Assembly: GCF_932294415.1 (NCBI RefSeq)
Contig: NC_065543.1
Location: 42,244,277-42,308,276, forward strand
DNA from: Quercus robur
Taxonomy: Eukaryota; Streptophyta; Magnoliopsida; Fagales; Fagaceae
DNA length: 64,000 bases
Direction: 5' to 3'
A model generated the notes under the pieces. It was not told where the DNA came from. It ran no database searches and saw only the letters and a program-made list of their open reading frames with translations. The first letter of the stretch is position 1. Each line of letters begins with the position of its first letter. This document shows, piece after piece, positions 1 through 64,000 of this stretch. Made by a program: the position numbers and the translations under genes.

Positions 1-2306
1 AAATAAAAATAAAAACATATAAGGCCTCCACTAGTAATTGAGGACTTGGCACACTCAGGTGTACTCAGGTGCCTTCATCTTCATCTTCAGCTTCATCTTC
101 ATCTTCGTCTTTTTCTTCTATTTCTTCTTCTTACTTCTTTTTATCCTTCCTCTCTTTGTGCTTTCCGTCGCCACTGCTGCAGTTTCTGTCTCTCACCTTC
201 TCTCTTTTTGTGTTGGTGTTGATTCTTTTGAATTCTTTTTTATATTTTCAAGGCCCTTTCATGTGACATGTATTGGGTAAGAAGAAAACTTTTAATTTTT
301 GAATTAAATATGGCAAAATGTTTCAGCCATTAGATTTTTGCAACTGAGCCTGTGTTGTGACTATTGATAGATTGATATGTGACAAGGATTTGATGACTGT
401 CAACCTAGCCCACCGGTGAATACAAAAGAAAAATCAAATTGAGTAAAACAAAAAAAAAAAAAAATAAAAAATAAAAACATATAAGGCCTCCACTAGTTAT
501 TGAGGACTTGACACACTCAGGTGCACTCAGGTGCCTTCATCTTCATCTTCGTCTTCATCTTCATCTTCATCTTCGTCTTCTGCTTCAATTTCTTCTTCTT
601 ACTTCTTTTTCTCCTTCTTCTCTTTCTTCTTTCCATCTCCACTGCTGTGGTTTCCATTTCTCACCTTCTCTCTGTTTGTGTTGGTGTTGATTCTTTTGAA
701 TTTTTTTTTTTTTTTACGTTTCCAAGGATCTTTCACGTGACTTGCATTGGGTAAGAAGAAAACTTTTAATTTTTGAATTAAAGATGGCAAAATGTTTCAG
801 CCATTAGATTTTTGCAGCTGAGCCCGTGATGTGACTATTTAAAGATTGATATGTGACAAGCATTTGATGACTGTCAACCCAGTCCATCGATGACTACAAA
901 AGAAAAATAAAATTGAGTAAAAAATAAAAATAAATAAAAACAGATAAGGACACCACTAGTTATTGAGGACTTGGCACACTCAGGTGCACTCAGGTGCCTT
1001 CATCTTCATCTTGATCTTTGTCTTTTGCTTCTATTTCTTTTTCTTACTTCTTTTTCTCCTTGTTCTCTTTCTTCTTTCCGTTTCCACTACTGTGGTTTCC
1101 ATTTCTCACCTTCCTTCTGTTTGTGTTGGTGTTGATTCTTTGGAATTCTTTTTTATGTTTCCAAGGCCCTTTCACATGACTTGCATTGGGTAAGAAGAAA
1201 ACCTTTAATTTTTGAATTAAAGATCGCAAAATGTTTCTGCCATTAGATTTTTGCAGCTGAGCCCGTGATGTGACTATTGATAGATTAATATGTGACAAGC
1301 ATTTGATGACTGTCAACCTAGTCCATTGGTGAATAAAAAAGAAAAATCAAATTGAGTAAAAAAAAAAAAAAAAAAACAGAAAAGGCCACCACTAGTTATT
1401 GAGGACTTGGCACACTCAGGTGCACTCATATGCTTTCATCTTTATCTTCATCTTCGTCTTTCGCTTCTATTTCTTTTTCTCCTTCTTCTCTTTCTTCTTT
1501 CTGTCTCCATTGCTGTGATTTCCATTTCTCACCTTTTCTCTGTATGTGTTGGTGTTGATTCTTTTGAATTCTTTTTTATGTTTCCAAGGCCCTTTCACAT
1601 GACTTGCATTGGGTAAGAAGAAAACTTTTAATTATTGAATTAAAGATGGCAAAATGTTTCAGCCATTAGATTTTTGCTACTGAGCCCGTGATGTGACTAT
1701 TGATAGATTCATATGATAAGCATTTGATGATTGTCAATCCAGCCCCCCCGTGAATACATAAGAAAAATGATATTGAGTAAAACAAAAAACAAAAACATAT
1801 AAGGCCTCCACTAGTAATTGAGGACTTGGCACACCCAGGTGTACTCAGGTGCCTTCATCTTCATCTTCAGCTTCATCTTCATCTTCGTCTTTTGCTTCTA
1901 TTTCTTCTTCTTACTTCTTTTTATCCTTCTTCTCTTTGTGCTTTCTGTCGCCACTGCTGCGGTTTCTGTTTCTCACCTTCTCTCTTTTTCTGTTGGTGTT
2001 GATTCTTTTGAATTCTTTTTTATATTTCCAAGGCCCTTTCATGTGACATGTATTGGGTAAGAAGAAAACTTTTAATTTTTGAATTAAAGATGGCAAAATG
2101 TTTCATCCATTAGATTTTTGCTGCTGAGCCCGTGATGTGACTATTGATAGATTGATATGTGACAAGCATTTGATGACTGTCAACCCAGCCCACCGGTGAA
2201 TACAAAAGGAAAATCAAATTGAGTAAAAAAATTAAAATAAAATAAAAACATATAAGGCCTCCACTTGTTATTGAGGACTTAGCACAAGCATGTGCACTCA
2301 TTATTA
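1..2306. repeat. Tandem array of five ~420-460 bp units plus a partial unit
   Basis: The phrase CCACTAGTTATTGAGGACTT, with small variations, recurs near 27, 489, 952, 1389, 1807 and 2261, giving a spacing of 418-463 bp. Each full unit holds a TCATCTTC microsatellite, a CT-rich stretch, then a conserved block around GGGTAAGAAGAAAAC and ATGGCAAAATGTTTCAGCC, and ends in an A-rich linker. Units 1 and 4-5 (near 1800) share private variants, such as the extra CAGCTTCATC phrase, so they look closest to each other. The short open frames across each unit are low-complexity Phe/Ser/Leu peptides made by the microsatellite and I do not treat them as genes. The array is probably an old minisatellite or satellite; its left edge lies outside the window. 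Confidence 0.85.
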
Positions 2307-2704
2307 CATACAATTAAGTATATAATAAATATTTTAATTTAAAATTACAAAGTGTCCTTCTAATTCCTATATTATAACAATAATACTGTCACTAGTTTAA
2401 CTAATCAACATATAAATAAATAAATAAATATTATATCTATGTATGCTTAGGATATGATATTTCTTATTTTTGTCTCCGGAAAGTTATGATGTGAAAAAAT
2501 AGATTTGAAAGATAGATTTCTATATTTAATTGGGTCATTTAATTTAATTTTTCTATTTAGTATGATTTAATATATTTATCTATATTTAAATAATTATTAA
2601 ATTAATTATGATATAATCACGGTTTGACCTCTGCTCGACCTTAAAAACATTGAACTTCTTCTTTTTACGGTTCAATATACGGTTCGTGTTTGAAAACTAT
2701 GAGT
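2307..2704. other. AT-rich spacer without recognisable gene
   Basis: This stretch is strongly AT-rich, has no long open frame and shows no clear repeat relation to the rest of the window. I see nothing in it beyond a short TAAATAAATAAATA run near 2412-2428. Confidence 0.5.
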
Positions 2705-2725
2705 AGTGGTGCTATAGGTAAAATT

Positions 2726-2787
2726 TTTTAGCTTCTTGCTACAATGTACATCTATTTATGGTTGTGCATTGTAGCAAGAAGCTAAAA
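2726..2787. repeat. Perfect 21-bp inverted repeat (hairpin) followed by a TA run
   Basis: Arms at 2726-2746 and 2767-2787 are perfect reverse complements; the core is AGCTTCTTGCTACAATG. They enclose a 20-bp loop and are followed by a TA dinucleotide run to about 2811. Around 3395-3435, TTTTTAGCTCCACTATTGTGG resembles, in reverse, the sequence just left of the hairpin. The block from about 2705 to 3435 may therefore be one degenerate non-autonomous DNA element with subterminal hairpins. That wider boundary is inference. Confidence 0.6.
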
Positions 2788-2811
2788 TATATATATATAT
2801 ATATATATATT

Positions 2812-3440
2812 ATTAACTTCTCTCTCTTCTCTCATCAAACAAATATTTTCTCTTTTCTTTCTTTTTCTCTCTCTCTCTGGCTTTCCTTGTTTCTTCTTTT
2901 TTCCTCCTTATTTTTTTTCTCTCTCTAGCTGTCTAGTGCCTCCCTCATCTCCCTTATCCCTCAGCTCTATTGGAGCTTGATTTTTGGGTTTCCGTCGACC
3001 CAACTGCTGGGTTTCCGCCGATCTTCATCTTAGTCTTCATCTGTGCTGGGTTTCCGTTGATCTTTATCTTCATCTGTGCCCCATCGCTGATCTTCATCTT
3101 CATCTTCATCTAAGCTGGGTTTCCGCCGACCCACGTAATGTCTGTGTTGTGTTGGTGATTTTTGATTTTGTTTGTGATTGGTATTTTTGATTTTGTTTGG
3201 TCATGGGTTGAGGAAAAAGATTGAGGATTTGGGTTGGTGGGTTTTTATTTTTTATTTTTTTGGTGTTGCTGTGGATGTTTTTATTATTATTCTAATGAGT
3301 TATTTGTATTATTTTAATCAAATAGCTAAAAATATAGATCCATTGATATTGGGTGTGAAGAGGTAAAATAGATAAAGTGACTTTTGTAGATGCTAAATAG
3401 CTATATTTTTAGCTCCACTATTGTGGATGCTCTCATATGG
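2812..3440. other. CT-rich stretch and possible body of a non-autonomous element
   Basis: The region 2818-2950 is pyrimidine-rich (TCTC/TTTC runs). The region 2980-3140 contains several diverged copies of a phrase like GCTGGGTTTCCG..GATCTTCATCTTCATC. No convincing coding frame is present. It may be the interior of the element bounded by the hairpin near 2730 and the similar inverted end near 3420. Confidence 0.35.
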
Positions 3441-3624
3441 ATGGTGGAATGTTATGTAGATAGAATAATTGAGGAAAAGAGTAAGATCTAGCATAGGCAA
3501 ATTTTGATCCATAATTTATAGTTGGTCAGTTTTTGATATTGCTTAAGCCTTAAGAAAGTACAAATGATACTCTTTTTTATGGAATAGAAAACAACAAGGA
3601 AAAAATCTAAATTTTATTTTTTTA

Positions 3625-4560
3625 AAAATCTGATTTGTCTTTAGAGACTACAAAACGTGTAAATACTAAAGAAGTAAAACTCTAGGATGACTAGGAAACC
3701 ATCGGAAACCCTAATTCACACTAATCATGAGATTAGGTGGTAAAATATTGAATTTTACCAAAAATGGTAAAATTGAGTTAAATACAAAATTATAAACTAC
3801 TAACCTTAAAGGTCCTTCTAAAACAAGTGGGATCTTATTATGACTTTTGAGCAAAAAATTATTAAGGAAACAAAAATTACTAAAAAGGGTAACAAATTCA
3901 CCAAAATTAGGGTGCACCTTATGGCAAAGTGACAACTGTTGATCAGAAAATCGTTTCCATACAGGTTGCCAAATTTCATGCAAATCCGACTCTGTCACCC
4001 AAATGATTTCTACTAGTGTCTTTCTACCTTATGCCGTGATTTCAAGCACTCTTAATGTTCTAGAAAGGCCATAAAGGTCTGTTCTACATAAGTTCTAAAC
4101 TTCTCAATGTGATGTAGAACAGACAACGAGCAGCAGGGGCGCAAGAAGTCATAATGGAAGATCAAAGGGGGTGCCAATAGAGGAAATCGGGGTGACAGTG
4201 TCGAAATTGCATTAAATTTGGTAGGTTGAAGGGAAACGATGTTCTGATTAAGATTCATGTTATCATGAACATTGCCAAAATTTAGACGAATTCCTTCATT
4301 AAGGCCCCGAAAATAGTTTTTTTGCTATTTATAGTAATATTTGTTTTTCCTTAATAACTTTTAGTTTAAAAGTCAGAATAAGGTCCCGTCTGTTTTGGGA
4401 CTACCTTTAAGATCAATAGTTTATGATTTTGCATTTAACTCAATTTTGCCATTTTTGGTAAATTTTGGTATTTTGTCACCTAAACAAATTAGTATGAATT
4501 AGGGTTTTAGACGTTTTTCTCAGTATTTATATGTTTTGTAGCCGTCAAAGGCAAATCAGA
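3625..4560. repeat. Long inverted-repeat (foldback-like) element
   Basis: The segment 3625-3847 is the reverse complement of 4367-4560 over about 200 bp, with substitutions and small indels. Shared landmarks include AAACCCTAATTCA, TTTACCAAAAATGG, AAAATTGAGTTAAAT and a TAAACTA..CTTAAAGGT block. The arms enclose about 520 bp with no recognisable gene. Such an arrangement fits a foldback or large MITE-like element; a head-to-head pair of repeat fragments is the alternative. I did not identify target duplications. Confidence 0.7.
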
Positions 4561-4920
4561 CTATTATCAATAAATACAGACTTTTTCTCTAGTGGATTCC
4601 AGTTTTCTTCTCCTTGTGGATTTAGGAAAACCTCTCGTGGATTTAAGGTTTACTACTAGGAACTAATAGTTTAGTTTTTGTTTTATTAAGAGAGTATCGT
4701 GTGTGCTATCTTTAGGCTTCTGCGACATCACAGTGTCATCATTATTTTGACATTGGTGTCACCAAATGAACCAGAAATAGAAAATCGGTTTTTTAAAACA
4801 TATATTTTGTTAGACCGTTTACTTGATAGGAGGATCATTTCTATCTGATCTGATCTAATCTTATATTTATTATCTGATCTATCTTAAATCTAATATCTTA
4901 CATGATAAGATATATAAAGA

Positions 4921-4951
<31 letters not shown>

Positions 4952-5586
4952 AACTCTATTGTTTAGGGGTAATAATAATTAACAAATTAAACTTTTTAGC
5001 TTTCAAAATGTAACAAATAAGATCTTATAGTTATTGTGGGTGGGGGGGGGGGGGGGGGGCTATGGCCCAAAGTAATGAGTTGGGCCTTGGACCTTGTCAG
5101 AGGACACTAGCAAATATGAGGAGACAAACGTGACTTAGATAATTTATGTTACAAGCCTTAGACCAAATGTATATTTAAACTACTGAAGCACACTTCCTGA
5201 ACACGCGAAGGGTACTACCTTAGACCAAGCAAGGGAAGAAATCTTTTCGTACATACATGTAAGTTGCCTAAAAGCTTGCCCTTATTCTTTACAAAGGTTC
5301 ATGTGCTCTTCTTTAAAGCATTTAATTTTATATTTACAAATGTTTACCAGATAAGAAATAGTAGACAACTTATTTCTTCTTACATGATCTATTTTCTAAA
5401 ATAAAATCAGTTATTTTGGTGAAATATAAAGTAAAACATATGATTTGTATTCAATATTTGTGAAATATAAAGTAGAACCTACACCCAGAACTTAAACAAG
5501 GTATACATACCTTTTCCTTCAACTTATTTTGTTCAAGAAAATATTATTAAAACTTGAATCCTTTGTTTTCCATCTCAAAACAATAC
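4561..5586. other. Spacer with poly-T, poly-G and LTR-like debris
   Basis: The segment 4600-4800 contains AGTGGATTCC and GTGTCATCATTATTTTGACATTGG phrases, which also occur in part at 6590-6640. A T run of about 27 bases lies at 4920-4946 and a nearly pure G run at 5041-5060. I see no open gene. The part just left of 5587 would be the 3' untranslated region of the SDR gene on the minus strand. Confidence 0.45.
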
Positions 5587-6384
5587 TCATTGGGGCTTGT
5601 TCAGACTCCCTAAGTTGCCTCCATCAACCTTCAAGTCAAGTCCAGTGACAAAACCAGAATCTTCAGATGCAAGAAAGAGCACAGCATTGGCAACATCTCT
5701 CACCTTCAACACAACCCCTTTTAAGCTTGAAGTTGGCTCAAAAATCTTCTCCACTTGCTCTGCATCCATTCCTAATGCATCACATGACATTGGTGTAGCC
5801 ACCGTAGAGGGTGATACACAGTTCACTCTAATCCCATGCTGCCCAAGCTGCAAACTTGCTGATCGAACCAGACCCAGCACTGCATGCTTTGCCATACAAT
5901 AATCTGTGAGTAGCTGAGTACCTTTGCTAGCGGCTATGCTTCCTGTGCATAAGATGCTCCCCTTTACGCGCCTCTCAACCATCACACGCGCCGCGTGTTT
6001 CACACACAAAGCCATGCCCCGCGTGTTGGTTTTGATCACTTTGTCGAACCCTGAAAGGTCGAGCTCGAGGATTGTCTGATCAGAGCCACTCACAATCCCA
6101 GCGTTGCTGAACATGATGTCGAGCTGACCATGTTTCTGGACTGTTGATTCAATCATGTTCTTGACCTGGTCTTCATCAGAAACATCACAGTGCACGTATT
6201 GGCACTTGTTTATACCAATTGATATGGCTACTTGGTGACCCAATTGGTCTTGGATATCGGCGATCACAACCATGCGTGCACCATGTTGGGCAAAAAGGTG
6301 AGCCGTAGCCTCGCCTATGCCGCTTGCACCACCAGTGATTATGGCTACTTTGCCTTGTAACTTCTTGTTGGAGGAGTCTGTCAT
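5587..6384 (-). CDS. Short-chain dehydrogenase/reductase (SDR110C-like), NAD(H)-type
   Basis: A single open frame of 265 residues encodes a classical SDR, an oxidoreductase acting on an alcohol or ketone with NAD(P)(H). Visible motifs: the Rossmann glycine motif TGGASGIG at residues 17-24; Asp43 at the end of the second beta strand, which favours NAD(H); CDV near 66-68; SNAG at 93-96; Asn120; catalytic Ser149; and the YxxxK motif with Tyr162 and Lys166. Length and motif order match the plant SDR110C group, which includes xanthoxin dehydrogenase, secoisolariciresinol dehydrogenase and monoterpenoid dehydrogenase relatives; the substrate cannot be told from sequence. The frame stays open upstream to 6408, but the extra codons begin with TTG, so ATG at 6384-6382 is chosen. 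No targeting peptide is obvious, so a cytosolic place is likely. A diverged fragment of the same family lies at 44495-44665. Confidence 0.9.
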   Translation of the reverse strand: MTDSSNKKLQGKVAIITGGASGIGEATAHLFAQHGARMVVIADIQDQLGHQVAISIGINKCQYVHCDVSDEDQVKNMIESTVQKHGQLDIMFSNAGIVSGSDQTILELDLSGFDKVIKTNTRGMALCVKHAARVMVERRVKGSILCTGSIAASKGTQLLTDYCMAKHAVLGLVRSASLQLGQHGIRVNCVSPSTVATPMSCDALGMDAEQVEKIFEPTSSLKGVVLKVRDVANAVLFLASEDSGFVTGLDLKVDGGNLGSLNKPQ

Positions 6385-6519
6385 TGCAAACTTAGCAATA
6401 ATGGGCAAACCAGTGAGATGACAGCTTTTATTGGAAGATGATTGATATTGGACAATCTATCAAATCAGATGGGACAATAATATCGATATGGTTGGTGCCA
6501 TGGGGAATAGTACGTGAAT

Positions 6520-6675
6520 AATGCTAGGACCCGTAAAATTGCAAAATTTGATCCATAATTTATAGTTAGTCAGTTCTAAACCTCTCAATGTTATCATTAT
6601 TTTGACATTAGTGTCACCAAATAAATTTTTTTTTTTAATAAGATAATTAAGAAAATTGGTTTTTTGAACACATAT
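6520..6675. repeat. Composite copy of repeat pieces found at 3490-4800
   Basis: AAATTTGATCCATAATTTATAGTT matches 3497-3525. AGTTCTAAACCTCTCAATGT matches 4088-4107. The following ATCATTATTTTGACATTAG and GTGTCACCAAAT match 4737-4768. In this copy these pieces are adjacent, while at 3490-4800 they are about 560 and 640 bp apart. It is therefore either a deletion derivative of the larger element or the precursor without the insertions. It sits in the 5' flank of the SDR gene. Confidence 0.55.
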
Positions 6676-6699
6676 GTAGAGAGGAAAATTTCCAACCTA

Positions 6700-7238
6700 T
6701 GACAAGTTGACACATACTACCGAGTCTACCAAATACGGTCAATTACAAAGTGCCATGTATTAGCTACAACTAGGTTCTACCATCACCATTCAGGAACGAA
6801 CAGAAATTTGCTAAGTGTTATGAAATAAAAACATAAAAAGCATGCTGCATAATGCCAATACGCGTGTAAGCAATGACGTAAGCAGTTTAACACATATAAG
6901 TGCCATGTACTACAACTAGGTTCTACCATCACCATTCAGAACCAACTGAAATTTGTCAAGTGTCATGAAATAAAAAATAAAAAGCATGCAAAATGCCAAT
7001 ATGCGTGTAAGCAATGACGTAAGCAGTCTGATGTGTGTAAGCAATGACATGAACAGTCCAATCGGGTTTTGACATGTGTTACCTTCAAAATCAAGTCATT
7101 TTGGCCAATTGAAAGATGCCATGTGTCTTGGAGAATAAGTCTTAAAGTTCCTCCAATCAGATTGTAACACGTCACCAATCAGACTCCGCCATGTGTAGCT
7201 CACCCACTCCCAAACTCCTATAAATAGAAGCCTTTCTC
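6700..7238 (+). promoter_or_regulatory. Promoter-like block with repeated TGACGTAAGC motifs and a TATA box
   Basis: A segment of about 130 bp (near 6744-6880) recurs at 6900-7025. Both copies hold the phrases CTAGGTTCTACCATCACCATTCA and GCAATGACGTAAGCAG. Further GCAATGACATGAACAG and CAATCAGA/CCAAT-like motifs follow, and then TATAAATAG at 7220-7228. TGACGTAAGC resembles the as-1/TGA-factor site found in plant pararetrovirus and stress promoters. The block could be a fossil promoter of an LTR or endogenous pararetrovirus-type element; the coding parts of such an element are not seen here. Its leader seems to continue at about 7960 (AAGGCATTTCTACACAGACC) after an inserted element. Assignment to a family is inference. 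Confidence 0.4.
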
Positions 7239-7370
7239 GGGGGCGGCCCAACAAACTTTGAGGCCTAAGGTGATATATTTAAATGGGGCTTTTTTGTTAT
7301 TAATTAAATAATATTTAACTAGTTTTCAATATTATAATTTTTATATAACAAAAATGCATTTTTTTGTGTT

Positions 7371-7405
<35 letters not shown>

Positions 7406-7959
7406 TTTGAAGAAATGCTAAAACTATAACAAATTTTACTAAAAAAAACATACAAATGCTGTAGTAATGAATGTGATTAATGACACTTCAAGAAGATAAT
7501 AAATAAGTATTTGAATGAATGATGTTAGGGATATTATAAATTTTACAACATGATGCTTATAAAGATGTATCACTAAGTAATTTAAAAATGCATTTAATAG
7601 GTTGTTGACATCTACAAATCATATTAATTATCACATCAATTTGTATAAAAGTTTTAAAGTAAAATTTATAGTATTTATAGTATTTTCCTATCTAAATTAT
7701 TTATTGTAATTAGTGACACATATTTGTAAGCCCTATGTATTTAAAATTGTAATATCTCTAGCATTACTCAATTCTTTGATACTTCTTAAAAGTTAAAAAA
7801 AAAAAATGTAAAATTAATTTTTTTTCCTATATCTCAATTTAAAAAAAAAAAAAATATATATATATATATATCTCAATTTTTGCCCCAAAATTTGGGGGCC
7901 TTTCTCTAGTAGGGGGCCCTAGGCGATTGCCTAAGTGGCCTAAACCTAGGGCCGGCCCT
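7239..7959. mobile_element. Non-autonomous DNA element with GGGCCGGCCC-type inverted ends
   Basis: The left end reads GGGGGCGGCCCAACAAACTT and the reverse complement of the right end reads AGGGCCGGCCCTAGGTTTAG, so the termini are imperfect inverted repeats. A second inverted similarity lies just inside (GAGGCCTAAGG against GCCACTTAGGC). The interior is very AT-rich with TA and poly-A runs and no gene. The element separates a TATA box and start region from a leader-like sequence, which suggests insertion into the block at 6700-7238. I could not confirm a target duplication. Confidence 0.55.
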
Positions 7960-8655
7960 ACTTCCTAAGGCATTTCTACACAGACCAAGACATCTTGGAA
8001 CACACCAAGGCATCCATGCCACAAGCAGCATCAATAGTTGATGCTTGAACATATAAGTTCTTTGTTTATTTGCAATCCAATTCACAACCTACCAGGTTCA
8101 ATTGCGATCACCATAGCAAAATTGTCACAACCAAAGTTACCAAACACATTGAACTTCTTCACTTTATTTATTTTTTTACTATGTATTAGATGAGTTAGAA
8201 TGAGCTTTGTCGTGTCCATCCGTTCAATAAATTTGGTTGTGTTAAGGATGAATGGTTTTGACATGATTATTAAATAAGTTAGAGTTAAGTTATATATTCG
8301 AATACCCTTACCTTCATACAACATGAATAGTTGAATACAACCTGTTTACATGAATTGCCACCTCTTCATTAAACAAAGTAAGGCAACAAGAATATAAACA
8401 AGGGTCACCTCTCTAGGAAAGCAAAGAGACCCTTCAAAATTTTGATTCAATGCCCATTTCCAAAGAAGTTAATCTGTTATTCTCAGTGAGGTGAAAGTCG
8501 CAATTGTAAGAGTCATTATCGACTAACATGTTGTTTGTGTGTTTTCTTTTGTGTTTTGCAGGAATTTTTTTTTTCTTTAGTAGGTAAGTTCTTATCTTTG
8601 ACTATCAAAATTGAAATGTTTATGTAGCTTTCTTTTGCTTTTAAGAAAAGACTTA
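7960..8655. other. Spacer without recognisable gene
   Basis: The first 80 bases look like the continuation of the promoter or leader block left of 7239 (ACCAAGACATC, ACACACCAAGGCATCC). The rest is AT-rich. A minus-strand open frame at 8082-8324 has no recognisable similarity and atypical composition, and I do not call it a gene. Confidence 0.4.
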
Positions 8656-8862
8656 GGTTGAGTTTGGATTGCACTGCAAAATGAAAGTTGGAGCGTTGGA
8701 CCTTTTTTCTGTGGGTCCCATGCACTGTTCACGAGATCCGAAAGTATGGAAAAACGCAAATGTTAAGTTAAAATTGGGTCCCACGACACTATTAATACAT
8801 TTAAAAATTATTTTACTACAATGTTTTCAGTTTTCAGTAATAAGCTGTATCCAAACAGACCC
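8656..8862 (-). mobile_element. Tourist-like MITE (PIF/Harbinger-type), TTA target duplication
   Basis: The ends GGTTGAGTTTGGAT and, in reverse, GGGTCTGTTTGGATAC are imperfect inverted repeats flanked by TTA at 8653-8655 and 8863-8865. The 207-bp interior has no gene and includes GTGGGTCCCATGCACTGTTCAC-type sequence. The same family occurs at 41838-42164 in the opposite orientation. TTA/TAA duplications and GGGTCYGTTTGG ends are the signature of Tourist elements mobilised by PIF/Harbinger transposases. Confidence 0.75.
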
Positions 8863-8865
8863 TTA

Positions 8866-9030
8866 GAGTTTGTTTGGAATGTGATGAAAAGTTTAGCTTA
8901 TTTAAGTTTTTAATTTCTTTTTAGTATTATTCATGGGTCTATTGCACATTTTGATATTATTTATAGGTCCCATTGTACTATTTAGCTAGCTTAATTTTTT
9001 TTTTCTACACTTATAGCAAAAAGTTTTCCA
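8866..9030. repeat. MITE-like fragment related to 41168-41360
   Basis: The sequence begins GAGTTTGTTTGGAATG. It contains TAGTATTATTCATGGGTCTA and GGTCCCATTGTACTATTTAGCTAGC, and ends with AGCAAAAAGTTTTCC. The block at 41168-41360 has the same order of phrases (TTTGGGATGAGCTGA, GGTACTATTCATGAGTCTCAC, AGTAAAAAGTTTTTAG). Both look like copies of one dispersed non-coding element; exact ends are unclear. Confidence 0.45.
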
Positions 9031-9600
9031 TTTTTGTATTATCGTGTGCTTTTATTGGCATTTCCTTAATTTTATAGAATTTAGGAGCTTGTCTCCTTTT
9101 TATTCTATATAATTATTCTTACTTGTTGAAGTATCCCATAAGAATAGAATCCAACAAAAAGCAAGAAAGTAAATGCACGTGTAAGGAAAAAGAAAAGTAA
9201 AAGAGCAAAATAGTGATGAATGGTGAGTAATGTTATAAGTATCTTTAAGAATTTTTTTTTGTGTATTTTATTTGAGTGTGATGAGATTAATTATAAAGTA
9301 TCTGATAAAAGATACTTTCTTCTTTCTTAAGTGTTAAATATACTATTTTGATAAAACTTCCGCCACCTATCTCAACAACAATGAGCACATATACCCATTC
9401 GAGATAATTAAGGGCAACCACATCAGTTTTTCTAAAAAATTCCGTTTATTTTACACAAAAAACCTATTTTTTCTATTGTATACCATTACTTTTATAAAAC
9501 ATCAACATCAGTTTATCTATTTTACAAAATATTTCAATAAAATATTCATTTTTCATCAATTTTTTAATATTTTCCCTAATAGTTATACTTTTTTAATTTA
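9031..9600. other. AT-rich spacer without recognisable gene
   Basis: I see no open gene, long repeat or RNA gene in this interval. Short A/T runs occur throughout. Confidence 0.4.
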
Positions 9601-9609
9601 AACTTACAT

Positions 9610-9995
9610 TTTAAGTAAACTACCAACACCGGTGGCTCGGCCAATGAAGCTGCCTGTGGTGGAGGTTTGATGGCCAAATCGCCGAAATAGTGGCTCTAAT
9701 GAATGCCGCCGGATTGGTCTTGCCACCCACCGTACTGTCGAATAGTGACCGACTAGTGGGTGGATTGTTAAAATAGTGGCTTCGACGAATGTTGCCGGTG
9801 CCCAAACTACCAAAATAGTGGCTTTGGTGACCATCGGCAGATTGGTGTGTTTGACCATCGTATCGTCATCATCAGTGGGCCGACTATTGTAATAGTGGTT
9901 TCGACGACTACTACCGAATTGATGTCTTCGACCATCGTACTGCTAGAATCGGTGATCGAACTGCTAGAATAGTGGCTCTGACGACTGCCGGAATA
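9610..9995. repeat. Degenerate GC-richer repeat with AATAGTGGCTTCGACGA motif
   Basis: Five diverged copies of a motif like AATAGTGGCTTCGACGAnTG followed by CCGGnn begin near 9686, 9773, 9813, 9890 and 9967, at irregular spacing of 40-90 bp. The block is GC-richer than its surroundings, and the open minus-strand frames across it have no recognisable domain. It could be a decayed minisatellite or part of a DNA transposon interior. It ends at a TA run at about 9992. Confidence 0.5.
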
Positions 9996-10034
9996 TATAT
10001 ATATATATATAGCATTAAAATTTCAAAAAAAAAA

Positions 10035-10595
10035 AAAAGTTATCAATTCTAAATAAATTAACATAGGGAATCATCAACGAGAAAAATCACTAAAGTTATA
10101 GCCACCTCTTCCAAGTTGGGAACGGGGCAGGTTTCTATCTTTATTCTTCAACATGAGAAGCTAAGTTTAATTACCTCACCAAGCCGGCAATGATAAAAGA
10201 AATACAAGGAATCATTAGTTCTAAAGAAACACAGGGAACCATTAACAAATTAAAAAAAAAGACATGACTAATAAAGTTCAGCCACCAATCTTCCAAGTTA
10301 GGGGAGACTTCTAATTTTTAAACAGACTTGTGAAAAAACATTATGGGCAGTGTTTATTCCACACATGCATGCAAAATGCTATTTTTCCCAAACATTATTT
10401 CTTATATATATCCTCAAGACACCACCTGGCTATTAGTCAATGAGATTAGAAATTAAACAAGCTGACCTTTAACACGAAGCCAAGTTTAATTACCTCACCT
10501 TACTAAGGGAATCATTAATTAATTCTAAAGAAACATAGGGAACCATCAACAACATAAAAAAATAAAAAATAAAAAGACATGACTAAAATTTTCAA
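10035..10595. repeat. Three diverged copies of an ~80-120 bp segment
   Basis: A segment with GGGAAYCATCAAC or GGGAACCATTAAC, an A-run, GACATGACTAAWA and GCCACC..CTTCCAAGTT occurs near 10060-10120, 10190-10310 and 10505-10595. The preceding AAGYYAAGTTTAATTACCTCACC is also duplicated, at about 10162 and 10481. The copies differ by many substitutions, so the duplication is old. No gene is supported here. Confidence 0.5.
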
Positions 10596-11201
10596 ATTGC
10601 ATTCCTTTGATGTTCTCATATGTATTTTCATCTTCATTTGCATGGAATATATCTGCTTAGCAGATTTTGATAATCTCCAGGACACTTGCCCAACGGCTAC
10701 ACAAGCAAAACAAACAGTCTTCATCAATGGCTTCAATTGCAAGAATTCAGCCAACATACAAGTACAAGTATAGCCAGACGTACACAAACCATAAACCATG
10801 GCAGCAAGTACAAGTATAGCCACCTTCAACAAGCAAAGAGAATGACAAATTATTCAAGTGCTATTATCCTTACACAAATTGTCTTGTATAGAATGACAAA
10901 AACAGAGACATTGCTTCACCCAAAACAGAATGACAATAACAGAATCACAAATTAAATTGAATAATCAAGTGCTATTGTCCGTGCACAATACAAAATTTAC
11001 CACATTGCTATTTTCCTTGCACAAGTGAAGTCTATAAAAATATATCTAACATGATTAGAGATTGAATAATCATGTTCTCTACACAAGTAAATACTACAAA
11101 AAAGATGTCTAATATCAAATCATCTATGTCAACCATGTGCTAGTATCTTTGCACTATACAAAAAATTACTTGATTAGATATTGTCAATAATAATATACAA
11201 G
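10596..11201. other. Spacer with short repeated phrases, no convincing gene
   Basis: Small overlapping open frames exist on both strands around 10515-10955, but their products are low-confidence and show no domain. Phrases such as ACAAGTACAAGTATAGCCA and GTGCTATTRTCC...ACACAA recur at short distance, which points to local duplication rather than coding. Confidence 0.4.
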
Positions 11202-12341
11202 TTATGATGGAAATTTAGACCTTAACCTCCCCAAGAATTCCAAACGACGTAGATGAATATATTCTTTTTGCTTATGATCCATGGTTTTTGTATCTTTCAT
11301 TATAATTTCATCTTCCACTTTCCTCTTTTCTACTTCATTCTTCTCTTTTTTGATACAAATCAACTCTCTTTGTTTTTCGGATGCAATGCGCATTAACTCT
11401 CTTCGTTCTTCTAATGCAATGCGTATACTTTCCATTTTCTCCTCATGCATTCTCCTCTTTTCTTCCTTGATTTCATCCAATTGGGAGGAAAGTATTGGGA
11501 CCACATCATCGCAATTCTTTCTTTTCTTTAATTTCTCCTTTTCGCCTTCTTGCCTATGGGTCTCTCCAAGGTTTTGCCGAAGTTCATCTCATCATTATCT
11601 TCATCTAGATTTATTGAGTTTGCAAAAGTTTGATAAGATTGTGTGGCTGGTTGTCTTGTGCAGACCTTCACATTATATCTTAGATTCAACCACTTAGCTT
11701 CATTCCTCAAATTCTCCAACAATGTTCCAATAGAAATGCATTTTTGCTATTACTTTTATACATAGTTTTTGCATAATTAATCTACAAAAGTAAAAAATTG
11801 AAAATAATGAGAATCATAAAACTAAAAGTGCATTGATGTACAATACATATTAGATGTTGAGTTGAAATACCTTATCATGCTCAGTTTTACCACTTTCATT
11901 CCAATTCTCAATTTGGGCCAAGTATTCACAAAACTTGTTGGTCTCCTTTTGAATTGTTGACCACCGACTATTTAAAGAATCCTTGGAGTAGTTAAATTTC
12001 TTGTCATTGTGGAAGGTGGACCAAATTTTATCCCAAAATATTGTGTGTTTTTGGTCCATCGATGTCACGGCATCTAAGCTAACATTGAGCCACGCTGACA
12101 CTAGCTTAATGTCTTCATCTAAGGTGAAGTTGTTTCTCCGTTGACTTCTCTTAGTAGTTGATTTTTTTTTTGCAATTGGGGGGGGGGGGGGTGTAGATTG
12201 TCCCATTTCAACTTGGGGTGGAGATTGATGGACATTCACGTCTAAATGTGGAGTGGACATCAAAATACTTTTGTCAAAAGACTCAAAACCTTGTTCCTTG
12301 TATTGTAAAATGTCAAGGAAGAAGGGATTTTGCGAGTCCAT
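11202..12341 (-). pseudogene. Myb/SANT-like, NAM-associated protein gene, two exons, frameshifted
   Basis: Exon 1 runs from ATG 12341-12339 to 11871. It encodes a Pro-rich N-terminus, a basic stretch, then a trihelix/SANT-like domain with the phrases NFTLDEDIKLVSAWLNVS, FWDKIWSTFH and LNSRWSTIQKETNKF. A GT-AG intron of 89 bp (11782-11870) follows. Exon 2 resumes with NYAKTMYKSNSKNAFLLEHCW, then loses frame by one base near 11710; it continues with the AKWLNLRY region and RPIGKKAK, the NAM-associated signature. It shifts again near 11535 before a Lys/Glu-rich coiled coil ending at 11202. Relatives are abundant in plants, often mislabelled glutathione S-transferase T3-like, and resemble the Myb-like ORF1 protein of PIF/Harbinger elements. 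No transposase partner is seen nearby. The two frameshifts make this a pseudogene unless they are assembly errors. Confidence 0.75.
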
Positions 12342-13777
12342 CACCTAACAAACACCAAAGTAATTTAGAACTAGCACTAATAAGCAACCAAAGTAATTTT
12401 GGGGGGGGGGGGGGGGGGGGTACTATCTAATGCTAAAACTGAAAATTCTATCAAGTGCAAGATAAGATCAAGTCATTGCCAACTATATAATAACACAACT
12501 CTATCAAGTGCGAGATAAGCACAGCAGCCAAGAAAGTCAAGCACAGCAGCCAAAGCATAGTTGTTGTAAATTGTGCATTAGACTCAATGAACATTCAGTC
12601 AATGATATAAGAAGCAGGGTCCAGTAAGAAAAATAACAGCAGATCCCAAGCCGAATTTAGGTACCCATAGTAGAAGATCTTACGAACCTACATTACCTAC
12701 CAATAGTTCAGTCTCACCAAAATAGCATAAGTACTTTATATTGTCTTTGTGAAGATATCACAAACCACTTTCTAGAAGCAACATAATTGAAGTTGAAATT
12801 TATCTACTAGATAATGCAAGGGAAAATTTAAGATTGCATTCACAATTGACAATCTTCTCAGTAAAGTCTACCTTAAATCAAGTACAAAATCACCGAAACA
12901 ATTGAGAACATCATTACTTTAATTGAAAGTCCATATAAAAAATGTCTTGGCTTTTTTCAATTTTGCATTAAGACATTAAACTACAGCCACCAACTCATGG
13001 ATCTGAATTAAAATTCTTGATGTTTCAACAAAACAAGAGCCACAATTAATGGATAAGAGAGCAATGAAGAAACCACTTGAAGGTGATAACATAGAATACG
13101 GTTATGATCAAGTGATAACATAGAATACAAGATACAAATCCTAACAACTCTAGGATTGTGATAAAATAGGATAAAGTTGTTTCCTTTTCAAATACCTTTG
13201 TATTTCACAATACTCTTGTATTTCAAATTTTGTATCTATACAAATTCTATTATATATAAAAAAAAACCTTGAACGAACTAATTATATTACAAATTCTATT
13301 ATAAATAAAAAGACTAACTGTATCGGTACAAATTCTAACTTTTTTTTTTTCATTAAAGAGGATTTTATTGATAGCTAATAAACGTGTAGCACAGAGACAT
13401 CAACCAAGACATAAAAAACAGAGTCATAATAAACCACAACTTCCAGAACAAAACAATAAGACAGAGTCATAACACACTACAAACAGAATTCCAATGAGTC
13501 CCAAAATTAACACTTTCATGCATGCCCTCACTTGAATTATAGGTTCACATTATTCAGTTCCTGGTACTCAAAATTTTAGAGTAGAACAATCTTTTAATTT
13601 ACGCCGTTTTTAAGGCTTGAACTAATAGGAAACCCTAAAAAATTAGTTTAGAGAAACTCCCAAGAATCTTGCTCGAAACCCAAAAAAAAAAAAAAAAAAA
13701 ACCCTAAAATCTCAATGAGAAAAACCCATACCTTTTTAGAGAAATTTGCCCCAAAGTGTGTCAATAGAGCTTCATCC
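12342..13777. other. Spacer with poly-G runs, no recognisable gene
   Basis: G runs lie at about 12180-12192, inside the first exon of the neighbouring pseudogene, and at 12400-12420. A T run at 13341-13352 is followed by TCATTAAAGAGGATTTTATTGATAGC, which looks like the reverse of a poly-A tailed 3' end of a LINE fragment. An A run lies at 13682-13700. Otherwise I see no gene, RNA or tandem repeat in this stretch. Confidence 0.4.
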
Positions 13778-14847
13778 AAGTGGAGACTTCTAGTTGATAT
13801 GTTTTAAGAGTTAAGACATATTGAACTGGACCGCTGTGAGATTTATTATTCTCCTAACGACTGCTAAATAAATAATAAATCTCACGACTTCTATTTGCAT
13901 GAACTCTTAATCCTAAGAGAAAAATGGACCTGATCATAGAGTATAGATTGCTTTGATATATCAGGAGTGAGATCTAAAGTAACGGTCAAAACCTTAGTAT
14001 ATTGGGCAGCTACATTTAGTATTAATGGAACATATATTCTCAAGATGAGATTCATAGTCTCTTAACAGAGATATAAAATATTCCCTTAAGATAAGTTTCA
14101 TGGATTCAGTTATTCAGAGAGTTAGGTCTAATCACTTTAGTAAGAAATTACTAAAATATATATTTATGAAATTGGATTTCATAAATATATAATGAATAAC
14201 TTAAAGGATTAAACTGGGTACTCAAGGATTAAGATGTAGTAATCTTCAAAGAGGCAGTCTACATTCATGCCTTTGAATTACTATGAATATTTTATGAAGG
14301 GGTTGCATGTATAATAAAGTCTTGGGATATAATTTATTAATAAGGCCTAGAGTGCAATTATATTTATATAGTGGTATTAAATATAATTAATGGTAACTTT
14401 GGACTTGTCAAGAGTTGACAGAAAAGCCCAAGACCCATTGGAACTAGTGTCTTATTGGTCCCTTTTGGTCCCACTCCAAGTCACACACTAAAACCCAATT
14501 GGATAATCAGTTAGTTATAAAGGGAGAAACATACATAATTTTATTTTAAGAGAGACATCATTGTGAAATGGTGTGTATGTGTGAGTGAAACCACTTGATT
14601 ATTCTCCCTTGGAAACTGATTGAGAGACTACACTTCTTGGGCGTAAAGTGGAATTGGAGTGAAGATTAAAAGTTTTCCCAAGTACTTCTAATCTTTTGTT
14701 TTGAATTTCACTGCATTAAGGAACGCTACCTTGTTCTTAAATTCTGAAATTTACATAGTGCATGTTATCATTCATGAATGAAATAAATCCATATTTGATG
14801 CTTCCGCTATGTGTTTTGTATGAGATACAAAACCAGATTTTCCAACA
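13778..14847 (+). repeat. Left LTR (partial) of the copia element
   Basis: The sequence matches the right LTR from about 20478 onward, sharing AGTGGAGACTT near the start and ending in AGATTTTCCAACA. The primer binding site follows directly. The first roughly 295 bp present in the right LTR are not seen here. Confidence 0.85.
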
Positions 14848-15317
14848 ATTGGTATCAAAGCCAGGTTTTCATATCATGTTTGTATAACATGTGATTGAGT
14901 TTTAGAATTTAAGAAAACCATTATCTTTGTGTTTTCAAATTTCTGCATAAAGTTATTGTTCCATAAACCCTGTGTGCATTGATCAATATATGCGATATAT
15001 TAATTGTTTTACATGGTTCCAAGAGGACACTGCTGTAACTTTTGTTTTGTGCCATATGTTTTTGGTGTTTGTATTCATCAAGGACACCATCTACACATCT
15101 TGCAAATGGGTTTACATTTGTTATGCACGGCTTGGATATTATTGGCAGTTGTGAGTAGTTATTGAATGAAATTGAAATAACCGTCATGTGAATGTATTTA
15201 GTTATTGCACCGCTTGGACTATTTTTGCATTGCTTGGCCATCTTATAAGCATAAGACAATTTAATGTTAATTGCCTTGATGGCCATCTTGCATGTGTTAA
15301 TAGTTTATAAAGGATTC

Positions 15318-15354
<37 letters not shown>

Positions 15355-15599
15355 ATTCATAAGCATTCGGATTATTGATATAAGGTAGTGATACAATGTT
15401 TCTAGCATGTGTTATATGCCTTGGATGTCTTGGATCCGTATATTAAAGTGTGTTTCATATGTTGCAATTTATATGGAGATACATGGATATATATGATATC
15501 TTGTTAATGCTAGGATTATGAAATTTATTCCTAATGAGATTAGGATTATGTTTTCAAGGTTTCTAGCATTATTATGGTTCTTGATCTTAAAAACCTTTA

Positions 15600-15860
15600 A
15601 TTTAAAATATCCAGTGGGAGAGAGATACAAGGGTTGGATCTCACGGCCTCCATTATCGGTTCATAGTAGTGTGGGGTAGGCACCTCGTCTTGGCGTATAT
15701 GCCTCGCAATCCCAAAGGAGGGTGTTTACTTCATAGTACTACAAGATTGAACTTACTCGTTTAAAGTAGTGTGGACAAGCACCTCGTCTTGGCGTATATG
15801 CCTCGCGAGCCCAAAGGAGGGTGTTTTGTTCCATGGTACTACAAGTTTAAACACCATAAA
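15600..15860 (+). repeat. Two-copy tandem repeat in the copia 5' untranslated region
   Basis: A unit of about 115-120 bp with TAGTGTGG, AGCACCTCGTCTTGGCGTAT, ATGCCTCGC, CCCAAAGGAGGGTGTTT and a TGGTACTACAAG end occurs at about 15665-15750 and again at 15775-15850. It lies between the primer site and gag of the copia element. Confidence 0.7.
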
Positions 15861-18800
15861 GGGAGATGAAATGTGGCTACACATGATTCTAGATAATGGT
15901 GTACACTAGACTAAGTGTAATGTTAACCTCCCAAAGGAGTTATGTCATTATTACTTAGAGGCTAAAGGTAATACGACATATTATTAGTGTTTGATAAGAG
16001 TTATCATGATAGCACTAATAATGAGAATAGTTCTCAATCAATTATAGTGTTTATAATATACTTGCTACCAAGGAATTATAGACATGAGATTGGGTTGTTG
16101 TTGCATATTTTATATTATGCTTTTTTTAAGGTTCCATACTATGTTTATATGCTAAATTGATAATGTTTAGTTTACTTATTATATTTATGTTTGTAATTTT
16201 CAGATTTAAAATCATGGCATCATTTAGCCCACTTGTTGCTATTCTTAATCAAAACAAACTAACTGGATCCAACTATGTTGACTGGAAAAGAAATTTGGAT
16301 ATTGTTTTTACTGTTGAAGAGCACAAATATGTGCTTACTCAACCATGTCCTAGCTTTCCATCATTAGATGCTCCTCTTGAGGAAAAACAGCAATATGATC
16401 ATTAGCAAAAATCTAATAAGATGGCTAAGTGTTATATCCTAGCATCTATTTCAAATGTTCTACAGCATCAAATGCAGGATGTAGAACTAGCTTCAAACAT
16501 AATGCTAAGTCTGAAGGAGATGTATGGTGAGCAAGGCCATTCTGCAAGGCAAGAAACTATGAGGTAGATTTATAATACCAAAATGGCTGAAGGTACTTCA
16601 GTGAAGGAGCATTGTCCTAAGATGATCTCTAATTTGAATACATTGGAAGTTTTAGGTGCCGATATTGATAGAAAGTCCCAAGTGGATATGATACTCCAAT
16701 CACTACTAGAATCATTCAAGGAATTCAGACTTAATTATAATATGAACAAAAAGATTTATTCATTATCTGAATTAATGAATGAGTTGGTAGCGGCAAAAGG
16801 CATCCTTGGTACTTCTAGTGTTGATGCCCAATATGGCTGAAACTTCTACTTCTCAACCTAAGTCGAAAGGCAAGGGTAAAAAGAAGAAGAAGAAGAAGGA
16901 CTTCGCCAAGCAAGATGGTAAACAAGTTGCCTTAGGAGTTGCCAACAAAGGAAAGAAAACCAAAGGAAAGTGTTTCCATTGTGGTGAGAAAGGACATTGG
17001 AAGAGGAATTGTCCAATATTTAAAGCTGTCAAGAATAAAGGTATGAAAAGTACATTCCTTCTTGAAACATGTTTGGTACAGAATCCCACAGATTCCTGGT
17101 GTGTGGATTCAAGTTGTATTAATCATATCTGCAAATCTTTGCATGGGTTTCAGGAGAGCAGAAAGCTGAATAAAGGGGAAATGTTTCTTACCTTGGCTGA
17201 TAGGAGCAGGATTCCAGCTGTAGCTATTGGAGTGTTTAATTTATGTTTTAAATCTAGAGTTTTAATATTGGAAGATTGTTTGTATGTACCTAATGTTCGT
17301 AGGAATTTAATTTCTACAACTTATTTCGGTAAACATGGATATTATGTTATCCTAAAAGACAATGTTGTGATAAAGAATGATAAAATGTTTATTTGTTCTG
17401 ACAATATTGTAGATGGTCTTTATATTTTAACTTCGGATAAACATGAATTATACAATTCTGAATTAGACAATAACTCTCATGTAAAATCGTTAAAGAGAAA
17501 GTTTCCTTCTACTAATGATGCATATCTTTGGCACTTGCGTTTGGGTCATATTAATTCAAACAGAATTCAAAGACTGATCAAAGATGGACTCTTAGAGCCC
17601 ATGGACTTTGATGGATTTCCAGTTTGTGAATCTTGTTTGGAAGGTAAAATGACCAAACAACCTTTTAATGTAAAAGATAGAAGAGCCCAAGAATTGCTTG
17701 AATTAGTTCATACGGATGTATGTGGTCCTATGTTAACCCAAGCAAAAGGAGGTTATGAGTACTTCATAACTTTTACTGATGATTACTCAAGATATGGTTA
17801 TGTGTATCTAATGAGATAAAATTTTGAAGCTTTTGAAAAGTTCAAAGAGTTTAAGGCTGAAGTTGAGAATCAATTAGGTAAACACATAAAGGCCATTCGA
17901 TTTGATTGAGGTGGCGAATACCTTCTTGGGGATTTCAGGGACTACTTAATTCAAAATGGGATTGTATCCCAATTAACTGCTCTTGGAACTCCCCAATAGA
18001 ATGGTGTAGCAGAAAGAAGGAATAGGACTTTTTTAGAAATGGTTAGGTCCATGATGAGTTTCTCAACTTTATCAGTTTTTTTTTTTGGGATATAGATTAA
18101 AAACTGCAATGCATATTTTGAATTTAGTTTCATCAAAATCTGTTCCCAACACACCCAAGGAATTGTGGAGTGGGCGCAAGCCTAGTATGAGATACCTCCA
18201 CATTTGGGGATGTCTAGTACATGTGTTGAAAGGGAAGTCTGATAAGTTGGAAGCAAAAACAGAAGTATGCATGTTTTTAGGGTATTCAAAGGAAACTAAG
18301 AGTTATCTATTCTATAATCATAAAGATAACGAAGTGTTTGTTAGTACCAATGCCAAGTTTTTGGAGGATGATTATGTGAATAATTTTAGTCCTAGAAGTA
18401 AAGTTGTCTTGGTTGAAATAGATGAACCTGTAATTGAACAATCAATGCATGAAACTAGGGATAATGTGGATGTATTAGATACACCACAAGACATTACTCA
18501 TGAGATGACTAGTACACAGGTGCCTCGTTGTAGTAGGAGAATTGTTCGGCCTCTTATAAGATTTATAGGTTTCGGAGAAACTTATGAAGCTATCCCAGAA
18601 GAGGCTGAATTGGATCCCTACTCTTATGAAGAGGCAATGAGTGATATAGATACACATCAGTTCAAGCTATGGAATCTGAATTGGATTTTATGTATTCCAA
18701 TCAAGTATAGGATCTTGTAAAGGCACCTAACGGCATTAAACCTATAGGTTGCAAATGGGTTTACAAGAGGAAGAGAGGGATAGATGGAAAGGTTGAAACC

Positions 18801-20182
18801 TTTAAAGTAAGATTAGTGGCGAAAGAGTATACACAAAAAGAAGGTATTGATTATGATGAAACTTTTTCGCCAGTAGCCATGCTTAAATCTATCAGAATTC
18901 TCTTATCCACTACTTCTCATTATGATTATGAGATTTGGCAAATGGATGTCAAGACTACATTTCTTAATGGCAATCTTGAAGAAGAAATCTATATGATGCA
19001 ACCAGAAGGTTTCATAGCAAAGAACCAATAACATATGATATGCAAGTTGAATAGGTCCATTTATGGACTTAAGCAAGCATCTAGGTCATGGAACATCAGA
19101 TTTGATCAAGCAATCAAGTCATTTGGTTTTGAACAAAATCTTGATGAACCATATGTGTACAAAAAACATCGAGATAAAGTAGTAATGTTCCTAGTGTTTT
19201 ATGTTGATGATATCCTACTCATTGGAAATGATGTAAGGGTAATGTCATCAGTAAAAGTTTGGTTGTCAAGCCAATTTGATATGAAAGACTAAGGTGAAGC
19301 TAACTTTATTCTAGAGATCAAGCTCTGGCGAGATCGCAAGAATAGGATGTTAGGTTTATCACAAACTGGGTATATAGATAAGTTTCTAGAACAGTTTAGC
19401 ATGCAAAACTCCAAGAAATGATTACTTCCTTTTAGACATGGAGTTCCTCTGTCTGATGATCAAAGGCCTAAGACTCAAGAAGAAGAAAATATGACGAGAC
19501 AAGTTCCTTATGCTTCTGCAGTGGGAAATCTCATGTATGCCATGCTTTATACTAGACCAGATATTTGCTATTCAGTTGGCATGGTCAGCCGATATCAATC
19601 AAATCCAGGACCAAAACATTGGCAAGCTGTAAAGCATATTTTCAAGTATCTACGAAGAACGAGAGATTATATGCTTGTTTATCGGTGTGAGGATTTGATT
19701 CCCATTGGCTATACATATTCAAACTTTCAGTCAAATCTAGATTTCAGAAAATCCACCTCAGGATGCGTATTCACCTTGGGAGGTGGACCCATAAGTTGGA
19801 GGAGTACTAAGCAATCTTGTAGTGCGGACTCCACCATGGAAGCTGAATATGTTGTTGCTTGTAAAGCGGCAAAAGAAGCTGTATGGCTCAAGAAATTCCT
19901 TTCTGATCTTGGTGTAATGAGAATGGAGCAAGTTCCCATCACATTGTTTTACAACAATAATGGAGCAGTTGCACAATCCAAAGATCTAAGAAATCATAAG
20001 AAAGGAAAGCACATTGTTCGAGACATTGTTGCTTGTGGAGATGTAGTGGTTGCAAAGATTGAAAGTGCAAATAATCTAGCAGATTCTTTTACCAAAGCCT
20101 TGCCTCAAAGGACTTTCGAGTCACATTTGGAGTGAATGGGAGTTAGATTAGTGCACAATAGTCTTTAGGGCAAGTGGAAGAT

Positions 20183-21633
20183 TGTTAGGATTAGTGCCCT
20201 TAAATCCTATTGTAAGATGTTATGTATGTTATTATGTATGGCTTAATGTCGTGATTAATAAAGTTTCTTTATTATTATCTAAAATAATGGTAATATGAAT
20301 ATTCAGACATTATCATATAGTTCATGAGATGCATAGTATGTGATTTAGTCACAGAAGATATAGATCACAAGTTCTTTGTAAACTTAGAATTTTGGTTCGT
20401 AGTCGGTGATGAAATTGGGTATTTCATCTGTGAAGACTATAACATATCAACTAAGATGATTTGTCTTGATCATGGAAGTGGAGACTTTTAGTTGATATAT
20501 TGATATGTTTTAAGAGTTAAGACATATTGAACTAGACCATTGTGAGATTTATTATTCTCTTAACTATTGTCAAATGAATAATAAATCTCATGACTTCTAT
20601 TGGCATGAACTCTTAATTCTGAGAGAATAATGGACCTGATTATGGAGTGTAGGTTGTTTTGATATATTAGGAGTGAGATCTAAAGTAACGGTCAAAACCT
20701 CAGTATGTTGGGCAGCCACATTTAGTGTTGATGGAACATATATTCTCAAGATGGAATTCATAGTCTCTTAACGGAGATATAAAATATTCTCTTGAGATAA
20801 GTTTCATCGGTTTAGTTATTCAGAGAGTTAGGCCTAACCACTTTAGTAAGAAATTACTAAAGTATATATTTATGAAATTGGATTTCATAAATATATAATG
20901 AATAACTTAAAGGATTAAACTGGGTACTCAAGGATTAAGATGTAGTAATCTTCAAAGTGGCAGTCTACATTCATGACTCTGGATTACTATGAATTTTTTA
21001 TGAAGGGGTTGCATGTATAATAAAGTCTTGGAATATAATTTATTAATAAGGCCTAGAATGCAATTATATTTATATCATTGTTATTAAATCCGTTTCGTTC
21101 CGTTCCAGCTGGAATGACCAGAATTTCTCGTACTGGGATGCAATCCAGAACGGTAATACCACTCGTTCCACCTCGGGTCCAATTCCGGCCAGTTTTGGAT
21201 TATTCCGGCCATTCCGGCAAATTTCGGTCAGTTTCGGCCAAAAATGTAAATTTCGGCTGGTACCATTTTTTAGAAGAAAAAATAGGAAAAAAGAAAAAAG
21301 AAATATCCCTAAACTGATAAACTCGTTACTTAGCACAGCATGTCATTACCTAGCGTCGATCGCCTAAAAAAAAAACCCAGCCATCCCAGAGGTCACCCCT
21401 TCTTCTTCTTTTTTGCTCCGTCTCAGACTCTGCCAGTTTGCTCTTCTTTCGTTTTTTACTTTAGTTTTCGCTTGTCAAGTTTTTGCTTTGTTTTATATTT
21501 GTGTTTGCCTGGTAGACTTTTAGTTTGCTGACCCCACCCATGTGACAAAGTTTTGGAAATGACAAAACTCAAAAAGCTGACAAAAGAGTTTGATTTCAAA
21601 CATATATTTATTGAGTCTTACCTGTTCCAACGT

Positions 21634-21682
<49 letters not shown>

Positions 21683-22485
21683 TTATTATATTGTTTTTAG
21701 TTGTTATTTTTCATTATTTAATTACATATTTATGTTTTAATATTCTAAAACGGTATTTGTTATGTAATAACTAAATGACTTGTGTTATTTGAAGTTTACT
21801 TATTTGGATCAATAATTTTATATTGTATAAGAAAATATAAATATATATTATTTTTAATTTTTTTAGAAAACCCGAGGCACCTTGAAACGGTCCACCGAAA
21901 TAGACCGGTACCTAAATATTCCGTTTCACTAGATAAATTGAAACAGGGTCCAAAACGGTATTCATAACATTGATTTATATAGTGATATCAAATATAATTA
22001 ATTGTAACTTTGGACTTGTCAAAAGTTGACAAAAAAGCCCAAGGCCCGTTGGAGCTAGTGTCTTATTGGTTCCTTTTGGTCCCACTCCAAGCCACACACT
22101 AAAACCCAATTAGAAATGCCAAATAGGCCAGCTTAATTAGATAATCAGTTAGTTATAAAGGGAGAAACATACAGAATTTTATTTTAAAAGAGACATCATT
22201 GTGAAATGGTGTGTATATGTGAGTGAAACCACTCAATTATTCTTCATTGGAAACTGATTGAGATACTACACTTCTTGGGTGTAAAGTGGAATTGGAGTGA
22301 AGATTAAAAGTATTCCCAAATACTTCTAATCTTTTGTTTTGAATTTCACTGCACCAGGGTATGCTATCTTGTTCTTAAATTTTGAAATTTACATAGTGCA
22401 TGTTATCAATCATGAATGAAATAGATCCATATTTGTTGTTTTCGCTGTGTGTTTTGTATGAGATACAAAACTAGATTTTCCAACA
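20183..22485 (+). repeat. Right LTR of the copia element, carrying an insertion
   Basis: The LTR starts TGTTAGGATT and ends TTTTCCAACA, giving the usual TG...CA ends with a short terminal inversion. Without the insertion at 21076-21972 and its extra 8-bp duplication, its length would be about 1.4 kb. Confidence 0.8.
21076..21972. mobile_element. hAT-like non-autonomous DNA transposon, 8-bp target duplication
   Basis: The element lies inside the copia right LTR. The left end CATTGTTATTAAATCCGTTT and the reverse complement of the right end, CAATGTTATGAATACCGTTT, are terminal inverted repeats. ATTTATAT flanks both sides (21068-21075 and 21973-21980), and the uninterrupted left LTR has this site once. 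Length is 897 bp. The interior contains CCGTTCC, CCGGCC and TTTCGG phrases and a long TA run at 21640-21680, but no transposase. An 8-bp duplication and a CA-starting end fit the hAT superfamily. Confidence 0.8.
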
Positions 22486-25073
22486 TGGTCTCCCCCAGTA
22501 CCTGAAAAGAAGATCCAACTTTCAAAATGATATAAAAGAAGGGAAAAGGAAAGGTAAAATTGCATAAGTACACTATCTGGACGAGTTTGTGGATATGACG
22601 ACCCACAACCTTGTTAGAGGACATGCCAGAGAAGACCCTAAGCTCCTCAGTAGTGAAAGCATCTTGTGCCCTCGTCAGCGCAAGGCCAGCGTCGTCCCAA
22701 ATGCTAGATGAACGAGAATCAGCCTTATCTTTCCCCTTGTCGGCCATGCGTTGCTTCTTCAAGCGTAGAGTGATCTCTTCAACTAGGGTAGCTGGAGAAG
22801 TTGTCCTCGTTGTTTTAGTGACAAGAGTAGCTAGAGTAATGAAGACCCCCTTCTCCATAACACACACCACCCTCTTCCCGAGATTGGAAAAGGGCTCGTT
22901 CTTCTTGGTCCTCATTTTTGCATACATCCCCTAGTTGAAAGAAAGAAAAAGGGAATGACAATGACGAACTAAGTAAATGCTTACTATTCTTCTCCTCAAT
23001 CTCTATGGTGTGCAGGACGTAAGCAGAAGGCTCCGGACCAAGGCAGTGAAGAGCTAAAGTGCGTGGGTCGACTAGGTTGTCAAAGTCGTCAATTGTCTTT
23101 GCATTCTCTATAGTCGCCTCGATGTGTTGCCTGTACCTTCTCTTGAGCTTTGGCTACCTTTCAACTGTGCAAGAGACAACAAATAGGAGAGTTAGTGACG
23201 ATAAAAATGTATACAAAAGAATGAATGACGGATTGGCAGAAAAGACGGTGCACCTAGACTCGGGGTTCTCCATTGACAAAGCAACCTAGGGACGTCACCC
23301 CAAATTTCATCAGAAGGAGTCTCCCACTCATCCCCAGACACAAAAAAGAATTGGGATTTCCAATATCTGAATGATGAGGGCAGGTCCTTGACGATCCTAG
23401 CCTTCCTCACCCAAGGCACCAGTTCATAGTACCTATATTCTTTGGATTCCTTTAAACGATACAAGTAAGTGAACTCGTCCACCTTGATCATAGCTCCTTC
23501 AGTGGCAGCCAGCCATATCTCCATACAGCTAATTACTATCCTCCATGAGTTTGGCATAAGTTGCCCGGGAGCAATGTTGAAATGACCTAAAAGTTCCATG
23601 ATGAAGGGGTGGACGGGAAATCAAGCTCACACAGGAAAGTAGTCTCGTTGAAGCACACCTCCTCGGATGAAAAGTGACAGGCTCGTTCCTCCCCGTGAGG
23701 AAGATGAACCTTAATCTCCTCGGAAAATTGGAACCTATCCCTAAACTGAGAGAGCGTCTCAGCGTCCAGGCCACATATGAGGGCGTGGAAAGCCCTAATC
23801 TCTCTCAGGTCAGAAGCTGCAGTATCCTCCTTCACCTCCACGGGATCGTCGCTAGACGACAAACCCTTCTTGAGCTCACTAGATCTCACCTCCGACATCA
23901 CCTTTCGCTCACCTACTAAATCCTCGAACCAATCAACTGACTAGTGGAGTAAAAGAAATAGATCAGCCAACACTACGCTTAGGCTACTACCCTAAAAAAC
24001 AAAGCCTTCAACTAAAGGAGAAAAGGTACAAGAAACACCTAGAGAAGCCCCCAAACACGCAAAAAGGAATGAAATAAAAGGGCAAGCTATCCTAACTTCA
24101 AAGTTACTAACCATGGAACCTCAGAAAACAAGAAAAAAGGGACAAAATCCTAAAAACCCAAAACAGAAAAGAGAATCAAAAACTCATGCAATTTATCTAT
24201 GCTACAAAGAGTAAAGGAGGCGAGAAAAAGACATACCTCAAAGAAAGCAACCACAGGAAGGAAAGGCGCAAGAAAATCACATGGTAGAGCAGCTCGGAGA
24301 AGAAGCACAGAGCAATAATGGTGAAAGAGAGGGAAAAGCGAAGGGGAAAGAGAAAAGAAGGGAAGTTTAAAAACTCGGCACAAGAAACTGAGAACCAGCT
24401 GGAAACCTGAGAGTAACATAAGTGGGGCATTAACTCCACCAATCAGAGCACACCATGTGGCCACAATGTGTACGATGCCGCCACTACACATTAAATGCGG
24501 AACGAGATCCCAAGAGGCGTGTCTGCGCAAGAAACCTTTCACCTTCTGGCCTTTGTCATGGCATGCAAGGACGACCACAGAACCTGGGGAGGCAGCTGAT
24601 GGGACCAACGAACTCTCTTGCTCAGATGAGCTCATCAAACACCTTCGTCCACCTAGCCACGGTATGGACGAGGGAAGGCAAGTCATTAATAAGAAGTTTC
24701 AATGCCTTGGATAGTTTCCAATCAATTGTCTGATCGTTGGTAGCTCATCAAAACCCGCATTAATAAGCCTTGAGGTGTTACAAAGAGAGCATTAAATCCA
24801 CAATTAAGGTCCCAACAGTTAGAAACTATGAAGCTATATATATACATGCTCACCAAAACCAGACAAGGTACATAGACACACAACCAAAACTTATTAGCAC
24901 ACGTAACTTTGATATTCCAAGTTTTCTTACTTCCTAAAAAGCTTCTATATGGTGACTTTATCATCAGAGACTCTGTGGTGGGCATCACACCAATGACCAC
25001 CTAAGGACAACTTTGCACTACACTTGCAGATACAACGACAAGATTCCTACTTCATTTGGACGAACCTCCACAA
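22486..25073 (+). mobile_element. 3' remnant of a Tat-type Ty3/gypsy element with antisense gene and LTR
   Basis: Minus-strand frames between about 23190 and 23900 encode segments with YRLKESKEYRYYELVPWV and FFFVSGDEWETPSDEIWGD. These resemble the antisense-gene products carried between pol and the 3' LTR by Tat-lineage retrotransposons, as in the element at 30167-40761. An LTR-like segment runs from about 24597 (after CCTGGGGAGGCAGC, a possible polypurine tract) to about 25073 and contains CTATATATATACATG near 24833. No gag or pol remains. It is old and broken; its left edge abuts the copia right LTR. The LTR limits are tentative. Confidence 0.55.
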
Positions 25074-25240
25074 TTGACTATTTTCGCATCATCATCATCC
25101 AAATTGTTCCCTTGTTGGTACTATGGTTTTTTTTTTATTTTTTTTATTTTTTATTATTATTATCCAGGATTCACTTCTAAGACTCTTAAGTAGTCGGCAA
25201 TGTGTTAGCTTTGGGATTGGTCTATTGACATTCACATTAT

Positions 25241-25512
25241 ATGACACAAATCAGTAATAATGGCAAGTACATGTATCTTTACCAATTGACCAATTTCTAA
25301 ATGCTGGAGTGGATCCTAAAGAGATCTCACTTCCTCGTGAAGTTATTATGAATCGGGATCTTTTTGAGCTCTGCAGACTCCAAAGAATGACTAAATTGGT
25401 CATGGAAGGACGTGTAGTTTGTAAGCGAGAGGCAATTGATCATCTGTATTCTGCACTAAACAAAACCAGTTGTAAACGAATTGTCATTGTAATGAAACAA
25501 GCAAATGGCTGA
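25241..25512 (+). other. Unrecognised open fragment of about 80 codons
   Basis: A plus-strand frame is open from about 25270 to the stop ending at 25512 and has normal-looking codon use. Its product includes [36 protein letters not shown] and an HLYSALNKT segment. No ATG starts it; the first in-frame Met is about 25 residues in. I do not recognise a family. It could be a decayed exon or a captured fragment, or chance. Confidence 0.25.
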
Positions 25513-26299
25513 AAATTTGCCTCACCTCCTTACCCATATAAACACCATACAATAAAAAGCGTTCCAACTGCAAATCCCTGCACCGACATAGCAGAATTAG
25601 GAATTAATTGCATCTTAATTCAATCCTATCTACATAATGACCAACTTTGCTTCATTGAAGACTGCTACACAATACTGGATCGATAATGCAATCCTTATGG
25701 TTAATTTCCCACAATGTTTATTATAGGCAAAAGATCTATTAGGCTAACTTAACAGTAATTGTGACATATCTGTAATAAAGTTCTCTAAGCCATTCAATAT
25801 ATTATACATCTCCAAACTAAAATTCATATGGACCTCAAAAATTTCTAAAAATAACAGTGGCAGTGTTCTGTAGTCTGTACTACCATTTCAACTCTCTCCA
25901 CAAGCCCAACGCATGTCTTCAAAGCCACCACATGAAAATTGCCTTCGTTGTGCTGTGCAGTTTGGATAATGTATGTGCTAGTCCCCCAATTGATACCGTG
26001 AACATAGTACTGCTTAAAAAAAAAAAAAAAAAACTATCAAGACCATCATTGATCAAATTCTAGAACTTAAAGGCCAAGTTTTAAAATATAAGGACACCAA
26101 GGTCCAAGCTTGAATTTACATGTCATGAAATCATTGTAAGCAGAGGCAACACTTCGCATTTTTGGGGGCTTTGAGGTTTGGAATTCTGGCATGTAAAAAA
26201 TCTTTGGCCTATTCAAATCAAGGAATGGGGAAGCAGCAATAAAAGATTCTTTAGTCCGTAAGATGAAATTCATTCTGAATAGTGAATACGACATGCGTT
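25513..26299. other. Spacer upstream of the FCP1-like gene
   Basis: I find no gene or tandem repeat here. An A run lies at about 26015-26033. A phrase near 26250-26285 (TTTAGTCCGTAAGATGAAATTCATTCTGAA) recurs in interrupted form at 28655-28727, downstream of the gene. Confidence 0.4.
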
Positions 26300-26396
26300 T
26301 TGAAAGTCACGTGCTGTTCTTTCTTGCACGTGTGAACACCATCAAAAAGCGTTCTCTCCTCTCCTCTACTCTCTCTTGTCTTTCTCCAGCCAAAAT
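26300..26396 (+). promoter_or_regulatory. Two G-boxes and a pyrimidine patch before the FCP1-like gene
   Basis: CACGTG occurs at 26308-26313 and again at 26327-26332, 19 bp apart. A run of CT-rich sequence (26352-26392) then leads into the start codon at 26397. CACGTG is the plant G-box bound by bZIP and bHLH factors, and a pyrimidine patch is common around plant transcription starts. I see no clear TATA box. Function is inferred from motifs only. Confidence 0.4.
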
Positions 26397-27632
26397 ATGA
26401 GTCTCGGCGATGATTTTCCTCTACATTCATACACCACCGAGCACGACTTCATCGCCACCCTCAACTCCGCTTTCCAATCCCTCAGTTTCAACAACACCAC
26501 CACCACCAACAGCAATCCCCATGTCCTCTCCGAACCCAAATCCAAACCCAAACCCAAATCCAAATCCAAATCCAAAAAGCGTTCGGACCCACATCACAAC
26601 TCAGACGAAAACGACCCATGCGGCCACCCCGAAATCCAAGACAACAAGTGCATCAACTGCAAGAAAAAAATCCTCGACGACAACTTCGGCGTGTCGTTCA
26701 GCTACGTCCGCAAAGGCTTACGCTTCAGCCACAAAGAGATCGCTCGCCTTCGCGACCTCCAATCCCACGAGAAACTCAAGCACAAAAAGCTCGTCTTGGT
26801 TCTTGATCTCGACCAGACCTTGATCCACGTCACCACCTCATCCAAAACCAAACAATCCCAAACCTCGTCGTCTGGTAACGACCACTTCACATTGAATTCG
26901 CTTCAGAAGACAGTGAAACTGAGACCCTTCGTACGGCCTTTTCTTAAAGAAGCGAGTACGATGTTTGAGTTTTACATATACACTACGGCAGACAAAGCTT
27001 ACGCATTGGAGATGACGAGGTTGTTGGACCCAGAAAACGTTTACTTCGGTACGAGGATTATCTCTCGGGACGATAGTCCTCGGAGTGACCAAAAGAGCCT
27101 CGACCTTGTTCTCGCCCCCGAACGAATGGTTCTAGTACTTGATGACACCGAGGATGTCTGGTTGAATCATAGGCCTAACTTGGTTTCCATTGAGAGATAC
27201 ACTTACTTTGGTTCAAATTCAATCACCGATGAGAGCGAAACCGAAGGCGCGCTTGTAAAGAGTCTAAGAGTGCTTAAACTGGTTCATGGTTTGTTCTTTC
27301 ACAAGAAATTGGAGGTGGGTTTTGTGCAAAGAGATGTGAGGGTGATACTGCGAATGCTACGTGGTGAGGTACTCAAAGGGTGTAATGTGTTTATTAGCAA
27401 TTTAGACTCGAGGGTTTGTGTTATGGCGGAGGAGTTGGGTGCAATGCGTGCTATGGAGCTTGAAGAATCGGTGACCCATGTGGTTTCTTTGGTTGTGGGA
27501 TCAGAGGAGTGTCTGTGGGCTGAGCGGGAGAAGAGGTTTTTGGTTCATCCCAGGTGGGTTGAAGCTGCCTATTACCTGTTTGAAAGAATGCCTGAACAGG
27601 ATTTTCCCATTAGCCTCAAAAAGTTTAGGTGA
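26397..27632 (+). CDS. FCP1-like RNA polymerase II CTD phosphatase (CPL4-type)
   Basis: A single-exon frame of 411 residues. After a Ser/Lys-rich N-terminus (SKPKPKSK repeats near 48-62) comes a CxH...CxxC cluster (CGHPEIQDNKCINC, near 75-88). The FCP1 homology domain follows, with the catalytic DLDQT at 137-141, a YTTADKAYA segment near 196 and DDTEDVW from about 249. A BRCT domain at about 320-400 has GCNVFISN, AEELGA and HPRWVEAAYY. This order is that of plant CTD phosphatase-like 4 and its shorter relatives, which remove phosphate from the RNA polymerase II C-terminal repeats in the nucleus; the Asp motif is a phosphoryl-aspartate HAD site. The frame extends upstream to 26376 but only through TTG, so ATG 26397 is the start. 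A diverged paralogue lies at 42703-43819 on the same strand. Confidence 0.9.
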   Translation: MSLGDDFPLHSYTTEHDFIATLNSAFQSLSFNNTTTTNSNPHVLSEPKSKPKPKSKSKSKKRSDPHHNSDENDPCGHPEIQDNKCINCKKKILDDNFGVSFSYVRKGLRFSHKEIARLRDLQSHEKLKHKKLVLVLDLDQTLIHVTTSSKTKQSQTSSSGNDHFTLNSLQKTVKLRPFVRPFLKEASTMFEFYIYTTADKAYALEMTRLLDPENVYFGTRIISRDDSPRSDQKSLDLVLAPERMVLVLDDTEDVWLNHRPNLVSIERYTYFGSNSITDESETEGALVKSLRVLKLVHGLFFHKKLEVGFVQRDVRVILRMLRGEVLKGCNVFISNLDSRVCVMAEELGAMRAMELEESVTHVVSLVVGSEECLWAEREKRFLVHPRWVEAAYYLFERMPEQDFPISLKKFR

Positions 27633-29064
27633 GTGAGAGATTTAAGTTTAAACCTTTTTTTTTTTTTTTTTTTAAATCATATACATGTTAGTGTAACAAT
27701 TGGTTGGCTAGAGTAATTTTTTATTAACATAAACAATAATATTATTTTTAGTATTTTCGAGTTGTCATTGCAGTGTAGGCAGGGAGTGAATGAGTTATTT
27801 GTTGTATTTGGCTTGGGATTGGGGATACAATTTGAATTGAACTACAACTGATGAAAATGTATATTATAGTAAATACAATGGCATTGACAGAAAAGTTTAA
27901 TTCTGATCATTGAGTGTTGCAGTAATGGATGTGAGCTTGAGAACTCCTTTGTTTGCCCAAGACTTGTGTTTGTCTTGTTCCTAATTGATGTGGAAGCTAC
28001 CAATTGCGGTCTCCTCAAAGAATCACTGGCAGTGAATTGTTGTATGTCATGTTGCTTCTTCCCGAGACTATTGTCAATTTGTCATTTGTCATTTGTCGAT
28101 GAAGTCCTTCCAAAAACAGTTCATTGGCAGTGAAGTTTGTGAGACTACACCTTGCTCACCTCGTTACAAATAAATTTATCATAATACACCGGCCTAATAC
28201 TTTGTTTAATAATGATTATCAACTAAAACATCTGAAAATGAGTGATTTGCAATGAAAATTATAGTTATGGGGGACTTTGTAGAGGACTAGGGCTCCTAGC
28301 CAGTTCAATTCAGCGCATGGCAAGTTTGCCAATATATGAGGATAGTCTTGCATGTAGTGTTTTTGAAGATTAAATTCTATAAATACTTGTTGTAAACTCT
28401 TTGATTTACTCCCTCCAATAAGAATATGCCACATCATCTTATTACTAAAACATAAAGAGATTAAATTCTATAAAAATGTGGTGTAAAACTTATATAATGT
28501 CACAATGGCTTAAATAAAAGTTCTCTAGAATCACCTAATACGTTATAATGAACATAATGATACATATCTCAAAGTGTTAGGCACAGCTTGAAGCCAAAAT
28601 TTTCTAGATACTTTGGCAGTAACACATTAACATTCCACATTACAGAAAAAAATTATTTAGTCCTGTAAGATTAGTACCCTGTTTGCCGTTGTGTTTGGAT
28701 TAAGGTGGAGATGAAATTCATTCTGAAAACGACTTGCCGTTGTGACTGCTCCCATAAAAACCAACTATAGTCACTTGCTCCTCTTTATTTTTATTACTTT
28801 TTGGGTTTTCTTAAAATTTTCCAAAAATAATCAATTGACTGACTTCAATTGTGAAATTCTCAATCTAGGTTCTAAAGTATCTTTATATTGATTATACATC
28901 TTGAAAGCTCAATGTAATGATATAAAAATTTTCTTAGATTACAAGGAAGATTATTATCTACATTTGAAATTTAGCTTTGCATAGACTTGGGCTTGTGAGT
29001 AGTCTCTATGAGATTGTTTTTATGCGACAAAATTAATGAATTAAACTTACGTCTAGTTCCTTAA
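27633..29064. other. 3' flank of the FCP1-like gene and spacer
   Basis: A T run lies at 27655-27674. Short duplicated phrases such as CACTGGCAGTGAATTGTTG / CATTGGCAGTGAAGTTTGTG (28025 and 28121) and AGATTAAATTCTATAAA (28367 and 28457) are seen. The 28655-28760 stretch resembles the region just upstream of the FCP1-like gene. No open gene is present. Confidence 0.4.
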
Positions 29065-29305
29065 TTGTATGTTTGGTTAGGATTTTGGAGATAATGGAAA
29101 AAGGAGAGTGAAAAATAGGAGAGAAAATTAGTGGGAGGAGTGTTGGTTGAGAGGAGGAGAGAAAAATGATGGGATCTGACTATTTTCTCTTTGGGTCTAC
29201 CAAAACTTAATCTCTCCAAAATGGGAAGAAAATGGGAGTGAAAATTCGGTGCAAAATTTTGGATGAAAATACCCACCCACTTGTCAATGTTCACATCATA
29301 TATGT

Positions 29306-29937
29306 TGTAAGGACACGATTCGTAACGACCCGTAACAGTGTTGGGTTCGTATGTAAAAAGGCCCAAACAATATCATTTATAGAGCGTGGGTTTGAAAGAC
29401 TAGGCCTTGGTCACCAAACGGTGGGTTTTTCGTGGCGTTCATACATGATTATGGCGTTTTCGCACTAAGAGTCTTTCTCCTGGAGGCGGGCTGGGAGGCT
29501 CAGTTTTTGGCCATTTTTCCCAGCCCCCTCTCTGGATTCCTTCCTTTTCCTTTTATACTCACATGTGTTCCTTATCCTTCGTCCACGTGTAGGATCGACT
29601 TTTCCCAGATTGATACTTGTCCCATCAGCCCATACCCAGAGTGGTTGGGGGTGGTTGTAAAAGCTGAAGAGTATGGCTCTGTCAGGTGCAGAGTATTGAA
29701 TGGCAGTAAGGGCAGCTTTCCCTGGTCGTTATACTTTCCAGCGTATCCTTCTCTATTGACCTAGATATTTTAGATTTTCTTCCAAACTGGTCCTATACCG
29801 TTTTTGCCCTTCCTTCCGGTGAGACCTCAGACATGCCGAGGACTGAATCGTCCTTGGCTGTATCCCAAGGCTATTTTATACTTGTATTACAGAACCTGGG
29901 CCATAACTTTCCTCGGCTTGGGCCTTTGGGCCCCACA
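29306..29937 (-). mobile_element. Solo LTR of the same family as the element at 51627-60956
   Basis: The 632-bp segment matches the LTRs at 51627-52305 and 60279-60956 over its whole length (TGTAAGGACACGATTCGTAA, CTGGAGGCGGGCTGGGAGGC, CCTCGGCTTGGGCC), though it is slightly shorter than they are. It is flanked by TATGT on both sides (29301-29305 and 29938-29942). No internal sequence follows, so it is a solo LTR left by LTR-LTR recombination. Orientation is minus, as judged from the family's primer site at 60262-60278. Confidence 0.85.
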
Positions 29938-29965
29938 TATGTATGTATGTTTGTTTGTTTGTTTT

Positions 29966-29999
<34 letters not shown>

Positions 30000-30166
30000 G
30001 CACTATTTGTTTCTTATAATATCTTAGGTACTATTCGTTAATTCTTTTCTTTTTTTCCCATCAATCATGGGTTTTTTTTTAGAAATCAATTTTGGGTTCT
30101 TGAAATTTTTTGTGCTTTAAAAAAAAAACAAAAGTGCCCATTTATATATATATTTTTAATAAAAAT

Positions 30167-30850
30167 AGTGGGGCCCGGCCCAAAAACGATGGGCTATTCC
30201 AAACGCAGGCCCAGCCGAGGAGCGTCCTGGCCGAAGAGAAGCCTCATATAAAGCGTTACTCAGCCCCAATAGCGCCAAGGAAACCTGTTCGAGGAGTAAC
30301 TCCTCCTCGGACATCATGAAGCCCAGACGAGGAACTTTCCCCAGCTATTTCAGCTCATCCTCACAACATATAAAAAAAATTAAATCCAAAATATCTCATG
30401 GAAGGCTACCACCACATTAATTGCGCCCCAACCACCCTCTTGGCCGCATTAATGAGGAAAAGACACCTGAACAGTACCGCCTTGGCCTCTGCAACTCACG
30501 AAGGGACTGATGAGGGCGTCTGATGGGACAGGTGCTCAAGTGGATGCTTAGATGATCAACAGGTGTAAGGTTGAGATGAAAAGAAGAGAACTATATAATG
30601 TAATGGAGTCCCTCAAAGAAGGGGACGAGAGAGGGAGATCAGGAACAAAAAGAAATAAAATCATACTTGAGAAATATCCATTCTTGTGTTTTTATTTTCT
30701 TTTTGCAAATAATACTGTCCATGCATTAGACCGAACAAGTTCACTGAGGCTAAGTTCTTTGACCCATCCTCTACAAATATTTATTGTGGGTTGCGCTTTG
30801 GGCCAAGGCCTAATCAACATAAGTTGGACCAGGAAAATCGTGCAACTACA
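30167..30850 (+). repeat. Left LTR of the Tat element
   Basis: It runs from GTGGGGCCCGGCCC (first base differs from the right copy) to GTGCAACTACA and is followed by the primer site. A CATATAAAAA motif near 30367 could be a TATA box. Confidence 0.9.
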
Positions 30851-31107
30851 ATTGGCGCCGTCTGTGGGAAGAGCTAAGGCATCAGCTAGTGCAACGGTCG
30901 AGCATGGAAGAACTAGATCCGCACCAGGAGGATCCTCACCAAGCTAACTCCCAACGAACACGACCCGCCGAGTCCCAGAGGCAAAATAACCCAACCAACC
31001 CAGGCGGCAGGGGGAATTGTGAGGGAAGTGTGCATACTATCCGGACGAGCCAGAGTCACACTCAGACAGGAAGTCACGTGTCTTAGAGGCGAAATAGTCA
31101 CCAGGCC

Positions 31108-32900
31108 ATGCAGCGAGAGATAGATGACTTAAAAAGGAAGTTACGACGTGTACAGCGAAGACGATCTCCCTCTGACTCAGGCGAGTCTTCTAATGTGGAG
31201 GACATGAGTTACAGACGAAGGTCAAGGACCCCCCCAAGTGAGACCTTTTCTTACGAAAAGGAACCACGCCCAGTACGGAAGTATGAGAGCCCATCCAGCA
31301 AAGGTTTGGGGAGCGACGCCATGAAGAAGGCGTTGGATCAAGTCTCAAGGTCACCCTTCACGAATAGAATCGAAGGGGCTAAGCTGCCAAGACGCTTCAA
31401 CCAACCGGTATTCGCCATCTATACCGGCAGAACAGACCCGGTAGAGCACGTGAGTCAGTTCAACCAAAAAATGGCGATCTATTCGCAAAACGAAGCCCTA
31501 ATGTGCAAGATCTTCCCATCCAGCTTGGGATCGATGGCAATGAGGTGGTTCAACAGCCTGAAGACAAACTCCGTAGGCTCCTACAAGCAGCTCACTCAAG
31601 CTTTTTGCTCCCGTTTTATTACAAACACCAGAGTCCCTCGACCTCTCAGTTCGCTACTGTCCTTATCCATGCATGAAGGAGAAACCCTGAAAGCATACTC
31701 GGATAGGTATTGGGAGGTGTATAACGATTTAGATGACAACCATGATAATGTTGCTATCAGCACGTTCAAAAGCGGCCTTCCCACCGGGCATGGCTTAAGG
31801 AAATCCCTCACCGGAAAACCAGTTACTGACGTCCAACAGCTAATGGATAGGATCGACAAGTACAAAAGAGTGGAGGAGGATCAGCTGCAAGGGAAGGGAA
31901 AGGAGAAGGTTATCCCCCTTAAAGCAAATGATTTCAGGACGGAACGTCACAATCCTGGTCAGTCGAGGAGAGATTTTCCGCGACAGGCTGGGCAGAGCAA
32001 CCCGCAAACAGTGAATGCCGTATTCAGAGAGCCGGTACAACAAGTACTGGAGAAAGTAAGGAATGAACCCTATTTCAGGTGGCCGGGAAAGATGGCTGGA
32101 GATCCTTCCAAGCGTAACCAGAATCTATACTGCCACTATCATCAGGACCATGGGCATACTACTGAGGACTGCAGGAATCTGTGGAATCACCTGGATCAAT
32201 TGGTCCGAGAAGGAAAGTTACGTCACCTGCTGCACCCATCGAGCGGCCATCCCGGCCAAGCAACACAAGAACCTCGAAGGGACGTGTCTTTAAGACCCCC
32301 TACCGGGACGATACATGTCATCCTCGCTGCACCGGGAAGAATTGGGCCACCCATCCCCAGGGTATTAGCCGTGGATCGCCTTCCCTCCGAGGACAGGCAA
32401 AGGGAGCCCAAAAAGTTAAAAAAGGGAAGCTCTTTGATACTGGGATTCTCGGATGAGGATAAGAGAGGAACAATTCAACCTCACGATGATGCCTTGGTGG
32501 TCACCTTGCGGATTGGGGGTTTCGATGTGAAAAGGGTGTTAGTAGACTCTGGAAGTGCGGTGGAGATAATGTACCCTGACCTATACAAGGGGCTGAACTT
32601 GAAGCCGGAAGATTTGACAGCTTACGACTCCCCCCTTCTCAGCTTCGAGGGGAAGATTGTTATGCCAAAGGGGCAAATCCGACTGCCCGTACAGACTGGG
32701 GCGGAAGTGGTGGAGGTGAATTTTATCGTAGTCGACGCTTATTCACCCTACACCGCGATAGTTGCAAGGCCATGGATCCACAGCCTAGAGGCCGTGACCT
32801 CCACACTTCACCAAAAAGTAAAATACCCATCCAGAGGACGAGTGGACGAGATCCGAGGAGATCAGGCCGTGGCCAGGAAGTGTGTGGTGGCCGCCATTTT
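31108..32900 (+). CDS. gag-protease region of the Tat element
   Basis: The frame starts at ATG 31108 after a leader following the primer site. It contains a retrotransposon gag (capsid) domain, with RTDPVEHVSQFNQKM, FNSLKTNSVGSYKQL and HEGETLKAYSDRYWE phrases at about residues 110-220. A Cys/His cluster (YCHYHQDHGHTTEDC) follows near 345-360, and then an aspartic protease with the VLVDSGSA active-site motif near residue 480. This is the usual organisation in plant gypsy elements. Confidence 0.85.
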
Positions 32901-32949
32901 ACATCGGCCCTTGGTCGAGTCTTCGGTCCCAAAGAGCTTATAGCAACCA

Positions 32950-35900
32950 GCCTCCTCGGCAGAGCAAGACGAGGGGCTGGCCGAGGAGATAAGGTGTGAA
33001 GGCTTAGATAAGGTTGCTGTCAGCAGTGACCCGGAGAAGTTCTTTCAGGTCGGCTCCGAATTGCCCTCTTAAGAAAAGGAGGAACTGGTCAGATTTCTCA
33101 GAGAAAATGTCGATGTATTCGCTTGGGACGCCTACGATGCCCCGGGAGTTGATCCTAGCCTCATCTGTCACCACCTGAACGTCAACCCCTCTTCCATTCC
33201 GAGGAAGCAGCCATCCCGACGCCCTTCAAAGGAACACGCTGGTGCCGTAAGAGACGAGGTGGCAAAGTTGAAAAGAGCAGGGGCTATCAAAGAGGTCTTT
33301 TATCCCGAATGGTTGGCGAACACAGTGGTGGTAAGGAAGAAGACGAGGAAGTGGAGGGTCTGCGTGGACTTCACGGACCTGAACAAGGCGTGCCCCAAGG
33401 ACCCATTCCCTCTACCCAGAATCGATCGATTGGTGGATGCAACCGTGGGGCACCCTCGAATGAGCTTCCTAGACGCCTTCCAGGGCTATCATCAGATACC
33501 CCTTGCGCTAGAGGACCAAGAGAAAACGGCTTTCATGACGCCCATCGGAAATTATCATTATAAGGTGATGCCATTCGGGCTAAAGAACGCGGGCTCAACC
33601 TACTAAAGGATGATGACTCGGATGTTCGAGCCACAACTGGGCAAGATCATTGAGGTGTATATAGACGATATGGTTGTGAAGAGTAAGAGGGTGTCCGAGC
33701 ACGTGCAAGACCTTGGAACAGTCTTCGCTATCTTAAGGGAGCACCGGTTGCAGCTGAATGCCTCCAAATGTTCATTCGGGGTCGGGTCTGGGAAATTCAT
33801 AGGGTACATGGTCACCCATAGGGGAATAGAAGTAAGTCCTAACCAAATCAAAGCCATTAACAGTCTACAGACTCCTCGGAACCCGAAGGAGGTGCAGAAG
33901 CTCACTGGCATGATTGCGGCATTAAACCGGTTCATATCACGATCGGCGGATCGATGTCGGCCTTTTTACCTCCTGATAAACAAGTGGAAAGAGTTTAAAT
34001 GGTCGGAGGATTGCGTTCAGGCTTTCCAGCAGCTTAAGGACTACCTGTCCCGACCACCCATCATGTCCAGTCCGGAGGCAGACGAGGTGCTGTTTGCCTA
34101 CATCGCCGTAGCTCCCCACGCCGTAAGCTTGGTACTAATACGGGATGATAATGGGGTGCAGCGACCGGTGTACTATGTGAGCAAATCACTACATGAGGCC
34201 GAGGTGCGATACCTACCTTTAGAAAAGGCAATTCTGGCGATAGTGCATGCAACCCGGAAGCTTCCTCATTACTTTCAAGCGCATACGGTCATCGTTCTGA
34301 CTCAGCTTCCCTTTCGAGCCGTGCTTCGAAGCGCTGACTACACAGGAAGGATCGCCATGTGGAGTGCTCTTTTGGGGGCTTTTGATATTAAATATATGCC
34401 CAGACCCTCCGTCAAAGGACAGGTCCTCGCAGACTTGGTAGCGGAGTTTGCTGAGCCCTCTATAGAAACGATGACCGAGAAGAAAGACCTGGGTGGAAAA
34501 CTGGTTGGCGCAGTTTCAGCCGGGGAGACCATGCATTGGAAGGTCTACGTGGATGGCGCGGCCAACCAGAGAGGATCAGGAGTTGGGATAGTTTTAATAT
34601 CGCCGGACGGCGCTGTCATTGAAAAATCATTAAGACTCGGATTCTCGGCTACGAACAATGAAGCCGAATACGAAGCTTTACTTCAAGGGATGACAATGGT
34701 TCAAAGATTGGGTGGAAGAGCAATAGAAGCATTCTCGGACTCCAGATTAGTGGTCGGACAAGTGATGGGAGAGCTAGAAGCTCGAGATACTAGGATGCAA
34801 GAGTATCTGGGACAAGTCAAACGGCTACAGACGAGTTTTGAATCCTTCAGTCTGACGCACATTTCCAAGAGCGTAAACACTCATGCAAACTCGCTGGCCA
34901 CTCTTGCCACGTCCTCGGCACGTAATTTGCCACGAATGATCCTAGTCGAAGATCTGGTCAAGGCCAGTCCCATCAGCGGAAACCCGACCCAAGTCCATCA
35001 GATTAGACAGAGCCCCAGTTGGACGGACCCCATAAGGAATTTCCTCCAAGACGATATCCTACCAGAAGAAAAACTAGAAGCCGAGAAAATACGTAGAAAT
35101 GCTCCTCGTTTTTGGCTATCAGAGGACCGCAAACTTTATCGGCGCTCCTACTCTGGACCGTACTTACTCTGCGTACATCCAGAAGAGTCCGAGTCTCTTC
35201 TTGAGGAGTTGCATGAGGGAGTATGTGGAAGTCACACCGGAGGAAGATCGCTGGCGCACAGGGCACTCACCCAAGGATACTGGTGGCCAAACATGTAGAG
35301 ACAGGCCCAGGAATACGCTAAGAAGTGCGATCAGTGCCAAAGATTTGCCCCGAATATCCACCAACCCGGAGGGGTTCTCAACCCACTCTCCAGTCCATGG
35401 CCGTTCGCGCAATGGGGTCTTGATATTGTCGGGCCCTCCCCCAAGGCTGCGGGGAACAAGCGATACATAATAGTCGGAACCGATTATTTCACTAAATGGG
35501 TGGAGGCTGAACCTTTGGCCAACATCAGGGACGTGGACGCCCAGAAATTCATCTGGAAGAACATTATCACCCGCTTCGGAACTCCGAGAACACTCATTTC
35601 CGACAATGGTCTTCAGTTTGACAGCAAGAATTTTAGGGAGTATTGCCGTGAATTTGGGATCATTAATCGATATTCCACCCCCGCATACCCCCAAGGAAAT
35701 GGGCAAGTCGAGGCCGTAAACAAGGTCATATTGAACGGATTGAAGAAAAGACTAGATGAGTTAAAGGGGAGATGGGTAGAAGAACTACCGCACGTCTTGT
35801 GGACCTATCGGACAACGCCGCGGCGTTCAACCGGTGAAACCCCCTTCTCAATGACTTATGGGGCTGAGGCCGTGCTTCCGATCGAGAACAATTTCCCCAC

Positions 35901-36258
35901 GTTGAGGTCTAGCTCGTTTACCCCAAGCGATAACGATGAGTTGCTAGGAAGAAGTCTGGACCTAGCCGAGGAAAGAAGGGAAAAGGCCACGATTCACATG
36001 GCCTATTATCACCAGAAGCTGAGACAAGGGTATGATGTTAACGTCAAATTGCGGCCTCTGGGTCCAGGTGATCTCGTGATGAGGAAAATTCTTGGCAGCG
36101 CAAAGAACCCCTCTTGGGGCAAGTTGGGGCCCAATTGGGAGGGACCATACCGTGCCACATCCGTGGCCGGAATAGGCGCCTACTACCTAGAAGATTTGGA
36201 TGAAAAAGTTGTACCTCGACCATGGAATGTAAATAATCTCAGGAGGTATTATTATTAA
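32950..36258 (+). other. pol region of the Tat element (RT, two RNase H domains, integrase)
   Basis: Reverse transcriptase motifs include FTDLNKACPKDPFPLPRID, a catalytic YIDDMVV and an FLDAFQGYHQI segment (about 33350-33700). The RNase H that goes with RT follows at about 34080-34400. A second RNase H with YVDGAANQRGSGVGIVL and NNEAEYEALLQG lies at about 34530-34930; such an additional domain marks the Tat lineage. The integrase has a zinc-binding region near 35200 and a core with DNGLQFDSKNF at about 35470-36000. The region is broken about four times. Confidence 0.85.
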
Positions 36259-36318
36259 TAAGAATGGCTTAGCATACGTTTTCTTTCATGAGTATCCGCC
36301 ACTTGCTGGTCTACGTGA

Positions 36319-36790
36319 CAACTATTTATAAGTTTTAAACAGAACCTAAGTACTGCATGGCTCCTCGGACCACAGACTTAGGGGAAATTAATACTTAAGT
36401 CAACTATTTATAAGTTTTAAATAGAACCTAAGTACTGCATGGCTCCTCGGACCACAGACTTAGGGGAAATTAATACTTAAGGCAACTATTTATAAGTTTT
36501 AAACGGAACCTGAGTCCTGCATGGCTCCCCGGACCACAGACTTTGGGGAAATTATTACTCATGACAATTCATGGTTTTAAACAGAACCTAAGTCCTGCAT
36601 GGCTCCTCGGACCACAGACTTTGGGGAAATTATTACTCATGACAATTCATGGTTTTAAACAGAACCAAAGTCCTGCATGGCTCCCCGGACCACAGACTTT
36701 GGGGAAGTTATTACTCATCACAACTCATGGTTTTAAACAGAACCTAAGTCTTGCATGGGGAAATTGTTACTTATGATAGATTGGGAGATT
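36319..36790 (+). repeat. Tandem array of ~80-bp units between pol and antisense gene
   Basis: About six units start near 36319, 36402, 36483, 36562, 36641 and 36720. Each has GTTTTAAACAGAACC, AGTCCTGCATGG, CTCCTCGGACCACAGACTT and GGGGAAATTA phrases; the last is shortened. Related units, in the same orientation relative to the LTRs, form the array split by the hAT element at 53926-60030. Confidence 0.85.
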
Positions 36791-37075
36791 GTTACTTAAA
36801 GGAAATCATTTTTAAGGCGTGCGTATAGCCTAGCACCATCGCAACCGTCAAATGCGCAACCCCAAAAACCCATTTTATTTTGACCGATTACCTGTATCCA
36901 CATCGATCGTAAATGTTTAAAGAAGGGTGCTACTGATGCCCATCTGTAGTAAGCAAAACGAACATTTTATATTAATATTCCGAGTACATTAGAAAGAGAA
37001 GTCCTTACAAAAAAGGGAAAAGTAGGATAACTCTCATTTAAAATAAAATAAAATAAAATAAAAAATAAAAACTAT

Positions 37076-39534
37076 TCACAGAGATTGAAAGCCTAAAAGG
37101 CTAAGCTTGAGCAGGAGGATCTTCTTTCTGCTCGGGTTGAGGAGGAGGAACCTCGATGTAGAGTCTGCGGCGGGATCCTCCGCCATATCAGGCACAAGGA
37201 CGGCATCAGGCACTGCCAGGTCCTGCTCCGAAGCCACTTGGGCGTCTTCAGGATTCGCACGGATCTCCCTAGGATAGAAGATGCTCTCGGGCAGTCTTAG
37301 TGCCGAATCCGCAGGAACTCCTGCAGCGTCGAGAGCATGAGCCCATGAAATGCCGCAGTACTCCCTGCATACCTCGGGAATCTCCTCAGACAGCCTGGCC
37401 TCCGTCTCTTCAGCCCCGAGCTGGTGAGCAGCATTCTTCTCGGCCTCTGTAGCCTCTCGGATCAGCTGGGCCTCCTCCTTTACTCGCCTCAGCTCATCCT
37501 CTACTTTTTGCAGGGCAATCTTGAGATCCTGCGCTGCCTGCCTCTCGGTGACGAGGTTAAGCTGCGTCGTGTACAGCTCTTTGCGCTGGTCCTCCGCCTG
37601 GGTCTCAGCACTCTTTAAACCAGCCTCTGCACTTTTGCGCCGGTTCTCCGACACCTTGAACTCGTCCGTGAGTTTAAGATGCTCGTGCTTGAGGGACCCC
37701 AAGGCTTTTTCCATCTCCGCCCGAGCCTGGGTCTCAGCCTCAACCCGACTACGGCTATCGCGACAAAACTCATCAGCCACGAACACCTGCTGAGTAATCT
37801 GCGAACGAAATAAGAGTGTTAAAGAAATCTAACGGGGATAAGTAAATTAATAAAACAGTAAAAGGATTACTTACCAACGCGAGATCCCTTTTTAGGGATA
37901 GGAAGAGCTCGTGCTGAGAGAACCGTCTATAGGCCTCCATGTCCCGAGGAAGGAGTAGGGGTTGCTCTAAGGCGTCAGCCACGTACCCTGCTCGGCCTCG
38001 GTTATACTCTCGGACCGAAGCATTGGAAAGGATGGCCACCCCATCCAGTTCCAACTTGGGGTTCCATGCACGAGGGGCAGCGCGCACTTCAGCAAGGTTC
38101 TCCTCATCTCGGTTCTCCGAGGAGTTGCCCCTTCTGCTCCTTGGCGCCCGCGTGGTCTTTTGCTGCTTGGTCGGCTGGGCAATCACCTCACCTTCCTCAG
38201 TAGTGTCAACCGGCCTCTTCTTCTTCAGGTCCGGATTAACCTTAAGACCAGGGTCCGAGACGCCCTGAGGGACCACAGGGGGAAGGGTTTTGACCTGTGG
38301 TGGAGTTGGTCCCTTCGATGACTGACTCTTCGATGACTGACCTTTCCCTCGGGAGGACATCAGCTCCTTTAGAGTCTTTCCCTTTCCTGCCATGGGCTCT
38401 ATCTCTTCGTCTGAAGTATCGTCCGAGCAGATAACGATTGAGGGAATACCAACTGTGGAATGTTGGTCCTGCTCTGCTTCGGGATTAGAAAGCTCCATCA
38501 AGGGGTTTTGCTGAATTTCCTCCTCGAAGTAAAACTTATCTATCTCTTCCTCAAGGGAAAGACGAGATGATTCAGCCTCTTCTTCAACCAAAACAACAGC
38601 GCTAGGCTCGTTTACCGGAGGTAGCTGCTCTGCTAAGTAGAGATTTCTGACACCTGGCAACACAACTGGTGGCAAATCGTGGTCAGCTAGGAATCTGTCC
38701 TGGGACACGTCAATTCTAGCCAGTCTCGGACTGCCAGCCCTTATAGCGTGACCGACTGCCTGAAAAGCGCTGCTCAGAGGTTGATAACCCAGAACCAGAT
38801 GGGCCGCTCGCAACTGTCCGTCCTCGGCGACGTAAATCTCCGACCTAAGAAGATAGTTCAACGCTGGCACGTTCACAAAGTTTATCCGAGGAGCAACATG
38901 AATTTTGTCTGCAAACAAACCAAGAAAAGTGAGGTTAGACAATGAAATTTTCCAATTACAAAGAAAGCAAGAAAAATAACCCCTCAACACTAAATCCTTT
39001 CCCAAAGAGGACCAATCCTAAAAGCGCTGCACCTGGGTTTCCTGCCCGAGTTGGACAATGAATACCGTCGAACCACTCCCCAGAAGCAATGAGGAAGTCA
39101 TTCTTCACGGTCTTATTGGAAACTGGAAGACAAGAGATCAACCTAACGTCCTCGTTCCGGGATTTAAGATAATACCCATCATCCCCGAGGCGGTGACATT
39201 CGTACAGATAAGCCACATCGTGCCAAGTAAGGCCTAGATTCATCCGCTCGTCTAAGACATCTACACAGCCTAGTATCTTGAACATATTCGGGGCACACTG
39301 ATACGGCGTCAACCTATGGTTGAACAGGTATTCCCTTGTGATCCTACGTATGGGAAGTGTCATCCCTCCCTCTATGAAAGCAATCATGGGGATAACGACT
39401 TCTCCCTCAACTCTATCTGTCAATACTCCTTCCAGAGGACAGTATCGCAGCCCAACCCCAGGGGGAATGTGGTATTTAGCCCTAAAGGCCTCCATAGCGG
39501 CTGAAGTTTTTACTAATTTTTCGAATCTACCCAT
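37076..39534 (-). CDS. Antisense gene of the Tat element, multi-exon, function unknown
   Basis: Minus-strand frames read opposite to gag-pol. A likely first exon begins at ATG 39534 (MGRFEKLVKTSAAMEAF) and contains IPPGVGLRYCPLEGVL, FIEGGMTLPIRRI and LTWHDVAYLYECH segments. The next open segment starts after an acceptor-like TTTGCAG near 38912 and encodes acidic and Lys-rich low-complexity sequence. A third (about 37790-37076) is a Glu/Ala/Lys-rich coiled coil. GT-AG-like boundaries between segments suggest splicing, which Tat antisense genes are known to use. The product's role is not established. A TATA box (TTATATAAGA, minus strand) lies upstream at 39820-39811. Confidence 0.65.
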
Positions 39535-39810
39535 CTGAACTGAAAGGGGGAAATGAAAGTAGAGACCAAGAAGAAAAGTAAAGTCCGAGGAGGGAATTGA
39601 AACGGTGAGAAAAACGAAATGTACTGGTACCTTCACAAAACGCTCAATGGGACGCCTGGAAATCTCTCTTGGACGAAACGCTTCACAAAGACGGCTACGG
39701 CGGCGTAACGGACGCAAGTGTTCGTATAACTCTGGGGTTCGATGGAGTTCTCTGGAGTCCTTTGAGGTTTGTGAAATGCAGATGAAAGAAGGAACTGAAC
39801 CCCTCTGACG

Positions 39811-39820
39811 TCTTATATAA
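39811..39820 (-). promoter_or_regulatory. TATA box for the antisense gene of the Tat element
   Basis: On the minus strand the sequence reads TTATATAAGACGTCAGAGG about 280 bp before the antisense ATG at 39534. A similar CATATAAG lies at 52643-52650 in the matching place of the element at 51627-60956. Confidence 0.45.
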
Positions 39821-40077
39821 CCGGGAGGAGAGAGAAAAGATCATCCCTGCCTAAAAATACGAGAAGAAACGATGGCCGTTCGATCCATGCCAAGCCGTTG
39901 GATGAAGGGAACATAACGCCTCCAGAAGTTAATGGCCGCGCCTCGTAAATTGTAGCGCGTCAAAAGTAACAGTCCGCACGCGCGCCCCACGATCTCCTTA
40001 TTTCCATCCTCTCACAAACATCAAAACCCCGCTTTTCTCCTCGGAGGGAGGTAAAAACCGGAGTTTTGAGGGGCTAT

Positions 40078-40761
40078 TGTGGGGCCCGGCCCAAAAACGA
40101 TGGGCTATTCCAAACGCAGGCCCAGCCGAGGAGCGTCCTGGCCGAAGAGAAGCCTCATATGAAGCGTTACTCAGCCCCAATAGCGCCAAGGAAACCTGTC
40201 CGAGGAGTAACTCCTCCTCGGACATCATGAAGCCCAGACGAGGAACTTTCCCCAGCTATTTCAGCTCATCCTCACAACATATAAAAAGAATTAAATCCAA
40301 AATATCTCATGGAAGGCTACCACCACATTAATTGCGCCCCAACCACCCTCTTGGCCGCATTAATGAGGAAAAGACACCTGAACAGTACCGCCTTGGCCTC
40401 TGCAACTCACGAAGGGACTGATGAGGGCGTCTGATGGGACAGGTGCTCAAGTGGATGCTTAGATGATCAACAGGTGTAAGGTTGAGATGAAAAGAAGAGA
40501 ACTATATAATGTAGTGGAGTCCCTCAAAGAAGGGGACGAGAGAAGGAGATCAGGAACAAAAAGAAATAAAATCATACTTGAGAAATATCCATTCTTGTGT
40601 TTTTATTTTCTATTTGCAAACAATACTGTCCATGCATTAGACCGAATAAGTTCACTGAGGCTAAGTTCTTTGACCCATCCTCTACAAATATTTATTGTGG
40701 GTTGCGCTTTGGGCCAAGGCCTAATCAACATAAGTTGGGCCAGGAAAATCGTGCAACTACA
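40078..40761 (+). repeat. Right LTR of the Tat element
   Basis: It starts TGTGGGGCCCGGCCC directly after the polypurine tract and ends GTGCAACTACA. It has the same length as the left LTR. Confidence 0.92.
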
Positions 40762-41167
40762 AAAATATATATAAAAAGTGTTATTTTTGGTTTTATCTAG
40801 TAGGGACATAATTGTAAATTTATACAAATCACATTTTATATCCTTCCATATTTCTTTTCAGCCAAACAAAAATTTCTATCTTTCTATTTTTCCATTTTCC
40901 TATTCAAACACAAATGAGGGAAACTAAAATCCCTTCTATCATTTCACTTTTCAATCTTACCAACCAAACGAACCCTAAGTGTTATACCATAGATTTGCCA
41001 ATTAAATCCAAACATATAATTGCTTTGAATTTAATTCTACTTGAGAAAGATAATATTATTTGTGTAGTTTTGGTCTAAATCATAGCCCATACACACTAAA
41101 GTATTAGCAAGTACAATTGATTAAAAAAGCTATCAATTGTTGGGAAAAATATTGTCTCACATTAGTT

Positions 41168-41365
41168 TATGTGTGTGTTTGGGATGAGCTGAATTTTTTA
41201 TCTTATCTCTATTTTTAGCTTATTTTTGCTACTATTCATAAGTTTTACTGCACTTTTTGGTACTATTCATGAGTCTCACTACACTATTCAACCAACTTTT
41301 ACCTTTATCTACTGTACTTTTAGTAAAAAGTTTTTAGTTTTAGCTAAATAAGTTGTTCTTAAATT
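41168..41365. repeat. MITE-like dispersed repeat related to 8866-9030
   Basis: Starting at GTGTGTTTGGGATGAGCTGA, it carries CTACTATTCATAAGTTTTAC, GGTACTATTCATGAGTCTCAC and AGTAAAAAGTTTTTAGTTTT in the same order as its relative at 8866-9030. It is non-coding; the ends are not defined. Confidence 0.45.
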
Positions 41366-41837
41366 AACACTACATCTACTTTTTCACACATATATCCACA
41401 ATTGATGCGAAAATGTTTACATTTTAATACATAAAATTGAACATGAAAAAAAAAAAGATGTGAAATAATGGGTGTGAGAGAATCAAAATGTTTTTGTACC
41501 CCTTAAGTAGTAAATCTGAGTATGTTCCATAGCGCTAATGAGTTCACATTTAAAAACACGAAAAATAGAGGGTAATTCATAGGTGCATAAAAATGTAATT
41601 CATAGGTATAATCAGCCTTTGGTGGAAGAACAAAAAGGGTTACACTCATATGCAAGATTAAGTGTTTGTTCGAGAACAATTTATCCAACTTTTTGTTGAA
41701 AATTTTTTGATGAAAATATGCTAAAATATACTTGTATCTTGAAACATTTAGAAAAAGAGAGAAAAAACAAGAAAAAAAGTTTTAAAAAACTGTATATAAA
41801 AGTAAAAAATTAAAAGGTGATGCCAAATTCATCCTAA
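41366..41837. other. Spacer without recognisable gene
   Basis: The interval is AT-rich. A short minus-strand open frame (41503-41688) has no recognisable domain and is not called. Confidence 0.4.
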
Positions 41838-42164
41838 GGGTCCGTTTGGATACAGCTGAAAACTGAAAACTGAAACTGAAAACTGAAAAACACTGTAGCG
41901 AAATAATTTTTAAATGTGTGAATAGTATCGTGGGACCCATTTTTAATGAAAAAGTTGCTGAAAAGTGAAATTTGTGGGTCCGTGAACAGTACACGATGTG
42001 CTGTGATTGGTCCAAAAAAATTTGAAAAGTCAAAGTTTGCAGCTACTGTTCATTGAACAGTAGCCGCAACACCCAAAACGCTCCAAAACGCGTGAAAAAA
42101 AAAAAAAAAAAAAAAAAAACGGAAACGCAGAAGCAGAAGTTTTCATCCCAATCCAAACGCAACC
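41838..42164 (+). mobile_element. Tourist-like MITE, TAA target duplication
   Basis: The ends GGGTCCGTTTGGATAC and, in reverse, GGTTGCGTTTGGATTG are imperfect inverted repeats. They are flanked by TAA at 41835-41837 and 42165-42167. The interior includes repeated GAAAACTGAAA phrases, GTGGGACCCA, GTGGGTCCGTGAACAG and an A run at about 42097-42119. It has the same family as 8656-8862 but the opposite orientation. It lies about 540 bp upstream of the second FCP1-like gene. Confidence 0.8.
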
Positions 42165-42264
42165 TAAGTTTCTTCTAGGTAAACTCCATACTTCTCCTGT
42201 AGCCTCTTTCACTTCTACTTAGAATCAAGAAAACTGCAGAGTATCAAAATCAAATGAATTGGCC

Positions 42265-42415
42265 GGATACAATTCTTTAATGAATGGGTTAATTAAACTA
42301 ATTAACAGAATTAATTAGATTATTGATCTATAAGATGACTACAGCTGGATTAATCACCCACGTGCAATGCACGTGTCACAACTAACTTTGCTAACAGATA
42401 AATATTACATAGGAA
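42265..42415. repeat. Dispersed repeat shared with 61205-61305
   Basis: ACAGCTGGATTAATCACCCACG, GCACGTGTCACAACTAACTTT and GCTAACAGA match 61248-61300 with few changes. The block contains the palindrome CACGTGCAATGCACGTG. At 61306 the matching copy runs into a Helitron-like 3' end. The nature of the repeat is not certain. Confidence 0.5.
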
Positions 42416-42603
42416 ACACGACAAGTAGCACAAGTACGCAGACTAACAAAACGATTGCAGTTTCTGCAGTATAATTCAAACTGCAACTATGTTCATCTAG
42501 GATAGAAAAAGTAAGATTAAAAGAAATATTTTTACTATTTAATCTCAACTATAGAGTGAACCCATTTTTCAGTTTCAGTTATTATTTGTTAATCGTTATA
42601 CAC

Positions 42604-42608
<5 letters not shown>

Positions 42609-42652
<44 letters not shown>
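42609..42652. repeat. (AG)n microsatellite
   Basis: Twenty-two AG units lie about 50 bp upstream of the likely start codon of the second FCP1-like gene, probably in its promoter or 5' untranslated region. Confidence 0.9.
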
Positions 42653-42653
<1 letters not shown>

Positions 42654-42702
42654 CTGTCTTGTCACTATCTTTTGCTAATTAAAGAAACTTCCAAGATTCA
42701 CC

Positions 42703-43819
42703 ATGAAGATAATTTCCGAGAGGGGTTTTCCACAAGATGACTATGACGATTATGATGATACACTTGAAGAAAATACTGAGGAGACTTGTGAACATCTATG
42801 TGTTTATAGAGGAAAGTGTGAGCTGTGAAAGGCTAGCATTCAAGAACGTTCATCGGGGTATGTGGTTGTGGCTTAACAAAGAAGAAATGGATCGGATTCG
42901 GAAGGTCGAGTCAGAGAAATTGTTAGAAGATAAGAAGATGGTTTTGGTTCTTGATCTAGATCAAACTCTGATTCATTCAACAGAACAAGAAAAATATCTG
43001 AGAACCCCTCAAGAACTCATGCAACATGAGTTAAGGGATAGCCTATTCCGTCTGAGTCGACCTTGGGAAAAGATGATGCTCAAGTTGAGACCTTTTGTTC
43101 ATACTTTTCTGAAAGAAGCGAGTACCATGTTTGAGATTTATATGTGTACAACGGGTACACGAAGCTATGCGTTGAAAGCGACTGAGTTTCTTGACCCTGA
43201 AAATTTTTACTTCAAGTACTCAAGAATCATTGCACGTGAAGATTTATTTGAAACAGACGAAAAGAATCTTGATCTTGTGCTAAGGGAGCAACGCATGGTT
43301 CTTGCTCTTGATGATACCAAGAGCGTGTGGAGAAAGAATGAAGTAAACTTGATTCTTGTTAAGAAGTATCATTACTTTGATTCAGATGATGACTTGAGTC
43401 ATGTATCTCTTTCTGCATCGGAAACTGATGAAGATGAGGCCACTGGCACCCTCCCCGCTGTTCTCGAAGAACTTAAAGTAATACACAGACTGTTTTTCAA
43501 CCCAAAATTTGAAGCTGGTTTAAGTCATAGAAATGTTGGATTCATATTTGCTCGCCGTAGCGTTCTCCGAGGGTGTACATTATCCTTCAAACATATTTTC
43601 CCTTCAGATTTTATGCGTGAAAATTCGCGTCTCTGGCTGATGGCGGAGGAGTTAGGGGCCAAATTTTCAATGGATATTTTGTTATACCCCATCACACATA
43701 TGGTCACTTGGTTTGCCACAGCGGAGGAGTTTCAGAAGGCAGAGCTGGAAGAATTTATTTTGATCCATCCAAAGTGGCTACGTGCTTGCTACTATGCAGT
43801 CAGTAGGGTATCTGATTAA
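42703..43819 (+). pseudogene. Second FCP1-like CTD phosphatase gene, frameshifted near the start
   Basis: From ATG 42703 (context CACCATGAAG) the frame encodes an acidic N-terminus and a CEH...C zinc-type cluster (TCEHLCVYRGKCEL), then stops at 42826-42828. The homologous frame resumes at once one base over (CERLAFKNVHRG) and stays open to 43819. It holds DLDQT, a YMCTTGTRSYA segment, DDTKSVW and a C-terminal BRCT domain with LRGC, AEELGA and HPKWLRACYY. A TG dinucleotide lost from a TGTGTG run near 42824 would explain the break. Starting at ATG 42737 gives an open 360-residue product without the first Cys/His pair, so a shortened but catalytically plausible protein is possible. It is either a recent pseudogene, a gene with a shifted start, or a sequence error. 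It is paralogous to 26397-27632 and also intronless. Confidence 0.75.
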
Positions 43820-44494
43820 GCCAAAAGATTAGTAGTTGAGATGATCTTTGTTCACTTCTATTAGCAGCACAGGTATAATTTCCAATTTTTTGCAGTTGGT
43901 GAAATAGGGGATTTTCTTTTTCCTTGACAAAAGAAATTCAGGGTTCTTTACTTTTAATTTTTAGAGCTTGATTTTAAGTAGTTAGTGCTACGTGAGGAAT
44001 TGAATTCTTCCTCAATAGTGATGAGGAGACATAGTTACAATGGTTTATCTCCTTGTTGATGTCTACAATTTCTTATGTGAATGTGGTGTTGGAAATTAAA
44101 ACGATTCTACCCTGTTGGATATATCCAAATTTTGCTATTGTTAGATGGAAACTAATTTTGTATCTGCAATTACATGAATTGTAGGAGTGGAAGAGTATTT
44201 AGCCAAGTTAGTCTAACATTAGGTGGTAAATGGATCTTGAATCGTAGTTTAACGTACATAGAGAATGGAAGCGACAAGTGATTACTATCACCAAAAGTTA
44301 ATAAACAGTGAACAGAAGCCACAATGCATCAACACTAGGTTATGCCGAGTGAATGATATGCAAGAAACAGCACTGCATTGGCCACCTGTTTTTCTTTCAA
44401 TACTAATGTGGTTCATAAATTTTTTAAATTCGCTCATCATCCATCGATCCCCAGCACATTGCATGTCATAGGCTTAGTAATCACAAAAGTTTAT
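43820..44494. other. 3' flank of the second FCP1-like gene, no recognisable gene
   Basis: A short open frame at 44265-44471 has no recognisable domain. I see no repeat or RNA gene. Confidence 0.4.
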
Positions 44495-44665
44495 ATGTAG
44501 TTCACTCTAATCCCATGCATCCCATAGCCACCATCCCAAACTGCTTGCTTGTTAATTGAACCAGCCCTAGCACTGCGTACACACAAACTAATCCTAAGGT
44601 GCCCTTTGACCATGGCACTCGCTGCACGCCTTACTCAAGCTGATGTTGCTAAATTGGACATATTT
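44495..44665 (-). pseudogene. SDR gene fragment, relative of 5587-6384
   Basis: On the minus strand GCAGTGCTAGGGCTGGTTCA encodes AVLGLVQ, matching AVLGLVRSAS of the intact SDR gene just after its YxxxK motif. It is followed by GGGATTAGAGTGAAC, the end of the GIRVN phrase, with a small out-of-frame insertion between. On the other side TGGTCAAAGGGCACC and CAACATCAGCTTGAG resemble the VKGSILCTG and NAG regions. Only about 170 bp can be aligned and the frame is lost, so this is a decayed fragment. Confidence 0.6.
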
Positions 44666-45176
44666 TTAGATGTTACTTTAACAACATGCAATTTTTTTTT
44701 TTGGGTGCATTTTGCTTAACCAGATTTGAGACTCCTTTTATTTATTTATTTTATTTATTTATTTATTTATTTATTTTTTGTAGATTTGATGCTACAAAAA
44801 AAAAATTTAAAATTGATAGGAGTTTATTTTGCATTCCCAGATGGGAATCCTAATAGCACTTCAAAGACTAGAGCTTGTGAGTAGTTATCGCCGTATCGGA
44901 CTCCCATGTATCTCTTAGGATCTATGAGATTTGTCATGCAGCCAGGATTGTAGGAATTATTTTTTAGCTTCCATGATGTCTAATACACAAGGAGTAGTCC
45001 TCGGGTGGCTCAAATGCTGGGTTGAACAATTCAGCCAAAAGGGATAAAAAGGGTTCATTTTAACACTTTTTTTTTTTTTTTTTTGAATGGGGTTCATTTT
45101 AACTTAATTAGTTACAATACCTGAGATGTAGTGCATTATATACTACAATTGAATGTAAACACTTTGTTATTATTTG
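44666..45176. other. Spacer with TTTA and T runs
   Basis: A TTTA-rich microsatellite lies at 44737-44776 and a T run at 45068-45084. No gene is visible. Confidence 0.4.
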
Positions 45177-45222
45177 TTTTCAATTAGTTTTTTTTTTTTT
45201 TGAAACCGGTCCGACCATATTA

Positions 45223-48200
45223 TTAATCATTCAAGTGAATAGAATCTGTGTACAATGCTTCAAGAGCTGGAGGTGGAGACTCCTCCATCCAATAGACATC
45301 CTCCTCTATCAAACTAGCATGCTTAGCTAAGGAGTGGGCCACACGATTTGCACTACGATTGACCCAAAGATAAGACAGACACCGACACCCTGTTGCTAAT
45401 ACATGAATGTCTGCATAAATATTTCCTAGCCTAGAGTGGATGGCACTTGAAGAAGCCAAAGATCTCATCACAGTGACATTATCGCCTTCAATCTCAAGCT
45501 CCGCAAATCCCGCATCAACTGCAAACTCCAGAGCTCTTCGACATGCAAGTACCTCAGCCTCTTCGCTATCCCCAACAGCAGGTCCTTTGGCAGACATAGC
45601 AGCCAATATCTCCCCCAAATTATTCCGTATAACCACCCCAAAACCTGAAGAGTTTGAATTGGTAAACACCGCGGCATCGAAGTTCACTTTGTAAAGCGAA
45701 CCCACTGGAGGTCGCCATGCCTCAACTGAACCAACCGTTCCCGAGAAACCGAGCTGTACCTGTGCCATCCTAAACTCCTCCAGATAGTCTCTAGCACGTT
45801 GGTTCAGTCTGCCCGGGTCGTGGATGACTCCTCCATGCATCAAGGTGTTACGTTGGTTCCAAATCAACCAACTTTGGACCCAAAACAATTCCAGCTCCTC
45901 CTTGGACAATCTACCTTGCATTTCTTCCACCAAATGTAGCATATCCACGTGACCAATCCTGCCCTTTTGCAAACCTCTTGTGCAACCAGCCCAAACATGT
46001 TGGGCTAGTCCACATTCCCACAACGCATGGTACTCTGTTTCAATGGCCGATAAACAGACCCCACATCTTGCATCCTCAATAATCCTTCTTCGAGCCAAAT
46101 TCTCACGTGTAGGCAGAATCTCCTGACAGGCACGCCAACCAAACACTTTAATTTTGTTTGGGATCTTGAGCTTCCACAACCTTGCCCAGACCGGACCACC
46201 AATCACCTCCCCTGAACTCTCCCCCTTCTCTGCTTCTTGTTTTGAAAGCAACCTCGCAGTGTGATATCCAGATTTCACTGAATACTCACCATTCTTTGTG
46301 TAGAGCCAGAAGATGGTATCAGGGACCTGTCTACGGCTTAAGGGGATTTGAAGGATAGCTGCTGCATCAGACCTCTGAAATTTAGACATTACCATCTCCC
46401 GGTCCCAGGAATTTGTTCTCCAATCAATGAGGTCCGAAACCCGCCACTCCCATTCCTCTTCCACTGGTGGGTGCAGTACTCGGTTTGTGACTTGATTCGG
46501 AATCCACTTATCATAAGTAACCCGAATGGCCGTACCGTCCCCCACTCTCCAACAACAACCCCGCTTCAAAATAGACTGTGCTGCCATTAAGCTCTTCCAC
46601 ACATAAGAGCTGTTAGGAACATCCGAGGCCTCAAGAAAACTGGACTGTGGAAAATAACGTGCTTTGAAACACCTGTATAGCAATGTGTCCTTTGTTTGAA
46701 TCAACCTCCACCCTTGCTTGGCTAGCATCGCCAAATTGAAATCCTTCAAGTCGCGAAAACCCATACCACCATCTTTTTTGGGCAGACATAATGCCTCCCA
46801 ATTTTTCCAGTGAACCTTCCTTTTGTCTCCGGTTTGACCCCACCAAAACCTTGCACACAAGGCATTAAGTTCATGGCAAAGCTTATCCGGGAGCAAAAAT
46901 ACCCCCATAGTATATGTTGGGATTGACTGAGCCACAGCTTTAATTAAAACTTCTTTACCCGCTCGTGATAGCATTCTCCCTTTCCATCCTTGCAGCTTCT
47001 TCCAAACTCTATCCTTCAAGAAGGAAAAAGCTTGGTATTTTGATCGACCAATAAGCGTAGGCAGCCCAAGATAGGTTTCAAATTTATCCACCTCCTTCAC
47101 CCCCAGCATGTGTTTTAAGATTTCTCTCTGCCCATTCGACGTGTTGTTGCTGAAATACATGGAAGACTTTTCAAAATTAATACATTGGCCGGAAGAGTCT
47201 GCATATAACTGCAAAGTATCTGTGATATTTTGCACTTCCTCCTGAGATGCCTGACAAAAAAGCAATGAGTCATCTGCAAATAATAAATGAGAAATGCGAG
47301 GTGCTCTTCTACAAACCGCAACCCCAGTCAGCCTCCCCTCAATTTCTGCTTTAGTCAGCAAAGCTGTGAAACCCTCAGCACAAAGCAAAAATAAATAAGG
47401 TGATAATGGGTCACCCTGACGAAGTCCTCTTGAAGGCATAATATTACCATAAGCTTTGCCATTAATACAAACTGAGAATGAGGGAGTAGAAACACAGCAC
47501 ATCACTCTCTCAATCCAGGTCATAGGAAATCCCAATCTGATCATTATGCCTTCCAAAAACCCCCATTCAACCCTATCATAAGCCTTACTTACGTCCAGCT
47601 TCAAAGCTAGAGACCCCTTCTTGCCTGATTTTCTACAGTGCATAGCATGCAAGGTTTCGTATGCCACTAATACATTATCAGTGATAAGTCTGCCTGGAAC
47701 AAAAGCACTTTGGGTAGGGGCAATCAACTGAGGGAGAATCTGTTTCAATCTGTTAGCCATCACTTTAGAAATAATTTTATAAATTACATTACAAAGGCTA
47801 ATAGGTCTAAAGTCAGATATTTTCTCAGGAGACTTCACTTTAGGAATAAGAACAATATGAGTATAATTAACTTCAGGAAGCATGTTACCAGAATTTAGAA
47901 AATCAAGTACAGCAGCAGTCACATCATCTCCAACAATGTGCCAATATTTTTGGTAAAAAAGGGCGCTCATACCATCAGGTCCAGGCGCCTTTGTTGGTCC
48001 CATTTGGAACAATGCATCTTTGATTTCCTCCTTGCTATAGTCACAAGCCAATATATCCTGCATTGCTGAAGTCACCTTATGTTGAACTGCACTAAGACAT
48101 TCCTCCATTCTTTGACATGTACCCGTCTGGAAAATATTCTTAAAATACTCTACTGCCACACCAGCCACTTCTTCAGGTTCGTCCACCCAGTTATTGTGTT

Positions 48201-49347
48201 GATCTCTCACCCCATGAATGAAGTTTCTCTTCCGCCTTTGAGAAGCTTTTGAATGGAAAAACTTAGTGTTCTTGTCCCCATGCTTCAACCACGATACTCT
48301 AGACCGTTGGGCCCAGTACACTTCCTGTTTGAGAAGCAACTCATCCAATGTCTTGCTTGCTGCCAAAAACTCATCCTTGTTTGCCATTGTCGGTTCAGCC
48401 ATGCTTAAATCTTCCACCCTTTTTTGGAGTTTCTTGATTTCCTTCTCACCTGGATTATTATCAGATGCCCTCCATGCCTGGAGTACTGATCCACACCTGC
48501 TAATTTTCTCCTGCATGCAGCGTAAACCTGGCTCCGTAGTGCCTACTGACCTCCACGCCTCATTAATTACCTCCTCACAATTAGCCTTCAATAACCAGGC
48601 TTCTTCAAACCTAAAACTCCTTGTACTCCTACCTCGGTGTCTTAAATTTGTTTTGGCTTGCAGCAACAAAGGTCGGTGATCTGATGCATGTGAAAATAAA
48701 TGAATCACTGAGCCCGCTTGAAACTTAGCCTTCCAACTTGAATTGACCACCACCCTATCCAATCTCTCCTTCGTGTTTTCCAGCCCCGGCCTTTTATTAT
48801 TCCATGTAAAGGGATAGCCAACAAACCCCAAATCTGCCAATCTACAATCATCCAGTGCGTTACGAAAGTCATCCATTTGTTTATAAGGAGAAGGATACTT
48901 ACTTTGTTTCTCTGAGGAGTGTAGTATAGCGTTGAAGTCGCCCACACAACACCATGGTCCATCCACAAATGAGCGTAAATGATTAAGCAAAGCCCATGAT
49001 CTTGGTTTTTGGCTTGCTTCTGGCCATCCATAAAAACACGTCAACATCCATGCAAAGCCGTCATCTTCCACCACCCTAGCTAAGATATGATTATCTGTAA
49101 AGTTTATCACTTCCATATTCACCTCCGTATTCCAAATAAGAGCTAGACCACCACCACCAGTAGGCTTTTTAACTATAAATTTATTTTGGAAAGGAAGTTC
49201 TCTACAGTGTTTCTCATAACCTTCTCTGTCTAAGCATGTCTCCATTAAGAAACATGCATTGGGAGCTTGATCCTTCACTAGCTTGTGAAGGCTACGAACT
49301 GTCCAAGAGTTCCCAAGCCCTTGGCAGTTCCAGCTTAAAAGTCTCAT
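45223..49347 (-). CDS. LINE ORF2: endonuclease, reverse transcriptase, RNase H
   Basis: The open frame has 1374 residues from ATG 49347. An apurinic-type endonuclease is at the N-terminus (MRLLSWNCQGLGNSWTVR, GDFNAIL, and SDHRPLLL near residue 220). The reverse transcriptase has PGPDGMSALFYQKYW, DFRPISLCNVIYKIISKV, LKLDVSKAYDRVEW and the catalytic FADDSLLF. A Cys/His zinc region follows (CGVCLSAIETEYHALWEC), then a plant-type RNase H near the C-terminus with VNFDAAVF and EAEVLACRRALEFAVD. The protein nicks target DNA and copies the RNA there. The frame is open 4 codons further up, but those begin with TTG. The ATG overlaps the ORF1 stop as ATGA, which suggests stop-and-restart translation. 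Confidence 0.93.
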   Translation of the reverse strand: MRLLSWNCQGLGNSWTVRSLHKLVKDQAPNACFLMETCLDREGYEKHCRELPFQNKFIVKKPTGGGGLALIWNTEVNMEVINFTDNHILARVVEDDGFAWMLTCFYGWPEASQKPRSWALLNHLRSFVDGPWCCVGDFNAILHSSEKQSKYPSPYKQMDDFRNALDDCRLADLGFVGYPFTWNNKRPGLENTKERLDRVVVNSSWKAKFQAGSVIHLFSHASDHRPLLLQAKTNLRHRGRSTRSFRFEEAWLLKANCEEVINEAWRSVGTTEPGLRCMQEKISRCGSVLQAWRASDNNPGEKEIKKLQKRVEDLSMAEPTMANKDEFLAASKTLDELLLKQEVYWAQRSRVSWLKHGDKNTKFFHSKASQRRKRNFIHGVRDQHNNWVDEPEEVAGVAVEYFKNIFQTGTCQRMEECLSAVQHKVTSAMQDILACDYSKEEIKDALFQMGPTKAPGPDGMSALFYQKYWHIVGDDVTAAVLDFLNSGNMLPEVNYTHIVLIPKVKSPEKISDFRPISLCNVIYKIISKVMANRLKQILPQLIAPTQSAFVPGRLITDNVLVAYETLHAMHCRKSGKKGSLALKLDVSKAYDRVEWGFLEGIMIRLGFPMTWIERVMCCVSTPSFSVCINGKAYGNIMPSRGLRQGDPLSPYLFLLCAEGFTALLTKAEIEGRLTGVAVCRRAPRISHLLFADDSLLFCQASQEEVQNITDTLQLYADSSGQCINFEKSSMYFSNNTSNGQREILKHMLGVKEVDKFETYLGLPTLIGRSKYQAFSFLKDRVWKKLQGWKGRMLSRAGKEVLIKAVAQSIPTYTMGVFLLPDKLCHELNALCARFWWGQTGDKRKVHWKNWEALCLPKKDGGMGFRDLKDFNLAMLAKQGWRLIQTKDTLLYRCFKARYFPQSSFLEASDVPNSSYVWKSLMAAQSILKRGCCWRVGDGTAIRVTYDKWIPNQVTNRVLHPPVEEEWEWRVSDLIDWRTNSWDREMVMSKFQRSDAAAILQIPLSRRQVPDTIFWLYTKNGEYSVKSGYHTARLLSKQEAEKGESSGEVIGGPVWARLWKLKIPNKIKVFGWRACQEILPTRENLARRRIIEDARCGVCLSAIETEYHALWECGLAQHVWAGCTRGLQKGRIGHVDMLHLVEEMQGRLSKEELELFWVQSWLIWNQRNTLMHGGVIHDPGRLNQRARDYLEEFRMAQVQLGFSGTVGSVEAWRPPVGSLYKVNFDAAVFTNSNSSGFGVVIRNNLGEILAAMSAKGPAVGDSEEAEVLACRRALEFAVDAGFAELEIEGDNVTVMRSLASSSAIHSRLGNIYADIHVLATGCRCLSYLWVNRSANRVAHSLAKHASLIEEDVYWMEESPPPALEALYTDSIHLND

Positions 49348-50705
49348 TTTGCTCGGCAAGAGTGCTCCTGCACCCCCGCCGCTTCAACTGTTTGAAAATC
49401 TGCAGAACGTCGACCACGTTTACCCAACTGACCTTCAGACTCATTATCAACTTCTATTTTAGCTACCTGGATACCTCTTTTCCCCAACGTTGGTGGCCTA
49501 TTTTCTGTTTTTACTAAGCTCGGCCCACACTCCATCCTTGCAAGTCTTGTCCAAGTGGGCTTCGGCTTAACACCTTGAGGCCCATTAAGTTCCTTCCCCT
49601 CCACGCGGCCCACAGTAAATTCAGACTCATTGACCTCCACGTGTTGTGGCTTATTAATAGGGGATTTACTCTCCTTATTTAAATTTGATTCCTCAGACTT
49701 GGTAACCGCTGGAAATGGCTCCAAACTTTCCTTAGACGTTCCATCCGTTACGGAAGCAGCATCCGTCAAGCCCGGAACAATCCCTGCATTTCCGTCCTTT
49801 CCATTTACGTGCAAAGTACCAGCTGTAACGGTAGATCCTTTTGACACCTCCTCCGCCGACCGCCTCACCGGACTGCTACCATTATCGGTCTGAGCCTCAG
49901 TCGGTTTTACATTATTCGAATGGTGATTCTTGGCCGGACCCATCCTTGGCGGAGATCTAGAACGGCCTCCAGCAGCTTTTAGCCACTCCCCGTACTGGTA
50001 TTCCACCTCTCCTCCATTCTTACACCGTGCAAAATGTTCTGCACAGTGTTTTAAATCATGTCCCAAAAGTCCACAGAAGTGGCAGAATAAGGGGAGTCTA
50101 TCATACTTAAACGTAACCCATGATCTCTTTCCGTCCGAACCGCCGATAAAGCCACCGCACCGTAGAGGTTTGGACGTTGGGACAGCAACCTTGACCCTCA
50201 TATAGAAGCTTTGTGCATCCAGTTTTTGTCTCTTCTCTACCTCCTCCACCTTTCCCAAGCGACCACCTATCTCTTCCGCCACCTTGGGAGACAACATATC
50301 GAATGGCGCTCCCCAAATCTGAACCCAGAGAGCCACTGAGTCAAACGTGACGTTCGCCGCTGTCATGCCGGGTTGCCACCTTCTCAACAAGAGCACTTGA
50401 TTGTCAAAAGACCAAGGTCCTCCTTTTAGCACCCGTTCCATGTCAAACTCTCTATTGAACTTGAATTGAAAGAGATTGGACCCTACTTCTACTGTCTGAA
50501 CTGAACCCTCCAGACCCCAGGCTTGCCTCAACGTTGTCTGAGCAGCCCGTTTGTTGAAAGGCTTGCATGTGAGAAACTTGCCGATCAAACTCAGATGACA
50601 GCTTTCAATTTCTTCCTTCCTGCCTTCATCCGAGATCAATATTACTTCTTCTTCCTCCAACGTTAACTTCATCTTCTCCAGACCTTTTATTACGTCTTCA
50701 GCCAT
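49344..50705 (-). CDS. LINE ORF1: DUF4283 and zinc-knuckle RNA-binding protein
   Basis: The open frame has 453 residues from ATG 50705. The N-terminal part matches the DUF4283 type: LSLIGKFLTCKPFNKRA, FKFNREFDMERVLKGGPW, and VALWVQIWGAPFDM. A CCHC knuckle follows (CHFCGLLGHDLKHC, near residue 205). The C-terminal half is a hydrophilic, Ser/Pro/Lys-rich tail ending HSCRAK. ORF1 proteins of L1 elements bind the element RNA. The product starts about 150 bp from the element's 5' end and its stop overlaps the ORF2 start. Confidence 0.92.
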   Translation of the reverse strand: MAEDVIKGLEKMKLTLEEEEVILISDEGRKEEIESCHLSLIGKFLTCKPFNKRAAQTTLRQAWGLEGSVQTVEVGSNLFQFKFNREFDMERVLKGGPWSFDNQVLLLRRWQPGMTAANVTFDSVALWVQIWGAPFDMLSPKVAEEIGGRLGKVEEVEKRQKLDAQSFYMRVKVAVPTSKPLRCGGFIGGSDGKRSWVTFKYDRLPLFCHFCGLLGHDLKHCAEHFARCKNGGEVEYQYGEWLKAAGGRSRSPPRMGPAKNHHSNNVKPTEAQTDNGSSPVRRSAEEVSKGSTVTAGTLHVNGKDGNAGIVPGLTDAASVTDGTSKESLEPFPAVTKSEESNLNKESKSPINKPQHVEVNESEFTVGRVEGKELNGPQGVKPKPTWTRLARMECGPSLVKTENRPPTLGKRGIQVAKIEVDNESEGQLGKRGRRSADFQTVEAAGVQEHSCRAK

Positions 50706-50868
50706 GAAAAGGAAACACAGATCAAAACAAAAAAAGGAAAAGTCAAACCCTTAGGAAGCCCAAGGGAGGGAGTAGGCTCACAGCTAGTCGAGAGAAAAGA
50801 CTCCTACGTGAGGAGAGATTATTAGGTACTTTTAGACTTGCAAAATATTCAAAAATTTTCAATTAGTT

Positions 50869-50927
50869 AATGCAACTAGACTAGGTATTGAATTTATATA
50901 TATAATGTAACTAAGTTTCGGGTATAC

Positions 50928-50967
<40 letters not shown>

Positions 50968-51369
50968 TGGTAACTAAGTTTTACCTAAAGGTAATTTTCA
51001 GTTTTATATCCTATAATATATAAATCTTTTCATGGTATAAAAAATAGTAAATAAATAAATAACGTCCATAAAACCTAATCCATATGTCCTGCCAACGCCA
51101 AGTTAAAAAAAAAAAAAAAAAAAAAATTTAAAAAGGTCACAGTCAAATACAAGATTAAAGCTTCTTCTATCAAAAAGAAAAAGAAAAAGAAAAAGAAAAC
51201 CAAAATTTTCTTCAATCACAAACATTATACTTGTCTAATCTCATTCATTTGTATGGAAATTTAATTTAAATGAATGTGGTGTTATCCATCTATATCTATA
51301 TAATATCTAAAATCTGAACCATAGTATTTATTGTTGATATGCTCTTCTTGAGCCATATCAATGCAGCAT
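50869..51369. other. AT-rich spacer
   Basis: This spacer holds a CATA/TA run at 50925-50965, an A run at 51105-51125 and AAAAAG repeats near 51172-51200. No gene is seen. Confidence 0.4.
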
Positions 51370-51530
51370 TTAGGTTCATTTAGTTCACTTTAGACCACTA
51401 TGATCCATTTGGTCCATTCAATCTACTTTGGTTCAGTTCACTCCATTTAGTCCATTTTAATTCAATTTGGTCCATTTGGTCTAGTTTGCTCCATTTTGGT
51501 CCACTTCGGTGCATTTGAGCAATCATAATA
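51370..51530. repeat. Degenerate short tandem repeat, GGTCCATTT-type
   Basis: The motif TTTGGTCCATT and variants (TTTAGTCCATT, TTTGGTCTAGT, TTTGGTCCACT) recur every 10-15 bases through the interval. It is a decayed minisatellite with no coding frame. Confidence 0.65.
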
Positions 51531-51626
51531 TTTCCTTGAAAAAAAATTGCAAAATTTAAAACACTTTCAAATGAGAAATATAGATAGATTAATTTAAAAA
51601 ATCTAATATATTATAACAATTATACT

Positions 51627-52305
51627 TGTAAGGACACGATTTGTAACGACCCGCAACGGTGTTGGGCTCACACGTAAAAAGGCCCAAACAATATCATTTG
51701 TAGAGCGTGGGTTTGAAAGACTAGGTCTTGGTCACCAGACGGTGGGTTTTTCATGGTGTTCATACATGGTTAAGTCGTCTTCGCCCTAAGAGTCTTTCTC
51801 CTGGAGGCGGGCTGGGAGGCTCTGGTTTTTGGCCATTTTTCCCAGCCTCTTCCTTTGGATCCTTACTTTTCCTTTTATACCGGCCCGTATCCTTTATCCA
51901 ACGTCCACGTGTAGGATCGACCTTTCCAAGATTGATACTTGTCCCATCAACCCATACCCAGAGTGGTTGGGGGTGGTTGTAAAAGCTGAAGGGTATGGTT
52001 CTGTCAGGTGCAGAGTATTGAATGGCAGTAAGGGCAGCTTTTTCTTTGTCCTTGGTCGTTAAACTATCCAGCTTATCCTTCCCTATTGACTTAGATATTT
52101 TTAGATTTTTTCCAAACTGTTCCTATACCGTTTTTGTCCTTCCTTCCAGGAGGACCTCGGACATGCCGATGACTGAATCGTCCTCGGCCGTGTCCCAATA
52201 CTATTTTGTACTTGTATTACCTATCCTTGGCTATAGCTTTCCTCGGCTCGGACCTTAGGCCCCAATGAATAAATGGGTCAGGGCCGCAAATTATTGGGCC
52301 CCACA
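51627..52305 (-). repeat. Left (3') LTR of the non-autonomous element
   Basis: On the plus strand it reads TGTAAGGACACGA to GGGCCCCACA; on the minus strand it starts TGTGGGGCCC and ends CCTTACA, the usual TG...CA. Confidence 0.85.
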
Positions 52306-53450
52306 ATAGCCCCTCAAAGTCCTGCTGTCCGACCTCCTGGTCGGAGAGAAGGGTTTTGGTAATGCCAAGCCTTTATTACGGCTCGTTTAATTCTGTCCTT
52401 CATTAATGTTGGCGTCTCTTCATCTATCCAGGAAACATACCGAATTACTAGACATTCTTTTGAATTCATTCATGATGCGTTACTGTCGCTTCATTACCCG
52501 AAACGCGCCTTTAATGATTTCCCTTTGCGAGACCATTTAAATTCGACGGTTATTGACGGTGTGGGGAAGTGGAATGGGTATATTCTCGTTTACCAATTTT
52601 CTTGTAAATATGGATAGATTAAATGCCTCCCGTTTTGCCCTTCATATAAGAAAGAAAACAAGAGGTTACCTCTCTTACACAGAGCCCTTTCAATCCTTTT
52701 GAAGTCTGAAAATCCTTAGCTTCCCCCAGAGTTTCCCTTATCCGCTTGCTTACACCTTGAATCGTGATAAGTCCAAGATAGGAGTGGGAATGAAGAGACC
52801 ATACCCTTCCCAGAAATGCTACGTTCTTGCGAAGCTCAAAATGGCTCGGTCAGGGCAGGGATGGGAGAGACTCAAGATACTTTTCATCCTCCTTTCAGTC
52901 AAAATCCGAAACAGGGGCTCGTCGCGTCAAACTTTTGGTACGGCTGAGCTGGGATCACCCATTATCAGTACCAGCCGCTCTCTTATGAGCATAGCTAACA
53001 TGACACAAGCGTATTAGGAGTTAGGACTGACGCAGGGACAAAGTATCCCTGCTTCTTCCTCTCTTCCTTCACTGGTGCCTCCTTTTGCCTCTCTTTCTTC
53101 TTCTTTCCACCACCAGATCCATCCTGGTGCTTTTCTTTCTTCCTCTTCTTCTCCTCTCCCACCAAGGAAGGTCCTCCTCTTAATATGGGTGCCAATGGGG
53201 CAAAGTTTGGAAAGACTTGGGAGCAGAGCTTAAAAAGATTTCTGTTTGTTTTTATTTTTTATTTTTTTTGTAACTCTTTTTCTATATAGGCTTGTTTAAG
53301 CTCTTCATTGTACACTGTAATACCTCTTTATATTAATAAAAGTCAACATTGCTTAATTTTGTACATTCTATCTCTTCTTTTTAAAATAATTGTGCCATGA
53401 ATAAACGTACTACCATATGACTTCTTTTCTATTATTGTATTCTGAACGAT
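52306..53450. other. Internal region of the non-autonomous LTR element
   Basis: The part next to the LTR is GC-rich and holds CATATAAG at 52643-52650, read antisense to the element, in the place where the Tat element at 30167 has the TATA box of its antisense gene. A long CT/CTTC-rich stretch (53045-53160) yields a Lys-rich low-complexity frame on the minus strand. No protein domain is recognised. Confidence 0.5.
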
Positions 53451-53451
53451 G

Positions 53452-53720
53452 CTTAGGGCCGAAATCCTAGTTAATAAAAAGACTTTGCTCTGTGCTTATT
53501 GGAACTATCCGGCATAATAATGCCGACTTGAATAAATGGTACTTAGGGCAGAAACCCTTACTGAGAAAAAGATATTTATAATGAACTTAATAAAATTGTT
53601 TGGCACAATAATGCCGACCTGAGAAAGCGATACTTAGGGCCAAAATCCCTTACCAAGATAAAAGATATTATTATGAACTTATTGGAGCTATCGTGTATAA
53701 TAAGACTGACCTGAAAGTGG
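53452..53720 (-). repeat. Three-unit tandem array, period ~91 bp
   Basis: CTTAGGGC starts units at 53452, 53542 and 53633. Each continues with a GAAATCCT or AAAATCCCTTA phrase, an A-rich part, a CTTATTGGARCTAT phrase, and GCATAATAATGCCGACYTGA or a variant. The units are diverged from each other. Confidence 0.75.
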
Positions 53721-53925
53721 GTTGTATACCCCAAATTTGAACGAGGTGATGGCTGAATGCTCGATGCCATGTAGGAAGTAATCATTCGAGGATATATAAC
53801 TCAAAAATGTACAACCCCTGTTGGTCGCTGAGTAATAAGGCGTTTCGCCATCTTCCTAATAACTTTCCTAGCCTTGACCTTTTCTGTTATTTGGTCCGAG
53901 GACTGAACGACTTAGAATTCTTCTT

Positions 53926-54344
53926 AAGTAGCTGACTTCTCCATAGGTTTGAGTCCGAGGACCATGCAATATCCTGGTTCTGTCCAAAACTTGATTTTGA
54001 TAAGTAGTTGGTTTCCCCACAAGTTTGAGTCCGAAGACCATGCAACACCTTGGTTCTGTCCAAAACTTGATTTTGATAAGTAGTTGGTTTCCCCATAGGT
54101 TTGAGTTCGAGGACCATGCAATACCTTGGTTCTGTCCAAAACTTGATTTTGATAAGTAGTTGGTTTCCCCATAGGTTTGAGTCCGAGGACCATGCAATAC
54201 CTTGGTTCTGTCCAAAACTTGATATTTAAGTAGTTGGTTTCCCCATAGGTTTGAGTTCGAGGACCATGCAATACCTTGGTTCTGTCCAAAACTCAGTTTT
54301 CTCATCTAAGTAGTTGGTTTCCCCATAGGTTTGAGTCCGAGGAC
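53926..54344 (-). repeat. Tandem array of ~76-bp units, left part
   Basis: Units begin at AAGTAG(T/C)TG near 53926, 54002, 54079, 54155, 54231 and 54307; the last is cut by the hAT element. Each has TTTCCCCATAGGTTTGAGT, CCGAGGACCATGCAAT and CTTGGTTCTGTCCAAAAC phrases. Read on the minus strand the unit aligns with the array unit of the Tat element at 36319-36790. Confidence 0.9.
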
Positions 54345-54609
54345 TAGGGATGGCAATTTTGGCCCGACCCGCGGGTACCCGGTCTGGCCCGACCCTAATG
54401 GGCCGGGTTTTACCTGGTCCGATTAAGGATAGGGTCGGGTATGGATTTTTAAAAAAAAACCCGAAGCGGGTCCGGGTCGGGTCCGGGTTTTATTAAAAGA
54501 ACCCGAAACCCGGCCCGAAACCCGCCCCATTTAAAACCCGGTACCCTAAATTACTAAAATGCCCTTTATATATATAAACCTATAATTCTAACCTAAATCC
54601 CCAAATCTG

Positions 54610-54925
54610 AAATCACTCACTCAGCCTCACGCAGCTCTCCCTCACGCAGCCCTCCCTCACGCAGCCCTCCCTCACTCCCTCACTCCGACTGGCAGCTCTC
54701 CCTCACTCCGTCGCCCATCTCCAGTCACGCACAGCTCTCCCTCACTCCCTCACTCCGACTGGCAGCTCTCCCTCACTCCGTCGCCCATCTCCAGTCACCC
54801 ATCTCCAGTCACCCATCTCCCTCACTCCCTCACGCAGCTCACGCAACTCTCCCTCACTCCCTCACGCAGCACGCAGCACACAGCTCTCCCTCACTCCCTC
54901 ACTCCGCAGCTCATCTCCAGGTTTG
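54610..54925. repeat. Subterminal CTCCCTCACTC-type repeats in the hAT element
   Basis: CAGCTCTCCCTCACTCCCTC, CGTCGCCCATCTCCAGTCAC and CACGCAGC phrases recur many times. The pair CCAGGTTTGTGTCACCGGTTCTTT occurs at 54917 and again at 55144, so part of this block has been duplicated downstream. Subterminal repeats are common transposase-binding sites in hAT elements; that role is inferred. Confidence 0.7.
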
Positions 54926-55940
54926 TGTCACCGGTTCTTTTTTTTTTTTTTTTTTTTTTAAGAGACCTGAAAGGGTATTGTTCTGTTCTTAAACGATTGA
55001 TTATTGTTCTGTTCTCAGGAACATTTGGATGATAAGCATCTGAGTCGATTCTTGGAAGCTGATACCCTTGTCAATCTCAACGAATCCACTTAACGGACCA
55101 CCTCACTCCCTCACTCAGCTCTCCCTCACTCCGCAGCTCATCTCCAGGTTTGTGTCACCGGTTCTTTTTTTGTTTTTTTTTTTTGCTGTAATGTTTTTTT
55201 TTTTGCTGTAATGTTGTTGAGCTTCATTGTTTTTGTATTTTTAATTTTAAGTTTAATTTTTTTTTGCTGTAATGTTATGGAGCTTCATTGTTCTTGGTCT
55301 TTTCTTGATTTTGACAAGTCAATGTTGACATCTATGTTATTGAAATTGATTCAACAGTATTTTTTCATCTCTGTATTTGCCTCCACTTATTATCTCTCTG
55401 CCTTCTTAGTATAAGACACATGAATTCTGTACCAAGCTTTTGATCTATTTACATTTGATCTAATACAGATTGCTTTTTTCTGATTGGTTTTGTATACTTA
55501 TACGGGTTGCTTTTCTGGTAAGGTTTTAAAGACAGTATATTGTTATTCTAATAGAATTAGAAATTTCCCAGTAAGCATAGTTGTTATACTCTTTGGATTT
55601 CTATTATGTCTTGTGGAATATCTTGTATTGGTGATATTTGGGTATTGATATTTGTTTTTACTATGTATTTGGTGGATTGATATGTGGCCCAGGGAATGTT
55701 GGGATTCCAATTGTTTACCTCTTGAGAAGTAAACACCAGAATTTCAGATACCTTTTGTAATTTTCTTTTTTTAGAGAATTTGGAGTTTAATAGGATTGGC
55801 TTATTTATTTTTGATTGGCAATTTTGTATATGATTTTGTAATTTGTTTGAGAAATTGAATATCCCTTTTTGCAAAATGATTAGTAGCTCAAAGCTTGCTC
55901 TTGAACAAAACTTATCAAATTTCAACATGCAGATCCTAAA

Positions 55941-58785
55941 ATGGAGATGGAAGACACAAACACAGACACAGACAAATCTGGTTCTTCCTCGCCAAGTGGT
56001 TCTCCCTTGAGAACCGGATGTTGTCCCTTGCCGACTTTGCGGTCTCCTTCGCCATTTTCACGGTCACCCTCACCATTGTCACCTGGCAGTTCACCCTCAG
56101 GATCACCATTAAATGAGTAAGTGTTTGAATTTGTAGTTAATCAATGAGTATGTGTAATAATAAATTTGTGATAATTTGTTTTGATTCTAACTCCCAAACT
56201 TTTGAACCAATTAGGAATCCGAAATCTCCGACGGTGGACTTAGTAGGAGAAGACTTAGAGGTAGAGGAACAAGAAGGGACAGAGAGAGAGCAAGAGCCTA
56301 CAAATGAGGACTTGGATACAAGTAGAAAAAGAAAGACTACCTCAGATGTTTGGTCTCACTTTACAAGGAAGAAAGTTGACGGAAAAGTTAAAGCCCAATG
56401 CCATCATTGTAACAAACTTTACTTGGGTGAGTCTAACCAAGGTACAACTCATTTACGTAATCATTTAGCAAGATGTCCACGAATGAAATTTAAAGATATA
56501 AGGGATATGAGACAACAAGTTTTGATCAAACAACAAAATAAGGTGGATGGAACCATGAGTTTAAGTACTTATCAATTTGATCAAGTTAGAGTGAGGAATA
56601 AGCTTGCCCGTATGGTCATCCTACATGAATATCCTCTTTCAATGGTTGACCATATTGGGTTTAAAGAATTTGTGACCGATCTTCAACCTATGTTTAAACT
56701 TGTCACAAGAAATACTTTGAAGAGTGACATTTTTAAGATCTATGATAATGAGAGGGAGAAAGCTTTGAAGATGATGGACAAGAATGGAAGTAAGGTGGCC
56801 ATTACAACCGATATGTGGACTTCAAGTAACAAAAAGAGAGGGTTTATGGTCATTACCGCTCATTTCATTGATCATACTTGGATGTTGCAAAGCCGGGTTC
56901 TAAGGTAATTTTTTTATCTATAAATTGAATGTTAAAGACTTTACATTTAGAATGATTTTTGAATTATGTTATAATTATTCATATTATTTTTCTAGGTTTG
57001 TTTATGTTCCTTCTCCACACATAAAAGAAGTTCTTGCTGAAGTCCTTGTTGATTGTTTTTTAGAGTGGAACATTGATAGGAAGTTGTCTACAATTACTGT
57101 TGATAATTGTAGTACTAATGATGCCATGATTAGACTTCTTTTGAATAAGCTTGATACTAGTTCTCTTATGTTGGGTGGGTCTATGTTGCATATGAGGTGT
57201 GCTGCACATATTTTGAATTTGATTGTTCAAGATGGGTTGTCTCTTATTGGTGATGGTATTGAGAGGATTCGTGATAGTGTGATTTATTGGACTGGATCAC
57301 CAAAAAGAAGGCAAAAATTTGAAGAAAATGCACGTCAATTGCGTGTTCAATGCACCAAAGAGTTAGTCTTAGATTGTAAAACTCGTTGGAATTCAACTTA
57401 CTTAATGCTTTCTACTGCATTGATTTATAAAGATGTTTTCTCACGTTTGGCTAAACGTGAAATATCTTATACTTGTTTACCATATGATTATGATTGGGAG
57501 TTAGCCAAAGATATTTGTGGGAGGTTGGAGTTGTTTCATAGTGCGACTGAGTTTTTCTCTGGTCGTAAGTACCCTACAACTAATATGTATTTTAATGTGG
57601 TGTGTGAGTTGAAAATTGCATTGAATGAATGGAGTGTGTATTCAAATGAGATGATAAGTACGATGGCGGAAAGTATGCTTGCTAAGTTTAATTCTTATTG
57701 GGCTAATGTTAGTGTTGTTATGGCTATTGCTGCTATCTTAGATCCAAGATATAAGATGAAGTTATTAGAATTTTATTATCCTAAAATTTATGGTGATAAT
57801 TCTAATTTGGAGATTGAAAAAATTAAGAATCTTTGTTATGATTTACTTGATGAGTATGGTGATATAAATGAGTCCTCTGTAGATAATGAAGGAAGTTCCC
57901 ATGTTCCTGCTAGTACTTCAAGCCCTGTGGCACAAATGAAATTTAGGTTGAGTGGGGCAATGTCATCTTTTGCTAAGTTTAATTCTTATTGGGCTAATGT
58001 TAGTGTTGTTATGGCTATTGCTGCTATCTTAGATCCAAGATATAAGATGAAGTTATTAGAATTTTATTATCCTAAAATTTATGGTGATAATTCTAATTTG
58101 GAGATTGAAAAAATTAAGAATCTTTGTTATGATTTACTTGATGAGTATGGTGATATAAATGAGTCCTCTGTAGATAATGAAGGAAGTTCCCATGTTCCTG
58201 CTAGTACTTCAAGCCCTGTGGCACAAATGAAATTTAGGTTGAGTGGGGCAATGTCATCTTTTGATGAGTTTGTGAATAATAGTTCAAGTAGTTCAAAGAA
58301 ACATGGGAGTGCTAGAATGGAATTTGATCATTTCATTGATGAGGGAGTGTTGAAGAGGAGTGAAGATTTTGATATTTTGGGATGGTGGAAAAGTAATGGT
58401 TTAAAGTATCCTACTTTACAAAGGATTGCAAGAGATATTTTAGCCATTCCTATTACAACTGTTGCTTCAGAATCGGCCTTTAGCACTAGTGGGAGACTTT
58501 TAAGTCCACACCGTAGTAGGCTACATCCCAAGACTATAGAGGCAATGATGTGTGCTCAGAATTGGTTATGGAGTGAAATCAACGGTTAGTAATTGTCTAA
58601 TTTCTATTTATAAAATTAAAATTGTAGTTTTATATTTGCTAGTTACAATTTGATATTTCATTCTTTAATTCATTGTTATTGTAGGTTCTTCAACTATGTC
58701 TGGAGATTGTACCGTTCAAACAATTCTTGATGATGGGGAGCCTAATGAAGAGGATGGGAGTTGTGTCACAATTATGGATGATTAG
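55941..58785 (+). CDS. hAT transposase (BED finger, RNase H-like core, hATC), four exons
   Basis: Exons 55941-56116, 56215-56904, 56996-58584 and 58685-58785 join in frame at GT-AG borders to give 851 residues. Exon 1 encodes a Ser/Pro-rich start. A BED zinc finger at about 100-155 has VWSHFTRKK, CHHCNKLY and HLRNHLARC. The RNase H-like core has AITTDMWTS and TVDNCSTNDAM, likely around the two catalytic Asp residues, and the CAAHILNLIVQDGL phrase. A DUF4413-type segment has WANVSVVMAIAAILDPRYK. The C-terminal hATC dimerisation domain has WWKSNGLKYPTLQRIARDI and ASESAFSTSGRLL. Residues 518-614 are repeated exactly as 615-711 by a 291-bp tandem duplication, making the protein 97 residues longer than a 754-residue form. 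No stop or frameshift is seen. Confidence 0.88.
57681..58262 (+). repeat. Exact in-frame 291-bp tandem duplication in the transposase gene
   Basis: Copies at 57681-57971 and 57972-58262 appear identical by eye. Each starts GCTAAGTTTAATTC and ends ATGTCATCTTTT. The length is 97 codons, so the frame is kept. Each copy carries the full DUF4413-like WANVSVVMAIAAILDPRYK segment and the acidic linker after it. Confidence 0.9.
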
Positions 58786-59130
58786 ACATTTTGTAATAAT
58801 TTAGTAGCCATTTTAATTTCTTAAACTTGTTGGATTAATTTGTTGGTTTGTAATTATTTTAAGCCTTTTTAGCATTTTGTAATTTTTTAGCCTTTTTAAT
58901 TTGTTGGTTTGTGGAGGATAAGACATTTTGTAATTTCTTACACTTGTAGGATTTGTTTTGTAACTTTTTATTTTTGAATTTCTTGAACTTGTTGGACTTT
59001 TGATACTTAGTTCTTGGACTTATTGGATTTATTTTATTTTTATGTTTAGTTGGTGAATTTAGTTATGATTTACTGATTTATAGATGTATTGATGTTTGGT
59101 GATTTATTGATTTATAGTTATGATTTATTG
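58786..59130. other. 3' untranslated region of the hAT transposase gene
   Basis: The sequence is T-rich with repeated TTTTGTAATTTNTTA and CTTGTTGGATT phrases. No further coding sequence is visible. Confidence 0.5.
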
Positions 59131-59280
59131 GCTGCCCAATGAATGGGCTTGAATTGGCTGCCTAATAATGCCTTGAATGAGCTTAAATTGGCTGCCCAAT
59201 GAATGGGCTTGAATGGGCTACCTAATAATGCCTTGAATGGGCTTAAATTGGCTGCCCAATGAATGGGCTTCAATTTGGCA
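59131..59280. repeat. Subterminal ~60-bp repeats at the hAT 3' side
   Basis: GGCTGCCCAATGAATGGGCT starts three units near 59130, 59190 and 59250. CTAATAATGCCTTGAATG lies between them. The block precedes the GC-rich right end of the element. Confidence 0.75.
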
Positions 59281-59500
59281 AAAAACAGCTCAATGGGCTT
59301 TAAAAAAAAAAAAAAATTAGTTGGGCCAGATTTGGGCCCAACAGGTTAAACGGGGCCCGCGGGGCCCGGCGGGGCGGGTCTGGGCCCCAGGAAAAAAACC
59401 CGATTATTATTCGGGCCGGGCCTGGGTTTAGGGTCTTGGCCCGCGGGTCGAGCCTGGGTATGCAAAAACCCGGCCCGAACCCGACCCGTTGCCATCCCTA

Positions 59501-60030
59501 CCGAGGACCATACAATACCTTGGTTCTATCCAAAACTCAGTTTTCTCATCTAAGTAGTTGGTTTCCCTATAGGTTTGAGTCCGAGGACCATACAATACCT
59601 TGGTTCTGTCCAAAACTCAGTTTTCTCATCTAAGTAGTTGGTTTCCCCATAGGTTTGAGTCCGAGGACCATGCAATACCTTGGTTTTGTCCAAAACTCAG
59701 TTTTCTCATCTAAGTAGTTGGTTTCCCCATAGGTTTGAGTTCGAGGACCATGCAATACTTTGGTTCTGTCCAAAACTCAGTTTTCTCATTTAAGTAGTTG
59801 GTTTCCCCATAGGTTTGAGTCTGAGGACCATGCAATACCTTGGTTCTGTCCAAAACTCAGTTTTCTCATCTAAGTAGTTGGTTTCCCCATAGGTTTGAGT
59901 TCGAGGACCATGCAATACCTTGGTTCTGTCCAAAACTCAGTTTTCTCATCTAAGTAGTTGGTTTCCCCATAGGTTTGAGTCCGAGGACCATGCAATACCT
60001 TGGTTCTGTAAAAAACTCAGTTTTCGATAC
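59501..60030 (-). repeat. Tandem array of ~80-bp units, right part
   Basis: The array cut by the hAT element continues here with about six more units (near 59551, 59631, 59711, 59791, 59871 and 59951). They have the added phrase CTCAGTTTTCTCATCTAAG, so they are about 4 bp longer than the left units. They are highly similar to each other. Confidence 0.9.
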
Positions 60031-60278
60031 GTAGTTGGGGGGAAATGACCCCTCAGCTATGGCCTGGGACCTTGGTTTTAGGGGGATTGGCTCCTCGGCC
60101 AAGCCCCTAGAACCATCCATGCGATTGACGCTACAAAGCGTAGCCCCTAGTCAAGAATCATAGCCCCTAGTGGAACTCTACGCTAGAACACTATAACCGG
60201 CTGTTAGAAATGACAAGGGGACTTTCTCGACCTATTGTCTATGCCAACACACAAGCCTTTCCCACAGACGGCGCCAAT

Positions 60279-60956
60279 TGTAAGGACACGATTCGTAACG
60301 ACCCGCAACGGTGTTGGGCTCGCACGTAAAAAGTCCCAAACAATATCATTTGTAGAGCGTGGGTTTGAAAGGCTAGGTCTTGGTCACCAGACGGTGGGTT
60401 TTTCGTGGTGTTCATACATGGTTAAGTCGTCTTCGCCCTAGGAGTCTTTCTCCTGGAGGCAGTTGGGAGGATCTGGTTTTTGGCCATTTTTCCCAACCTC
60501 TTCCTTTGGATCCTTACTTTTCCTTTTATACCGGCCCGTATCCTTTATCCAACGTCCATGTGTAGGATCGACCTTTCCAAGATTGATACTTGTCCCATCA
60601 ACCCATACCCAGAGTGGTTGGGGGTGGTTGTAAAAACTGAAGGGTATGGTTCTGTCAGGTGCAGAGTATTGAATGACAGTAAGGGCAGCTTTTTCTTTGT
60701 CCTTGGTCGTTAAACTATCCAGCTTATCCTTCCCTATTGACTTAGATATTTTTAGATTTTTTCCAAATTGTTCCTATACCGTTTTTGTCATTCCTTCCAG
60801 GGGGACCTCGGACATACCTCGGACTGAATCGTCCTCGGCCGTGTCCCAAGACTATTTTGTACTTGTATTACCTATCCTTGGCTATAGCCTTCCTCGGCTC
60901 GGGCCTTGGGCCCCAATGAATAAATGGGTCAAGGCCGCAAATTATTGGGCCTCACA
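60279..60956 (-). repeat. Right (5') LTR of the non-autonomous element
   Basis: It matches 51627-52305 with about 4% difference. On the minus strand it is followed by the primer site at 60278-60262. Confidence 0.88.
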
Positions 60957-61204
60957 ATACTTTATTAGAAAATAATTGCATCGTTTTAAGAAGAGTTTGA
61001 AACTAATACCTTCTTAGAACAAGAGATTGTCTAGAGATTTTAGGATAGATGAGGGAGATCGAATTAGAGAAACAAGAGGAAAAAAAAGAGTGAAGAATAG
61101 AAAAGAGGAGAAATATATAAAACATAATTAAAAAGATATGTTCATCACATCAACAGTTTGTAAAATTTTTTGTCAAAAAGTTTGTATCTCTAGCATTACT
61201 CTAA

Positions 61205-61340
61205 CAGAATTAGTTAAATAGTTAATAACCTATAAGATAAATACAGCTGGATTAAACACCCACGTAACTGCACGTGTCACAACTAACTTTGCTAACAGAA
61301 AAATACTAGTCGCTAACCCGTGCGATGCACGGGATTAACA
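61205..61340 (-). mobile_element. Helitron-like 3' terminus next to a dispersed repeat
   Basis: On the minus strand the hairpin CCCGTGCATCGCACGGG (61333-61317) is followed by TTAGCGA and then CTAG (61309-61306) and T. A hairpin a few bases before CTRR at an A/T target site is the signature of Helitron 3' ends. The element would extend to the right on the plus strand; I could not find its 5' TC end. The 61205-61305 part matches 42265-42415. Confidence 0.4.
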
Positions 61341-61680
61341 AAAAAAAAAAAAAAAAAAACAATATTGCAATTATCATCTCCATAAAAATACATACATGCC
61401 GAAAAGATTAATACCACTACCATAGGTCCATTGGCAATGAAGTTATTTTCATAGTTACATATATACTATGAATAAACAAATAAACAAATTGCAATAATGA
61501 TCGCAATCTTATTTTCATAATAAATAAATAGAATATAGTTACCAATGTCAAATTCTTTTGCTATGCATCAAATAGAGTAGAGAAAGAACATAATACAACA
61601 AATCTGCATTATATAGTACATCATATATTTATTCAACATAAAACATTGAGTTTTATAAATCTTCTTTGCTTGCTCACATT
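61341..61680. other. AT-rich spacer
   Basis: An A run lies at 61339-61360 and there are short TAAATAAATA repeats. No gene is recognised. Confidence 0.35.
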
Positions 61681-61699
61681 CCCAACCACGTCTCTTGTG

Positions 61700-61850
61700 C
61701 TAAGATACCATAGATATTGCTTTTTCAAAATCATGAATAGACTTTGCCAATAAAGCCTTCTCCATGTCAAACCCTTTTGCTTTGCCTTGAAATAGTTCCT
61801 AGAAAACAGCTGCTTTACCCAAGTTAGGGGCTTTGAGAATAGAAGAAGAT
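61700..61850 (-). pseudogene. Exon-like fragment of an unrecognised gene
   Basis: One minus-strand frame encodes APNLGKAAVF, a stop, then ELFQGKAKGFDMEKALLAKS, IHDFEKAISMVS and a stop. The composition looks like a real helical protein rather than random AT-rich sequence, but the in-frame stop shows it is broken. I do not recognise the family. It may have been captured by the possible Helitron ending at 61306. Confidence 0.3.
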
Positions 61851-62529
61851 TTATAGTATTTGAGAAAGTGCGATAACCACAACATATTGGTGTTATTTTC
61901 ATATATAACAAATAACGAAATGTGGAAACACCATTACTAAACAAAACGTATTCTTTAATCTCAGAAAGTATCATTAACAGGCAATTCTGTCAACTTCTTC
62001 TCTCTTTTCTTAAGGGAAAAAAAAAAATTGCTTTACACCTACCATAGGCAAAAGGACCATAATCCAAAGCTCTACCCAAATACAATTTAGGATAGTTAAG
62101 GACAACCAATATGAGAATCAACTTCAAAATAATTAAATAAGAAATAAAGACCACCATAGCTCAATTTTTAAAGTAGCTTTCCTCATAGACACATGCATAA
62201 GAAATCACTATATCAGACGCATAAAGAATCAACATTTAAAGCAACCCAAATGAGATTTCAAGAAAAATAAGCTCGATTATGAAACCCATATGTCATAGTA
62301 GTGAAGCTAAAATTTTCTTAACTGTGACTTATGAACAATTATGAAGCATATATAAATCATTAAACAAACTTTTTAAAAAATCAATGACATAGATAATCCA
62401 TTTTCACAACCCTTTCTTCTACCAAAGTTCCAGACTTGTCCTGTAAATTCACCTACTTGGCTGCCCTGTTTTTAATTGATATAATGGTGGTTAGGATGTT
62501 GAGAGATAAGTAGAGACTCTTTTTACTTT

Positions 62530-62850
62530 CAAACAGGGTATAATCAAGCCAAGTCTCACATGTGTATGAGATACAAATTGCAATGCCATCAACAGGATAT
62601 AATATGTATGAGATACCCTCACTGAGATACAAATTGCAATACCTGGTCGATACCATATCTCAAAACAGGAGAAGCAGAGTAACCGTAAGATTTTCCATAG
62701 CTCAAGGGTATCTCATAAGATTTTCCATAATCAAGCCAAGTCTCACATGTGTATGAGATACAAATTGCAATGCCATCAACAGGAATAGACATAATAAGCA
62801 TAGTAACTGTAAGAAACAGCAATTAAACTTCCTTAGCTCAAGGGTTCAAT
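62530..62850. repeat. ~199-bp partial tandem duplication
   Basis: TCAAGCCAAGTCTCACATGT, GTATGAGATACAAATTGCAA and TGCCATCAACAGGA occur at 62534-62597 and again at 62733-62783. Shorter pieces (GAGATACAAATTGCAATACC, ATAAGATTTTCCATA, CTCAAGGGT) repeat in between. No coding is supported. Confidence 0.65.
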
Positions 62851-63194
62851 TGTTCCCCATATGCAGAATCCCACTAAGACCTAGCATCAAACACCTCACA
62901 GGCACAACCATTTAAATTGCCACAATGATTTCTTGTATACGAGTGTTTCAATTTAGGTCCACGACAACCGGTTGTCTGTGGGGGATAAGGTTCTTATTAT
63001 AATAACAACAACTTTAGTGGGTGAGGCATTTATGAACACGATACTTTATAGTTACATCAGAATCTTTCTGTGTCCTTGATCACTAAGGAGACACAGTAAA
63101 CCAAGTGTGGTGGATAAATCATGACTAAAAGTCATATGATCCATTGGTTAATACTAATAGGGCAATAGATGATCGTTCTTAGCTATAATAAAAT
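62851..63194. other. Spacer without recognisable gene
   Basis: No repeat, RNA or coding feature is evident in this interval. Confidence 0.35.
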
Positions 63195-63335
63195 ATGAAG
63201 ACGAAGCAGAAGAAGAGTTTGAAGAAGTTACCCATGACTGGATTAGATTACGGCTTGCTCTTGCTCTTCTTCGTCATCTTCTTCTTTGACAATCTTTATC
63301 TTAACAAACTACACGCCCAAAAGAACACCATATGA
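63195..63335 (+). CDS. Possible small membrane-anchored peptide (46 codons), doubtful
   Basis: From ATG 63195 a short frame encodes a basic start (MKTKQKKSLKKLP), a strongly hydrophobic stretch (YGLLLLFFVIFFF) and a polar tail (LNKLHAQKNTI). The pattern resembles a signal anchor. A second in-frame ATG is at 63234. No family is recognised, and a repeat of CTTCTTC-type sequence could produce this by chance. Confidence 0.15.
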   Translation: MKTKQKKSLKKLPMTGLDYGLLLLFFVIFFFDNLYLNKLHAQKNTI

Positions 63336-63349
63336 GTTGTTATTTCAGA

Positions 63350-63480
63350 TTAGTTTACATCCCCAAAATCACGGATCTTCAAAATCGTTTTTTGCTTTTG
63401 GGTTGTGGGTTTGATATGGTCTGATTATGGTGGTTTACATCCCCAAAATCGCCCAAAATCGCGGATCTTCAAAATCCCAT
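63350..63480. repeat. Short duplication around CATCCCCAAAATC
   Basis: GGTTTACATCCCCAAAATCG and CGGATCTTCAAAATC occur at about 63352-63390 and again at 63432-63478. The two copies are about 80 bp apart and non-coding. Confidence 0.6.
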
Positions 63481-63630
63481 CTACACACTAAAATAAATGA
63501 ATAAATTCTCAACATTTGGATAACCAAAAAAATCTAAAGCGCATCCAAACAACTTCTAAGAAACCCAATGACCCAGAATCGAAATCATCAAGAAGGAAAC
63601 GAAATAAAAAGCAATGGATTAGTAAAATAC

Positions 63631-63775
63631 CAACCGTAACCAAACGCGGAGGTACCGTAAGTCGTTTTTGTAACGGCGATCGGAATCGAAGGTCTGTGCA
63701 CACTTCTGCAAAAACCGTGGCAGCTTCTCATTCAGAACTTGCGAAGGTAGCGAATCCTTCATCTTTCTGATCCCT
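63631..63775 (-). pseudogene. BUB1/Mad3-type checkpoint gene exon (isolated or partial)
   Basis: On the minus strand an acceptor-like TATATACAG ends at 63776. It is followed by an open stretch encoding GIRKMKDSLPSQVLNEKLPRF, then LQKCAQTFDSDRRYKNDLRY and LRVWLRL, with a GT donor at 63630-63629. The phrase is the start of the Mad3/BUB1 homology region 1, a helical domain of spindle checkpoint kinases that contacts kinetochore proteins. An ATG at 63762 could serve as a start, but the residues before it also fit the family (RGIRKMK), so this is probably an internal exon. The next conserved exon (MDFVDDP region) is not found to the left in this window. It is either a captured or truncated gene piece, or a gene whose downstream exons lie beyond a long insertion. 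Confidence 0.6.
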
Positions 63776-63830
63776 CTGTATATACAAAAAGCCAAACAAT
63801 CTCACTTTTTAAAACCATTAACAGAGCTAC

Positions 63831-63831
<1 letters not shown>

Positions 63832-63862
<31 letters not shown>
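63832..63862. repeat. (AG)n microsatellite
   Basis: AG units run for about 30 bp, upstream on the minus strand of the BUB1-like exon and probably in its preceding intron or leader. Confidence 0.85.
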
Positions 63863-63864
<2 letters not shown>

Positions 63865-64000
63865 ATAGGCATACCGGAGCCATATGGTTGGTGATGCCTT
63901 CTTTCTAACTCAGACCTGACAGTATGGGGATGGCTTCTAGGCAGGATTGATTTTCAGTGTTGGGTTTTAGGGAAGGAGAAGGTAGAGAAAAAGAGACCAA

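Follow-up and report, generated by a model that had tools for sequence, protein, structure and literature searches.

The window (64,000 bp of Quercus robur DNA, in contig C39 of the host assembly) contains a hAT transposon with an exact tandem duplication inside its predicted transposase gene. The element spans 54345-59500 (5156 bp). It starts with the terminal inverted repeat TAGGGATGGCAA, ends with the inverse, TTGCCATCCCTA, and has a perfect 8-bp target site duplication, CCGAGGAC, on either side. The features are as follows.

54337..54344: left 8-bp target site duplication, CCGAGGAC
54345..59500, + strand: hAT element, ends TAGGGATGGCAA / TTGCCATCCCTA
55941..56116, + strand: exon 1 (predicted), with ATG at 55941 and the common in-frame ATG at 55947
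56215..56904, + strand: exon 2 (predicted), with BED zinc finger PF02892 and the first Asp motif (D258, by motif)
56996..58584, + strand: exon 3 (predicted), with PF14372, PF05699 and both 291-bp units
57679..57969, + strand: unit 1, 291 bp
57970..58260, + strand: unit 2, 291 bp, equal to unit 1
57954..57985, + strand: junction of the units, 32-base pattern, one match in the host assembly with up to 3 mismatches
58685..58785, + strand: exon 4 (predicted), with the stop codon
59501..59508: right 8-bp target site duplication, CCGAGGAC

We found that the four exons, joined unaltered, give a stop-free frame of 851 residues from the ATG at 55941. The exon model is a prediction based on splice signals and on conservation in sibling copies of the element, with which the window copy has the four-exon structure in common. 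The frame matches PF02892 (E = 6e-7) and PF05699, the C-terminal hAT dimerization region (E = 5e-31). The domains, the element ends, the target duplication and the open 851-codon frame uphold the first-pass annotation in its reading of a four-exon hAT transposase without stop or frameshift. The element resembles plant hAT transposons (BED, PF14372, PF05699) in its terminal inverted repeats, 8-bp target duplication and domain order. The closest plant hAT group is presumably the one labeled Ac-like.

The predicted length of 851 residues is less secure. The frame is open from the ATG at 55941, but this ATG is not conserved. Among 10 aligned siblings, the codon is ACG in six (L009, L010, L013, L014, L017, L018), ATG in three (L011, L012, L015) and ATA in L016. 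Because it reads ACG in 6 of 10, the safer count is 849 residues, from the in-frame ATG at 55947 that is common to the siblings; L013, L014 and L017, with ACG at 55941, have this next in-frame ATG. Compared with four full-length siblings, the ATG at 55941 is a private C to T change of the window copy.

Exon 3 contains two tandem units, 57679-57969 and 57970-58260, that are identical at 291 of 291 bases at an offset of 291. Three further bases match across the units, so the unit boundaries can slide by up to 3, and the codon register 57681-58262 used at first describes the same event. The identity of the units and the preserved frame confirm the exact in-frame duplication as originally claimed. 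In the predicted protein, unit 1 corresponds to residues 518-614 and unit 2 to residues 615-711, an addition of 97 residues. An exact tandem repeat of 291 bp is not a chance occurrence, and no statistics are needed to say so. It is the only tandem repeat with a period greater than 21 in the coding core of this copy. The non-coding ends of the element contain further, shorter tandem arrays.

The duplicated segment was initially described as DUF4413-like sequence plus a linker. We take DUF4413 to be the former name of PF14372, at present called hAT-like_RNase-H. The linker (~38 residues) is indeed included, but the domain is repeated only in part: residues 2-59 of a single unit match PF14372 positions 43-100 of 100, and the linker follows. 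On the exon-3 frame, PF14372 matches in one stretch in the single-unit sibling L014 (103.8 bits) and in two stretches in the window copy (161.8 bits).

Both units lie upstream of the likely catalytic Glu. The C-terminal part of the protein aligns with the Hermes transposase (PDB 4d1q, 2bw3, 8edg; E = 6e-17). Hermes is distant in sequence, and the alignment is limited to this part and the RWNST motif; unlike the window copy, the matched chain has no doubled segment. The Glu of SESAFS (E781) aligns with residue 496 of 4d1q (counted along the alignment), which corresponds to residue 572 of 8edg via the offset between the chains. We assume that residue 572 is the catalytic Glu of Hermes. This Glu and the C-terminal region are intact in the doubled copy. 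The putative catalytic Asp residues, D258 and D325, were placed by motif only.

We found that sibling elements have a single unit. The first-pass annotation had proposed counting the units in other copies of this hAT family. We searched the host assembly (785.7 Mb) with the unit and obtained 41 matches, representing the best 40 of 130 candidates. Two were the window's own units, and the other 39 loci were fetched. All 39 (of the best 40 of 130 candidates) contain one unit each, 91.3 to 99.7% identical to the window unit. Five of the 39 (L011, L012, L013, L014 and L017) have an open single-unit frame of 750-754 codons, with a single terminal stop and GT..AG at all three introns. Since open single-unit siblings exist, a single-unit protein ~97 residues shorter represents the normal form. 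Both ends were found in four siblings: the target site duplication is perfect in L009, L010 and L014 as well, and mismatched at the exact ends in L013.

Internal duplication as a habit of the family was considered and rejected. Tandem repeats (period of at least 20, coding core) are present in 15 of the 39 fetched siblings, all with a period of 21 or 26, and no repeat with a period greater than 26 was found in the coding core of these 39 (best 40 of 130 candidates). Two degenerate siblings, L036 and L037, lie ~240 kb apart on contig C4 (near 76.59 and 76.35 Mb, respectively). They have equal length to the first stop and an identical set of 47 stops, and are probably one insertion copied by segmental duplication.

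The junction between the units was found only in the window. The 32-base junction pattern occurs once in the host assembly when up to 3 mismatches are allowed; the reversed control does not occur. A protein query of 65 residues spanning the junction yielded 150 matches (the best 150 of 379 candidates), among which the window locus was the only end-to-end match (residues 1-65). The next longest match in this set was 44 residues. No second genomic copy with the doubled unit was found by the junction scan (up to 3 mismatches) or among the best 150 of 379 protein matches.

We conclude that this is very probably a recent tandem duplication private to a single member of a young plant hAT family. The siblings are single and this copy has two identical units, so that parsimony places the event on the branch of this copy alone. 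An assembly or consensus error, with a single unit in the true genome, might be expected in a repeat family with near-identical siblings, and the 39 of 39 fetched single-unit siblings (best 40 of 130 candidates) would fit such an error too. However, the junction links sites that share 3 bp, whereas misjoining of repeats would require long overlaps. The copy is otherwise clean, with a perfect 8-bp target duplication and an open frame. Because a 3-bp junction would not be expected from repeat overlap, we consider an artefact unlikely.

The identity of the units gives no date by itself. Zero differences in 291 bases bound the divergence of the units at 1.0% or less (95%), and this would also permit a doubled unit that is ancestral and was lost in the siblings, or that was kept identical by gene conversion. 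Such a history would require many exact losses, given single units in all 39 fetched siblings (91.3 to 99.7% identical; best 40 of 130 candidates), and we regard it as extremely improbable. Relative to four full-length siblings (ungapped columns of 55941-59500), 12 substitutions are private to the window copy; 6 of these are C to T, and 0 of the 12 fall within the unit. Dating by comparison of the units was therefore rejected: the bound of 1.0% and the absence of private substitutions in the unit do not place the event within the copy's own branch.

We rejected L014 as a clean sister of the window copy. Over exons 2-4 without the second unit, L010 and L014 tie, each with 6 differences from the window copy at 2280 sites. 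A T at 57860 is present in both units of the window copy and in the single-unit L014, and in no other of 12 aligned copies; this T therefore predates the duplication. In the leader at 54945-55544, the window copy and L014 differ at 1 of 578 compared sites, compared with 138/491, 184/600 and 185/600 for L009, L010 and L013, respectively. At 54645-54944, the relationship is reversed: there are 57/271 differences from L014, and 8/288, 7/300 and 5/285 from L009, L010 and L013. By these sequence comparisons, the family's leaders are mosaics, and no one tree fits the whole element. Stretches of the 5' leader (54645-55544) appear swapped among L009, L010, L013 and L014, the coding parts of which differ by ~0.3-0.5%, a sign of what may be template exchange within the family. 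Since the elements are mosaic, the recency and privacy of the duplication rest mainly on the single units of all 39 fetched siblings.

The microhomology at the breakpoints is TTG (3 bp), and not the TTTTG first reported. At least 3 bp are shared by 6.7% of breakpoint pairs with the same spacing in the sibling L014, so the exact TTG match carries little weight. Under a looser criterion, a match of 9 of the first 12 bases at the breakpoints is reached by 0.14% of positions, in a comparison that was picked post hoc. The slippage proposed at the outset holds as a slippage-like origin, given the exact in-frame tandem units and the breakpoint match, but template switching fits as well, as does end joining between repair products that overlap, and the three are indistinguishable here.

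We suggest the following sequence of events. A break or stalled fork would have occurred within the element. Synthesis would then have resumed at a point 291 bp earlier, or two repair products that overlapped would have been joined, and TTG, inside the looser 9-of-12 match, may have aided the restart or joining. This would have left a tandem duplication, with the frame kept by a one-in-three chance. The predicted protein would contain the C-terminal portion of PF14372 and the adjoining linker twice, which places 97 additional residues before the catalytic Glu.

Related events are described for other DNA transposons. In PMC8277862, Pack-TIRs are associated with microhomology-associated duplications by template switching, with a median homology of 2 bp. 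Like these, the window copy has short breakpoint homology and breakpoints within the element; unlike it, Pack-TIRs, as presented there, capture outside sequence, whereas in the window copy a segment of the element itself is present in tandem. The same paper takes internal breakpoints as favoring breakage within the element rather than excision as the source of the breaks, and on that reading an abortive-gap-repair route is disfavored. Reversed-ends transposition of maize Ac makes tandem direct duplications, according to PMC3744419. That case is similar in being a tandem direct duplication tied to a hAT element, but it is made by reversed Ac ends, and here a 291-bp repeat lies inside one element. 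In the literature searched, no title or abstract opening named a hAT transposase with an internal tandem duplication that is in frame.

The window copy differs from the plant hAT transposons named above in the repetition of 97 residues ahead of the catalytic Glu, which among the elements examined is confined to this copy. Most likely, the encoded transposase would be impaired, or at best tolerant of the insert. A self-inactivated copy is compatible with the data. Because the element ends are intact, mobilization by enzyme from intact siblings could continue. PMC10368747 describes Hermes dimers as held by a swapped insertion-domain helix, and deletion of the helix as still giving active dimers.

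It had also been suggested that the doubled protein could be a new functional form, in which the 97 extra residues would give an active transposase with altered assembly. The frame is kept, with 851 stop-free codons, and the Glu and C-terminal region are intact. However, a one-third chance suffices to account for the open frame, the units are identical, with no divergence under selection, and no second copy of the junction was found (up to 3 mismatches genome-wide; best 150 of 379 protein matches). This suggestion gained no support from the single units in 39 of 39 fetched siblings (best 40 of 130), the unique junction and the open single-unit siblings, and we consider it very unlikely. We would assign an even slimmer chance to the more specific possibility that the doubled segment forms an additional small folded module ahead of the Glu part, giving an active hAT transposase of changed assembly that has yet to spread. 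When siblings are single, a repeat that is exact and in frame within an open transposon reading frame does not point to function. Neither the 39 fetched siblings (best 40 of 130) nor the junction searches gave any sign that the doubled form was selected or has spread. Judged by these searches, the doubled form is not a family feature and was not seen to have multiplied. A mutation of this kind is ordinary for transposons. The private duplication is a further example of the structural mutations gained by individual copies of a young plant hAT family. If the doubled protein were active, it would show how large an insertion the region before the catalytic Glu can accommodate.

The hAT element lies within an array of ~76-80-bp tandem repeats (53925-54344 and 59501-60025), and the repeat unit includes the target duplication CCGAGGAC. 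The array and the element are bracketed by 683-bp direct repeats (51626-52308 and 60278-60959, 96.0% identical). These are probably LTRs and would belong to a short retroelement, with a minisatellite inside it, that received the hAT insertion. A related sequence (87.5%) is present at 29305-29933. A second direct-repeat pair (30165-30851 and 40076-40762; 687 bp, 98.5% identical) marks a probable younger LTR element. A tandem array with a period of ~440-460 bp occupies 1-2300 and continues past the left edge of the window, and dispersed repeats at 13772-14847 and 20470-22485 form two pairs with identities of 87.7 to 90.8%.
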